48,294 bases of DNA, taken from contig PAQL01000027.1 of NCBI GenBank assembly GCA_002709295.1, positions 1 through 48,294 on the forward strand. Reading direction: 5' to 3'. The DNA is from Phycisphaerae bacterium (GTDB lineage: Bacteria; Planctomycetota; Phycisphaerae; Phycisphaerales; SM1A02). A program made the translations under genes and the position numbers. This document shows positions 1-48,294 of the stretch, in pieces (position 1 is the stretch's first letter; every line of letters starts with the position of its first letter). The notes beneath the pieces were generated by a model. That model did not search any database, was not told the origin of the DNA, and worked only from the letters and a program-made list of their open reading frames with translations.

Positions 1-2601
1 TTGATCTGGGCGGCCGCAGGACTGTCCCGGGATGCCCTTGTCCAGGTGCTCGTCCTCGATGCGATCGATCGTGAGGATTCGGACATCGAGAACGCCATCG
101 AACTCGCCCTGGAGAGCGGGGTCGACCTTTCGGATCTGGGAAGGATCCTCGCCGCACGACTCGAGGTGGAACCCGCACGGTTCTCCGTCACTCGAGCTCT
201 TGCGACGATCGATCCCGCGGCCGCAGGACTGGCGTTCGCCCGGATCGCGGCCTCGGGGGAGGCCCCGGATTCGATCGCCGGGGTCCTCGTGGATGCGGCG
301 GCTTCCGGTGGTCCGGAGGCGGCCTGGCAGGTGGCCTCGGGCCTGGGTGACTCTCCAGGATCCATGGACGTCGTCGTGGATCGACTGCTCGCCGGATCCT
401 GGGATCCCGAGGAGCTTCTGAGGATGGTGCTTGCCGATGTCCGGTCCTCGGATCTCGCGTCATCCGGGAGACGGGTGGTGGCGGCGGAGCTTCTGCGAAG
501 ACAGGCACGACCGGATCTCGCCCTTGCGGTTCTCGATGGCGTGGACACCGAAGCGGTGCCGGTCCGCCTGGTGCGGATCCGGCTGGCGGGCGACTTCATG
601 GATCCCATGACGGTCCTTGCGGTGCCGGCCCTTCCCTTCGATGAACGCGTGGAGGCCGAACGAGTCTCCGCGCTCCTGATGGTGGGAGAACCCGAGCTCG
701 CGCTACAGGTCGCGGACGAGGCCCTGTTGGAGGCTCCACGATCGGGGCCGTTGCATGCGGCTCGTGGACGGGTGCTGGCGGCCCTGCGAAACACGGAATA
801 CGAGGCCTGGTCCGCATTGAGGAAGGCATGGGATCTGGGTGAGCGAGGGTCCGTGCTCTGCCTCGAACTCGCCCGACTCTCGGCCACCGACGAGGTTCGA
901 ATGGAGGTCGATCAGGGCAGGCTCGAGCGGATGCGTCGCGAGCTTCTTGCCGACGACGCCTTTCGTCGCATCAGTGATGTCGACTCCCCGGGCGGATCGG
1001 TCGACGCGCTGGCCGTCGAACGTCTGGTCGAACCGCTTCTGGACGAACCGTCATGGAGGTCCGCGGCGATGGCGAGAATGCTCTCGGCATGGCGGGCCGG
1101 TGGCCGCCTTGCGGACGGACGCGCCCGTCTTCGATCCATGGTGAGGCGATCGCCCGGGGATCCGGTGCTTTCCGATGCCCTTCATGCCCTGGATCGTGCG
1201 ATGGACGGTCCCAGATCGGTGGCGATCGATCTGCGCGAGCCCGTTCCCGGAGAGATCTCCGGACATCGGGAACGTCGATTGGAGATGGTGCTTTCGGAGA
1301 TACCGGAGAGTCGGCTGGAATGGCTCGAGGTCACCGCTCGCGGGATCGACCGCATGCCTCCGGGGCCCGCGGGTGATCTGAGGCGGATGGAACTGATCCT
1401 CGGATCCGAAGGACCGGTCGATTCGGAGGAGATCGAGGGGATCATCCGCGGTTTCGATCCGGCGCGGATCAGCCCCCGCATGAGAAGAGCCTTCGTGACC
1501 GTGGCGGCGGCGCTTCCGGACGGATCAGGGCGTGAGATCGTCGAATCGGTCGCGAACTGGCATCGGGAATCGGGGGTCCCCGTCGACGTGGACACGGCGC
1601 TGGCGATGATGTTCGCACTGGGCCCGGTCGGGGGTCGGGAGGCGTTGAGCGATCTCTCTCCCGCTCCGCCCGTCACTCGGAGGGACCCCGAATGGCACGA
1701 TCGTCTGATGGCTCCGGATTCGATCGGCAGCGTGCCGGTGGAATCGGTGGCCGTGGTCCTGGAGTTCGCGGTCGGGAACGGTGATCCGGAATCGGCGCCA
1801 CCGAAGCTCGCTCGGGCGGCGGTGGTCGCCGCGATCGTGGCGGGAGCGGATGGAGATCGGGTCCTCGGGCTTCTCGAACTGGCCGGTGATCGGGGCTGGC
1901 CACTTCACGAGGCATGGGGGGTGGAGAACGACGGGACGGCGCTCGACCTTCCGCTGCTCGAGGCGGCCTCCGATGCCTCGCTGCTCGGAGCGGAGGACGT
2001 CTCGATCAGGATGCTCGAGGCCGCGGTCGATGCGAACCCCCTGGATCCGACCGCGCTGAACAACCTCGGCTACGCCCTGCTCGAGATGGGGCGTCATGAC
2101 GAGGCGAAGAGGCACATCCAGGCATCCATCGAACTCGACCCGGACAGTCCCAGCACCGCGGATTCCATGGGCTGGCTTCGGTACGCCGAAGGGCGTCACG
2201 ATGCCGAGGACGAGGACGGAGCCTTCCAGTGGATCGTGCGTTCGATCCGTGATCGCTCCCGGGAGGGGCGTCAGATCTCCTCCGAGGTCCTTCTTCATCT
2301 CGGTGACGTGGCGTGGCGTTCAGGACTTCGAACCGAGGCGGTGCGAGCCTGGAAGTCGATTCTCGACACCGGTGTGGACGGGGTGGTGGCTCGAAGGCTG
2401 GCGGCGCTGGATGCGTACCAGATCGAGGCATGGGGGGGAGTCCTCGTGCCCTCGGTCGAGCTGCAGGACAGGCTGGAGGGTCGGTTCATCGAAGCCGCCC
2501 GTCTCCGGCTCGAGGCGGTCGCGGCGGGAGAGGAGCCACCGACCACGCCCACCCGAGCGGATCGTGAATCCGGGGTGTCCGTGCAGGAATCGCGGGAATG
2601 A
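1..2601 (+). CDS. TPR-containing protein, 5' end cut by window
   Basis: The reading frame is open from the first base, so the true start is probably upstream and the visible 866 residues are a C-terminal portion. The sequence is mostly helical with weak repeats. The clearest tetratricopeptide units lie near residues 675-735 (NPLDPTALNNLGYALLEMG, then a unit starting at a DPDSPSTADSMGW stretch). Large TPR proteins of this kind are common in planctomycetes and act as protein-protein scaffolds; no catalytic motif is visible. The end is rich in Glu and Pro/Thr and looks disordered. yebC follows 69 nt downstream on the same strand. A specific role cannot be assigned. Confidence 0.75.
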   Translation: MIWAAAGLSRDALVQVLVLDAIDREDSDIENAIELALESGVDLSDLGRILAARLEVEPARFSVTRALATIDPAAAGLAFARIAASGEAPDSIAGVLVDAAASGGPEAAWQVASGLGDSPGSMDVVVDRLLAGSWDPEELLRMVLADVRSSDLASSGRRVVAAELLRRQARPDLALAVLDGVDTEAVPVRLVRIRLAGDFMDPMTVLAVPALPFDERVEAERVSALLMVGEPELALQVADEALLEAPRSGPLHAARGRVLAALRNTEYEAWSALRKAWDLGERGSVLCLELARLSATDEVRMEVDQGRLERMRRELLADDAFRRISDVDSPGGSVDALAVERLVEPLLDEPSWRSAAMARMLSAWRAGGRLADGRARLRSMVRRSPGDPVLSDALHALDRAMDGPRSVAIDLREPVPGEISGHRERRLEMVLSEIPESRLEWLEVTARGIDRMPPGPAGDLRRMELILGSEGPVDSEEIEGIIRGFDPARISPRMRRAFVTVAAALPDGSGREIVESVANWHRESGVPVDVDTALAMMFALGPVGGREALSDLSPAPPVTRRDPEWHDRLMAPDSIGSVPVESVAVVLEFAVGNGDPESAPPKLARAAVVAAIVAGADGDRVLGLLELAGDRGWPLHEAWGVENDGTALDLPLLEAASDASLLGAEDVSIRMLEAAVDANPLDPTALNNLGYALLEMGRHDEAKRHIQASIELDPDSPSTADSMGWLRYAEGRHDAEDEDGAFQWIVRSIRDRSREGRQISSEVLLHLGDVAWRSGLRTEAVRAWKSILDTGVDGVVARRLAALDAYQIEAWGGVLVPSVELQDRLEGRFIEAARLRLEAVAAGEEPPTTPTRADRESGVSVQESRE

Positions 2602-2670
2602 AGGACAATCATCACCGGGTCGTCCGCCGGGTGGCGAACGACTGAATCAGGGTCCCTCGAGGAGAGTCCG

Positions 2671-3408
2671 ATGGCCGGTCACAGCAAGTGGGCCAACATC
2701 AAGCATCGCAAGGCGGCAGTCGACAAGAAGCGAAGCAAGATCTGGAGCAATTGCAGTCGTGCGATCATCGTGGCGGCACGGCAGGGCGGTGGTGATCCCA
2801 AGTTCAACACCACCCTTCGCTATGCGATCGATGACGCCAAGGCGGCGAACATGCCCAAGGACACCATCGAGAAGGCGGTCAAGAAGGGGACCGGCGAGAT
2901 CGACGGGGAATCCTACGAGCCCGCCCGCTACGAGGGCTACGGTCCCGGCGGTGTCGCGATCATCGCGGACTGTCTGCAGTCGAACGCCAACAAGACCGCC
3001 CCGGAGATCCGGTCGATCTTCGCCAAGGGAGGCGGCAACCTGGGCGCTCAGAACTCGGTGGCATTCGGCTTCACCCAGGAGGGCGTGATCATCCTCGACG
3101 GGGAGAGGCATTCCGAGGATGCGGTCCTTGAGCCGGCGCTCGAGGCCGGAGCCAAGGACGTGGTCGCCGAGGAGGGGTTCGTCCAGGTCACCACCGAGCC
3201 CGCCGACTTTCTCGATGTGAAGGAGTCGCTGCAGGCCTCGGGCTTCGAGTTCGAGTCCGCCGAGATCACCTTCAGCCCCGGCACCACGGTGCCCCTCGAC
3301 GTCGAAGGAGCCAGAAAGGTCCTCCGGCTGATCGACACCCTCGAGGACCAGGATGACGTCCAGAAGGTCTATCACAACGCTGAAATCCCCGGTGAAGCCT
3401 ACGAGTGA
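2671..3408 (+). CDS. yebC: YebC/PmpR-family regulator or translation factor
   Basis: A 245-residue protein opening with MAGHSKWANIKHRK, the hallmark start of the YebC/TACO1 family, and of the usual family length (about 240-250). Family members are cytoplasmic; some were described as DNA-binding transcriptional regulators, and others (TACO1 and bacterial YebC) help ribosomes through difficult stretches such as proline runs. The GGFGPGGVA-type motif is present as GYGPGGVAI near residue 90. A GGAG sequence lies about 10 nt before the ATG. A protein with 11 consecutive prolines is encoded in this window (21169-21201), which fits a translational role but does not prove a link. Identification is firm; mode of action is from family knowledge. 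Confidence 0.95.
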   Translation: MAGHSKWANIKHRKAAVDKKRSKIWSNCSRAIIVAARQGGGDPKFNTTLRYAIDDAKAANMPKDTIEKAVKKGTGEIDGESYEPARYEGYGPGGVAIIADCLQSNANKTAPEIRSIFAKGGGNLGAQNSVAFGFTQEGVIILDGERHSEDAVLEPALEAGAKDVVAEEGFVQVTTEPADFLDVKESLQASGFEFESAEITFSPGTTVPLDVEGARKVLRLIDTLEDQDDVQKVYHNAEIPGEAYE

Positions 3409-3504
3409 TCCGGATCGTCAAGTTCGGATCCCGGGACGGTCGATGATGCAGGGGATCTCCACCCCTCCGGCCCCTCGTCAGGTCAACCACGGAAGCACGT
3501 GAAC

Positions 3505-4077
3505 ATGCGATCCCGCCTCATCCAGACATTCGCCCTGACCATGACGGCCGTCATCGTCCTCGGTGGATGCTCGAATCGAACCGCCACCTTCCCGGGACAT
3601 TCGGACCCGGAGGTCTGGAACGCGATGGTCACGGTGGCGGAGAACCCTGTCTACGACGACTGGCACGTCTTCGAGAACGAGGTGAGGGCGATCCGTCCCG
3701 AGGGTCGCATCGAGATCCTGAGGATCCTCAGGCGCGATCTGGTCCGGGTCGGCCAGGACCCGCTTCGACAGGTGGAGGAGTGGAAGTTCCGGGTCCAGTT
3801 CCTTCACACCGATCCCCCCACGATCCAGTTCACCGCGCGGCAGGGCGCCATTCCCGCCCATCTGTGGAGGGAGGCCGATCGATACTTCGCGGACATGAGG
3901 ACGATTCTCGACCGGGAAGTGAACGAAGTCGAGTTGATCGAGGTCGTCGAGGAGATCGTGGAGGAGGTGCCCGCCCCGGTCCTGATCGAGGAGGAACCGG
4001 CCGCGGAGGAATCCAACCTCGTGCCTCCCGACGATTCGACCGTGGAAAGCCTCGGGGACATTCTCGACGGGGCCTGA
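3505..4077 (+). CDS. Acidic lipoprotein of unknown function
   Basis: A 190-residue protein with a lipoprotein signal: a charged start (MRSRLIQ), a hydrophobic stretch and the lipobox VLGGC with Cys22. I chose the ATG at 3505 over the in-frame GTG at 3499 because GGAAG at 3491-3495 gives normal spacing only to the ATG. The middle (residues 30-130) has no motif I recognise. Residues 135-175 are strikingly acidic, with runs such as EVNEVELIEVVEEIVEE, then a Pro/Glu-rich tail. It is presumably anchored facing the periplasm. It lies between yebC and a TVP38-type membrane gene, 27 nt before the latter, so it may be co-transcribed with it. Confidence 0.7.
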   Translation: MRSRLIQTFALTMTAVIVLGGCSNRTATFPGHSDPEVWNAMVTVAENPVYDDWHVFENEVRAIRPEGRIEILRILRRDLVRVGQDPLRQVEEWKFRVQFLHTDPPTIQFTARQGAIPAHLWREADRYFADMRTILDREVNEVELIEVVEEIVEEVPAPVLIEEEPAAEESNLVPPDDSTVESLGDILDGA

Positions 4078-4104
4078 CCCGTCGAGTCCGGTTGAAGCGC
4101 TTCG

Positions 4105-4926
4105 ATGAAGAAATCAAGGACATCCAAGGCGCCCGGTGTCGCTCCGCTCTCCTCGGAGGAGAAGCGGGATCTCACCGGATTGGGCATTCTCGCGGGGGCG
4201 TGGACCCTGGTGCCGGCGGGAGTCGGTTTCCTGCTTCTGGCCTATCTGGGTGATGCTTCCGAGTTCTACACCGGCATGATCGAGTCCCGGGGACTGTGGA
4301 TCGCGGTGGGACTCTACGCACTCCTGTTCGGAATCACCGCAGGCAGCGGACTGCTGCCCACCTACGCCCAGGCGATTCTCGGGGGCTGGGCCTTCGGGGC
4401 GGTCGCCGGGACCATCGGTGCGATGGTGGGGATCCTCGTGGGCACGACCCTCGGTCACCTGGTCTCCGGGCTGATCTCCGGTCCACGGGTCGAGGCGATC
4501 ATCGAACGAAGACCCAGGGTGGTCGCGATCCGGGATGCGCTGGTCGATGCCGGTCTCTTCAAGAGCGCGGGCATCGTCGCCCTGCTCAGGCTGAGTCCGA
4601 ACAGTCCGTTCGCCCTGACCAACCTGGTGCTCGGCGGCTCCCGCACCTCCCTGGCCTCGACCCTGATCGGGACGGCCGCAGGAATGCTGCCTCGAACCGC
4701 GCTGGCGGTGGGAATGGCCTCCGCGGCCGCCGCGGATGGTTCACGGGATCTCGTCGAAGTCGTCCAGGAACGAGGTCTCCCGGTGACGGTGATCGGACTG
4801 CTGGTTCTGGTGATCTCCATCGCGGTGATCGCCGCGATCGGAAAGGCGGCGCTTCGAAAGGCCGTTCCGGGAGCCGTCGAGGCTCAGTCGTCGGAACCGG
4901 AATCGACCGACAGCCGCGAGAGCTGA
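4105..4926 (+). CDS. TVP38/TMEM64 (DedA-like) integral membrane protein
   Basis: A 273-residue polytopic membrane protein. After a basic N-terminus (about 25 residues) come several hydrophobic segments, and the TVP38/TMEM64 (SNARE-assoc) signature is clear: GLLPTYAQAILGGWAFG and, downstream, RLSPNSPFALTNLVLG, which matches the family RxSPxxPFxxxNxxxG motif. Relatives belong to the DedA superfamily, implicated in phospholipid translocation and membrane homeostasis; the substrate here is unknown. The C-terminus is polar and overlaps the 3' end of the convergent kinase gene by 43 nt. Confidence 0.85.
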   Translation: MKKSRTSKAPGVAPLSSEEKRDLTGLGILAGAWTLVPAGVGFLLLAYLGDASEFYTGMIESRGLWIAVGLYALLFGITAGSGLLPTYAQAILGGWAFGAVAGTIGAMVGILVGTTLGHLVSGLISGPRVEAIIERRPRVVAIRDALVDAGLFKSAGIVALLRLSPNSPFALTNLVLGGSRTSLASTLIGTAAGMLPRTALAVGMASAAAADGSRDLVEVVQERGLPVTVIGLLVLVISIAVIAAIGKAALRKAVPGAVEAQSSEPESTDSRES

Positions 4927-7763
4927 TCCTGAAGCTTGCGGTGGATCGGTCCGTTGCCCTTCATCTCGCCGGCCAGAGCCTCCAGTTCCCTGGCCTCCGT
5001 GAGCCAGCCCTCGATCCGGGACGATTCCTCGGGTTCGATCGAGACCCTGTAGACAAGGCACAATCCGACCTCGGAAACGACCTCCGGCTGGTTGCGTTCC
5101 AGTTCGACGAGAGTCCGGCCGATGTCGATCGCGTCGTCGAGATGGCGTCTCGCCTCCTCCAGATGTTCCGCGGATTCGACCGGTCGACCGTCGTTCTCCG
5201 CGAGTCCGGCGAAGTGGATCGACGCTTCGGCGAGGTAGCGATCGGCGCGGATCGCGAGGCGGCGCGACTCGCTGCCGGGGAGCGTGCTGAGTCGCGGTTC
5301 GACGATGTAGACCCTGAAGCGTGAGATCGTGTTCGCGAAGGGCTTCACGTCGCCGTTGTTGAGGGAGTTGAGTCTGGAGGCTCTCCCCATCGCCCGCTCG
5401 AGATCGCTGACCGCTCCACGATGGTCGAGGGGATCGAGCCATGCCACCTGGAACGTGAGGTCGAGGTATTGCTGGAGATGTCTCCTCGCGGTGGCGGGGG
5501 AGGAGGACCTCAACGCCTCAGAGAGGTAGAGGTGCCCGCTTGCCAGATCCCGCCGTGCCCGGGCGGACTCGATCCGGGCGGCCTGGTCGGAGAGGTTCTC
5601 ACGTCTCTCGAGCGAACGCTTGTGGAGTTCGATCGACTTCGCATCTTCACCAAGGGAGGCATGGACCGAAGCCATGCGGGTCTCGAGGATCGCGAGGTCC
5701 CGTTCGGACTCCTCTCCTCTCTCGGCATGGGAGGCGTGAGAGGTCCGGTAGGCCGACAGGGCCTGTTCGAGATCACCCCGCTTGGTGAACAGGTCGCCGA
5801 GATCGGTGCCGATCATCGCCCGTTGTCGGGGGAATGTCCTTCCGGAGGAGGCCTCCGCCTCGTCGAGACGGACGAGGGCGCTCTCGAGGAGCGTGTTCTT
5901 CGCCTCCAGATCCGCGGCTTCGGGCCTGGATCCCAGACGGATCGCATCGGCATCCTCGAGGTCGAGCATGGCGGCGAGGAAGAGAAGGTCCGGATGTCCG
6001 GCATGCTCGCCGATCGAGGATTCGAGTTGCCTGCGCACCTCGATTCGTCGGCGTTCGGCCTCCTCGACATCACCGAGTGAGGGATTGCGACGTTGGGCGC
6101 GAAGCCTGGCTCTCTGGAGGTCCAGAGCGAGTTTTCGCGCCATGAGATCCGGGTTGTCCGGCGCGACCGAAAGAGCGGTCTCGAGTCGATCGAGCATGAC
6201 CAGTGCCATCTTCTCGGCGTCATCGAGTCGGTTGGACTCCACGAGAGCGGCGACGTTGGCATCGATGCCCTTCGCGGCGGAGATGAGTTCGATGCCGGCG
6301 AGCGCGGATCGAATCACCTCCGAGGACTCGGCCCTCGCGGCCTCCTCTGCGGCCCTGGCCTCCGCGGCCTCCGCCACCGCCTGGGAGGACCGGGCTTGCG
6401 CGAATGCCGCGATGGTGGTCGCGGCAAGAGCGAGGGCGATAACGCTGGTCGCAGCGATGGCGAACCCGGCGCGGTGTCTGGCCACGAATCTGGTCGTTCG
6501 ATACCCGATGGAATCGGGGCGGGCCTCGACCGGAAGACCGTCCAGGTGCCGCTGGAGATCCGCGACCAGTTCCCGGGGGGAGGCGTATCTTCGCGACGGT
6601 TCCCGCCGAAGGGCCTTGAGGATGATCACATCGAGATCGCCGTCGAGCCGGCGCTTGATTCGATCGAGCCCGGTGTCGCGAGCGGTCGAGATCCTCCGGG
6701 CGGTGTCCGGATCGAGCGATGCCGTGGAAACCGCATCGCTGGGGCGGGTCGGTTCCTGCTCCAGCTTGGCGGTGCGGATGTTCACATAGCCGCGCTTCTC
6801 GTCGTGGAAGGGGAGCCGGCTGGTCAGCAGTTCGTAGAGGAGGACGCCGAGGGAATAGACGTCGGTGCGTGTGCCGATTCCTTCGCCGGTGAACTGCTCC
6901 GGCGCGGCATAGTCGGGGGTCAGGACACCCTCCCCGGCCTGGGTGACCCGGCCGCCATCTCCTCCGAGATCGGGATTCACCAGTTTCGCGATGCCGAAGT
7001 CGAGGAGCTTGGGATCGCCCTTGGACGTCACGAGCACGTTGTCCGGCTTGATGTCGCGATGCACCACGAGGTTCTCATGGGCATGCTGCACCGCCGTCGC
7101 GATCTTCATGAACATCCTGACCCGCTCGTCGATGGAGAGACGCTCGCGATCGCAGTACTTCGTGACCGCGACCCCGTCGACGAATTCCATCGCAAGCCAT
7201 GGACGACCGTCCTCCATCTCCCCGCCGTCGATCAGTCGCGCGATCGCGGGGTGGTCCAGCGAGGCGAGCACCTGTCGTTCCAGCTCGAACCGGCGGACGA
7301 TCTTGTCGTCTGGCGTCGATCGGGAGATGATCTTGACGGCGACTCGCTGGCGGAATCCGCCTTCGACGCGGTAGGCCTCCCAGACCTCGCCGAAGCCGCC
7401 TCGTCCGATCGGGACCTCGCTCTCGATCTGGAAATGACCGATTCGGTCGGGCCGCCGGATGCGGGAGGTGCGACTGCCCACGCGGGATCCTGATCCGGAG
7501 GGTGCATCGGGTTGAGGACCGACGGCCCGGCTTCCGGATCGGGGGGTCACCACGGTGGCATCGTCCCCGTCGGCCGAGGGTGCCGATTCCGGCTGGTTGG
7601 TGACCAGGGAACCCTCCACGGTGCCGCGGTCGGAGCCGAGAGCCACCAGGACTTCATCAAGGAGTTCCTTGTCCCCCCGGCAGAGCTGTTCCGCCGCCGC
7701 CCCGGGGTCGGTCGGCTTCTCCGCCAGAATGCGGCTCACGATGTCCTGAACGCGATCCTGCAT
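4884..7763 (-). CDS. Membrane Ser/Thr protein kinase with C-terminal helical repeat region
   Basis: A 959-residue PknB-type kinase. The start is set at the ATG at 7763, preceded by AAGGGA six nt upstream; the frame continues 72 codons further but that stretch is not protein-like. Visible kinase motifs: glycine loop GRGGFGEVW (about 120-128), VAVK with Lys144, HRDIKPDN (235-242), DFG (255-257), and the AAPEQ of the activation segment (about 286-290), so it should be active. A transmembrane helix follows at about 433-455, after which about 500 mainly helical, TPR-like residues are predicted outside. A weak -10-like TAGTCT sits about 39-44 nt before the start (7807-7802). Targets are unknown. 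Confidence 0.92.
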   Translation of the reverse strand: MQDRVQDIVSRILAEKPTDPGAAAEQLCRGDKELLDEVLVALGSDRGTVEGSLVTNQPESAPSADGDDATVVTPRSGSRAVGPQPDAPSGSGSRVGSRTSRIRRPDRIGHFQIESEVPIGRGGFGEVWEAYRVEGGFRQRVAVKIISRSTPDDKIVRRFELERQVLASLDHPAIARLIDGGEMEDGRPWLAMEFVDGVAVTKYCDRERLSIDERVRMFMKIATAVQHAHENLVVHRDIKPDNVLVTSKGDPKLLDFGIAKLVNPDLGGDGGRVTQAGEGVLTPDYAAPEQFTGEGIGTRTDVYSLGVLLYELLTSRLPFHDEKRGYVNIRTAKLEQEPTRPSDAVSTASLDPDTARRISTARDTGLDRIKRRLDGDLDVIILKALRREPSRRYASPRELVADLQRHLDGLPVEARPDSIGYRTTRFVARHRAGFAIAATSVIALALAATTIAAFAQARSSQAVAEAAEARAAEEAARAESSEVIRSALAGIELISAAKGIDANVAALVESNRLDDAEKMALVMLDRLETALSVAPDNPDLMARKLALDLQRARLRAQRRNPSLGDVEEAERRRIEVRRQLESSIGEHAGHPDLLFLAAMLDLEDADAIRLGSRPEAADLEAKNTLLESALVRLDEAEASSGRTFPRQRAMIGTDLGDLFTKRGDLEQALSAYRTSHASHAERGEESERDLAILETRMASVHASLGEDAKSIELHKRSLERRENLSDQAARIESARARRDLASGHLYLSEALRSSSPATARRHLQQYLDLTFQVAWLDPLDHRGAVSDLERAMGRASRLNSLNNGDVKPFANTISRFRVYIVEPRLSTLPGSESRRLAIRADRYLAEASIHFAGLAENDGRPVESAEHLEEARRHLDDAIDIGRTLVELERNQPEVVSEVGLCLVYRVSIEPEESSRIEGWLTEARELEALAGEMKGNGPIHRKLQDQLSRLSVDSGSDD

Positions 7764-8008
7764 CTCGGGTCCCTTGTGTGGCGGGGCTCCCCGCTCGAAG
7801 GAGACTAGCACGCTCGAGGGAGGCCGTGACACCCTGAAATCGGATCGGCCGTCAATCGAAGAGCCACCCTTACGGGCGGTCGGTTCGAGCATCCTGCAGT
7901 GGGCAGGAGAGGGATCCCCGAGCTCCGATCCGGCGTTGGAATCGTCGGTCCGACGAGGGCTCCGAGTGGCCGAAACCACCTCGAGCCGCCTCTGATCCGG
8001 ATGAATTA

Positions 8009-8033
8009 AAGACCCCCGGCCGAGGCCGGGGGC
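8009..8033 (-). terminator. Intrinsic terminator upstream of the kinase gene
   Basis: Plus-strand bases 8013-8020 (cccccggc) and 8025-8032 (gccggggg) form a perfect 8-bp stem with a 4-nt loop. Read on the minus strand the hairpin is followed by TCTTTAATT, a moderate T tract, so it should end a minus-strand transcript. No convincing minus-strand gene precedes it, which argues for a non-coding RNA or a long leader in 8034-8396. Confidence 0.6.
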
Positions 8034-8300
8034 GGAGGGAGGGAAAAGGGTTCTCTAAGCGACAGAACTCCTGGAGGCCTGAAAGGGGCCTGCCACCTGT
8101 CGCGGGGGACACCTGGGTCCTTCTCAGGCCCGGGAAGGCCCTTCAAGAGGAGGACTGGCGTCACACCACGATGACAACATGCCCTCCCGGGGGCATCGTG
8201 CAAGTCGGCATCCCGAGAATCCCCAGATTTTCGGTCACGCTCACACAGACGGGGTATCCATCCATTCCGAAGCCCCGCTCCCTCATCACCCCGGGTCCGC
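8010..8300 (-). ncRNA. Candidate structured RNA in a gene-free stretch
   Basis: Between the kinase start (7763) and the DUF1573 gene (8397) there are 633 nt without a credible gene. The upstream half (8034-8300) is rich in inverted repeats. Read on the minus strand: GGCCTGA at about 8134-8128 pairs with TCAGGCC at about 8080-8074, extended by AAGG/CCTT; ATGCCC-CCGGGA-GGGCAT at 8196-8179 is a 6-bp hairpin with a hexaloop; and CACGATG (8200-8194) can pair alternatively with CATCGTG (8173-8167). It ends in the terminator at 8013-8032. I could not match it to 6S, SRP, tmRNA or RNase P RNA by their conserved motifs. 7764-8008 shows nothing beyond a possible promoter for the kinase. Confidence 0.35.
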
Positions 8301-8396
8301 TGGGGAATCATGCCGGGGGTGCTAGAATCGTCGGTTCCCCTTCGCATCGCCGCCGAGCGTGTTCGCCGGCGTCCCTCACGACTCGAGGATTGCCAC

Positions 8397-9566
8397 ATGA
8401 TGATTCGTCGATCGACCTGGTCATGCCGCTCTCTCGCCTGCATCGTCGCCATTGGAATGGCTGCGCTGGGGGGATGTGGAGGTTCCGACGACTCGGGCTC
8501 GGCCGAGCCCGCCAGGCCGCAGGCCGGCGCGAAGCCCGGCACGCAATCGGGGGCCAGGTCCCTTCAGCGTGCCGACGTCGCTCCGATCGTCGCTCCGGTC
8601 TCCAACGAGGAGCCCCCTCTGGAACTGGTGCCGCCGGTGCTGGATTTCGGCGTGGTTCCGCCGGACACGAAGGCCCAGGGGTCCGTCCAGCTCTTCAATC
8701 GCGGCGACAAGCCGATGCTCATCCTCGCGGCCGAGCCGTCATGCAAGTGCACCGCGCTCGACGACATCGCAGGCAGGACCATCCCCCCCGGCGAGAGCAT
8801 CGAGCTGGGGGCGGTGCTCGATGAGTCCCCGAACATCGGTCGGAAGAGCGCGACCATCAAGATCCTCGTCGACGAGTATCCCGTGGTGAAGGTGCTCAAC
8901 ATCGAGGCCCAGGTCTCGCTGCCGGTGCGGTCGGTGCCTTCGCTCATCAACGCGGTGCGGGGCCAGAACCGCCAGGGACGGATCATCGTCGAGTCGCTGG
9001 ATGGCGCTCCGTTCTCGATCTGCGCGTTCCACGGGATGACACCGACCTATCTCGGATTCGATCCCGCGACCGACGAGCCTCGATCGCAGTACGCCCTGAC
9101 CTACGACCTCGATGCGATGTCGGAGCCCTATCCGCGGTATCTGGTGATCGAGACCGATCGGGAGGACGTTCCGGTGGTGGACGTCTACCTCCGCCACGAG
9201 ACGACGCTGCCCAAGGTCAATCGCCGGATGATGATGTCCGGCGGGTATCGATTCCCGATCGGCCGGATCGAGCAGGGTCAGAGCGTGGAGGTCGAGATCC
9301 CGTTCAAGTCACCGGCCAGTGCGATCTCGGCCGTGGTCTGTCTGCTTCCCGGTGTCCAGTCGGAGATGATCGGGACCCGCAACGAGGAGACCGCGGACGG
9401 CATCATCACTCATGTCCTGGTTCGAATCACGCCCCGTCCCGATTTCACGGGTCTGCTGTACGCCCCGCTCGAGGCGATGTCCTCGACCGGTGACATCGCC
9501 GGGTTCGACGTCTTCGGTGTGGTGGTTCCCGCCGGTCAGACGTGCTCGGGTCCGACCGGAGGTTGA
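8397..9566 (+). CDS. DUF1573 lipoprotein
   Basis: A 389-residue exported protein. The signal ends in the lipobox ALGGC (Cys27), so it is probably lipid-anchored. Residues about 80-180 carry the DUF1573 domain typical of planctomycetes and Bacteroidetes: a conserved LDFGVV start, then SCKCTALDD with the paired cysteines, and an immunoglobulin-like/ASH-type beta-sandwich pattern. The remaining 200 residues look like further beta-rich domains. I used the ATG at 8397 because the 29 codons before it are Arg-rich and lie ahead of the signal peptide. A TAGAAT hexamer at 8323-8328 could be a -10 element. Function unknown; adhesion or envelope roles are suggested for relatives. It converges on the tauE-like gene 37 nt away. 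Confidence 0.85.
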   Translation: MMIRRSTWSCRSLACIVAIGMAALGGCGGSDDSGSAEPARPQAGAKPGTQSGARSLQRADVAPIVAPVSNEEPPLELVPPVLDFGVVPPDTKAQGSVQLFNRGDKPMLILAAEPSCKCTALDDIAGRTIPPGESIELGAVLDESPNIGRKSATIKILVDEYPVVKVLNIEAQVSLPVRSVPSLINAVRGQNRQGRIIVESLDGAPFSICAFHGMTPTYLGFDPATDEPRSQYALTYDLDAMSEPYPRYLVIETDREDVPVVDVYLRHETTLPKVNRRMMMSGGYRFPIGRIEQGQSVEVEIPFKSPASAISAVVCLLPGVQSEMIGTRNEETADGIITHVLVRITPRPDFTGLLYAPLEAMSSTGDIAGFDVFGVVVPAGQTCSGPTGG

Positions 9567-9603
9567 GCGGAGGGCGATCCGGCCGGAGGTCCGGGCCCCG
9601 GTC

Positions 9604-10410
9604 TCAGTGAAGACCGATCATCCTGGTTCCTGCGAAGAGCAGAAGGAAGATGAAGGCGATCCGAATCGCCATCAGTGGCAGTCGATGAACCAGTTCCGCA
9701 CCAAGCCAGCTGCCTGCGATCGCCCCCGGAACCACGGCACATGCCATCACAAGGGCGTCATGGGACGATCGGCCGTCGAACTCGGGCAGGGTCGCGAGAG
9801 AGAGGTTCTTGTAGACCGCACCGATGATCGCCAGAGGGATGGTCACGGCGGCGACGTTCGCGATCGCGATCTTCAGGGGCAGGCGGGACGTGATTCTCAG
9901 GAGCGGGACGCCGATCGTTCCGCCGCCGATTCCCAGCAGGCCTCCCATGAAACCCATCACTCCGCCGGTGGTCGAGAGGAGGGCGGGCGATGCGGGATCT
10001 CGAATCTCCGGTTCCTCGGCCCCGGCAGCCGCTCGGCGACGCCGGCCGAGCACCCTCGTCTCGTTGACGGCGATGCCCAGAAGCAGCACGCCGAAGATCC
10101 TCATGAGCATCTCGCCGCGAAGGTGATTGCTGAGGGCGACTCCGATGATCACGAGCAGCGATGCCGCGATGCTCATGGGGATCACGATGTCCCTCCTCAC
10201 CAGTCCGTTTCGAGCGTGCTTGATCGTCGCGGTCACGGCCACGAACGCGTTGAGAATCATCGCGGCGGCCTGGTAGGACTGCTGGTCCTCTCCGTAGAGG
10301 AGGGTGGCGGCCGGGATGAAGATCGTCGAGCCGCCGATCCCCAGCAGTCCGCCCACACCGCCTGCGAAGACGCCGATCGCAGCGAACACGAGAAACTGGG
10401 CCGGATCCAT
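9604..10410 (-). CDS. TauE/SafE-family anion exporter
   Basis: A 268-residue, about eight-helix membrane protein with the duplicated TauE/SafE signature: GGVGGLLGIGGSTIFIPA near the N-terminus and GGLLGIGGGTIGVPLL in the second half. Family members export sulfite, sulfoacetate or related organosulfur anions; the substrate cannot be read here. I placed the start at 10410, just before the first membrane segment (MDPAQFLVF), giving the usual family length. That ATG has no Shine-Dalgarno sequence, but TACACT lies 7 nt upstream (10423-10418), which would fit a leaderless mRNA. It is transcribed away from the 3D-domain gene. Confidence 0.88.
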   Translation of the reverse strand: MDPAQFLVFAAIGVFAGGVGGLLGIGGSTIFIPAATLLYGEDQQSYQAAAMILNAFVAVTATIKHARNGLVRRDIVIPMSIAASLLVIIGVALSNHLRGEMLMRIFGVLLLGIAVNETRVLGRRRRAAAGAEEPEIRDPASPALLSTTGGVMGFMGGLLGIGGGTIGVPLLRITSRLPLKIAIANVAAVTIPLAIIGAVYKNLSLATLPEFDGRSSHDALVMACAVVPGAIAGSWLGAELVHRLPLMAIRIAFIFLLLFAGTRMIGLH

Positions 10411-10629
10411 GGGGGGGAGTGTACGTCCTCGATCGGGGAGGTCCGGAAACATGACCGCCAGTTGATCTGCACCGGTCCGAAAATCAGGAGGAGTGGTCGG
10501 TTCGGCCGGACGGGGTTGTCTGGCGGCTCGATTCGGTGCATGGTGGGCGTCGTCTCGTCCCCATCGGACGAGGGGTCTCCAGCCACGGGACGGGCATCGG
10601 GCCCGTTCCACCCAAGGGGTTTCGGCATC

Positions 10630-11211
10630 ATGCGAAGATCGGGGTTCCAGTCAGGTCGGGCGAGCTCGGTGATGGTCGGGATGATGATCCTGGCCGCCAT
10701 CGGCGTGATTGGCATGCCCGCCTCCGCCGGTTCCTCGCTGCGTGCAGTGGCCGCCTTCGGGGTGGCCTCCATGCTGGCCTCCAATCCGGAGCCGGTGAAT
10801 CGACCCGCATCGACCGTGGGCATGGTCAGTGTTCGTCACTTCAACGGTCGACCGATCACACCGGTCAGGACGCTTCGGATGCGGGTGACCGCCTACAGCC
10901 CCGACGAGCGATCCTGCGGACGTCATGCCGACGGGATCACGTCCAGTGGGTATTCGGTGGAGACCAACGGCGGCCAGATGGTCGCGGCCGATGCACGATG
11001 GTTCCGATTCGGCGCCCTGATCAGCATCCCCGGATACGCGGATGGCCAGGTGGTGCCGGTCCTGGATCGTGGCGGTGCCATCAAGGGCAACCGGCTCGAC
11101 GTCCTCTACCCGACCCACGAACGGGCGCGGCAGTGGGGCGTGCAGTACATCCACGTCACCGAATGGGCGTACGCCGACGGTCTTCCGGTCGGCTTCAAGC
11201 GGCCACGCTGA
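10630..11211 (+). CDS. Secreted 3D-domain protein
   Basis: A 193-residue protein with a signal-like hydrophobic segment at about 13-32. Residues 82-178 form a 3D domain (named for three aspartates, here about Asp121, Asp146 and Asp157): MRVTAYSPDERSCG, then VAADARWFRFGALISIPGY and VLDRGGAIKGNRLDVLYP. This double-psi beta-barrel fold is shared with MltA-type lytic transglycosylases and the stationary-phase Sps/Rpf proteins, so a role in peptidoglycan cleavage is likely. No separate wall-binding domain is present. Together with the SpoIID-domain gene at 15590 it suggests a conventional peptidoglycan wall. Confidence 0.82.
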   Translation: MRRSGFQSGRASSVMVGMMILAAIGVIGMPASAGSSLRAVAAFGVASMLASNPEPVNRPASTVGMVSVRHFNGRPITPVRTLRMRVTAYSPDERSCGRHADGITSSGYSVETNGGQMVAADARWFRFGALISIPGYADGQVVPVLDRGGAIKGNRLDVLYPTHERARQWGVQYIHVTEWAYADGLPVGFKRPR

Positions 11212-11273
11212 CTTCGGGGACGCCTTTCCGCACTCGACACCGAATGCATGAATCAGCCCGCTAGTCTCGCGGG

Positions 11274-12757
11274 GTGCTTCGCTCCACGACCAGTTTCGTG
11301 CTCGTCGGCGCCGCCGCCGAGCCCTGTCGCATCGAGGTCGACCTCTCGCCTCACGGCCTGCCCACGATGGGAATCGTCGGACTGCCCGACGCCGCGGTCC
11401 GGGAGTCGGCGGAGCGTGTTCGAACCGCGGTGCGAAACGCGGGCTACGAGTGGCCGCACAGTCGCCTCACCGTGAACCTCGCCCCCGCGGATCGACGCAA
11501 GGAGGGGCCCGTGTACGACCTGCCCATCGCGGTGGCGACCCTGGCGTGCTCCGGCGTGATCGGATCGCCGGCGACGGGTGGCCGACGCATCGAACGCTGG
11601 TTGATGGGTGGCGAGCTGGCACTGGATGGAACGGTTCGGCCGGTCCGGGGTGCGATCGCGATGACGGCCCTCGCCAGTCGTTTGTCACTGGACGGCGTGA
11701 TCCTCGCCCGGGAGAACGTCTCGGAGGCGTCACTCGTGCCCGCGGTTCCGATCTTCGGCGCCCGTCACCTGGTCGACGTCGTGAGGTTCCTCTCCGATCA
11801 CCGGCTGACGCCATCGCCCTCCGATCCGGAAGGCGGTGGCACGCCCTCGACGCTCGTCCGGGACGACGGTCTCGCCCGCGTGGTCGGCCAGTCCATCCCG
11901 ATCCGAGCCGTCGAGATCGCCGCGGCGGGCGGGCACAACCTTCTGCTGTGCGGACCGCCGGGGTGCGGGAAGACGATGCTGGCCAGGGGGCTGGCCGGAA
12001 TCCTTCCCCCTCTGGACGATGCCTCGGCGCTGGAAGTGGCGATGATTCGATCCGCCGCCGGGATTCCTCCGGAGGTCAGGGGTTTCCGGCATCCGCCCTT
12101 TCGATCCCCTCATCACACCAGCAGTGCGGTGGCGATGGTGGGGGGGGGACCGTTCCCCGTCCCGGCGAGGTCAGTCTCGCGCACCGCGGGGTTCTTCTGC
12201 TCGACGAGTTTCCGGAGTTCGCCCGAACGGCGATCGATGCGCTGCGGGAGCCCCTCGAAGAGGGGGTCGTCACCATCGCACGAGCGGCGGGCACGGTCAG
12301 GATGCCGGCGGAGGCGCTGGTGGTGGCCACGATGAATCCCGATCGGGGAAGGCACGGAGCGGGGCGGCAGGGTCGGAACGGCCTTGATCGCATCGGAGGG
12401 CCCGTGCTGGACCGTTTCGATCTCCAGGTCGAGGTGAAGCCACCGTCCTTCGATTGGTTTCTCGAGGATGCACGTCGAGTTCGGGACCTCGAGCCGGTCC
12501 GTCGCCGGGTGGCGAGGGCGGGGGCTCTCGCCCTCGCTCGCGCTACGAATCAAGACATCCCGCGGCTGTCCCCCTCGGATCTTCGCCATCTGGTTCGATC
12601 CATCGAGCAGCTGGGACTCAGTGTCAGAGCGCTCGATCGAGTCAGACGCATCGCGCGCACCATCGCGGACCTCGATGCCGAGCCCGAGGTCCTGCGCAGT
12701 CATCTGGACGAAGCGCTCTCCTTCCGAATCCTCGATCGCGAACTCGGGACGGTCTGA
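11274..12757 (+). CDS. comM: ComM/YifB-family AAA+ ATPase, interrupted by a -1 frameshift at a G9 run
   Basis: Two overlapping frames together encode one ComM/YifB (Mg-chelatase-like) protein of about 494 residues, close to the 500 typical of the family. Frame one gives the N-terminal lonC-like domain (SPHGLPTMGIVGLPDAAVRES) and Walker A GPPGCGKT (227-234) up to PHHTSSAVAMVGGG. It then runs out of homology at the G run 12140-12148. The second frame supplies PRPGEVSLAHRGVLLLDEF (Walker B) and the rest to 12757. One extra G would restore the gene. Family members are helicases aiding branch migration in transformation. The usual CPCG cysteines after ATMNP are absent. GTG start; TAGTCT ends 6 nt before it and no Shine-Dalgarno is visible. 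Could be a sequencing error, a pseudogene or frameshifted translation. Confidence 0.85.
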
Positions 12758-12818
12758 TCCGTCATTCGATCGCTTCCGATCGACCCGGCGGCATCCATTG
12801 GTCCTATGCTCGGCGTTC

Positions 12819-14426
12819 ATGAGTGAAGCGGATCCACCCATAACCGACCGGGACTCCGTCCCCACCTTCGAGGAGGGGCGTTGGAGCGTGGGGTTCGGCG
12901 AGGTCTGGAGACAGGCCTGGCCGACGGTCGTCTCCATGACGAGCTACACGGTCATGGGTTTCATCGATGCGCTGATGGTCGCGAGGCTCGGACCGACCGA
13001 GTTCGCCGCCCAGGGCAACGGGGGCCTCTGGTCCTTCCTGCCGATCTCGCTGATCTTCGGCGTCCTGACCGTGGTCAACACCTTCGTCTCCCAGAACGTG
13101 GGGGCGGGAAGAGGGGTGCAGACCGCCCGTTATGGGTGGGCCGGGCTCTGGCTGGGGGTCTTCGCGTGGCTGTTCCTGCTTCTGCCCTGGGCGGTCCTGC
13201 TGCCGACGCTGTTTCGTCTGGCCGGCCATGAACCGGCCCTGATCGACATGGAGGTCGAGTACGCCTGGATCCTCCTCGCAGGCGGCGTGGTGCTGCTCGG
13301 CGGCAAGGGGATGAGCCACTGGTTCTTCGGATACCAGCGTCCCAGGGTGATCACAGTGGCGGCCCTGACCGCCAACGTGGTCAACATCGTCGCGAACTAC
13401 ATCTTCATCTTCGGGGAGGAGGGACTGCCCGCATGGGGCCTCCCCGGGGTTCCCGGCGTGCCCGCCATGGGACTGCCCGGCGCGGCGATCGGCACCGTGA
13501 TCGGGACCACCGTGGAGCTTCTGATCCCACTCGCGGTGTTCCTCGGACCCCGGCTGGCCGCGGAGACCGGAAGTCGTCGTGCCTGGAAGCCCGACCTGGA
13601 TGCGATTCGCGACCTGCTCCGCATCGGCTGGCCGGCCGCCGTCCAGTTCGGCAACGAGATGGCCTGCTGGACGATCTTCACCACGGTGCTGATCGGCAGC
13701 TTCGGAACGGATCACATGTCGGCGGGCTGGGCGGTCGTGCGATACATGCATCTCAGCTTCATGCCTGCGGTCGGATTCTCGGTGGCCACCACATCCCTGG
13801 TGGGCAAGTGGATCGGCGCCGGACGCCCCGACATCGCGGTCTCAAGGGTTCGCATCGCACTCACGCTGGCGGTGGGGTACATGACGGTGTGTGCGATCGT
13901 GTTCCTGTCGGCCCGTTCGTCGCTGGTGTCGGTGTTCATCGACGACACCGTCGATCCCCGGACCGCTGCGAACATCATCGCCATCGGCAGTGGGATGCTG
14001 GTCTGGGCGGCCCTGTTCCAGACGATGGACGCCGTGGGCATCGTCTACACCGGAGCCCTTCGGGGGGCCGGGGACACGGTCTGGCCCGGAATCACCACCG
14101 CGGTCCTCAGCTGGACGCTTCTGGTCGGACTCGGCTGGTTCCTGGTCGTCCGATTCCCTGGCCTGTCCTCCGAGGGGCCCTGGATCGCGGCCACGGCCTA
14201 CATCGTGCTTTTCGGAGTGGTGATGGCGGTTCGGTTCGAACGCGGTGGTTGGCGAAAGATCGATCTGCTGGGGGACATCCAGCACGAGGCGGCCAGGCAT
14301 GCCCCCCTCGGGCCGGCCCCCCCGGCTCCAGATGGTTCCGCCGTGGTCCGGGACATGGTGGAGGACCAGATCCAGGGGCCTGTGGGCCCCGGCGGACCCG
14401 ATTCCGGGGGATCCTCGACGGCTTGA
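12819..14426 (+). CDS. MATE-family multidrug/toxin exporter
   Basis: A 535-residue membrane transporter with about twelve hydrophobic segments and MATE features: an early QAWPTVVSMTSYTVMGFIDA helix, the paired ...VNTFVSQNVGAG motif, and the two-fold repeat. These proteins exchange Na+ or H+ for cationic drugs or metabolites. The body is of normal length, with an extra polar, Pro/Gly-rich cytoplasmic tail of about 60 residues. The ATG at 12819 is chosen because the 117 codons upstream overlap comM and are Arg-rich. TATGCT ends 8 nt before the ATG and no ribosome-binding sequence is seen. Substrate unknown. Confidence 0.88.
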   Translation: MSEADPPITDRDSVPTFEEGRWSVGFGEVWRQAWPTVVSMTSYTVMGFIDALMVARLGPTEFAAQGNGGLWSFLPISLIFGVLTVVNTFVSQNVGAGRGVQTARYGWAGLWLGVFAWLFLLLPWAVLLPTLFRLAGHEPALIDMEVEYAWILLAGGVVLLGGKGMSHWFFGYQRPRVITVAALTANVVNIVANYIFIFGEEGLPAWGLPGVPGVPAMGLPGAAIGTVIGTTVELLIPLAVFLGPRLAAETGSRRAWKPDLDAIRDLLRIGWPAAVQFGNEMACWTIFTTVLIGSFGTDHMSAGWAVVRYMHLSFMPAVGFSVATTSLVGKWIGAGRPDIAVSRVRIALTLAVGYMTVCAIVFLSARSSLVSVFIDDTVDPRTAANIIAIGSGMLVWAALFQTMDAVGIVYTGALRGAGDTVWPGITTAVLSWTLLVGLGWFLVVRFPGLSSEGPWIAATAYIVLFGVVMAVRFERGGWRKIDLLGDIQHEAARHAPLGPAPPAPDGSAVVRDMVEDQIQGPVGPGGPDSGGSSTA

Positions 14427-14451
14427 GCCCGGCGGCGGGTCGGACTACCAT
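14423..14451 (+). promoter_or_regulatory. Predicted promoter of the TPR/alpha-CTD gene
   Basis: TTGAGC (14423-14428) and TACCAT (14446-14451) are separated by 17 nt, a housekeeping-sigma arrangement. It would give an untranslated leader of about 85 nt before the ATG at 14542. It overlaps the end of the MATE gene. Prediction by eye only. Confidence 0.4.
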
Positions 14452-14541
14452 GAGCGATTCCCCCGCCGCCATCCGGTCGGGGACGATTCATCACCGAGCC
14501 ACGTCCGGCGGCCGGCCGACGTACACCAGGAGCGTCATCGA

Positions 14542-15462
14542 ATGACCGAAGGACTCGACACCGTCATCGGCGGCAGCGTCATCGACGAAGGAAAGGCCGA
14601 CGCCTGCTTCAAGCAGGGGTGCGAGCAGGAGGCCGCGGGAGACCGAATGGGTGCTCTCGCCTCGTTCCGCGAGGCGGTCGAACTCGGTGGCAACCCCGAG
14701 CATCTTCATCGACTTGCCTACCTTCTCGACCTTCTCGGGGAGGAGGATGAGGCGATGGACGTCTACGACCAGGCGGTTCGCACCGGGACCCCCCGCATCA
14801 ACACGCTGGTCAACCTCGGCGTGCTCTACGAGGACCGGGGCGACTACGCCAAGGCGGAGTACGTTCTGAAGCAGGTCATCGACAGCGATCCGAATCATGA
14901 CCGTGCGAATCTCTTCCTCAAGGACGTGACGGCATCCACCGGGATGTTCATCGAGGACGAGATCGAAGCCGCGGCGACCGGTCACGATGCGATTCTCGAC
15001 ATTCCGGTGACCGACTTCGAACTGTCCGTGCGGGCGAGAAACTGCCTCAAGAAGATGCAGATCCGCACCCTTCGAGATCTCGTGAGAGTGACCGAGGCCG
15101 AGCTGAACAGCTACAAGAACGTCGGTGACACCACCGTCACCGAGATCAAGCAGATGCTCTCCAGCAAGGGACTTCGTCTCGGACAGGACATGTCCGGTGG
15201 TCCCCGCCTCCGCCCCGAGGACATCGAGGAGTTCGTCGCTCGCGGCATCTCCGAGCAGACGCTCGGCATGCCCATCGCGGTTCTGAACCTCTCCGTCCGG
15301 TCGCGAAAGGCGCTGCAGATGCTCGGCATCCACAGCCTCGGAGAGCTGGCGGCCAGAACCGAGGCCGAACTCCTCGGGGTCAAGAACTTCGGTCAGACCA
15401 GCCTTGACGAGATCAAGGAGAAGCTGGCGGAACACAGCCTGGGACTTCGCACCATCGATTGA
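14542..15462 (+). CDS. TPR protein with two RNA polymerase alpha C-terminal domains
   Basis: A 306-residue protein. Residues about 15-130 hold TPR-type helical repeats (for example TLVNLGVLYEDRGDYAKAE). Two alpha-CTD-like domains follow: 152-215 (ELSVRARNCLKKMQIRTLRDL ... VGDTTVTEIKQML) and 242-306 (NLSVRSRKALQMLGIHSLGEL ... GQTSLDEIKEKL). Both match the helix-hairpin-helix core of RpoA-CTD, which contacts UP-element DNA and activators. The RpoA N-terminal assembly domain is absent, so this is not the polymerase subunit. A TPR adaptor acting at promoters or on polymerase is my inference. SD-like AGGAG at 14528-14532. A strong terminator follows, so it is probably monocistronic. Confidence 0.85.
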   Translation: MTEGLDTVIGGSVIDEGKADACFKQGCEQEAAGDRMGALASFREAVELGGNPEHLHRLAYLLDLLGEEDEAMDVYDQAVRTGTPRINTLVNLGVLYEDRGDYAKAEYVLKQVIDSDPNHDRANLFLKDVTASTGMFIEDEIEAAATGHDAILDIPVTDFELSVRARNCLKKMQIRTLRDLVRVTEAELNSYKNVGDTTVTEIKQMLSSKGLRLGQDMSGGPRLRPEDIEEFVARGISEQTLGMPIAVLNLSVRSRKALQMLGIHSLGELAARTEAELLGVKNFGQTSLDEIKEKLAEHSLGLRTID

Positions 15463-15494
15463 CCCGGCACTTCCGGACCGCCCATGGAACATCG

Positions 15495-15535
15495 ACGACG
15501 GCACCCGATCGAATCGGGTGCCGTCGTTTCCTGTT
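15495..15535 (+). terminator. Intrinsic terminator after the TPR/alpha-CTD gene
   Basis: 15495-15509 and 15513-15527 are perfect inverted repeats: a 15-bp stem with a 3-nt loop, followed by TTTCCTGTTC. It sits 32 nt after the stop codon and separates this gene from the SpoIID-domain gene. Confidence 0.85.
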
Positions 15536-15589
15536 CGGTCGTAGACTGTCTCGTGGCAGGTCGTCCCGTTTCCGGATTCGGAGCTTCAC

Positions 15590-16954
15590 ATGTCCCGGTT
15601 TCCCTCGGATGACGTCGATCGACTTCGGCGAAGGCTGATCAAGGGCGTTCCGGTGCTCGGGCTGGGATTCATGAGTTGTCGGGGCAAGGAGGGCATTCCG
15701 GAGGCCCCGCCCCAGTCCTCGGTGAAGCCGGTGGTCGCCGATCCGATCGTGCTTAATGGTGATCGAGGTCGTCCCCTCCCGCCCTCCAGCGAACCCGGGA
15801 TCAGGGTGCGAGCAGCCCGTGTCGATGGTGACCTTGTGGAGTTCGGACCGGTCGGAGCCCGTTTCTGGGTGACTGCTCCCGGACGCGATCATCGCGCCAT
15901 GCATGTCGGGCCGGTCCGTTTCCAGCGTCTGGCGGCGGGATGGCGGGTGACCTGGAGCGTCTCCGGGCGAACGAGTACCCGGGTCATCGAGGGTGCTGAG
16001 CCGCTCACGCTGACCATGGCGGATCGGGAGGAGGTCGGCCCGGAATTCAGGGGGCGGATGCTCTCCGGCACCGTGAATCTGGTCGGAGGAGGGGATTCGA
16101 GACGGAGACACATCGACGTGGTGTGTCATCTCTCGATGGAGACGTATCTTCCCGGGGTCCTTGCCGGCGAACTCTTCGACAGCTGGCGTCCCGCGACCCA
16201 TGAGGCGCTGGCGATCGCAGCCCGCTCCTTCGCCTTGTGCGAGCGTTTTCACTGGTTGTCGCGGCGGTCCCACGACGTGGTGGCCGACGAACGCAGCCAG
16301 GTGTGGAACGGCGGGCTGGCGCCTCGTCGCTCCTCCGAGGCGGTCCTTCGGACCCGGGGCGAGGTTCTTCTCCATCGAGGCAGGGTGGTGCCCGGCTACT
16401 ACAGCGCCTCCTGTGGAGGTCGACCTGCAGCCGCGATCGATGCGATCTCCTCGAATCCGGTGAACGGAATCGCTCCGCTGTCGGTCCCCGATTCCGATCG
16501 CCGTGGAGTCTGCCCCTGTCGTTCCTTCGGGCCGCACGGCTCATGGCGGGCATCCTTCGACATCCGTGCGTTCAATGAAGCCCTTGCATCTCGAGTCGAC
16601 ACCGGTTCGGAGGTCCCTCGCTGGCCCATTGATGTCGAATTGATCGAGGCCTTCGAATCCGGACGACCCCGATCATTCCGCATCTCCTCGGCGAGGCGTG
16701 GATCGAAGCCGCTCGAGCTGCGGGCGGTGGATCTCCAGCGGGGCCTCAACAGCACGGCGACGGGGCGACCCGTGCGCAGTGCCGACTTCGAGGTCTCGGT
16801 CCGCCCCGACGGCATCCGGGTCGATGGTGCGGGCTTCGGACATGGTGTGGGACTCTGTCAGTACGGAACGGAAGCTCTCGCGAGGTTGAACACCCCGGCC
16901 CGTGAGATCCTTGCTCGCTACTATCCCGGCGCCGAGATCCGCAGGGTCTGGTAG
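15590..16954 (+). CDS. SpoIID/LytB-domain protein (peptidoglycan processing)
   Basis: A 454-residue protein with an N-terminal export signal containing RRRLIKG followed by a hydrophobic stretch ending FMSC (Cys30); it looks like a Tat or lipoprotein signal, not decisively either. The SpoIID domain spans about 160-450: METYLPGVLAGELFDSW, ALAIAARSFALCE, VPGYYSASCGG and the C-terminal GFGHGVGLCQYGTEALA. SpoIID is a lytic transglycosylase acting on stripped glycan strands, and related SpoIID/LytB proteins occur in many non-sporulating phyla. A TAGACT hexamer lies at 15542-15547. The gene is followed by the bidirectional terminator at 16999-17034. Confidence 0.87.
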   Translation: MSRFPSDDVDRLRRRLIKGVPVLGLGFMSCRGKEGIPEAPPQSSVKPVVADPIVLNGDRGRPLPPSSEPGIRVRAARVDGDLVEFGPVGARFWVTAPGRDHRAMHVGPVRFQRLAAGWRVTWSVSGRTSTRVIEGAEPLTLTMADREEVGPEFRGRMLSGTVNLVGGGDSRRRHIDVVCHLSMETYLPGVLAGELFDSWRPATHEALAIAARSFALCERFHWLSRRSHDVVADERSQVWNGGLAPRRSSEAVLRTRGEVLLHRGRVVPGYYSASCGGRPAAAIDAISSNPVNGIAPLSVPDSDRRGVCPCRSFGPHGSWRASFDIRAFNEALASRVDTGSEVPRWPIDVELIEAFESGRPRSFRISSARRGSKPLELRAVDLQRGLNSTATGRPVRSADFEVSVRPDGIRVDGAGFGHGVGLCQYGTEALARLNTPAREILARYYPGAEIRRVW

Positions 16955-16991
16955 CCGGGGCGTCAGACGGCTTTCGCGATACGAATGAGAC

Positions 16992-17040
16992 AAAAAAGAG
17001 GTCGGCCGCGCCCTTTTCAGTTCGCGGCCGACCTTCTTTT
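16992..17040. terminator. Bidirectional intrinsic terminator
   Basis: 16999-17010 (aggtcggccgcg) and 17023-17034 (cgcggccgacct) form a perfect 12-bp stem with a 12-nt loop. An A run at 16992-16997 precedes it and TTCTTTT follows, so it can end transcripts in both directions: the SpoIID-domain gene on plus, and on minus (with a T6 tract) the structured RNA described next. Confidence 0.9.
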
Positions 17041-17110
17041 CCCTCAGCCTCCAGGTCCGGACTGGGAGGTGAGTCGCATTGCGCTCCTCTGCCCCTCAGG
17101 CTTGCGGCGA

Positions 17111-17334
17111 TCAGGCGTTCCCAGTCCTGAAAGCACTTTCTCGCCACGCACAGTGTGCCCTTTTCCCTATGCGGCGAGACCTGAGTCCTAGTCCGGCGCC
17201 TGTCCGGTGTTCCCACACCAGAGAGGCCGATGTCGTCTCGACGGTGTTCCCGCACCATCGAAACAGGTGTGTCCCAGTGGCGTTCCCGCACCACCAAGAC
17301 GGTTGCTCGAGCGGCGTTCCCGCACCGCTCGAAC
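17111..17334 (-). repeat. Four tandem 30-nt hairpin units plus one degenerate unit
   Basis: Units lie at 17305-17334, 17271-17300, 17235-17264 and 17198-17227, with linkers of 4, 6 and 7 nt. On the minus strand each has the form N8-GGTG-YGGGAA-CRCC-N8. The 5' arms are GTTCGAGCGGTG, GTCTTGGTGGTG, GTTTCGATGGTG and GCCTCTCTGGTG; the 3' arms are CGCCGCTCGAGC, CGCCACTGGGAC, CACCGTCGAGAC and CACCGGACAGGC. All twelve positions pair (Watson-Crick or G-U) in three units and eleven of twelve in the last. A fifth, weaker unit at 17111-17130 keeps TGGGAA inside a TCAGG/CCTGA stem. Confidence 0.85.
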
Positions 17335-17601
17335 TGTGGAGAGGGCCTCTTGGAGGAAGCTCTCTCCAGCTCCCTGTCCAGTGCGAAGGAGAAACGCTAC
17401 TGGACACTCAGAACATGTCACCGAATCGGCCCTTGTCTCGCCGGATCGATCTTTTTTGGCGGTTTTCTCGGGCCACTCGCCGAAACCGGCGAGATCGGGA
17501 ATGCCCTTCGGATCTCATAAGCAACTCTGAATCAAGGCTTTAAAGAGACTGATCCGGGGGGCTGTCTGGAACCACATCACGCCCCGAAGGGTGCCTTTTG
17601 C

Positions 17602-17640
17602 AAAAAAAAGTCCACCCTGGCTGGGAGGCTAGGATGGACT
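17602..17640 (-). terminator. Intrinsic terminator of the coiled-coil gene
   Basis: On the minus strand AGTCCATCCT (17640-17631) pairs with AGGGTGGACT (17618-17609), 10 bp with one G-U, followed by a T8 tract (17609-17602). It begins 26 nt after the stop of the coiled-coil gene. Confidence 0.9.
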
Positions 17641-17666
17641 TGAGTCCTGTAACGATATCGCCCGAT

Positions 17667-18581
17667 TCAGCGGTGGATGGAAGCGATGGGGCTGTTGCCC
17701 GGTGCCTCCGTCGGGTCCTCCAGAGGGTCCGCTTCGAACAACGACTCCTCCAGATCCCACTGGTCGCCTTGAAGGGCTTCCCGGGCGGCGGCCTCGTAGT
17801 CGTCATGGCCGCTTCGCTGGGCCAGGGTCTGGAGCTGGGCTTCCTGGATGGTCTTCAGCTCCGCCAGCTTGGACTCCAGCTGATCGAGGCTCCCGACCTC
17901 GCTGAACTTGTCGTACTCCGCGAGGATGGCCTGCTGCTCCCTGGTCATCTCGATGAGACGGTCGTTCCGGGCGATCGCATCGATCTGCTGGTCGAGCTGC
18001 CAGAGCTTGGCCTGATACCGCCCATGCTCCTCTTCGAGCTTTCCGAGGATCTCGGCCAGTCGTTCCTTCTGGGTGCCGAGGAACTCGATCTGGGCCTCGT
18101 CGGTCGCCTCCCGGTCTCGATAGGTGGCTCGAATTCCATGGATTCTTCGAGCCTCCTTCCGGGCGCCTTCGATGTCGAAGGCCCGGCCGGAGACGCGGAT
18201 GACGGGTGATCGCCCGCTGGCCGCCTCCACTTCCGCCTCCCCGAGGGCCAGCCGGATGTCGGCAAGGTCGGAGGTGGTCATGGAGACGACTCGACTGGCG
18301 ATCTCATGATCCTGATGCAGCCTTGAGATCTGGCGTTCGACCTCGACGATCTCGGCTCGAACCTCGGCGATCCGTTCGGGGTACTTCTCGGCAAGGCCGG
18401 AAAGCTGTCTGCGGAGCGCGACCGGATCCTCGACGAAGTCGTCGGCGAGCGCTCCCACGTGGGACCGGATCTGGTCGAAGCCCGCCGCGATGCGATCAGG
18501 GCCGGCGATGAAGGCGAGGGTGCCGAGGCCTGCCGCCCCGATCAGCCCCCAACGGAGGACACAACGACTGAAGCTGAACAT
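17667..18581 (-). CDS. Membrane-anchored coiled-coil protein
   Basis: A 304-residue protein. I start it at the ATG at 18581, since the 129 codons upstream overlap the sigma-factor gene and are low-complexity. Residues 9-26 are hydrophobic (LRWGLIGAAGLGTLAFIAG), a likely membrane anchor. Residues about 55-265 are charged heptad-like sequence with long Glu/Lys/Arg/Gln helices (for example RAEIVEVERQISRLHQDHE), predicted coiled coil. The tail is acidic. No enzymatic motif is visible and I do not recognise the family; a PspA-like or structural role is only a possibility. It diverges from the sigma-factor operon across a 241-nt shared intergenic region, which suggests joint regulation. Confidence 0.75.
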   Translation of the reverse strand: MFSFSRCVLRWGLIGAAGLGTLAFIAGPDRIAAGFDQIRSHVGALADDFVEDPVALRRQLSGLAEKYPERIAEVRAEIVEVERQISRLHQDHEIASRVVSMTTSDLADIRLALGEAEVEAASGRSPVIRVSGRAFDIEGARKEARRIHGIRATYRDREATDEAQIEFLGTQKERLAEILGKLEEEHGRYQAKLWQLDQQIDAIARNDRLIEMTREQQAILAEYDKFSEVGSLDQLESKLAELKTIQEAQLQTLAQRSGHDDYEAAAREALQGDQWDLEESLFEADPLEDPTEAPGNSPIASIHR

Positions 18582-18822
18582 GGCTGGCTTCCCGATTCGA
18601 CTCCGCCGGGACGATGGAGGATGCACCAAGCGATCCGGATGCCATCTGCGGTCGGGGTCGAGAGGTGATTGGGAGGACTGATTCCCGAATTTCAGGCAGG
18701 AACCCTCCGGCGAGCGCGCCGAGGCCCGTATACACATTGAGGTACGGACACCGTGTTCAAGAGGGGGTTTGCGCTCCTGAAAATCCGGGGGGAGCTTCCC
18801 CAAGAAAGGAGTGATGCTCGCC

Positions 18823-19566
18823 ATGCATGCCAATCCTCTCACCACCACCTTCGTCGCCCGACTTCGTGATCGGGACGACGAGGCCTGGTTCGAACTCTGG
18901 ACCGTCTTCGGGCCGGTGATCCGTTCCCAGCTTTCACGCTGGGGCCGGGGCCGGGTCGGAGCCGCCACGGTCGAGGACCTGACTCAGGACACCCTGACCG
19001 CCCTGTCCGGATCGATCGATCGATTCGACCCGGACAGGGGCGCTCGATTCAGCACATGGCTCCTCTCAATCGCGAAGCACGTCCTCGGTGACGAGATGGA
19101 TCGTCGCCACGCCTTGAAGCGGGGCGGGGGCAGGAGGGCGGCGAGCCTCGACGACTCGTTCATGGGTCAGTCGGACATCCTCCAGCCCGACGACGAGTAC
19201 GAGCGACTCGTCTTCCAGGCGAAGGTCCACGCCGCGATCCGCGCAGCTCAGAAGGACTGCGAGTTCCTGCATTTCGAGGTCTATCGGATGCGGGTGTTCG
19301 AGGCGGTGCAGGGCAGGGAGGTGGCGGCCAGGCTCGGCATCAGCGAACCGACCGTCTCCAGGCACCTTCAGAAGGTCCGGGGAACCATCCGGGAGCATGT
19401 GACGAAGGTCATGGGGACCTACAGCTTCACTCCTGATGAACTCGCGGAGGCGGAGGGCGCCGGTCTCTCGGGGTCCGACGATCTGTTCGACGACGCGATC
19501 GCAGACATTCATCTCAGTCACGTCCAGCTTCTCGAGATCGACGAATCGAGACTGCCGACCGAGTGA
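18823..19566 (+). CDS. ECF-type RNA polymerase sigma factor, kinase-linked
   Basis: A 247-residue sigma factor. Region 2 is seen at about 18-80 (DDEAWFELWTVFGPVIRSQL, VEDLTQDTLTAL, FSTWLLSIAKHVLGDEMDRR) and region 4 at about 150-185 (MRVFEAVQGREVAARLGISEPTVSRHLQKVR). After region 4 come about 60 acidic residues not usual in ECF factors. AAAGGAG at 18805-18811 favours the ATG at 18823; the GTG at 18811 and ATG at 18814 overlap or touch it. It is followed by a small membrane protein and a membrane Ser/Thr kinase, the arrangement known for planctomycete STK-associated ECF factors, where phosphorylation is thought to control sigma activity. No anti-sigma factor gene is visible nearby. Confidence 0.88.
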   Translation: MHANPLTTTFVARLRDRDDEAWFELWTVFGPVIRSQLSRWGRGRVGAATVEDLTQDTLTALSGSIDRFDPDRGARFSTWLLSIAKHVLGDEMDRRHALKRGGGRRAASLDDSFMGQSDILQPDDEYERLVFQAKVHAAIRAAQKDCEFLHFEVYRMRVFEAVQGREVAARLGISEPTVSRHLQKVRGTIREHVTKVMGTYSFTPDELAEAEGAGLSGSDDLFDDAIADIHLSHVQLLEIDESRLPTE

Positions 19567-19618
19567 TCATCGGAGACCCGGTCGGCCTCGTGTCGACTTC
19601 AGCGATTGGAGTGGCCTC

Positions 19619-19813
19619 ATGGGCGGCATCGGATTCCTTGCGATCTTCATAGCGTTCCCCGTCGGGTTGATCCTGCTCGGCCTTCTCCTGTGGGGGATCA
19701 TCAGGTGCACGGGCCCGGAGGCCGGGGCCTCTCATCCACCGATCGGGGACGAAGGTGCGGTCAGTGACGGCGTCGGAAACGAATCGACGTCGGCAAGCGG
19801 AGTCTCGTCATGA
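19619..19813 (+). CDS. Small single-span membrane protein
   Basis: A 64-residue protein with one strongly hydrophobic helix (GFLAIFIAFPVGLILLGLLL, residues 5-24) and a polar Gly/Ser/Glu-rich tail. GGAG lies about 8 nt upstream of the ATG. Its stop overlaps the start of the kinase gene by 4 nt (ATGA), so the two are translationally coupled, and it lies 52 nt after the sigma gene. It may be an accessory or sensory subunit of the kinase or an anti-sigma-like peptide; this is inferred from position only. Confidence 0.6.
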   Translation: MGGIGFLAIFIAFPVGLILLGLLLWGIIRCTGPEAGASHPPIGDEGAVSDGVGNESTSASGVSS

Positions 19814-22026
19814 CAGGACTGGAATTCACAGTCGTCTTCATGGTGATCGCGGTCACCGTGGTCGTCCTCGGTCTCCTGATCCTCGCGACGATCAAGCTCG
19901 GAGTCGGGATCTTCAAGGTGATCGGACTGATCTTCGGCAGGATCCTCGAGTTCATCGGCGGGATCCTGGGGGACACCGCCCGCATCATCGGAGCCCTCGT
20001 CGCGGGCGTCTTCATGATTCCGCTGTCCCTGCTGAACGTCGTCATCGGACGCTGGTCGGCGGCGAATCACTACGCCGATGCGGTCCGCCGCGAGGGTGTG
20101 ATCCTCGGCGCCCACGCGTGGTCGCTCCTGGTGCGAAGGCCTCTGAGGCTCCTCTTCCTCGACTCGATGCTCGAAGGCGTGGAGGTGCGCGCCGTCGATG
20201 CCGTTCGCGAGGCTCCGGGGCCGGATCGACCGCGAGGGGGAGTGAGCTTCCCCGGATTCGAGGTCGTGGGCTCCCTGCCCTCCGGAGGATCCGGTGCGAA
20301 GCTCTACATCGCCCGTCCGGACGAACGGACTCGCAATCGTCTCGAGGGGATGCCTCGTGAAGTCGTGATCAAGAGCTTCGCGATGACCGACGGAAGCTCG
20401 CTTCCCCAGATCGTCCGGGAGAGCCGTTCCCTGGAGTCCGCCCGGAGACTCGGGCTGGTCCTTGCCCACCAGCTGGACGAGACCACCTTCTGGTACGCCA
20501 TGCCCTATCACCCCGGGGATCATCTCGGGATCGCGGTGAGGGAGGCGCATGCCGCCGATTTCGAGGACGGACTGCGTGGTGAACGCCTCGATGAGATGCT
20601 CGGGTACGCCATCGACCTCGTGCGCACCCTCGATCGGTATCACAAGGAGGGACTCTGGCACAAGGACGTCAAGCCCGACAACATCATCATCCATGATGGC
20701 GGAGCTCATCTCGTGGACTTCGGTCTGGTCACGTCGCTTCGTTCGGCGATGACCCTCACCACGCACGGGACGGAGTATTTCAGGGATCCCGAGATGGTCC
20801 GCATGGCGATGCGGGGCGTGAAGGTGCACGAGGTCAACGGCGCCAAGTTCGACGTGTACGGCGCAGGGGCGGTCCTCTACTTCATGCTCGAGAACACCTT
20901 CCCGGGCCACGGTGGTCTGAGCCGGTTCGAACGTCCCGCCCCCGAGGCGTTGCGCTGGGTGGTCCGACGTGCGATGGCGGACTACGGACAGCGGTACGAA
21001 TCGACCTCGTCGATGCTAGCCGATCTCGAGGCCGTCTCCCGGGCCTCCGATCCCTGGTCGGTCACCCCCGCGATGCTCCCCTCGATGCGTGACGACGTGG
21101 ATGGGGGATCCGATGAGGAGAGCGATTCATCGGCGGAGACCGTCCGGACGCCGCAAGCCTCGGTGACTCCGCCTCCGCCTCCTCCTCCTCCGCCGCCGCC
21201 GGTGGCGAGGATCTGGAAGCGTGGTCCTGCTCGTGGTGCCTCGGCTTCGGGGGCGGGCTCGGCCGCCCAGCAGGCCGGCAGTGCGCGCAGAAGGGTCGCT
21301 CGGCCGCGTCGCGCGACTGAAAAGAAGCGCTCCCACACCGGCATCTCCACGTCTCTTGCGGCGATCGTCGCCTTCGCCCTGGCCTTCGGCGTCTCGATGA
21401 TCCTCGTCGCCTGGCTCGCCATCTCCGACGGCTCGCGGCACCGAATGGTGTCCTCCGGACCGCTTGCGCTCGCCCATGACTGGCAGGATTTCCTGGTCGA
21501 CGGAGAGATCCCCGGTCCGACGGAATCGCCGAGACTGGTCATGCTGGAGAACCATCGGGAGCTCCACGGCACTCACGCCGACGCGGCGATCCGCAGTCTG
21601 AAATCGGTTCTGGAGGACCGTGGCTGGGAGATCGTGGAGGACCCGGGAATCCTCGCCGAATCGATCATCGACATGCCTCTGCAGGGAATCGTCGATCTGG
21701 ACGTCGAGCAGACCGACGTCGCGCTCGCCTCTCTCGAGGAACTCTCCGAGAAGCATCTCGTGGATACCGTCATCTTCGTGAGGACGGAGGGGGACGATCA
21801 CGGTGGATGGATGGAGATCGAGTTCTGGACCGACGGGGTCGGACGAATCACGAACCTCCCTCTGCATCCGGACGTCGTGTCCGAGTCGATGGTCACGGTC
21901 GACGGTGATCAGGCCCGGAGCGACCGCATGGGGATCGACAACGTGGTGACTCGGATGGTCGCGATCGACATGCCGCCCGGTCCGGACCTCTGCTCCCCGT
22001 CCCCGTCGTGGGTCCCGAACAACTGA
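19810..22026 (+). CDS. Membrane Ser/Thr kinase with proline run and periplasmic domain
   Basis: A 738-residue protein. Residues 1-80 contain two or more membrane helices. The kinase domain spans about 148-410: an unusual nucleotide loop (SLPSGGSGAKLYIA), VVIK with Lys188, catalytic loop HKDVKPDN (284-291, Lys replacing the usual Arg of HRD), DFG (303-305) and GTEYFRDPE in the activation segment. Catalytic Asp, Asn and DFG are kept, so activity is likely; the HKD form suggests activation-loop phosphorylation is not needed. Then come 11 consecutive prolines (454-464), a basic linker, a membrane helix at about 516-538 and about 200 residues probably outside the cell. It is coupled to the small protein before it and to the upstream sigma gene. 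Confidence 0.88.
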   Translation: MTGLEFTVVFMVIAVTVVVLGLLILATIKLGVGIFKVIGLIFGRILEFIGGILGDTARIIGALVAGVFMIPLSLLNVVIGRWSAANHYADAVRREGVILGAHAWSLLVRRPLRLLFLDSMLEGVEVRAVDAVREAPGPDRPRGGVSFPGFEVVGSLPSGGSGAKLYIARPDERTRNRLEGMPREVVIKSFAMTDGSSLPQIVRESRSLESARRLGLVLAHQLDETTFWYAMPYHPGDHLGIAVREAHAADFEDGLRGERLDEMLGYAIDLVRTLDRYHKEGLWHKDVKPDNIIIHDGGAHLVDFGLVTSLRSAMTLTTHGTEYFRDPEMVRMAMRGVKVHEVNGAKFDVYGAGAVLYFMLENTFPGHGGLSRFERPAPEALRWVVRRAMADYGQRYESTSSMLADLEAVSRASDPWSVTPAMLPSMRDDVDGGSDEESDSSAETVRTPQASVTPPPPPPPPPPPVARIWKRGPARGASASGAGSAAQQAGSARRRVARPRRATEKKRSHTGISTSLAAIVAFALAFGVSMILVAWLAISDGSRHRMVSSGPLALAHDWQDFLVDGEIPGPTESPRLVMLENHRELHGTHADAAIRSLKSVLEDRGWEIVEDPGILAESIIDMPLQGIVDLDVEQTDVALASLEELSEKHLVDTVIFVRTEGDDHGGWMEIEFWTDGVGRITNLPLHPDVVSESMVTVDGDQARSDRMGIDNVVTRMVAIDMPPGPDLCSPSPSWVPNN

Positions 22027-22193
22027 GGAGCACGGGCCCCGGCTCGCGACCGACGATCTGCGCGAGGAACGGACCTCCGCACCGTCGGGGTCCCTCCTCA
22101 CGAGCGGTTGATGGAATCCCGGCCTGCGACCTCCTCTTCCGTCCGGTCCCGGTGCAGGCCCTCGGGTTACAGTGGGGGAGGAGGATTCGATCC

Positions 22194-23063
22194 ATGACCA
22201 GTCCCGGAGCCCGACTGAGGGCACTCGTCGCCAGGGAAGTCGTCAGCATCCCGGGTTCCTTCAACGCCCTGGTCGCTCGCGCGGTCCGGGCGGCGGGATT
22301 CGAGGCGACCTACATCTCCGGAGGGGCCACTGCGAACGTGGCCGGCTTCCCCGACGTGGGGCTTCTGACCATGACCGAGGTCTGCCGCACCATTCGAGAG
22401 GTGGCCGACGCCTCCGGGCTGCCGGTCGTCGCCGACGCGGACACCGGCTACGGAGAGGTCGAATGCGCGGTCCGGACGGTCGTCGAGTACGAGAGGGCGG
22501 GGGCGGCCGCCCTGCACGTCGAGGATCAGGTCTTCCCCAAGCGATGCGGTCATCTGGACGGGAAGGAGCTGGTGCCCACCGAGGACTTCGCCGAGAAGCT
22601 GTCGGAGATGGTCGCGGCCCGGCAATGCGACGACTTCATGATCATCGCTCGGACCGACGCTCGGCACGTGACCGGGATGGAGGATGCGATCGCCCGGGCG
22701 AACCGCTATCGAGAGGCCGGAGCGGATGCGATCTTCCCGGAGGGACTCCAGTCCGAGGAGGAGTTCACCGCGTTCGCCGAAGGGTCGCCCGGCCTTCTGC
22801 TGGCCAACATGACGGAATTCGGGAAGACGCCGATCATTCCGGTCTCGCGGTTCGGTGAACTCGGATACCGGATGGTCATCCACCCCCTGAGCATGATGCG
22901 GCTCGCGATGGGCGAGGTCGTTCGTGGTCTCGAGTCGCTGCGAAGGACGGGTTCGGTCGAGGAATCGCTGCCCCGGATGCAGGACCGGAAGGGGCTCTAC
23001 GAGCTTCTGGGATACCGACCGGGTTGCGAGTGGCGATTCCCGGCCGATCGCGGATCCGATTGA
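22194..23063 (+). CDS. prpB: 2-methylisocitrate lyase (PEP mutase/ICL superfamily)
   Basis: A 289-residue cytosolic TIM-barrel enzyme. It shows the metal-site motif VADADTGYGE, the catalytic loop FPKRCGHLDGKEL (KRCGH with the active-site Cys) and the C-terminal MQDRKGLYELLGY typical of PrpB. PrpB cleaves 2-methylisocitrate to pyruvate and succinate in the methylcitrate cycle of propionate catabolism. The ATG at 22194 follows a GAGGAGG sequence. Next gene on the same strand is a PrpC-like synthase, which supports this role over a general isocitrate lyase or oxaloacetate decarboxylase. No prpD is seen in the window. Confidence 0.88.
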   Translation: MTSPGARLRALVAREVVSIPGSFNALVARAVRAAGFEATYISGGATANVAGFPDVGLLTMTEVCRTIREVADASGLPVVADADTGYGEVECAVRTVVEYERAGAAALHVEDQVFPKRCGHLDGKELVPTEDFAEKLSEMVAARQCDDFMIIARTDARHVTGMEDAIARANRYREAGADAIFPEGLQSEEEFTAFAEGSPGLLLANMTEFGKTPIIPVSRFGELGYRMVIHPLSMMRLAMGEVVRGLESLRRTGSVEESLPRMQDRKGLYELLGYRPGCEWRFPADRGSD

Positions 23064-23343
23064 TCCCGGAGCTCTCGGTGCGGCACTCCGCGAGCCCGAC
23101 CTCCGGTGTCCGCATCCGTCCACCGACGTCATCGAAACCGTGATTCCACGCGCCGTCCCCGGTGGCCTCGTCCCGCTGCGGGCGGCGGATATCCCGTATC
23201 CGGTCGGAAACGACGACTCGACGGCTCCATCTGCACGACCGGGACGCCCGGGCCGGCCCGGACGAGGTCTCCGGCGACCCGCAGGAGAGCGGGTCGACGT
23301 GCTACGATTGTCGACCCTCGATCCGTGACTTGAAAGGAACACC

Positions 23344-24486
23344 GTGAGCACGACCGCCACCGACTCCCGCGGCCTCGCCGGCCAGACCATCGGCGACACC
23401 CAGATCTGCTCGGTCAATCAGACCCAGCTCATCTACCGGGGCTACGAGATCGCCGACCTCGCCGCGAACGCCACCTTCGAGGAGGTGGCTCACCTTCTGC
23501 TGGTCGGCCACAAGCCCTCGGCGGATGAACTTGCGACCTTCAAGACCTCGCTGGTCGGCATGAGATCGATTCCCGACTCGGTCCGCGACGCGATCATCGG
23601 CATCGCGAAGGAGTCGCCGGAGGCTCATCCGATGAGCGTCCTCCGGACCGCGATCGACATGCTCGGTCATCTCGATCCCGACTGCGAGGACAACTCCGCG
23701 GAAGCGGAGCTCCGGAAGTCCATGCGTCTCATGGCATCGATCCCCACCTGCATCGGCGTGCATCAGCGTGCTCTCGACGGGAAGGATCCGGTGGATCCCG
23801 ATCCCTCGCTCGACCATGCCGCCAACCTCCTCTGGTGCATGACCGGCGAGAAGCCGGGCACGATCGCGGCGAAGGTCATGGATGTCTCGCTCGTGCTGTA
23901 CGCCGAGCACGACTTCAACGCCTCCACGTTCACCTGCCGGGTCATCGCCTCGACCAACAGCGATCTCCACTCCGCGATCTGCGGAGGAGTGGGGGCGTTG
24001 AAGGGCAACCTCCACGGCGGCGCCAACGAGGCGGCCATGGAGATGCTCGCCGACATCATGAAGGACACCGAGGACGGCAGCATGACCACCGAGGCGTGGA
24101 TGCAGCGTGCCTTCGAGGAGAAGCGGAAGCTGATGGGCTTCGGCCACCGCGTCTACAAGAACGGCGACCATCGTGCCGGCATCCTGAGGGACTGGGGTCT
24201 CCGCTACGTCTCCGAGGAGAACGCCGAGGCAGGGAAGTGGTTCAAGCTCGGTGACGAGGTCCAGGCGATCATGCTCCGGGACAAGAACATCCACCCCAAC
24301 GTCGACTTCCCCTGCGGAATGACGTACTTCGCGATGGGAATTCCGGTGCCGCAGTACACCCCGATCTTCGTGGCGAGCCGCATCACCGGCTGGTGTGCGC
24401 ACGTCATGGAGCAGCACGCCAACAACCGGATCATCCGTCCGCTGGCCAGCTACACCGGGCCCGAGCTGACCACCTGGAACGGTTGA
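23344..24486 (+). CDS. prpC: 2-methylcitrate / citrate synthase
   Basis: A 380-residue citrate-synthase-family enzyme, shorter than hexameric GltA and of PrpC length. PrpC-like stretches include IYRGYEIADLA, LYAEHDFNASTFTCRVIAST and the C-terminal NRIIRPLASYTGPE. Catalytic residues are visible: His in LHGGANE, His in GFGHRVYK, Asp in HPNVDF. It condenses propionyl-CoA (or acetyl-CoA) with oxaloacetate. GTG start with AAAGGAA about 6 nt upstream. Proximity to prpB favours the methylcitrate reaction; dual use as the TCA-cycle enzyme cannot be excluded. A GC hairpin lies shortly after the stop. Confidence 0.88.
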   Translation: MSTTATDSRGLAGQTIGDTQICSVNQTQLIYRGYEIADLAANATFEEVAHLLLVGHKPSADELATFKTSLVGMRSIPDSVRDAIIGIAKESPEAHPMSVLRTAIDMLGHLDPDCEDNSAEAELRKSMRLMASIPTCIGVHQRALDGKDPVDPDPSLDHAANLLWCMTGEKPGTIAAKVMDVSLVLYAEHDFNASTFTCRVIASTNSDLHSAICGGVGALKGNLHGGANEAAMEMLADIMKDTEDGSMTTEAWMQRAFEEKRKLMGFGHRVYKNGDHRAGILRDWGLRYVSEENAEAGKWFKLGDEVQAIMLRDKNIHPNVDFPCGMTYFAMGIPVPQYTPIFVASRITGWCAHVMEQHANNRIIRPLASYTGPELTTWNG

Positions 24487-24496
24487 TCGCCATGGG

Positions 24497-24516
24497 ACAC
24501 CCGCATCCGCGGGTGT
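24497..24516 (+). terminator. Hairpin after prpC
   Basis: 24497-24504 (acacccgc) and 24509-24516 (gcgggtgt) form a perfect 8-bp stem with an ATCC loop, 11 nt after the prpC stop. There is no T tract, so it may stabilise the mRNA end rather than terminate. Confidence 0.4.
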
Positions 24517-24567
24517 GAATGGTCCACGAACCACACTCGATTCACGAACGATCGGAAAGCATCGAAC

Positions 24568-25425
24568 ATGTCACAGGAAGTCGGAAAGATCGCGGTCATC
24601 GGCGCCGGAACCATGGGCTCCGGAATCACCCTGGTGGCGGCCACCAGCGGCATCGACGCATTCCAGGTCGACGTCTCCACGGAGCAGCTCGACCGGGCCC
24701 GGGCGTACCACGCCAAGGTCCTTTCGAGGAACGTGGAGAAGGAGCGGATGACCGAGGAGGAGAAGGAGGCCGCCCTGTCGCGGATCTCCTACTGCTCCGA
24801 CATGGGCGATGCGGCCTCCGCGGACTGGGCGGTCGAGGCGGCCACCGAGAACCCCGAGGTGAAGGCGGCTCTGTTCAAGACGATGAGGGAGACCTTTCCC
24901 GATCACGCGGTGCTGGCGACCAACACCAGCTCCATCTCCATCACCCAGATCGCGACCGCGACCGGTGATGCCGCGGACCGCGTGGTGGGCATGCACTTCT
25001 TCAACCCCGTCCCGGTCATGAAGCTGGTCGAGGTGATCAAGGGACTGGCCACCAGCGACGAGACGGTGGCCCGCACCGTCGCGCTCGCGGAACGCATGGG
25101 CAAGACGCCCATCCCCGCCAACGATCGAGCGGGATTCGTCTCGAACCGCGTCCTCATGCCTCTGATCAACGAGGCCTTCTGTGCGTGGATGGAGGGGGTC
25201 GCGGAACCCGAGGCGATCGACGAGATCATGAAGCTCGGCTGCAACTTCCCGATGGGTCCGCTGCGACTGGCCGACTTCATCGGCCTCGACGTGTGCCACG
25301 ACATCATGATGGTGCTCTATCGGGAGCTCGGGGACCAGAAGTTCTTCCCCTGTCCGCTTCTGAGGCAGCTCGTCACCGCGGGACGACTCGGTGACAAGAC
25401 CGGCCACGGCGTCTACGAGCACTGA
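24568..25425 (+). CDS. 3-hydroxyacyl-CoA (3-hydroxybutyryl-CoA) dehydrogenase
   Basis: A 285-residue soluble dehydrogenase of the length of stand-alone HBD enzymes. The Rossmann motif GAGTMGSG is at 12-19; ATNTSSISITQIA and the catalytic HFFNPVPVMKLVEV (His and Glu) follow; the C-terminal dimerisation domain holds GFVSNRVLMPLINEA and GPLRLADFIGLDV. It oxidises 3-hydroxyacyl-CoA with NAD+, or reduces acetoacetyl-CoA. Position between prpC and an acyl-CoA mutase suggests a short-chain acyl-CoA pathway. The exact substrate is not readable. Confidence 0.9.
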   Translation: MSQEVGKIAVIGAGTMGSGITLVAATSGIDAFQVDVSTEQLDRARAYHAKVLSRNVEKERMTEEEKEAALSRISYCSDMGDAASADWAVEAATENPEVKAALFKTMRETFPDHAVLATNTSSISITQIATATGDAADRVVGMHFFNPVPVMKLVEVIKGLATSDETVARTVALAERMGKTPIPANDRAGFVSNRVLMPLINEAFCAWMEGVAEPEAIDEIMKLGCNFPMGPLRLADFIGLDVCHDIMMVLYRELGDQKFFPCPLLRQLVTAGRLGDKTGHGVYEH

Positions 25426-25683
25426 TGATCGCGAGGGGGTTCACCGGGATCATTCCGGGGCATCCCGAGCCGCTCGGGGCCTGACGTTCCGGTCGGCCTC
25501 GACCGAGGCCGGGCTGAGGCCCGGTTCGCGGAGCCTCGTCGATCCGGCCCCGGGTGGAGAGTCGCTCGAAAACCGGCCGGAGGCGCAAGTTCGGCACCTT
25601 CGATCCCGGTTCGTGCCTCCTCTGGTGGGTTTCGCCGGCTCCCCGGCTACCATGTCGGGAACCGAAACCCAACGGAAGCCCCG

Positions 25684-27354
25684 ATGACCACCCTGCAGCC
25701 AGGTTCAGCAAGCGATCCCTCCTCCGATCGGCCCGACCCCGAGACCGTCACCCTCTCGGGTTACGCCGTCGCACCGTTGTACGGTCCCGAGACCGTCCCG
25801 ACGAGCGACCCCGACGACCCCGCGGCTCCCCACTCCCGCATCGGGCGTCCGGGCGAGTATCCGTTCACCCGCGGCGTGCATCCGACCATGTACCGGAGTC
25901 GGCTGTGGACGATGCGGCAGTTCGCGGGCTTCGGATCCGCCGACGACACCAACCGTCGCTTCAAGTACCTGCTCGAGAATGCCAGGGGGACCAAGGCCAA
26001 CACCGGTCTTTCGACCGCCTTCGATCTTCCGACCCTGATGGGCAGGGATTCCGACGATCCGCTGTCCGCGGGAGAGGTGGGCCGATGTGGAGTCGCGATC
26101 GACACGATCGAGGACATGCATCGTCTCTATGCCGACATTCCGGTCGGCGAGGTGACGGTCAGCCAGACCATCAACGGACCGGCCTGCGTCATCTGGGCCA
26201 TGTACCTGGCCATGGCCAGGGAGAGAGGCATCGACTGGAAGGACCTCGGAGGAACGCTGCAGAACGACATCCTCAAGGAGTTCCACAGCCAGAACGAGTT
26301 CATCTATCCACCCGAGGCGAGCGTGAAGCTGGTGGTGGACACGATCGAGTTCGCCGCCCTCCACCTCCCGCGATGGAACTCCGTGTCGATCTCCGGATAC
26401 CACATTCGTGAAGCCGGCTCGACCGCGACCCAGGAACTCGCATTCACGCTGCGCGACGGCATGGAGTACGTCGAGGCCGCGATCTCGCGAGGGCTCGATG
26501 TCGACGCCTTCGCCCCGAGGCTCTCCTTCTTCTTCAACGCCCACAACGAGTTCTTCGAGGAGATCTGCAAGCTTCGTGCCGCGAGACGGATCTGGTCCCG
26601 GGCGATGAAGGAGCGTTTCGGCGCGAAGAGCGAACGTTCGTGGTGGATGCGGACTCACGTTCAGACCGCCGGCTGTTCGCTGACCGAACAGCAGCCTCTC
26701 AACAACATCGTTCGTGTCGCGTACCAGGCGATGGCCGGAGTGCTCGGTGGCTGTCAGAGCCTGCACACCGACTCGATGGACGAGACCCTCGGGCTGCCCA
26801 CCGAGACCGCGGTCAGGGTGGCGCTTCGCACCCAGCAGATCCTCGCTCACGAGACGGGCGTCCAGCGGACGGTCGATCCGCTGGGGGGTTCGTGGTTCGT
26901 CGAGGGCCTCACCGATCAGATGGAATCCGACGCCGAGGAGATCATCTCCACGGTCGATGAGATGGGTGGCGTGGTCTCCGGCATCCACAAGGGCTACTTC
27001 CGGCGGGCGATCGCCGAGGCGAGCTATCGAACCGGGCAGGAGATGGAGGCCGGGGACCGGATCGTGGTCGGTGTGAACGCCTACGAGGACGGCAACGAGG
27101 ACCGTCAGGTCGAGATCCTCCAGATTCCTCAGGCCGTCGAGACCGAACAGTGCGATCGCCTCGAGGGGTACCGTCGAGGTCGTGACGACGACGAGGCCGC
27201 CAGGGCGCTCGATGAGATCCGCGCCGCCGCCCGTGCCGGAGACAACGTGATGGATGCCCTGGTCACCGGCTCGCTCGCACGGTGCACGCTGGGGGAGATG
27301 GTCCAGGCGATGGCGGACGTCTATGGCCGGTACTCCGGCGGACCGGAGTGGTGA
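25684..27354 (+). CDS. Acyl-CoA mutase large subunit (methylmalonyl-CoA mutase type)
   Basis: A 556-residue catalytic TIM-barrel subunit of the B12-dependent acyl-CoA mutases. Clear family stretches: [80 protein letters not shown] and [17 protein letters not shown]. The C-terminal cobalamin-binding domain (DxHxxG) is missing, so it must pair with a separate small B12 subunit not seen in this window. Methylmalonyl-CoA, isobutyryl-CoA and related substrates are possible. Intergenic 25426-25683 upstream contains two GC hairpins (25464-25478 and 25494-25511). A TACCAT hexamer lies at 25648-25653. Confidence 0.87.
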
Positions 27355-27636
27355 GCTGGAATCCGACCCGTTCCGAGGCCCCACTCGGCCTCCGGAACCC
27401 TGCTCGGTCGACGATCTGAGGGTGTTCATGGCGGTTTCCGGGGCGATCAGGCCTCCCTGCGAGCTCCGTGGAGGGCATCGGACGGTTATCGACCTCGTCA
27501 CACGAGCGGCCGAGTTGGTCTAGAATGCGTGCTTGATGAGGGTCAGGCCGAACGACGGCGGCTCTCGAATTGCTCCGAGTGCTGATCCGCCCTGATGGTC
27601 ACCTTCGGATTCGAACCACAGGGCAGGACCATCGGC

Positions 27637-27930
27637 ATGAAGCTCTTTGTAGGAAACCTTCCGTTCAGCGCCACCGAGCAGGAGATCCGTGAAGCCTTCG
27701 AGGCACACGGCGATGTCTCAGACGTTGCAGTCATCATGGACCGCGAGACCGGGCGACCCCGTGGTTTCGCGTTCGTGGAGATGCCCGACTCCGGTCAGGC
27801 GAACGCTGCGATCGAGGCTCTCAACAACACCGACTTCGGTGGACGCTCGCTCAACGTCAACGAGGCTCGTCCTCGTGAAGCCCGACCGCCGCGCGGCGGT
27901 GGCGGCGGCGGTGGCCGAGGCAACTGGTGA
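27637..27930 (+). CDS. RRM RNA-binding protein with Gly-rich tail
   Basis: A 97-residue protein made of one RNA recognition motif: RNP2 KLFVGNL at the N-terminus and RNP1 RGFAFVEM at about 47-54, followed by an Arg/Gly-rich tail (PRGGGGGGGRGNW). Such small RRM proteins occur in cyanobacteria and planctomycetes and resemble cold-inducible Rbp chaperones. I use the ATG at 27637 because the RRM begins there. A TAGAAT hexamer at 27521-27526 could give a leader of about 100 nt, a length that would suit post-transcriptional control. The stop is followed by two hairpins. Confidence 0.88.
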   Translation: MKLFVGNLPFSATEQEIREAFEAHGDVSDVAVIMDRETGRPRGFAFVEMPDSGQANAAIEALNNTDFGGRSLNVNEARPREARPPRGGGGGGGRGNW

Positions 27931-27939
27931 TCAACCCGA

Positions 27940-27997
27940 CGACCTTCGGGTCGATCGTGTGAAGATGAGGCGGGCGGCGTCGCGAGACGCCGCCCGC
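27940..27997 (+). terminator. UUCG hairpin and GC-rich terminator after the RRM gene
   Basis: First hairpin: CGACC (27940-27944), TTCG loop, GGTCG (27949-27953), an extra-stable tetraloop. Second: 27970-27981 pairs perfectly over 12 bp with 27986-27997 around GCGA. The following bases (TGTCTATG) are not a T tract, so termination strength is uncertain. Confidence 0.55.
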
Positions 27998-28040
27998 TGT
28001 CTATGATGCACTCCCGTCGTTTCAAGGAGTCGGTCCAGGC

Positions 28041-29072
28041 ATGGTCGAAGTACTCGAATCTCCAGCACCCGAGACCCCGGTCGCCGATCGGTCCCCGAAG
28101 ACGAGGGACGAACCATGTCCCGACATCGATGGATACGCGGGTCTGCCTCTCCGGGGTCGGATCGCGAACCTGCTGGCGATCCTGCTTCCAATGGTCGGCC
28201 TCACGGTCGGGATCGTCTACATGTGGGGGCAGGGCGTGGGCTGGGCCCAGCTCGTGCTCATGACGGTGATGTACGTCTCGACCGGAATGGGAATCACCAT
28301 CGGCTACCACCGGTACTTCACGCACAAGTCCTTCAGCGCCGGGCCGGTGATGGTCGGATTCCTGGGGGTGCTGGGTTCGATGGCCGCCGAGGGTTCCATC
28401 CTTCGCTGGTGCGCATCGCATCGCAGTCACCACAAGCACTCCGACGGCGACGGCGATCCCCATTCGCCCCACGGGTTCGGCGACGGGATGCTTGCGATGT
28501 TCAAGGGGTTCTGGAACGCCCACATGGGATGGATCTTCCATCCTCCGGGCGAGCCCCTCGCCAAGTACGTTCCCGACCTGCTTCGCGACCGCCAGATCGT
28601 CGTGATGAGCCGGCTGTTCCCGCTCTTCGTGCTCCTCGGGTTGCTGATACCCACGGTCGCCGGAGGCCTGGTGGAGCTGGCGATGGGCGGAGGCTTCTGG
28701 TGGGGCGCCTTCCTCGGATTCGTGTGGGGCGGGCTGGTGCGGATCTTCGTCGTCCATCACATCACCTGGAGCGTGAACTCGGTCTGCCATCTCTGGGGAA
28801 GCAGGCCGTATCGATCCTCGGACGAGAGTCGCAACAATCCGATCGTGGGTGTGCTGGCTCTGGGCGAGGGCTGGCACAACAACCATCACGCCTTTCCGAC
28901 CTCGGCACGGCATGGTCTGGAATGGTGGCAGTTCGATTCCAGCTGGCTGGTCATTCGAAGCCTCGAGAGGCTCGGCCTCGTGAGGGATGTCCGCGTCCCC
29001 TCGAAGGAACGAAGGGTCGCCAAGCTTCGGGACCGTGGGCCGCGTCCCGCGAGCCGCGTCGAAGACTCCTGA
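28041..29072 (+). CDS. Membrane fatty acid (acyl-CoA/acyl-lipid) desaturase
   Basis: A 343-residue integral membrane di-iron enzyme. The three histidine boxes are intact: HRYFTH (90-95), HRSHHKH (127-133) and HNNHH (279-283), in the delta-9 desaturase arrangement with about four membrane helices. It introduces a cis double bond into saturated acyl chains, tuning membrane fluidity. It follows the RRM gene, which in other bacteria is a cold-response gene, so a shared response to temperature is conceivable but inferred. A TATGAT hexamer is at 28002-28007. Confidence 0.9.
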   Translation: MVEVLESPAPETPVADRSPKTRDEPCPDIDGYAGLPLRGRIANLLAILLPMVGLTVGIVYMWGQGVGWAQLVLMTVMYVSTGMGITIGYHRYFTHKSFSAGPVMVGFLGVLGSMAAEGSILRWCASHRSHHKHSDGDGDPHSPHGFGDGMLAMFKGFWNAHMGWIFHPPGEPLAKYVPDLLRDRQIVVMSRLFPLFVLLGLLIPTVAGGLVELAMGGGFWWGAFLGFVWGGLVRIFVVHHITWSVNSVCHLWGSRPYRSSDESRNNPIVGVLALGEGWHNNHHAFPTSARHGLEWWQFDSSWLVIRSLERLGLVRDVRVPSKERRVAKLRDRGPRPASRVEDS

Positions 29073-29155
29073 TCACGGTGGCTGGAGGGCGGGCGTGGTA
29101 CCGTCTTCCGCCAGCGGAGCCCGGCATTCGGGCTCGGAACAGGAGTGATCCAGAC

Positions 29156-29956
29156 ATGGCCGAAGGGGATGATTCCCGCATCGCTTTCCAGGGTCAGGAC
29201 CCGACCTTCCGCCTGGACGGCCGAACCGCTCTCGTGACCGGTTCCACCGCCGGGCTCGGTCTCGCCATGGCTCGCGGCCTCGCCCGGGCCGGGGCGTCGG
29301 TGGCCCTCAACTACGCCAACAATGATGCGAGGGCGGAGGCCGCATTCGAGGATTTCAAGGCCGAAGGCCTCCGGGGCGGACTGTTCAAGGCCTCGGTCAT
29401 CGACCAGGCCGAGATCGAGCGACTGGTCGCCGAAGTCGAGGCCTCGCTGGGGCCCATCGACATCCTGGTGGTGAACGCCACTCCCGATCAGCCCCACATG
29501 CCCATCGAGCAGTACGACTGGGACTTCCATCAGTCGATGCTGGACTTCTTCATCCGGAGTCCCTTCCTGCTCGCCCGGGCCGTCCTGCCCGGGATGAAGG
29601 CTCGTCGCCGGGGTCGGATCATCAACATCGGCAGCGAGGTCTTCGCGCGGGGGGTGGGGGAGTTCAGCCCCTACGTGGCGGCGAAGGGTGGACAGAACGG
29701 CTGGACCAGATCGATGGCCAGCGAGCTGGCCCCCTGGAACATCACGGTCAACATGGTCTCCCCCGGATGGATCCCGGTCGAAAGGCACGAGAACGATCCT
29801 CAGGAGGAGAAGGACGAATATCGCGCTCTCATCCCCCTGGATCGCTGGGGGGTTCCTGAAGACGTCGCGGGCTGCGTGACCTTCCTCGCGGGGGACGCCG
29901 CCGGATTCATCACCGCTCAGAACATCCACGTGAACGGCGGCATGACCGTTCACTAG
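29156..29956 (+). CDS. Short-chain dehydrogenase/reductase
   Basis: A 266-residue classical SDR. Cofactor loop TGSTAGLG at 28-35 and catalytic Ser160/Tyr173/Lys177 (YVAAK) are present; the usual NNAG is changed to VVNATP. The C-terminal FLAGDAAGFITAQNIHVNGG is typical of 3-oxoacyl-ACP reductase- or sugar dehydrogenase-like members. AGGAG at 29141-29145 supports the ATG at 29156. It lies 53 nt before a sugar ABC transporter set, so it might oxidise the imported sugar, but an acyl substrate is equally possible. Confidence 0.85.
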   Translation: MAEGDDSRIAFQGQDPTFRLDGRTALVTGSTAGLGLAMARGLARAGASVALNYANNDARAEAAFEDFKAEGLRGGLFKASVIDQAEIERLVAEVEASLGPIDILVVNATPDQPHMPIEQYDWDFHQSMLDFFIRSPFLLARAVLPGMKARRRGRIINIGSEVFARGVGEFSPYVAAKGGQNGWTRSMASELAPWNITVNMVSPGWIPVERHENDPQEEKDEYRALIPLDRWGVPEDVAGCVTFLAGDAAGFITAQNIHVNGGMTVH

Positions 29957-30009
29957 TCTCGAGACTCGGGCATCGTCCTCACGGACGACACGTCCACATG
30001 GAGATCAGC

Positions 30010-31047
30010 ATGCGTCGATTCCCCACCCTCGCCTTCGTTCCGGTCCTCGCCACGATGCTCGTGGGCTGCGGCGGAGGAGACACGTCCTCGACCAGTGACG
30101 GTTCCGGTCCCGACGGGGGGTCGCGACCTCGGATCGCGTACGTCACCAACGGTGTGGCGGACTTCTGGACGATCGCCGAAGCGGGCGCAAACGCCGCGGG
30201 CGGGGAGTTCGATGTCGAGGTCGAGGTCCTCATGCCGACCGGCGGAGTGACCGACCAGAAGAGGATGCTCGAGGACCTGGTGACCCGGGGCGCCGACGGC
30301 ATCGCGGTCAGTCCTATCGACGCGGGAAACCAGATCGATGTGATCGATGCGGCGGCGGAACGCACCAACGTGATCACTCACGACTCCGATGCCCCCGGTT
30401 CGAGGCGTCTGGCCTACGTCGGGATGGACAACTACGACGCAGGAAGGATGGCGGGACGTCTGCTGAAGGATTCGATGCCCGACGGGGGCGACGTCTTCAT
30501 CTTCGTCGGCCGTCTCGAGCAGGACAACGCCCGTCTGAGGCGCCAGGGTCTCATCGACGAGGTCCTCGGCCGGGAACCCGACTCCACGAGGTACGACGAG
30601 CCGGGTTCGCCGGTCGAAGGCGGCGGCTACACGATTCTCGGCACCCTCACCGATCAGTTCGATCGTGCGAAGGCCAAGGCGAACGTCGAGGACGTGCTCA
30701 GCCGTCATCCCGACGTGGACTGCATGGTCGGACTCTTCGCGTACAACCCGCCGCTGATCCTCGAGGCGCTCGAGGGTGCGGATCGTCTCGGCGACGTGGT
30801 CGTGGTGGCCTTCGACGAGGACGACGAGACGCTGCAGGGGATCAAGGACGGGAGCGTCGCCGGGACGATCGTCCAGAACCCCTACGAGTACGGTCGGATG
30901 AGCGTGGAGATCCTCTCCAGACTCGCGCGGAACCAGGATGCGGGGATTCCGGACGGCGGGATGGTCTCCATTCCCGCACGCACGATCCGCACCGACGAGG
31001 TGGACGCCTTCTGGGCCGATCTCAAGGCCAAGACCGGAAAGGACTGA
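30010..31047 (+). CDS. Sugar ABC transporter, substrate-binding lipoprotein
   Basis: A 345-residue periplasmic binding protein of the ribose/galactose (Peripla_BP_4) type. Lipobox LVGC with Cys20 anchors it. RIAYVTNGVADFWTIAEAG and GADGIAVSPIDAG are typical of the fold. I prefer the ATG at 30010 over the one at 29998 because GGAG (30000-30003) lies 6 nt upstream of it. It is followed by ATP-binding and permease genes, completing a CUT2-type importer; the sugar is not identifiable from sequence. Confidence 0.9.
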   Translation: MRRFPTLAFVPVLATMLVGCGGGDTSSTSDGSGPDGGSRPRIAYVTNGVADFWTIAEAGANAAGGEFDVEVEVLMPTGGVTDQKRMLEDLVTRGADGIAVSPIDAGNQIDVIDAAAERTNVITHDSDAPGSRRLAYVGMDNYDAGRMAGRLLKDSMPDGGDVFIFVGRLEQDNARLRRQGLIDEVLGREPDSTRYDEPGSPVEGGGYTILGTLTDQFDRAKAKANVEDVLSRHPDVDCMVGLFAYNPPLILEALEGADRLGDVVVVAFDEDDETLQGIKDGSVAGTIVQNPYEYGRMSVEILSRLARNQDAGIPDGGMVSIPARTIRTDEVDAFWADLKAKTGKD

Positions 31048-31069
31048 CCTGCCCTCGGTCGCCTGTTGC

Positions 31070-32593
31070 ATGATGCCGATCCTTGCCGCCGAGCGAATCG
31101 TCAAGCAGTACCCGGGCGTGAAAGCGCTCGACGGTGTCACCCTGTCGATCGACGCCGGCGAGGTGGTGTCGGTGGTGGGGGAGAACGGTGCCGGCAAGAG
31201 CACCCTCATGAAGGTCCTGGCAGGGGATGTCAGGCCCGATGCGGGGGAACTCCGTCTGGAGGGGGAGATCGTCCGGTTTCGCGATCCTCGGGATGCGATC
31301 CGGGCGGGCGTGGTCCTGATCCATCAGGAGCTCAGCCTCGCGGACAACCTCGATGTCGGGGCCAACATCCTCCTGGGTCGGGAACCGCGACGCGGCCCCT
31401 TCCTCGATCGAGGAGCGGCCCGCGATCAGGCGAGGGCCGCCCTGTCGCTGGTCGGCCTCGGGCGACTTGATCCCGCGACTCCCGTGGCGGGCCTGGGAAT
31501 GGGGACCCGTCAGCTGGTCGAGATCGCGAAGGCTCTCGCGACCGATGCCCGGGTCATCATCATGGACGAACCGACCTCGAGCCTCACCGATGGAGAGACC
31601 GAGACGCTGCTCGCCACGATCGAAAGTCTGAAGGCCCGAGGCACCACGATCGTGTTCATCTCGCATCGACTGGAGGAGGTTCGTCGGATCTCCGATCGCG
31701 TCGAGGTCCTTCGCGACGGCGCCCATGTCGGAACCCTGGAAGGATCCGCGATCGACCGGGAGTCGATGGTCCGTCTGATGGTCGGTCGTGATCTGGAGAC
31801 CAGCGACCTGCGCTCCGACGCCACGATCGGTCGCGAGGGACCTCCGAGGCTCCGGGTCTTCGGTCTGGAGACGACACGGTTCCCGGGATCGAAGATCGAT
31901 CTCGAGGTGCGCAGCGGAGAGATCGTCGGGCTCGCGGGACTGGTCGGCGCCGGCCGGACGGAGCTGCTTCGTGGCATCGTCGGGATCGATCGGATCGTCT
32001 CGGGCGTGCGGGAGATCGACGGACGTCCCCTGGTGGTGCATCACCCCGCGGACAGCGCGGCGGCGGGCCTGGTCCTGGTGCCCGAGGATCGCAAGGCCGA
32101 CGGGTTGATCCTCGAGGATCCGGTTCGAGACAATCTCGTGCTCGCCGGCCTGAGTCGGCTGGCCCGGGGTCCGATCCGTTCCCGGGGCCGGGAGTCGGTC
32201 GCTGCGACCGGACTGGTGGGGCGTCTCGGGGTCCGTCCCCCGAGGATCGCTCATCCGACCGGCGGTCTGAGTGGTGGAAACCAGCAGAAGGTCGCCCTCG
32301 GAAGGTGGGCGGCCTGCGATCCGGGGATCCTCCTGCTCGACGAGCCGACCCGGGGGGTCGATGTCGGGGCCAAGGCCGAGGTGCACGGGCTCCTCGATCG
32401 TCTTGCCCGGGAGGGAGCGGCCATCCTCGTGGCCAGCAGCGAACTGGAGGAGCTTCTCTCGATCGCGGACCGCATCGTGGTCCTGCATGACGGAGGGATC
32501 GCCGGCGAGCTCTCTCGCGAGGAGGCGGACGAGTCCGCGATCATGGCCCTCGCCACGGGCGGTCGAATTCGAAGGGATGGGACGGCGGCATGA
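31070..32593 (+). CDS. Sugar ABC transporter, double ATP-binding subunit
   Basis: A 507-residue RbsA/MglA-type protein with two fused nucleotide-binding domains. The first has Walker A GENGAGKST (37-45) and Walker B VIIMDEPTS; its signature motif is the less canonical LGMGTRQLVEIA. The second has a degenerate P-loop (GLVGAGRTEL) but a full LSGGNQQKV signature and LLLDEPTRGVD, the normal asymmetry for CUT2 transporters. The stop overlaps the permease start by 4 nt. Confidence 0.92.
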   Translation: MMPILAAERIVKQYPGVKALDGVTLSIDAGEVVSVVGENGAGKSTLMKVLAGDVRPDAGELRLEGEIVRFRDPRDAIRAGVVLIHQELSLADNLDVGANILLGREPRRGPFLDRGAARDQARAALSLVGLGRLDPATPVAGLGMGTRQLVEIAKALATDARVIIMDEPTSSLTDGETETLLATIESLKARGTTIVFISHRLEEVRRISDRVEVLRDGAHVGTLEGSAIDRESMVRLMVGRDLETSDLRSDATIGREGPPRLRVFGLETTRFPGSKIDLEVRSGEIVGLAGLVGAGRTELLRGIVGIDRIVSGVREIDGRPLVVHHPADSAAAGLVLVPEDRKADGLILEDPVRDNLVLAGLSRLARGPIRSRGRESVAATGLVGRLGVRPPRIAHPTGGLSGGNQQKVALGRWAACDPGILLLDEPTRGVDVGAKAEVHGLLDRLAREGAAILVASSELEELLSIADRIVVLHDGGIAGELSREEADESAIMALATGGRIRRDGTAA

Positions 32594-33651
32594 GCGACAT
32601 CGACGGGGACAGGACGACGTCCGGCGGATCGCCGGAGCACTCCGGCGGGACCGGCAGGTTCAGTCTGCCCGTCGGCTCCGGCAAGATCCTCGGTGTCCTG
32701 GGGCTTCTCGTGGTCACCTGCTTCGCGACCTCGCAGTTCACCCCCTATTTCCTCACCGCCTACAACATCGAGAACCTTCTTCGACGAACGTCGCTGTTCG
32801 GGGTGATATCCATCGGCGCCGCATTCGTGATCATGGTCGGTGGAATCGACCTGTCGATCGGCTCGGTGATCGCCCTGGTGGGCTGTCTGCTTCCATGGCT
32901 TCTGGTTCAGAACGGCGTCGACCCGTGGATCGCGGTGCCTTCGGTGCTGCTCCTCGGGATGGCCATCGGTTTCTTCCATGGAAACCTGGTGCAGCGGATG
33001 CGTCTGCAGCCGTTCATCGTCACGTTGTGCGGGCTTCTCCTCTACCGCGGGATCGCGAGAGGCATCACCTCGGATCGGACGGTCGGCTTCCAGAACGAGT
33101 TCAAGGGGCTTCGCTCCCTCGTGAAGCACGAGTTCGAGATTCCCGGCATCGAGGGGTTCGCGATCCCCTCGACCTTCGTGATCCTGATCGTCGTCGCCAC
33201 GCTCGCGATCCTGTTCCTGAGGACCACGGTCTGGGGCCGGCACATGCTGGCGACGGGTCGGAACGAGTCCGCGGCCCGGCACGGCGGGATTCGAACCGGA
33301 AGGCTCGTGATCCTCGCCTACGTGATCTGCGCCGGTCTGGCGGGTTTCGGAGGGCTCCTCTTCATTCTCGACGTGGGAAGCGCCCAGCCCGCCGATTTCG
33401 GCAACTTCTACGAGCTCTATGCGATCGCCGCCGCCGTGCTCGGAGGCTGCAGTCTCCGGGGAGGCGAGGGATCGATCATCGGGGTCCTGGTGGGGGCGGC
33501 CTTGATGCAGGTCCTGCAGAACGCGATCACTCTCATAGACTGGATACCCGACACGATCCAGTACGCGGTCATCGGAGGCGTGATCCTCGCCGGAGCCATG
33601 ACCGACGAGGTCCTGAGACGAGCCCTGGGCAAGAGAACCATCGCACGCTGA
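32590..33651 (+). CDS. Sugar ABC transporter, permease
   Basis: A 353-residue RbsC-type permease with eight or more membrane helices and the family stretch FVIMVGGIDLSIGSVIALVG. A polar 35-residue N-terminus precedes the first helix. It would form the homodimeric pore with the double ATPase encoded just upstream (4-nt overlap). The exported mutarotase gene follows after 36 nt, so all four genes are probably one transcript. Confidence 0.92.
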   Translation: MSDIDGDRTTSGGSPEHSGGTGRFSLPVGSGKILGVLGLLVVTCFATSQFTPYFLTAYNIENLLRRTSLFGVISIGAAFVIMVGGIDLSIGSVIALVGCLLPWLLVQNGVDPWIAVPSVLLLGMAIGFFHGNLVQRMRLQPFIVTLCGLLLYRGIARGITSDRTVGFQNEFKGLRSLVKHEFEIPGIEGFAIPSTFVILIVVATLAILFLRTTVWGRHMLATGRNESAARHGGIRTGRLVILAYVICAGLAGFGGLLFILDVGSAQPADFGNFYELYAIAAAVLGGCSLRGGEGSIIGVLVGAALMQVLQNAITLIDWIPDTIQYAVIGGVILAGAMTDEVLRRALGKRTIAR

Positions 33652-33687
33652 GAAGATCCCGCACCCGTTGAATTGGAATCCAGAACC

Positions 33688-34842
33688 ATGCACATCACCC
33701 ATCTGACCACGATGATCCTCGCGGCCTCGGTCGTACTCGTCGGTTGTCGAAGCACGGAGGACTCGATCATGGAATCGAAGTCGGGATTCACCGTCACCGA
33801 TGCCGCCGGTCTGGACATCGGCCCGGTCCGCATGATCACGCTTCGGAACCTCAACGGCATGGAGGTCGAGCTCATGGAGCTCGGGGCCACGGTCACGAAG
33901 GTCGTCGTTCCGGATCGCAACGGCGACCCCACCGACGTCGTGCTCGGTTTCGACACCGTCGAGGAATATCCCGAGAAGAGCCAGTACTTCGGATGCACCG
34001 TCGGACGGGTGGGGAACCGGATCGCCTACGGCATCTTCTCTCTGGACGGCAAGGCCTACGAACTCGCCGCCAACAACGGCGAGAATCACCTGCACGGCGG
34101 CGAACGGGGATTCGACAAGTGCCGCTGGAGCTCCGATCCGGTGATGACCTCCGACGGACCCGGGGTCCGTTTCACCCTTCGCAGCCCCGACGGTGACGAG
34201 GGATATCCGGGTTCGCTCGATGCCGAGGTGACCTACGTCCTCACGGAGTCGAACGAACTCGTGGTCGAGATGGGGGCGGTCACCGATGCGGCGACACCCG
34301 TGAACCTCGTGCACCACACCTACTGGAACCTCGGTGGGCATGACTCCGGGTCGATCCTCGACGAGACCCTGACCATCGCCGCCGATCGCTACACCCCGAT
34401 CGACGCGGGTTTCATCCCCACCGGGGAGCTGGCTCCCGTGGAGGGGACCGCCCTGGACTTCAGGGCTCCCAAGACCATCGGTCGCGACATCGGTGCCTTC
34501 CCGGAGAACGGTGAGGACCCGGGAGGCTTCGACCACAACTTCTGTCTCGAGGGGGAGGCGGGGACCATGCGCGAGGTCGTCCGACTGTCCGATCCCGACA
34601 CCGGCATCGTCATGACCATCGAGACCGATCAGCCCGGTCTGCAGTTCTACACCGGCAACTTCCTCAACGGCATGACCGGCAAGGGCGGAGCGGTGTACGA
34701 CAAGTTCGGCGGACTCTGTCTCGAGACCCAGACCTATCCCGATTCGATCAACCGGATGGGCGAGGACGGCTGGCCGGACGTCGTCCTGCGACCCGGAGAG
34801 GTCTACCGGCATCGCATGATCCACCGGTTCACGACCGATTGA
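33688..34842 (+). CDS. galM: Aldose 1-epimerase (mutarotase), exported lipoprotein
   Basis: A 384-residue mutarotase with a lipoprotein signal ending LVGC (Cys20), unlike the cytosolic E. coli GalM. Catalytic motifs: NHLHGG, HHTYWNLGG with the key His, and the late Glu in CLETQTYPDS. It interconverts alpha and beta anomers of aldoses. Being exported next to a sugar importer, it likely supplies the preferred anomer to the binding protein outside the cytoplasmic membrane (inference). The upstream in-frame TTG at 33673 is less likely than the ATG, which has GGAAT upstream. Confidence 0.88.
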   Translation: MHITHLTTMILAASVVLVGCRSTEDSIMESKSGFTVTDAAGLDIGPVRMITLRNLNGMEVELMELGATVTKVVVPDRNGDPTDVVLGFDTVEEYPEKSQYFGCTVGRVGNRIAYGIFSLDGKAYELAANNGENHLHGGERGFDKCRWSSDPVMTSDGPGVRFTLRSPDGDEGYPGSLDAEVTYVLTESNELVVEMGAVTDAATPVNLVHHTYWNLGGHDSGSILDETLTIAADRYTPIDAGFIPTGELAPVEGTALDFRAPKTIGRDIGAFPENGEDPGGFDHNFCLEGEAGTMREVVRLSDPDTGIVMTIETDQPGLQFYTGNFLNGMTGKGGAVYDKFGGLCLETQTYPDSINRMGEDGWPDVVLRPGEVYRHRMIHRFTTD

Positions 34843-34888
34843 CCCGATCCACGCAGCGAGCCTCGCCCCAGTGACCGGCGATTCGAAC

Positions 34889-36217
34889 ATGAGCAATCAA
34901 CGTCGTTTTCAGGCCCCCAAGGGCACCCGTGACTTCCTCCCCGAGGACATGGCGATCCGTCGGCACATCGAGACGGCCTGGCGGGAGACCTCCACTCGCC
35001 ACGGGTTCGAGGAGATCGAGGGGCCGACCTTCGAGCATCTCGGTCTCTACACGGTCAAGAGCGGCGAGGGGATCGTCAGCGAGCTGTTCTCCTTTCGAAG
35101 GGAGGGCGGTCGCGACGACTACGCGCTTCGCCCGGAATTCACCCCAACCCTCGCCCGGATGGTCGCGGCCCGCGGGCCGGGTCTGCCGCGTCCGGTCAAG
35201 TGGTTCGCGGTCCCCACGCACTATCGCGCCGAGCGTCCCCAGAGAGGTCGACTGCGCGAGTTCGTCCAGTGGAACGTGGACATGCTCGGACTCGACTCGC
35301 CCACGGCCGATGCGGAGGTGCTTGCCACCGGGATCTCGGCCCTCGAGGCCCTCGGTCTCGATCCCTCCATGGTGACGGTCCGCATCAGCCATCGCGATGC
35401 GGTGGCTCTGGGCCTGGAATCCCTGGGAGTCTCGTCCGAGTCGATGACATCCGCCTTCGAACTGCTTGATCGTCGAGACAAGATGCCGCCCGAGGTCTTC
35501 GCGGAGAAGGCCTCCGCGCTGGGCCTCGACGACGACGGGCTTTCGGACTTCGATCGACTGGCGAGGACGAGGCGGTCGATCCGTGGTGATCTGGCGGACC
35601 TGGCATCGGAGTCCGGGGTGGCCGCGGAGGCGTTCGCCCCGCTGGAGGGACTGCGTGACGCGCTGGTCGATGCCGGCCTCGCCGACTGGTGCGAATGGGA
35701 TCTCGGCATCGTGCGCGGACTCGCCTACTACACCGGCAGCGTCTTCGAGGTCCATGAGAGCGGCGGTCGCGAACGGGCCATCGCCGGAGGCGGTCGATAC
35801 GACGGACTGGTCGAGCTGATGGGGGGCCCGCCGACCTCCGCGGTCGGATTCGGCATGGGTGACGTGGTGCTCGGTCTGGTGCTCGAGGATCGCGGTCTGC
35901 TCGAGGAGGTCCGTCCGGCCCCGCCCCGGGTCTTCGTGCTGAGTGCCGGCGAGGACGCCGACCGCCCCGCCCATCGCCTGCTTGCGGAGTTGAGACGGGC
36001 GGGCATCCATGCGCGTCGCAGCTACAAGACCACTCGAAACGTCGGCAAGCTCCTGGGAGAGGCATCGCGTGCGGGCGCGACCAGAGCGGTGATCCTTGGA
36101 TCGGAGCTCGGCGAGGGACGGGTGCAGCTGAAGGATCTGGTCAGTGGGGAGCAGGAGCTGGTGCCGCTCGACGAGGTGGTGCGGATGATCTCCGGTTCGG
36201 AGTCTGCGAACGGATGA
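34889..36217 (+). CDS. hisS: Histidine-tRNA ligase
   Basis: A 442-residue class II synthetase. PKGTRDFLPED begins the catalytic core; motif 2 is HYRAERPQRGRLREF, the histidine-binding motifs are IVRGLAYYTGSVFEV and AGGGRYDGL, and a C-terminal anticodon-binding domain of about 90 residues is present, which rules out HisZ. The first His motif has Ala where many enzymes have Asp (GLDYY). ATG at 34889 chosen over the GTG at 34871 because the core begins there. Its stop overlaps mqnB by 4 nt. Confidence 0.93.
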   Translation: MSNQRRFQAPKGTRDFLPEDMAIRRHIETAWRETSTRHGFEEIEGPTFEHLGLYTVKSGEGIVSELFSFRREGGRDDYALRPEFTPTLARMVAARGPGLPRPVKWFAVPTHYRAERPQRGRLREFVQWNVDMLGLDSPTADAEVLATGISALEALGLDPSMVTVRISHRDAVALGLESLGVSSESMTSAFELLDRRDKMPPEVFAEKASALGLDDDGLSDFDRLARTRRSIRGDLADLASESGVAAEAFAPLEGLRDALVDAGLADWCEWDLGIVRGLAYYTGSVFEVHESGGRERAIAGGGRYDGLVELMGGPPTSAVGFGMGDVVLGLVLEDRGLLEEVRPAPPRVFVLSAGEDADRPAHRLLAELRRAGIHARRSYKTTRNVGKLLGEASRAGATRAVILGSELGEGRVQLKDLVSGEQELVPLDEVVRMISGSESANG

Positions 36218-36876
36218 GGGGCATCGACTCCGATGGTCTGGTCGTGGTGGCTTCGACCGACGGCGAGGCGGCGCCGTTCCGGGCCCGAGGGCTTCCGGTG
36301 GTCGTCTCGGGGGTGGGTCGGGTCAATGCGGCCGTGGCCACGACGCTGGCGGTGACCTCCCGGTCCACGCCGCCTCTGGTGGTGGCTGCGGGGATCGCGG
36401 GGGCCCTCCCCGTCGACGGTGACTTCCAGGGCTCCCCCGCGATCGGTTCGATCGTCATCGCGGACCGGTGCGTCTACGCCGAGGAAGGCATCATCACCGG
36501 CGACGGCTTCCAGACGATCTCCGACATGGGATTCCCCGTCGCGACCTTCGCAAAGGGGAATTCGATCCCCTGCGACGAGGCCGCTCTCGATCTCATCCGC
36601 AGCTCGATGCCCGCTGCGGTGATCGGTCCGATCGCCACCGTGGCGACCTGTTCGGGGACCGATGAGCTGGCGAGCGAGATCGCGGGCCGGACCGCTGCGG
36701 TGGCCGAGGCGATGGAGGGGGCGGCGGTGGTGCACGCGGCCAGGCTGCTCGGGGCCACGGCGGTGGAGATCCGGACCATCTCGAATCGCACCGGGGACCG
36801 GGATCGGCAGGGCTGGGACCTCGAGACCGCTCTTGGCGCTCTCGAGACCGTCGCCGAGGCCCTCGTCGCCCGCTGA
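36214..36876 (+). CDS. mqnB: Futalosine hydrolase (menaquinone synthesis)
   Basis: A 220-residue nucleoside-phosphorylase-like hydrolase. Signature stretches: SGVGRVNAA near residue 32, ATCSGTDELA, and EAMEGAAVVHAARLLG with ISNRTGDRDRQGWDL at the end. MqnB removes hypoxanthine from futalosine in the alternative menaquinone pathway, so the organism probably makes menaquinone through chorismate-futalosine. Translationally coupled to hisS (ATGA). Confidence 0.85.
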   Translation: MRGIDSDGLVVVASTDGEAAPFRARGLPVVVSGVGRVNAAVATTLAVTSRSTPPLVVAAGIAGALPVDGDFQGSPAIGSIVIADRCVYAEEGIITGDGFQTISDMGFPVATFAKGNSIPCDEAALDLIRSSMPAAVIGPIATVATCSGTDELASEIAGRTAAVAEAMEGAAVVHAARLLGATAVEIRTISNRTGDRDRQGWDLETALGALETVAEALVAR

Positions 36877-37079
36877 CCGCCGGCAGGCCTCGCGGCTTCC
36901 AGAGGTCCGGAATGGACGTGGAATACCGGACCCGGCGGCATGATCCGTCCTCGAGCCGCTGATTTCCAGGAAGTCCTCTCCGAGACGGCTTCTCTCCTCA
37001 ACCGAACCTCCGCTCCGGTCGATCCGCTGGTTGTGGACCGGGACTTTTTCCGGTCCCTCCAGGGTTCGGAGACCGTCTC

Positions 37080-38309
37080 ATGTCATTTCGTCGGATGTTC
37101 AAGAGGAGTGCGACCCCGGTCGTGGCCGACTTCGGGTCATGCTCGGTCAAGCTTCTCCAGCTTTCCGGCGGTGAGGGCCCCTCGATCGTCTCCGCCCAGC
37201 TTCTCGAGATCCCCGACGAGGCTCGAGGCAGTGCCGATCGACGCTTCGCCTTTCTGGCCGATGAACTGCCGACGGTGCTTCGTCAGGGCGGGTTCCACGG
37301 TCGTCGAATCGTCATCTCTCCGGCGAGCTCGCACTTCATGATCCAGCAGACCCGGGTCGAGGCCGATGGGGCGCTGTCACCCGACGACCAGGTGAGGGCG
37401 GAGGTCGCAGGACGAATCGGATGTGCACCCTCCGCGGTGGTCGCCAGATCCTTCCCGATCCCGGGGAGCGATCGTGACCGGGTGGCCCTGGCCATCGCCC
37501 GTGAAGAGGTGATGCGGCATCTGGAACTCATGAAGCAGTGCCGTTTCGACGTCGTCGGCGTTCAACCCGACCACATTCCGTTGATCCGATCCTTCGACCA
37601 CCTGCATCGTCGGGATGACGACCGGCATGTGGTGACGATGTACGTGGATGCGGGATGGGGGGCCGTCAAGGTCGCCGTCGCCCGCGGAACCCGGCTGGTG
37701 TTCGCAAGGATCATCCACATCGGGGGCAGGCAGTTCGATGAGATCGCCGCCTCCACCTGGGGTTGCACCACGGCCGCGGCGCGGAGCCGGCGGATCACCG
37801 AGGAGAGCACGGCTCTCGACCCGGTGCCCCCGAAGGCATCCATGATGCCCGCCGCGACGGAGGAGATGTCACCGATCATGAGGGCGGGTCTGGCCAAGGC
37901 GGAGCGGGACGCCGCTCGAAGCCGGGAGGTCCGGGCCGCCACGGTCGAGGTCGACCGACGGACGGGCGACTGGAATCCGTCCCTGAGCCCGGTCGGATCC
38001 CCCGAGGGTCATCCGGACCTGGCCGAGGTGAACGACTCGATCGCCGACGAGCTTCTGATGTGTGCTCGATACGCCCAGGCGGCGGTCGGCGGACAGATCG
38101 ATCGAATGGTCATGGTGGGAGGTGAATCCCACAGTCGGCGATTCGCCGGCCACCTTGCGCGTCGAATGGGCGTGAAGTCGAGCGTCGGCGATCCGATTCG
38201 CCGGTTGCTGGCCGCGACCCCGGAAGGTGCGGGTCCGCTGGATCCCGCTCGTGAACACCCTGAGTGGGCCGTCGCATGCGGACTCTGTGCATGCGAGGTG
38301 GAGGCTTGA
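37080..38309 (+). CDS. pilM: PilM-like actin-fold pilus assembly protein
   Basis: A 409-residue protein with an actin/FtsA-type nucleotide fold: VVADFGSCSVKLLQLS at residues 14-29 (phosphate 1), MYVDAGWGAVKVAV and VMVGGESHSRRFAGHL later. A low-complexity insertion at about 230-300 is not seen in proteobacterial PilM. PilM is a cytoplasmic ATP-binding partner of PilN in the inner-membrane platform of type IV pili or type II secretion. It heads a five-gene run ending in a PilB-type ATPase. Confidence 0.8.
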   Translation: MSFRRMFKRSATPVVADFGSCSVKLLQLSGGEGPSIVSAQLLEIPDEARGSADRRFAFLADELPTVLRQGGFHGRRIVISPASSHFMIQQTRVEADGALSPDDQVRAEVAGRIGCAPSAVVARSFPIPGSDRDRVALAIAREEVMRHLELMKQCRFDVVGVQPDHIPLIRSFDHLHRRDDDRHVVTMYVDAGWGAVKVAVARGTRLVFARIIHIGGRQFDEIAASTWGCTTAAARSRRITEESTALDPVPPKASMMPAATEEMSPIMRAGLAKAERDAARSREVRAATVEVDRRTGDWNPSLSPVGSPEGHPDLAEVNDSIADELLMCARYAQAAVGGQIDRMVMVGGESHSRRFAGHLARRMGVKSSVGDPIRRLLAATPEGAGPLDPAREHPEWAVACGLCACEVEA

Positions 38310-38347
38310 TCGGCGGGACGAACCCGTCGCGAACCGTTGGAGGTCGC

Positions 38348-39088
38348 ATGGAAAAGGTGCACGACACCGGATCGGGATTCCTTCCCGACGACTACGTGAA
38401 GCAGCGGGCCGAACGCCGGACCAACATCGCCGCGGTGGTGCTCTTCGCCGTGGTGATGGGAGGTGTGGCGCTGGCCTATCTCGCGACCGACCGGACCTGG
38501 CACGGCGTTCGAACCGCCCAGGCATCGGTGAACCAGCGATTCGACGCCGCCGCGGATCGCCGGGCGGAGATGGACGCCTACGTCGACCGGGTCGAACGGA
38601 TCGTGGACAAGGCCCACATCGCCGTGGGACTTCTCGACGCCGTGCCCCGATCGAACCTTCTCGCCGAGATCGTCGATCGGATGCCCGACAAGTTGAGCAT
38701 GAGCAGGTTCAACATGTCGACCACCGAGATCAAGTCGCCTCGCGACAAGCCCCGTACGGTGGGATCGATCTCCACTCGCGGAGCGGTGGACGGGAACGTG
38801 AAGGGCGGCGAGGAGACCGAGCCGAGGCCCGAGCCCCGTCGCTGGTCCACCACGGTCGAGATCGAGGGACTGGCTCCCAGCCTCGCGGAGATCTCCCTGT
38901 TCATCGACGCCCTCGTCGAGATGGAGCTCTTCCGAAGGGTCCGGCTCGATCACACCCGGGAGGTCGAGATCTCCGAGCGGGCCATGCGTGAGTTCCGAGT
39001 GCTCTTCGAGCTACGGCCCGACGCCGACATCCGGATCGTCGAGAACCCTTCCGTGCACGCCAACGTCATCGAGGAGGATCCGTCATGA
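38348..39088 (+). CDS. PilN-like inner-membrane assembly protein
   Basis: A 246-residue bitopic protein: cytoplasmic N-terminus of about 30 residues (PilN binds PilM through this part), a membrane helix at about 31-47 (IAAVVLFAVVMGGVALAYL), a coiled stretch and a periplasmic domain. I start it at the ATG at 38348 with GGAGG 4 nt upstream. Sequence similarity to PilN is weak by eye; size, topology and order after pilM carry the call. Overlaps the next gene by 4 nt. Confidence 0.7.
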   Translation: MEKVHDTGSGFLPDDYVKQRAERRTNIAAVVLFAVVMGGVALAYLATDRTWHGVRTAQASVNQRFDAAADRRAEMDAYVDRVERIVDKAHIAVGLLDAVPRSNLLAEIVDRMPDKLSMSRFNMSTTEIKSPRDKPRTVGSISTRGAVDGNVKGGEETEPRPEPRRWSTTVEIEGLAPSLAEISLFIDALVEMELFRRVRLDHTREVEISERAMREFRVLFELRPDADIRIVENPSVHANVIEEDPS

Positions 39089-39663
39089 AGTTCGGGATTC
39101 GAGACTACGCATTCCTTGCGGTCCTCACCGCGGTCCCTCTCTCCGCCTGGTTCTTCGTGTTCCAGCCCCGGAACGAGGACATCGACCATGCTCGTCGGGA
39201 GATCCTGTCCATGGACACGACCCTGGCTCGTCTGGACACCCTCACCGACCAGGTGGGTGACGTCCGGAATCGGATCGACGAGGCCGAGGTGAGGCTGGCC
39301 GAGTTCGGCCGGATCATCCCCAACGCCGAGGAGGTCGAGGACCTGCTCGCGGAGATGCACCGGATCGCCGACGATCGACGTCTTTCGATCGATTCGATCC
39401 GGGCCCTGAAGCAGAACACCGTCCAGGGATACCTGGAGATCCCGCATCGAGTCTCGCTGAAGGGTGACTTCACGGCGATCTACGAGTTTCTCTCGGATCT
39501 CGAACGACTTCCGAGGCTGGTCAGGATCCAGTCCCTCGAGATCGAGAGGGATCTGATGTCGTCGAATCGCGGAGACGAGGCCTTCCGATTCGGAATGCTC
39601 GACGCGGAGATGGTGATCGTCGTGTACTGCGACGGAGCCGGACAGCAGGAGGAAGTGGAATGA
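39085..39663 (+). CDS. PilO-like inner-membrane assembly protein
   Basis: A 192-residue bitopic protein with a membrane helix at residues 8-26, a coiled coil at about 30-75 and a ferredoxin-like periplasmic domain. The stretch HRVSLKGDFTAIYEFLSDLERLPRLVRIQSLEI matches the PilO/GspM consensus well. It would pair with the PilN-like protein. 4-nt overlaps on both sides show tight coupling. Confidence 0.82.
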   Translation: MKFGIRDYAFLAVLTAVPLSAWFFVFQPRNEDIDHARREILSMDTTLARLDTLTDQVGDVRNRIDEAEVRLAEFGRIIPNAEEVEDLLAEMHRIADDRRLSIDSIRALKQNTVQGYLEIPHRVSLKGDFTAIYEFLSDLERLPRLVRIQSLEIERDLMSSNRGDEAFRFGMLDAEMVIVVYCDGAGQQEEVE

Positions 39664-40409
39664 ACAACCATGAATCCAACGACATGATCGGTGGCAGCGT
39701 CGACTCGTCGATCGACGATCCGGTGATCCGTGGTGGAACGATCGACTTCTCGGTCGACGACGGCTTCGCCGGCGCCGTCCGGGAGGACGAGCGACGCCGC
39801 CTTGACGGTGGCACCATGGTGCTGATCGGCGTGATCATCGCCTCGGTCCTCGGACTCTGGTCGATGCGCTTCCTCGGCAGCACCAGCGGCGACACGCCGC
39901 CGGTCCAGACCATGATCGACACCCAGAAGTGGATCTCGGAGGCGGAGGAGAACGGTGCACCCGTTCCGATGGGGGAACTGGCGATCCTCGCCTCCCTCGA
40001 CAAGGATTCGCTCAACGCCCTTCAGGTCTCGCTCCGGGATCTCCGAACCAGGACCCCGTTCCGGTACCACGGCGAGGCGGTTCCCGTCGACGGACGTGAT
40101 TCCGAATCGGAGCCGCTGATCCACACTCGTCCCGACGAGCAGATCAAGGACGACTTCGAGAACACGATCAACGGGATCGGGAGGAAGATGAGGGTCACCG
40201 CGATCCTCGCTCCCGACACCGATCGTTCCCAGACGATCCTCAACGGCATCCGGCTCACCGTCGGCGACGTCTTCGAAGTGCCGTACGAGGGACGTGAGTA
40301 CACCTTCGAGGTCGAGCGGATCTCGAGGGACGGCGTGGTCTTCGTCTCGCGCATCTTCGAGCCGGAACACGAATATCGCATCGACATCCCGCTGCATCGG
40401 GACTACTGA
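39660..40409 (+). CDS. PilP-position membrane protein of the pilus cluster
   Basis: A 249-residue protein with a polar 50-residue N-terminus, one membrane helix at about 52-71 and a periplasmic region with a beta-rich C-terminal domain (ILNGIRLTVGDVFEVPYEGREYTFEVERIS). Its place after the PilO-like gene and the late beta domain suggest a PilP/GspC-like link to an outer-membrane secretin, but it is not a lipoprotein as PilP is and no secretin gene is in the window. Assignment is tentative. Confidence 0.55.
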   Translation: MNNHESNDMIGGSVDSSIDDPVIRGGTIDFSVDDGFAGAVREDERRRLDGGTMVLIGVIIASVLGLWSMRFLGSTSGDTPPVQTMIDTQKWISEAEENGAPVPMGELAILASLDKDSLNALQVSLRDLRTRTPFRYHGEAVPVDGRDSESEPLIHTRPDEQIKDDFENTINGIGRKMRVTAILAPDTDRSQTILNGIRLTVGDVFEVPYEGREYTFEVERISRDGVVFVSRIFEPEHEYRIDIPLHRDY

Positions 40410-40429
40410 GCAACGATGGAGGTCTCCAC

Positions 40430-42433
40430 GTGGGACGCTTCGATATCGAACGACTGCTGAGAGAACTCGGGGATCCCGCGGACGAGGCGCCGCGGGAACC
40501 GGGCGCTTCGGATCTTCCCGTGAAGAGTCCGGATGCGGGTGACGGAGACCTTGCGGTCGACCGTTCCGGATCCGTGCCGGCCATGCGACCGGACTTCCGG
40601 ACCGGAGACGGCCTCGGCGTGGAGATCGATCCGACGCTCGCGATCTCCGATGATCACATGAGACCGACCCGACCCGACGATGCGCTGCGGGATCTCTACG
40701 TCCCCGATGCCGCGGACGGGCCTTCGAACGAATCCGATCCGGTCGACATCGTGGAGGCGATGAATCGAGCGGGCACCCTGAGCGATCAGGAGGTCGAGAC
40801 CGCTCGAAGACTGCTCGCCCAGTCGGGTGGCCGCCCGGTGGCAGAGGTCCTTCTCGAGATGGGGGTCGCGGAACATGCCGTTCAGGCGGCGGTGGCGGAG
40901 CTGGCCGGGATCCCGTTCCTCAGGTTCGACGCCGACGCCGTCGATGAATCGGGCCTTCAGCGGCTCGGCATCGATTTCTGCCGGGATCGCCTGGTGGTCC
41001 CGATCCGAAGCGAGGGCGCCCGGACCATCGTCGGCACCACGACACCGGACGACGTGTTCCTGCTCGACGACGTCAAGCGTCGTCTCGGAATCTCGGTGGT
41101 CCGCCACGTCCTGGTCTGCGGCGGTGAGATCGAATCGGCCATCCAGAGGATCGAGGGTGGGGGGGATGCCGGTTCCTCCGAGGTCGATGCGATCCTCGCC
41201 GACGTCGACGAGGACGACGTCGAATTCGAGAAGCAGGACGACGAGGCCACCGATCTCGAGGCCGAGGCGGAGAGCTCCCCGGTCGTCCGCTACGTGAATC
41301 ACATCATCCAGTCGGCGCTCAAGGAGGGTGCCTCCGACATCCACCTCGAGCCGGGAGAGAAGACGCTCAAGGTCAGGCTCCGGATCGACGGCATCCTCTT
41401 CGAGATGATGACGCCCCCGAGGAGGATGCATGGGGCCCTGACCAGCCGCATCAAGATCATGGCGAATCTGGACATCGCCGAGCGAAGGCTTCCCCAGGAC
41501 GGACGCATCCGAGCCACCGTCCTCGGACGCAAGCTGGATCTTCGCGTCTCCACCGTGCCCACCGCGCATGGCGAGAAGACGGTCATGAGGATCCTCGACG
41601 ACAGCGCCATCCAGGTGTCTCTCGATGAACTCGGCTTCGCCGACGACACCCTGCTGATCTGGAAGAAGCAGATCGAGCAGCCGCACGGGATCATCCTCGT
41701 CACCGGCCCCACCGGATCGGGAAAGACGACGACGCTGTACTCGTCCCTGCGACAGATGGATCTGAAGCGGCTCAACGTCTCGACCGTCGAGGATCCCGTG
41801 GAGTACGCCCTCGAGGGGGTGACTCAGATCCAGACGCACAATGCGATCGACATGACCTTCGCCCGGGCTCTCAAGGCCCTGCTTCGCCAGGACCCGGACG
41901 TGGTCATGGTGGGTGAGATCCGCGATCACGAGACCGCCTCGGTCGCGGTGCAGGCCGCGTTGACCGGTCACCTCGTCCTCTCGACGCTGCACACCAACGA
42001 TGCGCCGAGCTCCATCACTCGATTGATCAACATCGGTGTCGAGCCCTTCCTGGTCGGAGCCGCCCTCAACGGGGTGCTCGCCCAGCGACTGGTGCGTCGG
42101 ATCTGTCCCGAATGCGCCACCGAGACCACGGTGCCCGATGACATGAGGGATTTCCTCACGGTCCATGGCATCCATGCCGACGTGCTGCCCGTGGGCGCAG
42201 GCTGCGACTGCTGCCGGAAGACCGGGTATTCGGGACGAGTGGGCCTCTACGAGCTTCTGGTCCTCGACGATCATCTTCGGGATCTGATCGCATCGAATCC
42301 CAACGTCACCGAGTTCCGCAGGATCTGCTGCGAGCGGGGCATGGTGACCCTGCGCGAGGACGGATTCCGGAAGGTCTCCGAGGGACGCACCACGGTCGAG
42401 GAGGTCCTGCGGGTCACCGAGGCCACGATCTGA
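40430..42433 (+). CDS. pilB: GspE/PilB-type secretion ATPase
   Basis: A 667-residue hexameric motor ATPase. After a 100-residue disordered lead comes an MshEN-type N-domain (about 103-240), then the ATPase: ASDIHLEP, Walker A GPTGSGKTTT (426-435), the Asp box around STVEDPVEYALEG, RQDPDVVMVGEIRD (Walker B) and HTNDAPSS. A zinc site is formed by CPEC (559, 562) and CDCC (592-595) near GYSGRVGLYE. It powers pilus extension or type II secretion. GTG start at 40430 with GGAGG at 40418-40422. Confidence 0.92.
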   Translation: MGRFDIERLLRELGDPADEAPREPGASDLPVKSPDAGDGDLAVDRSGSVPAMRPDFRTGDGLGVEIDPTLAISDDHMRPTRPDDALRDLYVPDAADGPSNESDPVDIVEAMNRAGTLSDQEVETARRLLAQSGGRPVAEVLLEMGVAEHAVQAAVAELAGIPFLRFDADAVDESGLQRLGIDFCRDRLVVPIRSEGARTIVGTTTPDDVFLLDDVKRRLGISVVRHVLVCGGEIESAIQRIEGGGDAGSSEVDAILADVDEDDVEFEKQDDEATDLEAEAESSPVVRYVNHIIQSALKEGASDIHLEPGEKTLKVRLRIDGILFEMMTPPRRMHGALTSRIKIMANLDIAERRLPQDGRIRATVLGRKLDLRVSTVPTAHGEKTVMRILDDSAIQVSLDELGFADDTLLIWKKQIEQPHGIILVTGPTGSGKTTTLYSSLRQMDLKRLNVSTVEDPVEYALEGVTQIQTHNAIDMTFARALKALLRQDPDVVMVGEIRDHETASVAVQAALTGHLVLSTLHTNDAPSSITRLINIGVEPFLVGAALNGVLAQRLVRRICPECATETTVPDDMRDFLTVHGIHADVLPVGAGCDCCRKTGYSGRVGLYELLVLDDHLRDLIASNPNVTEFRRICCERGMVTLREDGFRKVSEGRTTVEEVLRVTEATI

Positions 42434-42494
42434 CGTCGTGGCGGGACCGCCGGGTCTCGAGGCATTCGTGGATGATCCGCCTTCGTCGCCGTTC

Positions 42495-43025
42495 TCAGAT
42501 GAAGGCTGCGATCGACAGCTGGATCAGGATCGCGATCGCGAAGCCGAGCTTGAGCACGGTCCCCGCGACCCGGCCGGCGGCCGCTCCGGTGGCAGGGCGG
42601 ACGGTCTCGCGAAGACTGACGCCTCCCCTGGACATCTCACCCAAGAGAGCCCCGCCCGCGGCGCCGAGAGCGGCTCCGATCAACGTTCCGATGAGCGGCA
42701 CGGGGATGATGAACGTTCCCGCGAGACCGCCGACGAAGCCGCCGAGAAGCGCTCCGAAGGTGCCGCGTTTCGAGGCGCCACCCGCCTTCGCTCCGGCGGC
42801 TCCGGCGAGGAACTCCACGACCTCGGCGACGACCGCGATCAGGATGGCGATCACGAACGCCCAGATCCCGAAGATGGGTTCGCCGCCGTCCCGCCAGGAC
42901 AGCTCGATGAGATCGACCAGGGCCGCGAGCCCGATCACCAGCCAGGTGCCGGGAAGTCCGATGACGGTCACCAGGGCGAGCGGGATCGCGATGAGGACGA
43001 AGAGGATTCCAGCGGCGATGCTCAT
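42495..43025 (-). CDS. DUF456 membrane protein
   Basis: A 176-residue very hydrophobic protein with five or so helices, rich in Gly and Ala. VIGLPGTWLVIGLAAL and GTFGALLGGFVGGLAGTFIIPVPLIGTLIGA match the DUF456 family (glycine-zipper-like repeats). Function unknown. It is convergent with pilB and its start overlaps the stop of the upstream minus-strand gene by 4 nt. Confidence 0.85.
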   Translation of the reverse strand: MSIAAGILFVLIAIPLALVTVIGLPGTWLVIGLAALVDLIELSWRDGGEPIFGIWAFVIAILIAVVAEVVEFLAGAAGAKAGGASKRGTFGALLGGFVGGLAGTFIIPVPLIGTLIGAALGAAGGALLGEMSRGGVSLRETVRPATGAAAGRVAGTVLKLGFAIAILIQLSIAAFI

Positions 43026-43480
43026 GAGGGATCGAGGCTTCCGTCCGGGGTCGAGGAGTCGGAGGGGTCCGCGAGTCGAAGGACCACATGTCGGCCCGGG
43101 GTCGATTCCTCGATTCGAAGTCGGTGGACCTTCGTTGATTGGGACCAGGAGATCCTGATTTCAAGGGGGACGGTACCCGCCGGCTCCACCACCCCGCGGT
43201 CGATCACGGTCGCCGATCCCAGAGGGGGGCTGAGGGATCGGGAGGCATGGATTCGGGCATCGAGCCAGGCGCGGCGGTGGGGGGCGATGGGGGCCAGGAT
43301 GGCCGATTCCCCGATCTCGAGGCGGTCCGGGCGAATGTGGCACCTCCAGGTGCTCACATCCCGCCGCTCTGGGTCGCCATCCGTCTCATCCGGCTCCAGA
43401 AGCCAGTCGAAATGCGGTTCTGGGCCTCCGGGCTGGGGCTGGTGACGGAGGAGGGTGGTGCGGAGCGTCATCTGAGGCAT
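43022..43480 (-). CDS. Small soluble protein resembling the ligase-associated phosphoesterase fold
   Basis: A 152-residue protein starting MPQMTLRTTLLRHQPQPGGPEPHFDWLLE. The LLRH ... PHFDWLLE pattern resembles small planctomycete proteins related to the N-terminal LigD-like phosphoesterase (PE) domain (HxDLRLE), but the other catalytic residues are not evident, so activity is doubtful. TWRCHIRP and HRRAWLDA are the other conserved-looking stretches. Coupled to the DUF456 gene (4-nt overlap). Confidence 0.6.
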   Translation of the reverse strand: MPQMTLRTTLLRHQPQPGGPEPHFDWLLEPDETDGDPERRDVSTWRCHIRPDRLEIGESAILAPIAPHRRAWLDARIHASRSLSPPLGSATVIDRGVVEPAGTVPLEIRISWSQSTKVHRLRIEESTPGRHVVLRLADPSDSSTPDGSLDPS

Positions 43481-43599
43481 GATCCGGCGGGGTCGGCGGC
43501 CTGGAGATTGGCGGACCGGAGCCCGATCGGCCGACTTCGTATGATGCGCCCAATCGGGGTCCGCTGTCGACCGGGCCCATCCCCAGGAGCCAGACCAGA

Positions 43600-44295
43600 A
43601 TGGTCCATCGCCGTCCCAACCGTCTCCATCGTCTTCCCATGGTCGCCATCGTGGCCGGAACCGTCCTGCTGCCGTTCACAGGATGCCAGACCACGAAGGA
43701 TGCCCCCACCGTCCTGCTGCTGGACCAGGGGGATCACGATTTCGAGTGGGGCCGCTACGAATCTGCCGCCGAGCACTACCGCAGCGTCCTCGACCGGGAG
43801 CCCGGTGACGACCTCGCCCTCGAGGGGTACGGGCGATGCATGCTGGCGCTCGGGAACCCGGAAGCGGCCGCCGAGTCCCTCTCGCTTGCGGTGGCCCGTC
43901 GTCCCGGTGATCGGGAACTCCTCGTTCTTCTCGCGGAATCGGAGTTCGAGTCCGGTCGGCTCGACGAGGCGTTCGACCTCGTCCGCACCTGGGCTCTGGA
44001 CAACAACGACGCGGTCACCTGGTACAAGCTGGCCGATTTCGGCCGTCGCAGCAACGATCCCGACACCGCGAAGGATTCGATCCTCCGCGCCATCGAGATC
44101 GATCCGGCCGGTTCGGCCTCGTACTACATCCTCGCGGCCGAGATCGACATGGATCTGCTCCAGAACACCACATCCGCGCTCAGGCGACTGCGGCAGGCCT
44201 ACGGACTGGAACCGGACAACCAGTTGATCGCGGATCGCATCCGAGCCTACGGCGAGATCCCCGGTCCGACCCTCGTTCTTCCTCCCGGGCCCTGA
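43600..44295 (+). CDS. TPR lipoprotein
   Basis: A 231-residue protein with a lipoprotein signal ending FTGC (Cys29) and about five TPR-like units from residue 43 on (AAEHYRSVLDREPGDDLALEGYGRCML and similar). Size and architecture resemble PilF/PilW-type pilotins, and the pilus cluster lies 1.2 kb upstream, so a role in secretin assembly is possible but unproven. AGGAG at 43587-43591 supports the ATG. A TATGAT hexamer lies at 43540-43545. Confidence 0.75.
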   Translation: MVHRRPNRLHRLPMVAIVAGTVLLPFTGCQTTKDAPTVLLLDQGDHDFEWGRYESAAEHYRSVLDREPGDDLALEGYGRCMLALGNPEAAAESLSLAVARRPGDRELLVLLAESEFESGRLDEAFDLVRTWALDNNDAVTWYKLADFGRRSNDPDTAKDSILRAIEIDPAGSASYYILAAEIDMDLLQNTTSALRRLRQAYGLEPDNQLIADRIRAYGEIPGPTLVLPPGP

Positions 44296-44345
44296 GCGGC
44301 GGTCTTCACGGTCCGATTTCGCGGGATGTCCTCCGCAGCGATCCG

Positions 44346-45323
44346 ATGCCCGACTCCCCCCGAGACAAGGGACACTCCGAACGTCCGGCCGAATGGCTGG
44401 CGACGCTGTCGCTGCTCGGGGACGTGGCCCGCGTCCGACTGCTGAGACTGGTCGAGCAGGCGGAACTCGGGGTCGGGGAGCTCGCGATCGCCGCCCAGCT
44501 TCCGCAGTCCACCGTCAGCCGTCACCTGAAGGCTCTTCACGAGCATGGCTGGATCGTCAAGCGGGTCGAGGGCACGGCCAGCTTCTATCGGCTGGTCCCC
44601 GGGGCTCTTGATGCCGATCTGCGCCAGTTGTGGGAGACCACCCGCGACAGGGTCATCTCGGGACCCGTCTTCACCGACGATGCCAACCGCCTCGAACAGG
44701 TCCTCTCATCCCGCCGAGGCGATTCCCAGGGGTTCTTCGGACGGATCGGCGGCGAATGGCACGAGATGAGGCGGGAGCTCTTCGGGACGGGATTCGGTCC
44801 CGAGGCCATGCTCGGACTGATCGATCCGGACTGGGTGGTCGCGGATCTCGGTTGCGGCACCGGTGACGTCTCGCAACGTCTGGCGCCCATCGTCCGGGAG
44901 GTGATCGCGGTCGATCGAGAGCCTGCGATGCTCGAGGCGTGCCGGAAGCGACTCGATGGCGCCGACGGCATCCGATACGTCGAGGCGGATCTCGCCGAGC
45001 TTCCGCTGAGCGAGGGATCGATCGACGCCGCGGTCATCATGCTGGTCCTTCACCATGTCGCGGAACCGCTCGAGGTGCTGGCGGAGGTCTCGCGGGTGCT
45101 CAGGCCCGGCGGTTGCGCCCTGATCGTCGACATGGTCCGCCATGAACGAGACGAGTATCGCCACGACATGGGCCATCTTCATCTCGGTTTCGACGAGCAG
45201 ACGGTGAGCGGATGGGCGGAACCCGCGGGTTTCGCTCGTTCCACCTGGCGAAGGCTGTCCTCCAGTCCCGAGGGAAAGGGCCCCGGACTGTTCGCGGCTG
45301 GATTCTTCAAGCCGGTCGGCTGA
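44346..45323 (+). CDS. ArsR-family regulator fused to SAM-dependent methyltransferase domain
   Basis: A 325-residue fusion. Residues 18-85 form an ArsR-type winged helix (LSLLGDVARVRLLRLVEQAELGVGELA, then LPQSTVSRHLKALHEHGWI). Residues about 160-310 are a class I methyltransferase with motif I VADLGCGTGDVSQRLAP and the VLRPGG post-motif. This architecture is that of SahR-type regulators, which sense S-adenosylhomocysteine and repress ahcY and methionine-cycle genes in proteobacteria. ahcY lies less than 1 kb downstream with a palindrome at its promoter, which strengthens the parallel. No metal-binding CxC of arsenic sensors is seen. Confidence 0.85.
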   Translation: MPDSPRDKGHSERPAEWLATLSLLGDVARVRLLRLVEQAELGVGELAIAAQLPQSTVSRHLKALHEHGWIVKRVEGTASFYRLVPGALDADLRQLWETTRDRVISGPVFTDDANRLEQVLSSRRGDSQGFFGRIGGEWHEMRRELFGTGFGPEAMLGLIDPDWVVADLGCGTGDVSQRLAPIVREVIAVDREPAMLEACRKRLDGADGIRYVEADLAELPLSEGSIDAAVIMLVLHHVAEPLEVLAEVSRVLRPGGCALIVDMVRHERDEYRHDMGHLHLGFDEQTVSGWAEPAGFARSTWRRLSSSPEGKGPGLFAAGFFKPVG

Positions 45324-45347
45324 ACCCGGTCGAAATCCGATCGCCGC

Positions 45348-46040
45348 TCAGCTTCCGCTGGAGCCTGCGGCTGCATCGACCCTGGCGATCGTGCCTCGTG
45401 GATCGGCGAAGGCCTTGGGCTGACATCCCTTGCAGCAGGTGGCGAGGGCCCGATCGCCCAGCACGAACCAGTTGGCCTGCTCGCCCAGGGGGCGACCGTT
45501 GACCACGCAGTTCCGGATCTTCCCGGAGGCCTTCGCCTCGGAGATCACGGCTGCGTCGAGAACCTCGAGGTACCTGTCGGGATTCTTCTTGAACATCCGG
45601 ACGCACTTGCTGCAGCAGAGACGGATGAGTCGATTGTTCGACACGATCATCTTGCAGTCCCGGGCATCCTTGCCGTTCGGATCGGGCAGCATCTCGTCAG
45701 GCATCACGATGCAGGCTGCCGAGACGGGGTAGCGGGGCATCTGATCGGCGATGATCAGTTCGTCGATCTTCGGAACGAACTTCGCCGGTTCCTTGCTGAA
45801 GGCCGCCTGGCATCGCTTGCAGCAGAAACGGACTTCCCGTCCCTTCTGGGCGGGGTCGGTCTCGCCGTCCATGATCATCACCACGCCCCCGTCGGCAGGC
45901 AGCTTCTCGCCGCTGACCGCACAGACCTCCAGCAGGTACGGAGCTCCGATCCGTTCGGCCGGCCCGGGTGGTTCCTCCATCGGAGAGACGTTGGCGAGGA
46001 GGCCGTAGAGGAGGGCGAGGGTGAGGCTGGAGATGGTCAT
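45348..46040 (-). CDS. Exported protein with three YHS/TRASH-like Cys domains
   Basis: A 230-residue protein with a short hydrophobic N-terminus (probable signal). Three similar units follow, each with an early Cys and a late CCxxC: VCAVSGEKLP ... RFCCKRCQAAFSKEP; AACIVMPDE ... RLCCSKCVRMFKKNP; RNCVVNGRPLG ... ATCCKGCQPKAF. This is the YHS/TRASH-type pattern, expected to bind a metal such as copper. CAGGAG lies 10 nt upstream of the ATG. It diverges from ahcY. Confidence 0.78.
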   Translation of the reverse strand: MTISSLTLALLYGLLANVSPMEEPPGPAERIGAPYLLEVCAVSGEKLPADGGVVMIMDGETDPAQKGREVRFCCKRCQAAFSKEPAKFVPKIDELIIADQMPRYPVSAACIVMPDEMLPDPNGKDARDCKMIVSNNRLIRLCCSKCVRMFKKNPDRYLEVLDAAVISEAKASGKIRNCVVNGRPLGEQANWFVLGDRALATCCKGCQPKAFADPRGTIARVDAAAGSSGS

Positions 46041-46116
46041 GCTGAAGAGCTCCTGACAGGGGGGTGAAGGAAACAGCCTACACCCGGGCTTTCAAGATCG
46101 AGTATCCGGGTTGGGA

Positions 46117-46146
46117 TTGACCCTGACCCGCCTCGGGGGGTACCAT
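46117..46146 (+). promoter_or_regulatory. Predicted ahcY promoter
   Basis: TTGACC (46117-46122) and TACCAT (46141-46146) are 18 nt apart, a good housekeeping-sigma promoter. Transcription would start near 46153, inside the palindrome at 46151-46172, leaving a leader of about 125 nt before the TTG start. Confidence 0.55.
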
Positions 46147-46150
46147 TAGA

Positions 46151-46172
46151 TCCGTTCATCCGGATGAATGGA
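46151..46172. promoter_or_regulatory. Palindrome over the ahcY transcription start, candidate operator
   Basis: The core TTCATCCGGATGAA (46155-46168) is a perfect 14-nt palindrome; pairing resumes outside one mismatch (46154/46169) for three more positions, giving 22 nt. Placed at the predicted +1, it would block transcription when bound. The nearby ArsR-methyltransferase fusion is the obvious candidate binder. Confidence 0.55.
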
Positions 46173-46279
46173 TGGAATCCTTCCGAATCCTCGAAACCGC
46201 CCCCGGGTGGCCCTCGAAGACTCCGAAGATCCTCCCCCCATGCACCGCCCGAGTCTCATTCGATCTCAGGAGTCCCCCC

Positions 46280-47785
<1,506 letters not shown>

Positions 47786-47811
47786 TCCGACCGATCCGTT
47801 CATGGCACACC

Positions 47812-47850
47812 ACGGGGCCCGCCTGTCCGACAGGCGGGCCCCGTCTCCTT
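47812..47850 (+). terminator. Terminator after ahcY
   Basis: 47812-47825 and 47831-47844 are perfect 14-nt inverted repeats with loop TCCGA, followed by CTCCTT. Very GC-rich stem, weak T tract, 26 nt after the ahcY stop. Confidence 0.75.
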
Positions 47851-47956
47851 GCCCGGGAACCGCAGGGCCCGAATCGGATCCGGTTCGCCTCCGCACCCTC
47901 GACGGATCGTTCAGGGGTGGGGTGGACGAGGATCCGCTCCGATAGGATGGACGCAC

Positions 47957-48294
47957 GTGACCGACCTCGACCGCACATCGACCCGGACCGGTCATCCGCT
48001 GATCCGCCTTCTCCTCTACGCACGTCCCTTTCGGGGGCGGATCCTCTGGGCATGCGTCTGTTCGGTCCTCAACAAGCTCTTCGACCTCGCACCCCCGTTC
48101 ATCATCGGGGCGGCGATCGACGTGGTGGTCCAGCGTCAGGACTCCCTGGTGGCGAAGCTCGGCTTTCCCGATCCCTTCCATCAGATCCTGATCCTCGGCC
48201 TCGCGACGGTGGTGATCTGGTCGCTCGAGTCGCTCTTCGAGTGGCTCCTGGGCGTCGCGTGGCGACAACTGGCCCAGGCGATCCAGCACGAGGC
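47957..48294 (+). CDS. ABC exporter (ATP-binding/permease fusion), 3' end cut by window
   Basis: About 112 codons are visible. The translation ([19 protein letters not shown] ... [22 protein letters not shown]) is the start of a type IV (MsbA-like) ABC exporter transmembrane domain; the nucleotide-binding domain would lie beyond the window. GTG start at 47957; TAGGAT at 47943-47948 ends 8 nt before it and no Shine-Dalgarno is seen. It could export lipid or drug-like substrates; nothing more can be read. Confidence 0.75.

Follow-up and report, generated by a model that had tools for sequence, protein, structure and literature searches.

A repeat-bearing candidate non-coding RNA of Phycisphaerales as a probable sponge for a CsrA-type regulator

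Introduction

Proteins of the CsrA type read GGA in RNA, best when it is presented in an ANGGAX hexaloop directly on a stem, and Arg31 and Arg44 of the protein matter in this contact, as described in PMC4005645. The CsrB family of RNAs is widespread in Gammaproteobacteria where, according to a 2020 review (PMC7652899), fliW is absent; the same review counts the joint action of FliW and a small RNA on CsrA, in any species, among the matters still to be determined.

Here, we analyse a stretch of 48,294 nt (the window) that forms positions 1 to 48,294 of contig PAQL01000027.1 of a Phycisphaerae bacterium (assembly GCA_002709295.1). A sequence-only reading of the window had pointed to a minus-strand array of hairpins with GGA in their hexaloops, and had named CsrA as the first candidate partner. 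In the open-access literature, which leaves out most subscription papers, we found neither an RNA of this kind nor a CsrA sponge described from Planctomycetota.

Results

Extent and fold of the candidate RNA

The minus strand of positions 16992-17406 carries a separately terminated candidate non-coding RNA of about 415 nt, conserved among Planctomycetota (Phycisphaerales), as judged from its folding z-score and its syntenic orthologues. We infer its two ends, 17406 and 16992, from a promoter-like site and a terminator. The stretch 16990-17420 folds at -227 kcal/mol, compared with -173.5 +/- 6.2 for shuffled sequences (z -8.7), and none of 100 shuffles reached so low a value. By eye, a -35-like element GAGACA (17434-17439, minus strand) and a -10-like element CATGTT (17412-17417, minus strand) can be recognized upstream, corresponding mostly to TGACA-like and CATACT sequences among the relatives. 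They are separated by 16 nt in the window and, again by eye, by 16-17 nt in the relatives from genus g1, to which the window belongs, and genus g34. A simple consensus scan for promoters and terminators reported neither this pair nor the terminator of the RNA.

Two genes that flank the RNA proved useful as syntenic markers. Its convergent neighbour is a SpoIID-domain gene (15590-16954, plus strand; PF08486, E 5e-14), and upstream lies a coiled-coil gene on the minus strand (17667-18557, start codon uncertain), which belongs to no Pfam family and was placed in cluster C5. The latter has its own hairpin followed by T8 at about 17600-17640, before the RNA promoter. An unexpected pairing of domains was noticed near the RNA, in a plus-strand gene at 14341-15462 whose product has tetratricopeptide repeats and, in addition, twice matches the C-terminal domain of RNA polymerase alpha.

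Read from 5' to 3' on the minus strand, the RNA would begin with a hairpin (17375-17406, MFE fold) whose loop, UUUCUCCUU at 17386-17394, is anti-Shine-Dalgarno-like. A second hairpin, UGGAGAG..CUCUCCA (17337-17368), is present in both the MFE and centroid folds and stands directly 3' of a CAGGGAG motif. Then come four tandem units, supported by sequence and by covariation across 15 such units: three 12-bp hairpins with the hexaloop CGGGAA (unit 1, 17305-17334; unit 2, 17271-17300; unit 3, 17235-17264) and a fourth with 11 of 12 pairs and the hexaloop UGGGAA (17198-17227), a stretch that pairs differently when the RNA is folded as a whole (MFE). They are followed by a long hairpin (17138-17180) with GGGAAAAGGG in its loop, unchanged in the eight aligned members from g1 and g34, by a degenerate unit CAGGACUGGGAACGCCUG (17112-17129) whose counterpart in the alignment is the GGGAAAAGGGAACUCC hairpin of g34, and by a box UGAGGGGCAGAGG (17086-17098) identical in all eight aligned members of these genera. 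The 3' domain (16991-17051), on which our models R1 and R2 were built, consists of GAGGGAAAAG, a terminator hairpin and a T-run. Across the window and 25 of its relatives (26 sequences in all), 97.3% of the cells in the terminator hairpin are paired, and 7 of its 13 pairs have changed on both sides.

This anatomy confirms what the sequence-only reading had observed. All four units lie on the minus strand where it had placed them, three with the loop CGGGAA and one with TGGGAA, and its linkers of 4-7 nt measure 4, 6 and 7 nt; the degenerate fifth unit, the further hairpin at 17138-17180 and the terminator, now backed by covariation, are likewise present. The 12-bp stems that it described hold for units 1-3, with 12 consecutive pairs if G-U is allowed, and fail for unit 4, in which a C-C mismatch leaves 7 consecutive pairs.

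Distribution and synteny

Our searches indicate that the locus represents an RNA family. Within one family of Phycisphaerales, it occupies one syntenic site in no fewer than 13 genera. When 61 family genomes were searched at the DNA level, 13 were matched, the window's own included; one of them (G007) was rejected as a member, the matched stretch reading as coding sequence and model R1 finding no match in that genome. With R1, 72 of 181 family genomes were matched at E 0.01, and 56 of these, from 10 genera, score at least 40 bits. Twelve of the 16 weaker genomes were inspected (all except G134, G126, G145 and G132): the RNA is present in five (G121, G147, G013, G051 and G164), whereas the other seven gave matches to non-members. 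Weak R1 loci were discarded where only 0-4 GGGA were present and the marker neighbours absent (L067, L070-L074, L076).

The surroundings of the RNA follow two layouts. In g1, g34, g29, g27, g14 and g3, the SpoIID gene is convergent downstream, and coiled-coil, sigma and kinase genes lie upstream in most; SpoIID also adjoins the RNA in g7 and g17. In g42, g39, g2, g43 and g26, a gene of the PEP-mutase/isocitrate-lyase family is found near the RNA, several of these genera also having citrate synthase, BamB-like and PurH genes there. The two layouts are tied together by g1 and g34, in which the same PEP-mutase-family gene lies upstream of the RNA at a distance of 4-5 kb. Examination of 40 SpoIID loci added four members (G049 and G006 from g7, G144 from g34 and G062 from g17) and recovered G164 and G180 again; three loci (L154, L156, L159) end at contig ends and the absence of the RNA there carries little weight. 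One of these, L159 (genome G021, genus g22), shows a GGGAAT repeat-like run beside SpoIID, on the strand and at the place usual for the RNA, in which a clear terminator is absent and which may represent a member, a relic or a chance occurrence. The RNA of g17, found beside SpoIID in three of the four genomes searched, has diverged and carries loops such as GAAAGGGA and AAAAAAGGG.

In a sample of 347 genomes from the class, every match stronger than E 1e-5 came from this family. Nine genomes outside it gave weaker R2 matches (E 0.0015-0.0076; 11 loci); nine loci were checked (L194-L202, leaving out L203 and L205) and eight rejected, with 0-3 GGGA each. The ninth, L196 from genome G235 (R2 E 0.002), has 7 GGGA and 3 AGGGA upstream, and may reflect chance or a distant relative. 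In an rpoB tree of 53 rows, rooted at its midpoint, all 23 RNA-bearing rows (counting g17) fall within one half of 30 rows, with support of 93/77 that is not starred. The RNA was not detected, by models of its 3' domain, in the other 23 rows or in the nested genera g28, g16, g45, g6 and g18, the SpoIID gene of g28 sitting at a contig end. This distribution suggests a single origin followed by at most five losses or missed detections.

Neither the window nor 14 loci (its own and those of 13 relatives) gave any Rfam match at the gathering score; CsrB, CsrC, RsmX, RsmY and RsmZ were not among nine sub-threshold matches, all with E of 0.29 or worse. These results also bear on the idea that the locus is a diverged housekeeping RNA (6S, SRP, RNase P or tmRNA). 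Most members have a single match, at one syntenic locus, as would fit such an RNA. The scarcity of even remote Rfam similarity speaks against it, as does a tRNA/tmRNA scan of the window that found none, and an RNA for which half of the family tree yields no accepted R1 or R2 match would be odd for a housekeeping function; we regard this explanation as scarcely credible.

The hexaloop array and the AGGGA element

In the 342 nt examined in the window, NNGGAN hexaloops closed by a stem of 5 bp or longer occur four times, where 400 dinucleotide shuffles gave a mean of 0.09 and a maximum of 2. The three g1 genomes have 4, 3 and 4 such copies, each of six g34 genomes has one, and 0-1 are found elsewhere. 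A strict hexaloop array was rejected as the signature of the family on these counts, and the conservation expected by the sequence-only reading holds for the RNA as a whole, the array being confined to g1 with one copy in g34. Within the 15 units from these two genera, the stems vary and the loop is nearly fixed: 91.7% of cells are paired, 9 of 12 pairs have changed on both sides, and the covariation score is 0.685, compared with 0.315 in shuffles (none of 500 as high) and at most 0.158 in slid controls. The 15 units are partly copies inside one RNA, and the pair changes are thus not independent events.

What the family shares is a shorter element. Counting 5-mers in 24 RNAs from 12 genera, with each genus weighted once and most of the terminator hairpin excluded, we found AGGGA to be the most enriched (53.8 observed, 10.6 expected; z 18.6) and to be present in 12 of 12 genera; the runner-up k-mers were AAGGGA (z 16.2) and GGGAA (z 11.2). 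A scan of the named genome collection with the terminator pattern returned 66 stretches. At least three AGGGA within at most 330 nt before the pattern were present in 29 of 30 Planctomycetota-like stretches, a group set before counting that includes two labelled 'uncultured', one 'bacterium' and one Chitinophaga label suspected to be wrong, and in none of the 36 others. This contrast argues that AGGGA belongs to the RNA family and is not a mere companion of such terminators. On this evidence, AGGGA is the family-wide signature, and the strict hexaloop array is the version of the window's own genus, inside which the element has turned into a series of CGGGAA hexaloops in tandem.

A short motif repeated in loops on freely changing stems is the anatomy of a protein-docking RNA. 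In single RNAs, GGGA is enriched at P <0.05 in only 17 of 30 members, which do not include the other two g1 genomes (0.137 and 0.177); this speaks against a CsrA sponge. In its favour, the MFE fold leaves 0.71-0.81 of the GGA inside GGGA unpaired in g1, compared with 0.37-0.41 in shuffles; the window has 15 GGA and 8 GGGA, with the GGA of GGGA 0.75 unpaired. Outside g1, the corresponding values for GGGA range from 0.20 to 0.75, several genera standing barely above shuffles, AGGGA is mostly not in hexaloops, and some recurring loops read AAAAGGGC and lack GGA; the low values and the GGA-less loops count against a CsrA sponge. Plain GGA is hardly enriched over dinucleotide shuffles (15 versus 11.4 in the window, P 0.097; P <0.05 in few members), which also counts against a CsrA sponge, and its enrichment was rejected as a demonstration that CsrA binds. 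E. coli CsrB, taken as a control, has 22 GGA versus 14.7 (P 0.005), 82% of them unpaired, and scores 0 in our strict perfect-stem hexaloop test.

The four units of the window have the ANGGAX geometry, but their first loop position is C or U in place of A, for which a lower or altered affinity for CsrA is expected. AGGGA itself is ANGGA with N = G, which eases this worry for the family, not for the units of the window.

Other readings of the locus, taken together very unlikely in our view, would see in it G-tract RNA quadruplexes, a mere terminator or attenuator region, or a small protein gene. Immediately ahead of the terminator, two g27 loci (L049, L050) do have four evenly spaced GGG tracts, GGGAAAAGGGAAGAGGGAAAAGGG, which could form an RNA quadruplex; the hairpins of g1 have one G-tract each. 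Attenuation could be imagined in g42, g39 and g2, where a same-strand gene follows the RNA; the convergent orientation of the downstream SpoIID gene in g1 and five other genera speaks against it. Two minus-strand ORFs, 98 and 183 codons long, overlap the RNA stretch, but the unit spacings of 34, 36 and 37 nt do not keep the reading frame and the covariation of the stems is RNA-like.

The 5' hairpin raises the question of whether the locus encodes mainly a base-pairing small RNA, with the pyrimidine-rich UUUCUCCUU loop pairing with the Shine-Dalgarno regions of targets and the GGGA hairpins serving as stability elements or as a chaperone site. The nine-base loop is complementary to the Shine-Dalgarno-like AAGGAG and is identical in all nine g1 and g34 members read, although the pairs that close it are GCG/CGC, CGG/CCG or GGG/CCC; pyrimidine-rich 5' loops or single strands are also seen in g27 and in g7/g14. 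As such, the loop was not seen in other genera, whereas AGGGA is present in all 12 counted, and base pairing leaves the rise of CGGGAA units from one to four unexplained. Hfq was not found in any of 28 genomes, and was rejected as a partner of the RNA. We consider a mainly base-pairing role rather improbable. The loop may nevertheless be an anti-Shine-Dalgarno-like seed with an added base-pairing role in g1 and g34, which would be compatible with the sponge role.

CsrA paralogues

The sequence-only reading had suggested that the genome be checked for csrA, and two copies are present. The locus is conserved in relatives, matches no unrelated Rfam family at the gathering score and coexists with csrA, the opposite in each case of what that reading had listed as speaking against it. 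Of the 181 family genomes, 177 have a detected CsrA (PF02599), including every one of the 104 that are 90% or more complete and 5% or less contaminated. In the window's genome, csrA1 lies between fliW and a flagellin gene. CsrA2 scores 53.7 bits against PF02599 (cut-off 27) and, apart from four additional residues after IGD, can be aligned to ordinary CsrA over its whole length. In the alignment it retains R6, R7, V40, V42, H43, R44 and I47 of E. coli CsrA, known positions of RNA contact.

Among RNA-bearing genomes checked, 22 of 23 have csrA2, the exception being G038 (85% complete) with csrA1 alone; in G080, a g42 genome that is 83% complete, the RNA is present and no csrA was found. Genus g42 is informative in this respect: 18 of its 19 genomes have the weaker-scoring csrA alone, which is csrA2 in both genomes whose sequence was taken, and 17 of 19 have the RNA. 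Since the RNA occurs there without csrA1, the latter seems dispensable and csrA2 the better candidate. CsrA stands as a good but unproven partner of the RNA, as the sequence-only reading had proposed, with two gene copies in the genome and AGGGA fitting ANGGA; within this proposal, csrA2 is likelier than the flagellar, fliW-adjacent csrA1. Against a CsrA2 sponge count the two RNA-bearing genomes G038 and G080, in which no csrA2 was detected, and the finding of csrA2 in genera without detected RNA. In 25 of 32 csrA2 leaders (L236-L267), GCAGGAGG, usually inside GGGCAGGAGGUCC, directly precedes the start of the gene, in RNA-bearing and RNA-less genera alike. It is possibly a site of CsrA autoregulation, as would be expected under self-repression by CsrA2.

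We noticed one position of CsrA2 that partly follows the presence of the RNA. The column aligned to N35 of E. coli is E in 24 of 24 sequences from RNA-bearing genera (a set that includes G016 by genus, the RNA being unseen in G016 itself). In 35 genomes without detected RNA, it is E in six (g28, g16, g12, g38 twice and g23) and another residue in 29. Among the nested RNA-less genera, D35 is found in g45, g6 and g18, and E35 is kept in g16 and g28. The RNA-bearing set conserves 41 columns, and residue 35 is the sole one of them that differs in all three of g45, g6 and g18. Had any three of the 18 genera changed with equal likelihood, all of them would belong to the five without detected RNA with a probability, computed by hand, of 10/816 = 0.012. 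This association is a pointer and not proof: it was noticed post hoc, the change from E to D is mild, and absence of the RNA is called from models of its 3' domain. Two further changes were observed in lineages without detected RNA, R7 having become T or H in g6 and g18, and H43 having become N in g6.

The RNA could instead be a scaffold or sponge for a protein other than CsrA that reads AAGGG or AGGGA in loops. AGGGA and AAGGG are enriched where GGA itself hardly is, a motif stricter than the GGA of CsrA, the g17 loops GAAAGGGA and AAAAAAGGG can be read in the same way, and a protein reading AAGGG would suit the data about equally well. The proteins searched for as partners were CsrA and Hfq. 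On the other hand, AGGGA is a legal CsrA site, CsrA2 accompanies the RNA in nearly all of the genomes examined for it, and variation at its residue 35 goes partly with the presence of the RNA. We judge another partner to be unlikely, while taking it seriously.

Discussion

Our preferred reading, to which we assign a probability only slightly better than even (about 0.53), is that a dedicated trans-acting RNA titrates a CsrA-type regulator, most likely CsrA2, through repeated GGGA loops. The RNA would be made from its own promoter and end at its own terminator. Its loops would display many copies of G-G-G-A, as AGGGA across the family and as CGGGAA hexaloops on 12-bp stems in g1, and every copy would be a dock for one RNA-binding face of the dimeric regulator. 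When abundant, the RNA would titrate CsrA2 off the ribosome-binding sites of target mRNAs, comparable to CsrB/RsmZ in Gammaproteobacteria. The transcription of the RNA, its binding to CsrA2, the sequestration and the targets are all steps that we infer from sequence.

It is tempting to go further and to suggest that a planctomycete CsrA sponge originated independently, that a dedicated CsrA2 operates beside the FliW-linked CsrA1, that AGGGA and residue 35 have been co-evolving, and that the docking hairpins expanded from one to four in a lineage-specific manner. We offer this wider scenario tentatively, at somewhat less than even odds. If it were true, another phylum would have arrived at the sponge strategy by way of an unrelated RNA, and would have done so in genomes without detected Hfq. 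The family offers a natural test set: in some genomes a candidate sponge is accompanied by fliW and two csrA genes, and sister genera lack csrA1 or, apparently, the RNA.

How the locus relates to the closest described systems can be summarized as follows. It is moderately probable that the RNA works like a CsrA sponge, and it does not belong to the Rfam families of CsrB and Rsm RNAs. With CsrB and CsrC of Enterobacteria and RsmX, RsmY and RsmZ of Pseudomonas, it shares a similar size (E. coli CsrB has 369 nt), repeated GGA-containing loops and the presence of csrA in the genome. It differs from them in having no Rfam match and in its motif, AGGGA/CGGGAA as opposed to general GGA, and the planctomycete genome carries fliW and two csrA genes. 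The position of csrA1 between fliW and the flagellin gene recalls the FliW-CsrA-flagellin switch of Bacillus and Campylobacter; this switch does not explain the RNA, which also occurs in genomes without detected csrA1 (g42, G001, G051, G043). As in Pseudomonas, for which RsmN and multiple Rsm paralogues are described, there is more than one CsrA-type protein per cell; unlike RsmN, as far as its description goes, CsrA2 gives an ordinary CsrA alignment throughout, apart from its insertion after IGD. Finally, the Rhodopirellula-1 motif (PMC2864571) is also a candidate structured RNA, from Planctomycetes and Proteobacteria, and resembles the RNA described here in this general respect.
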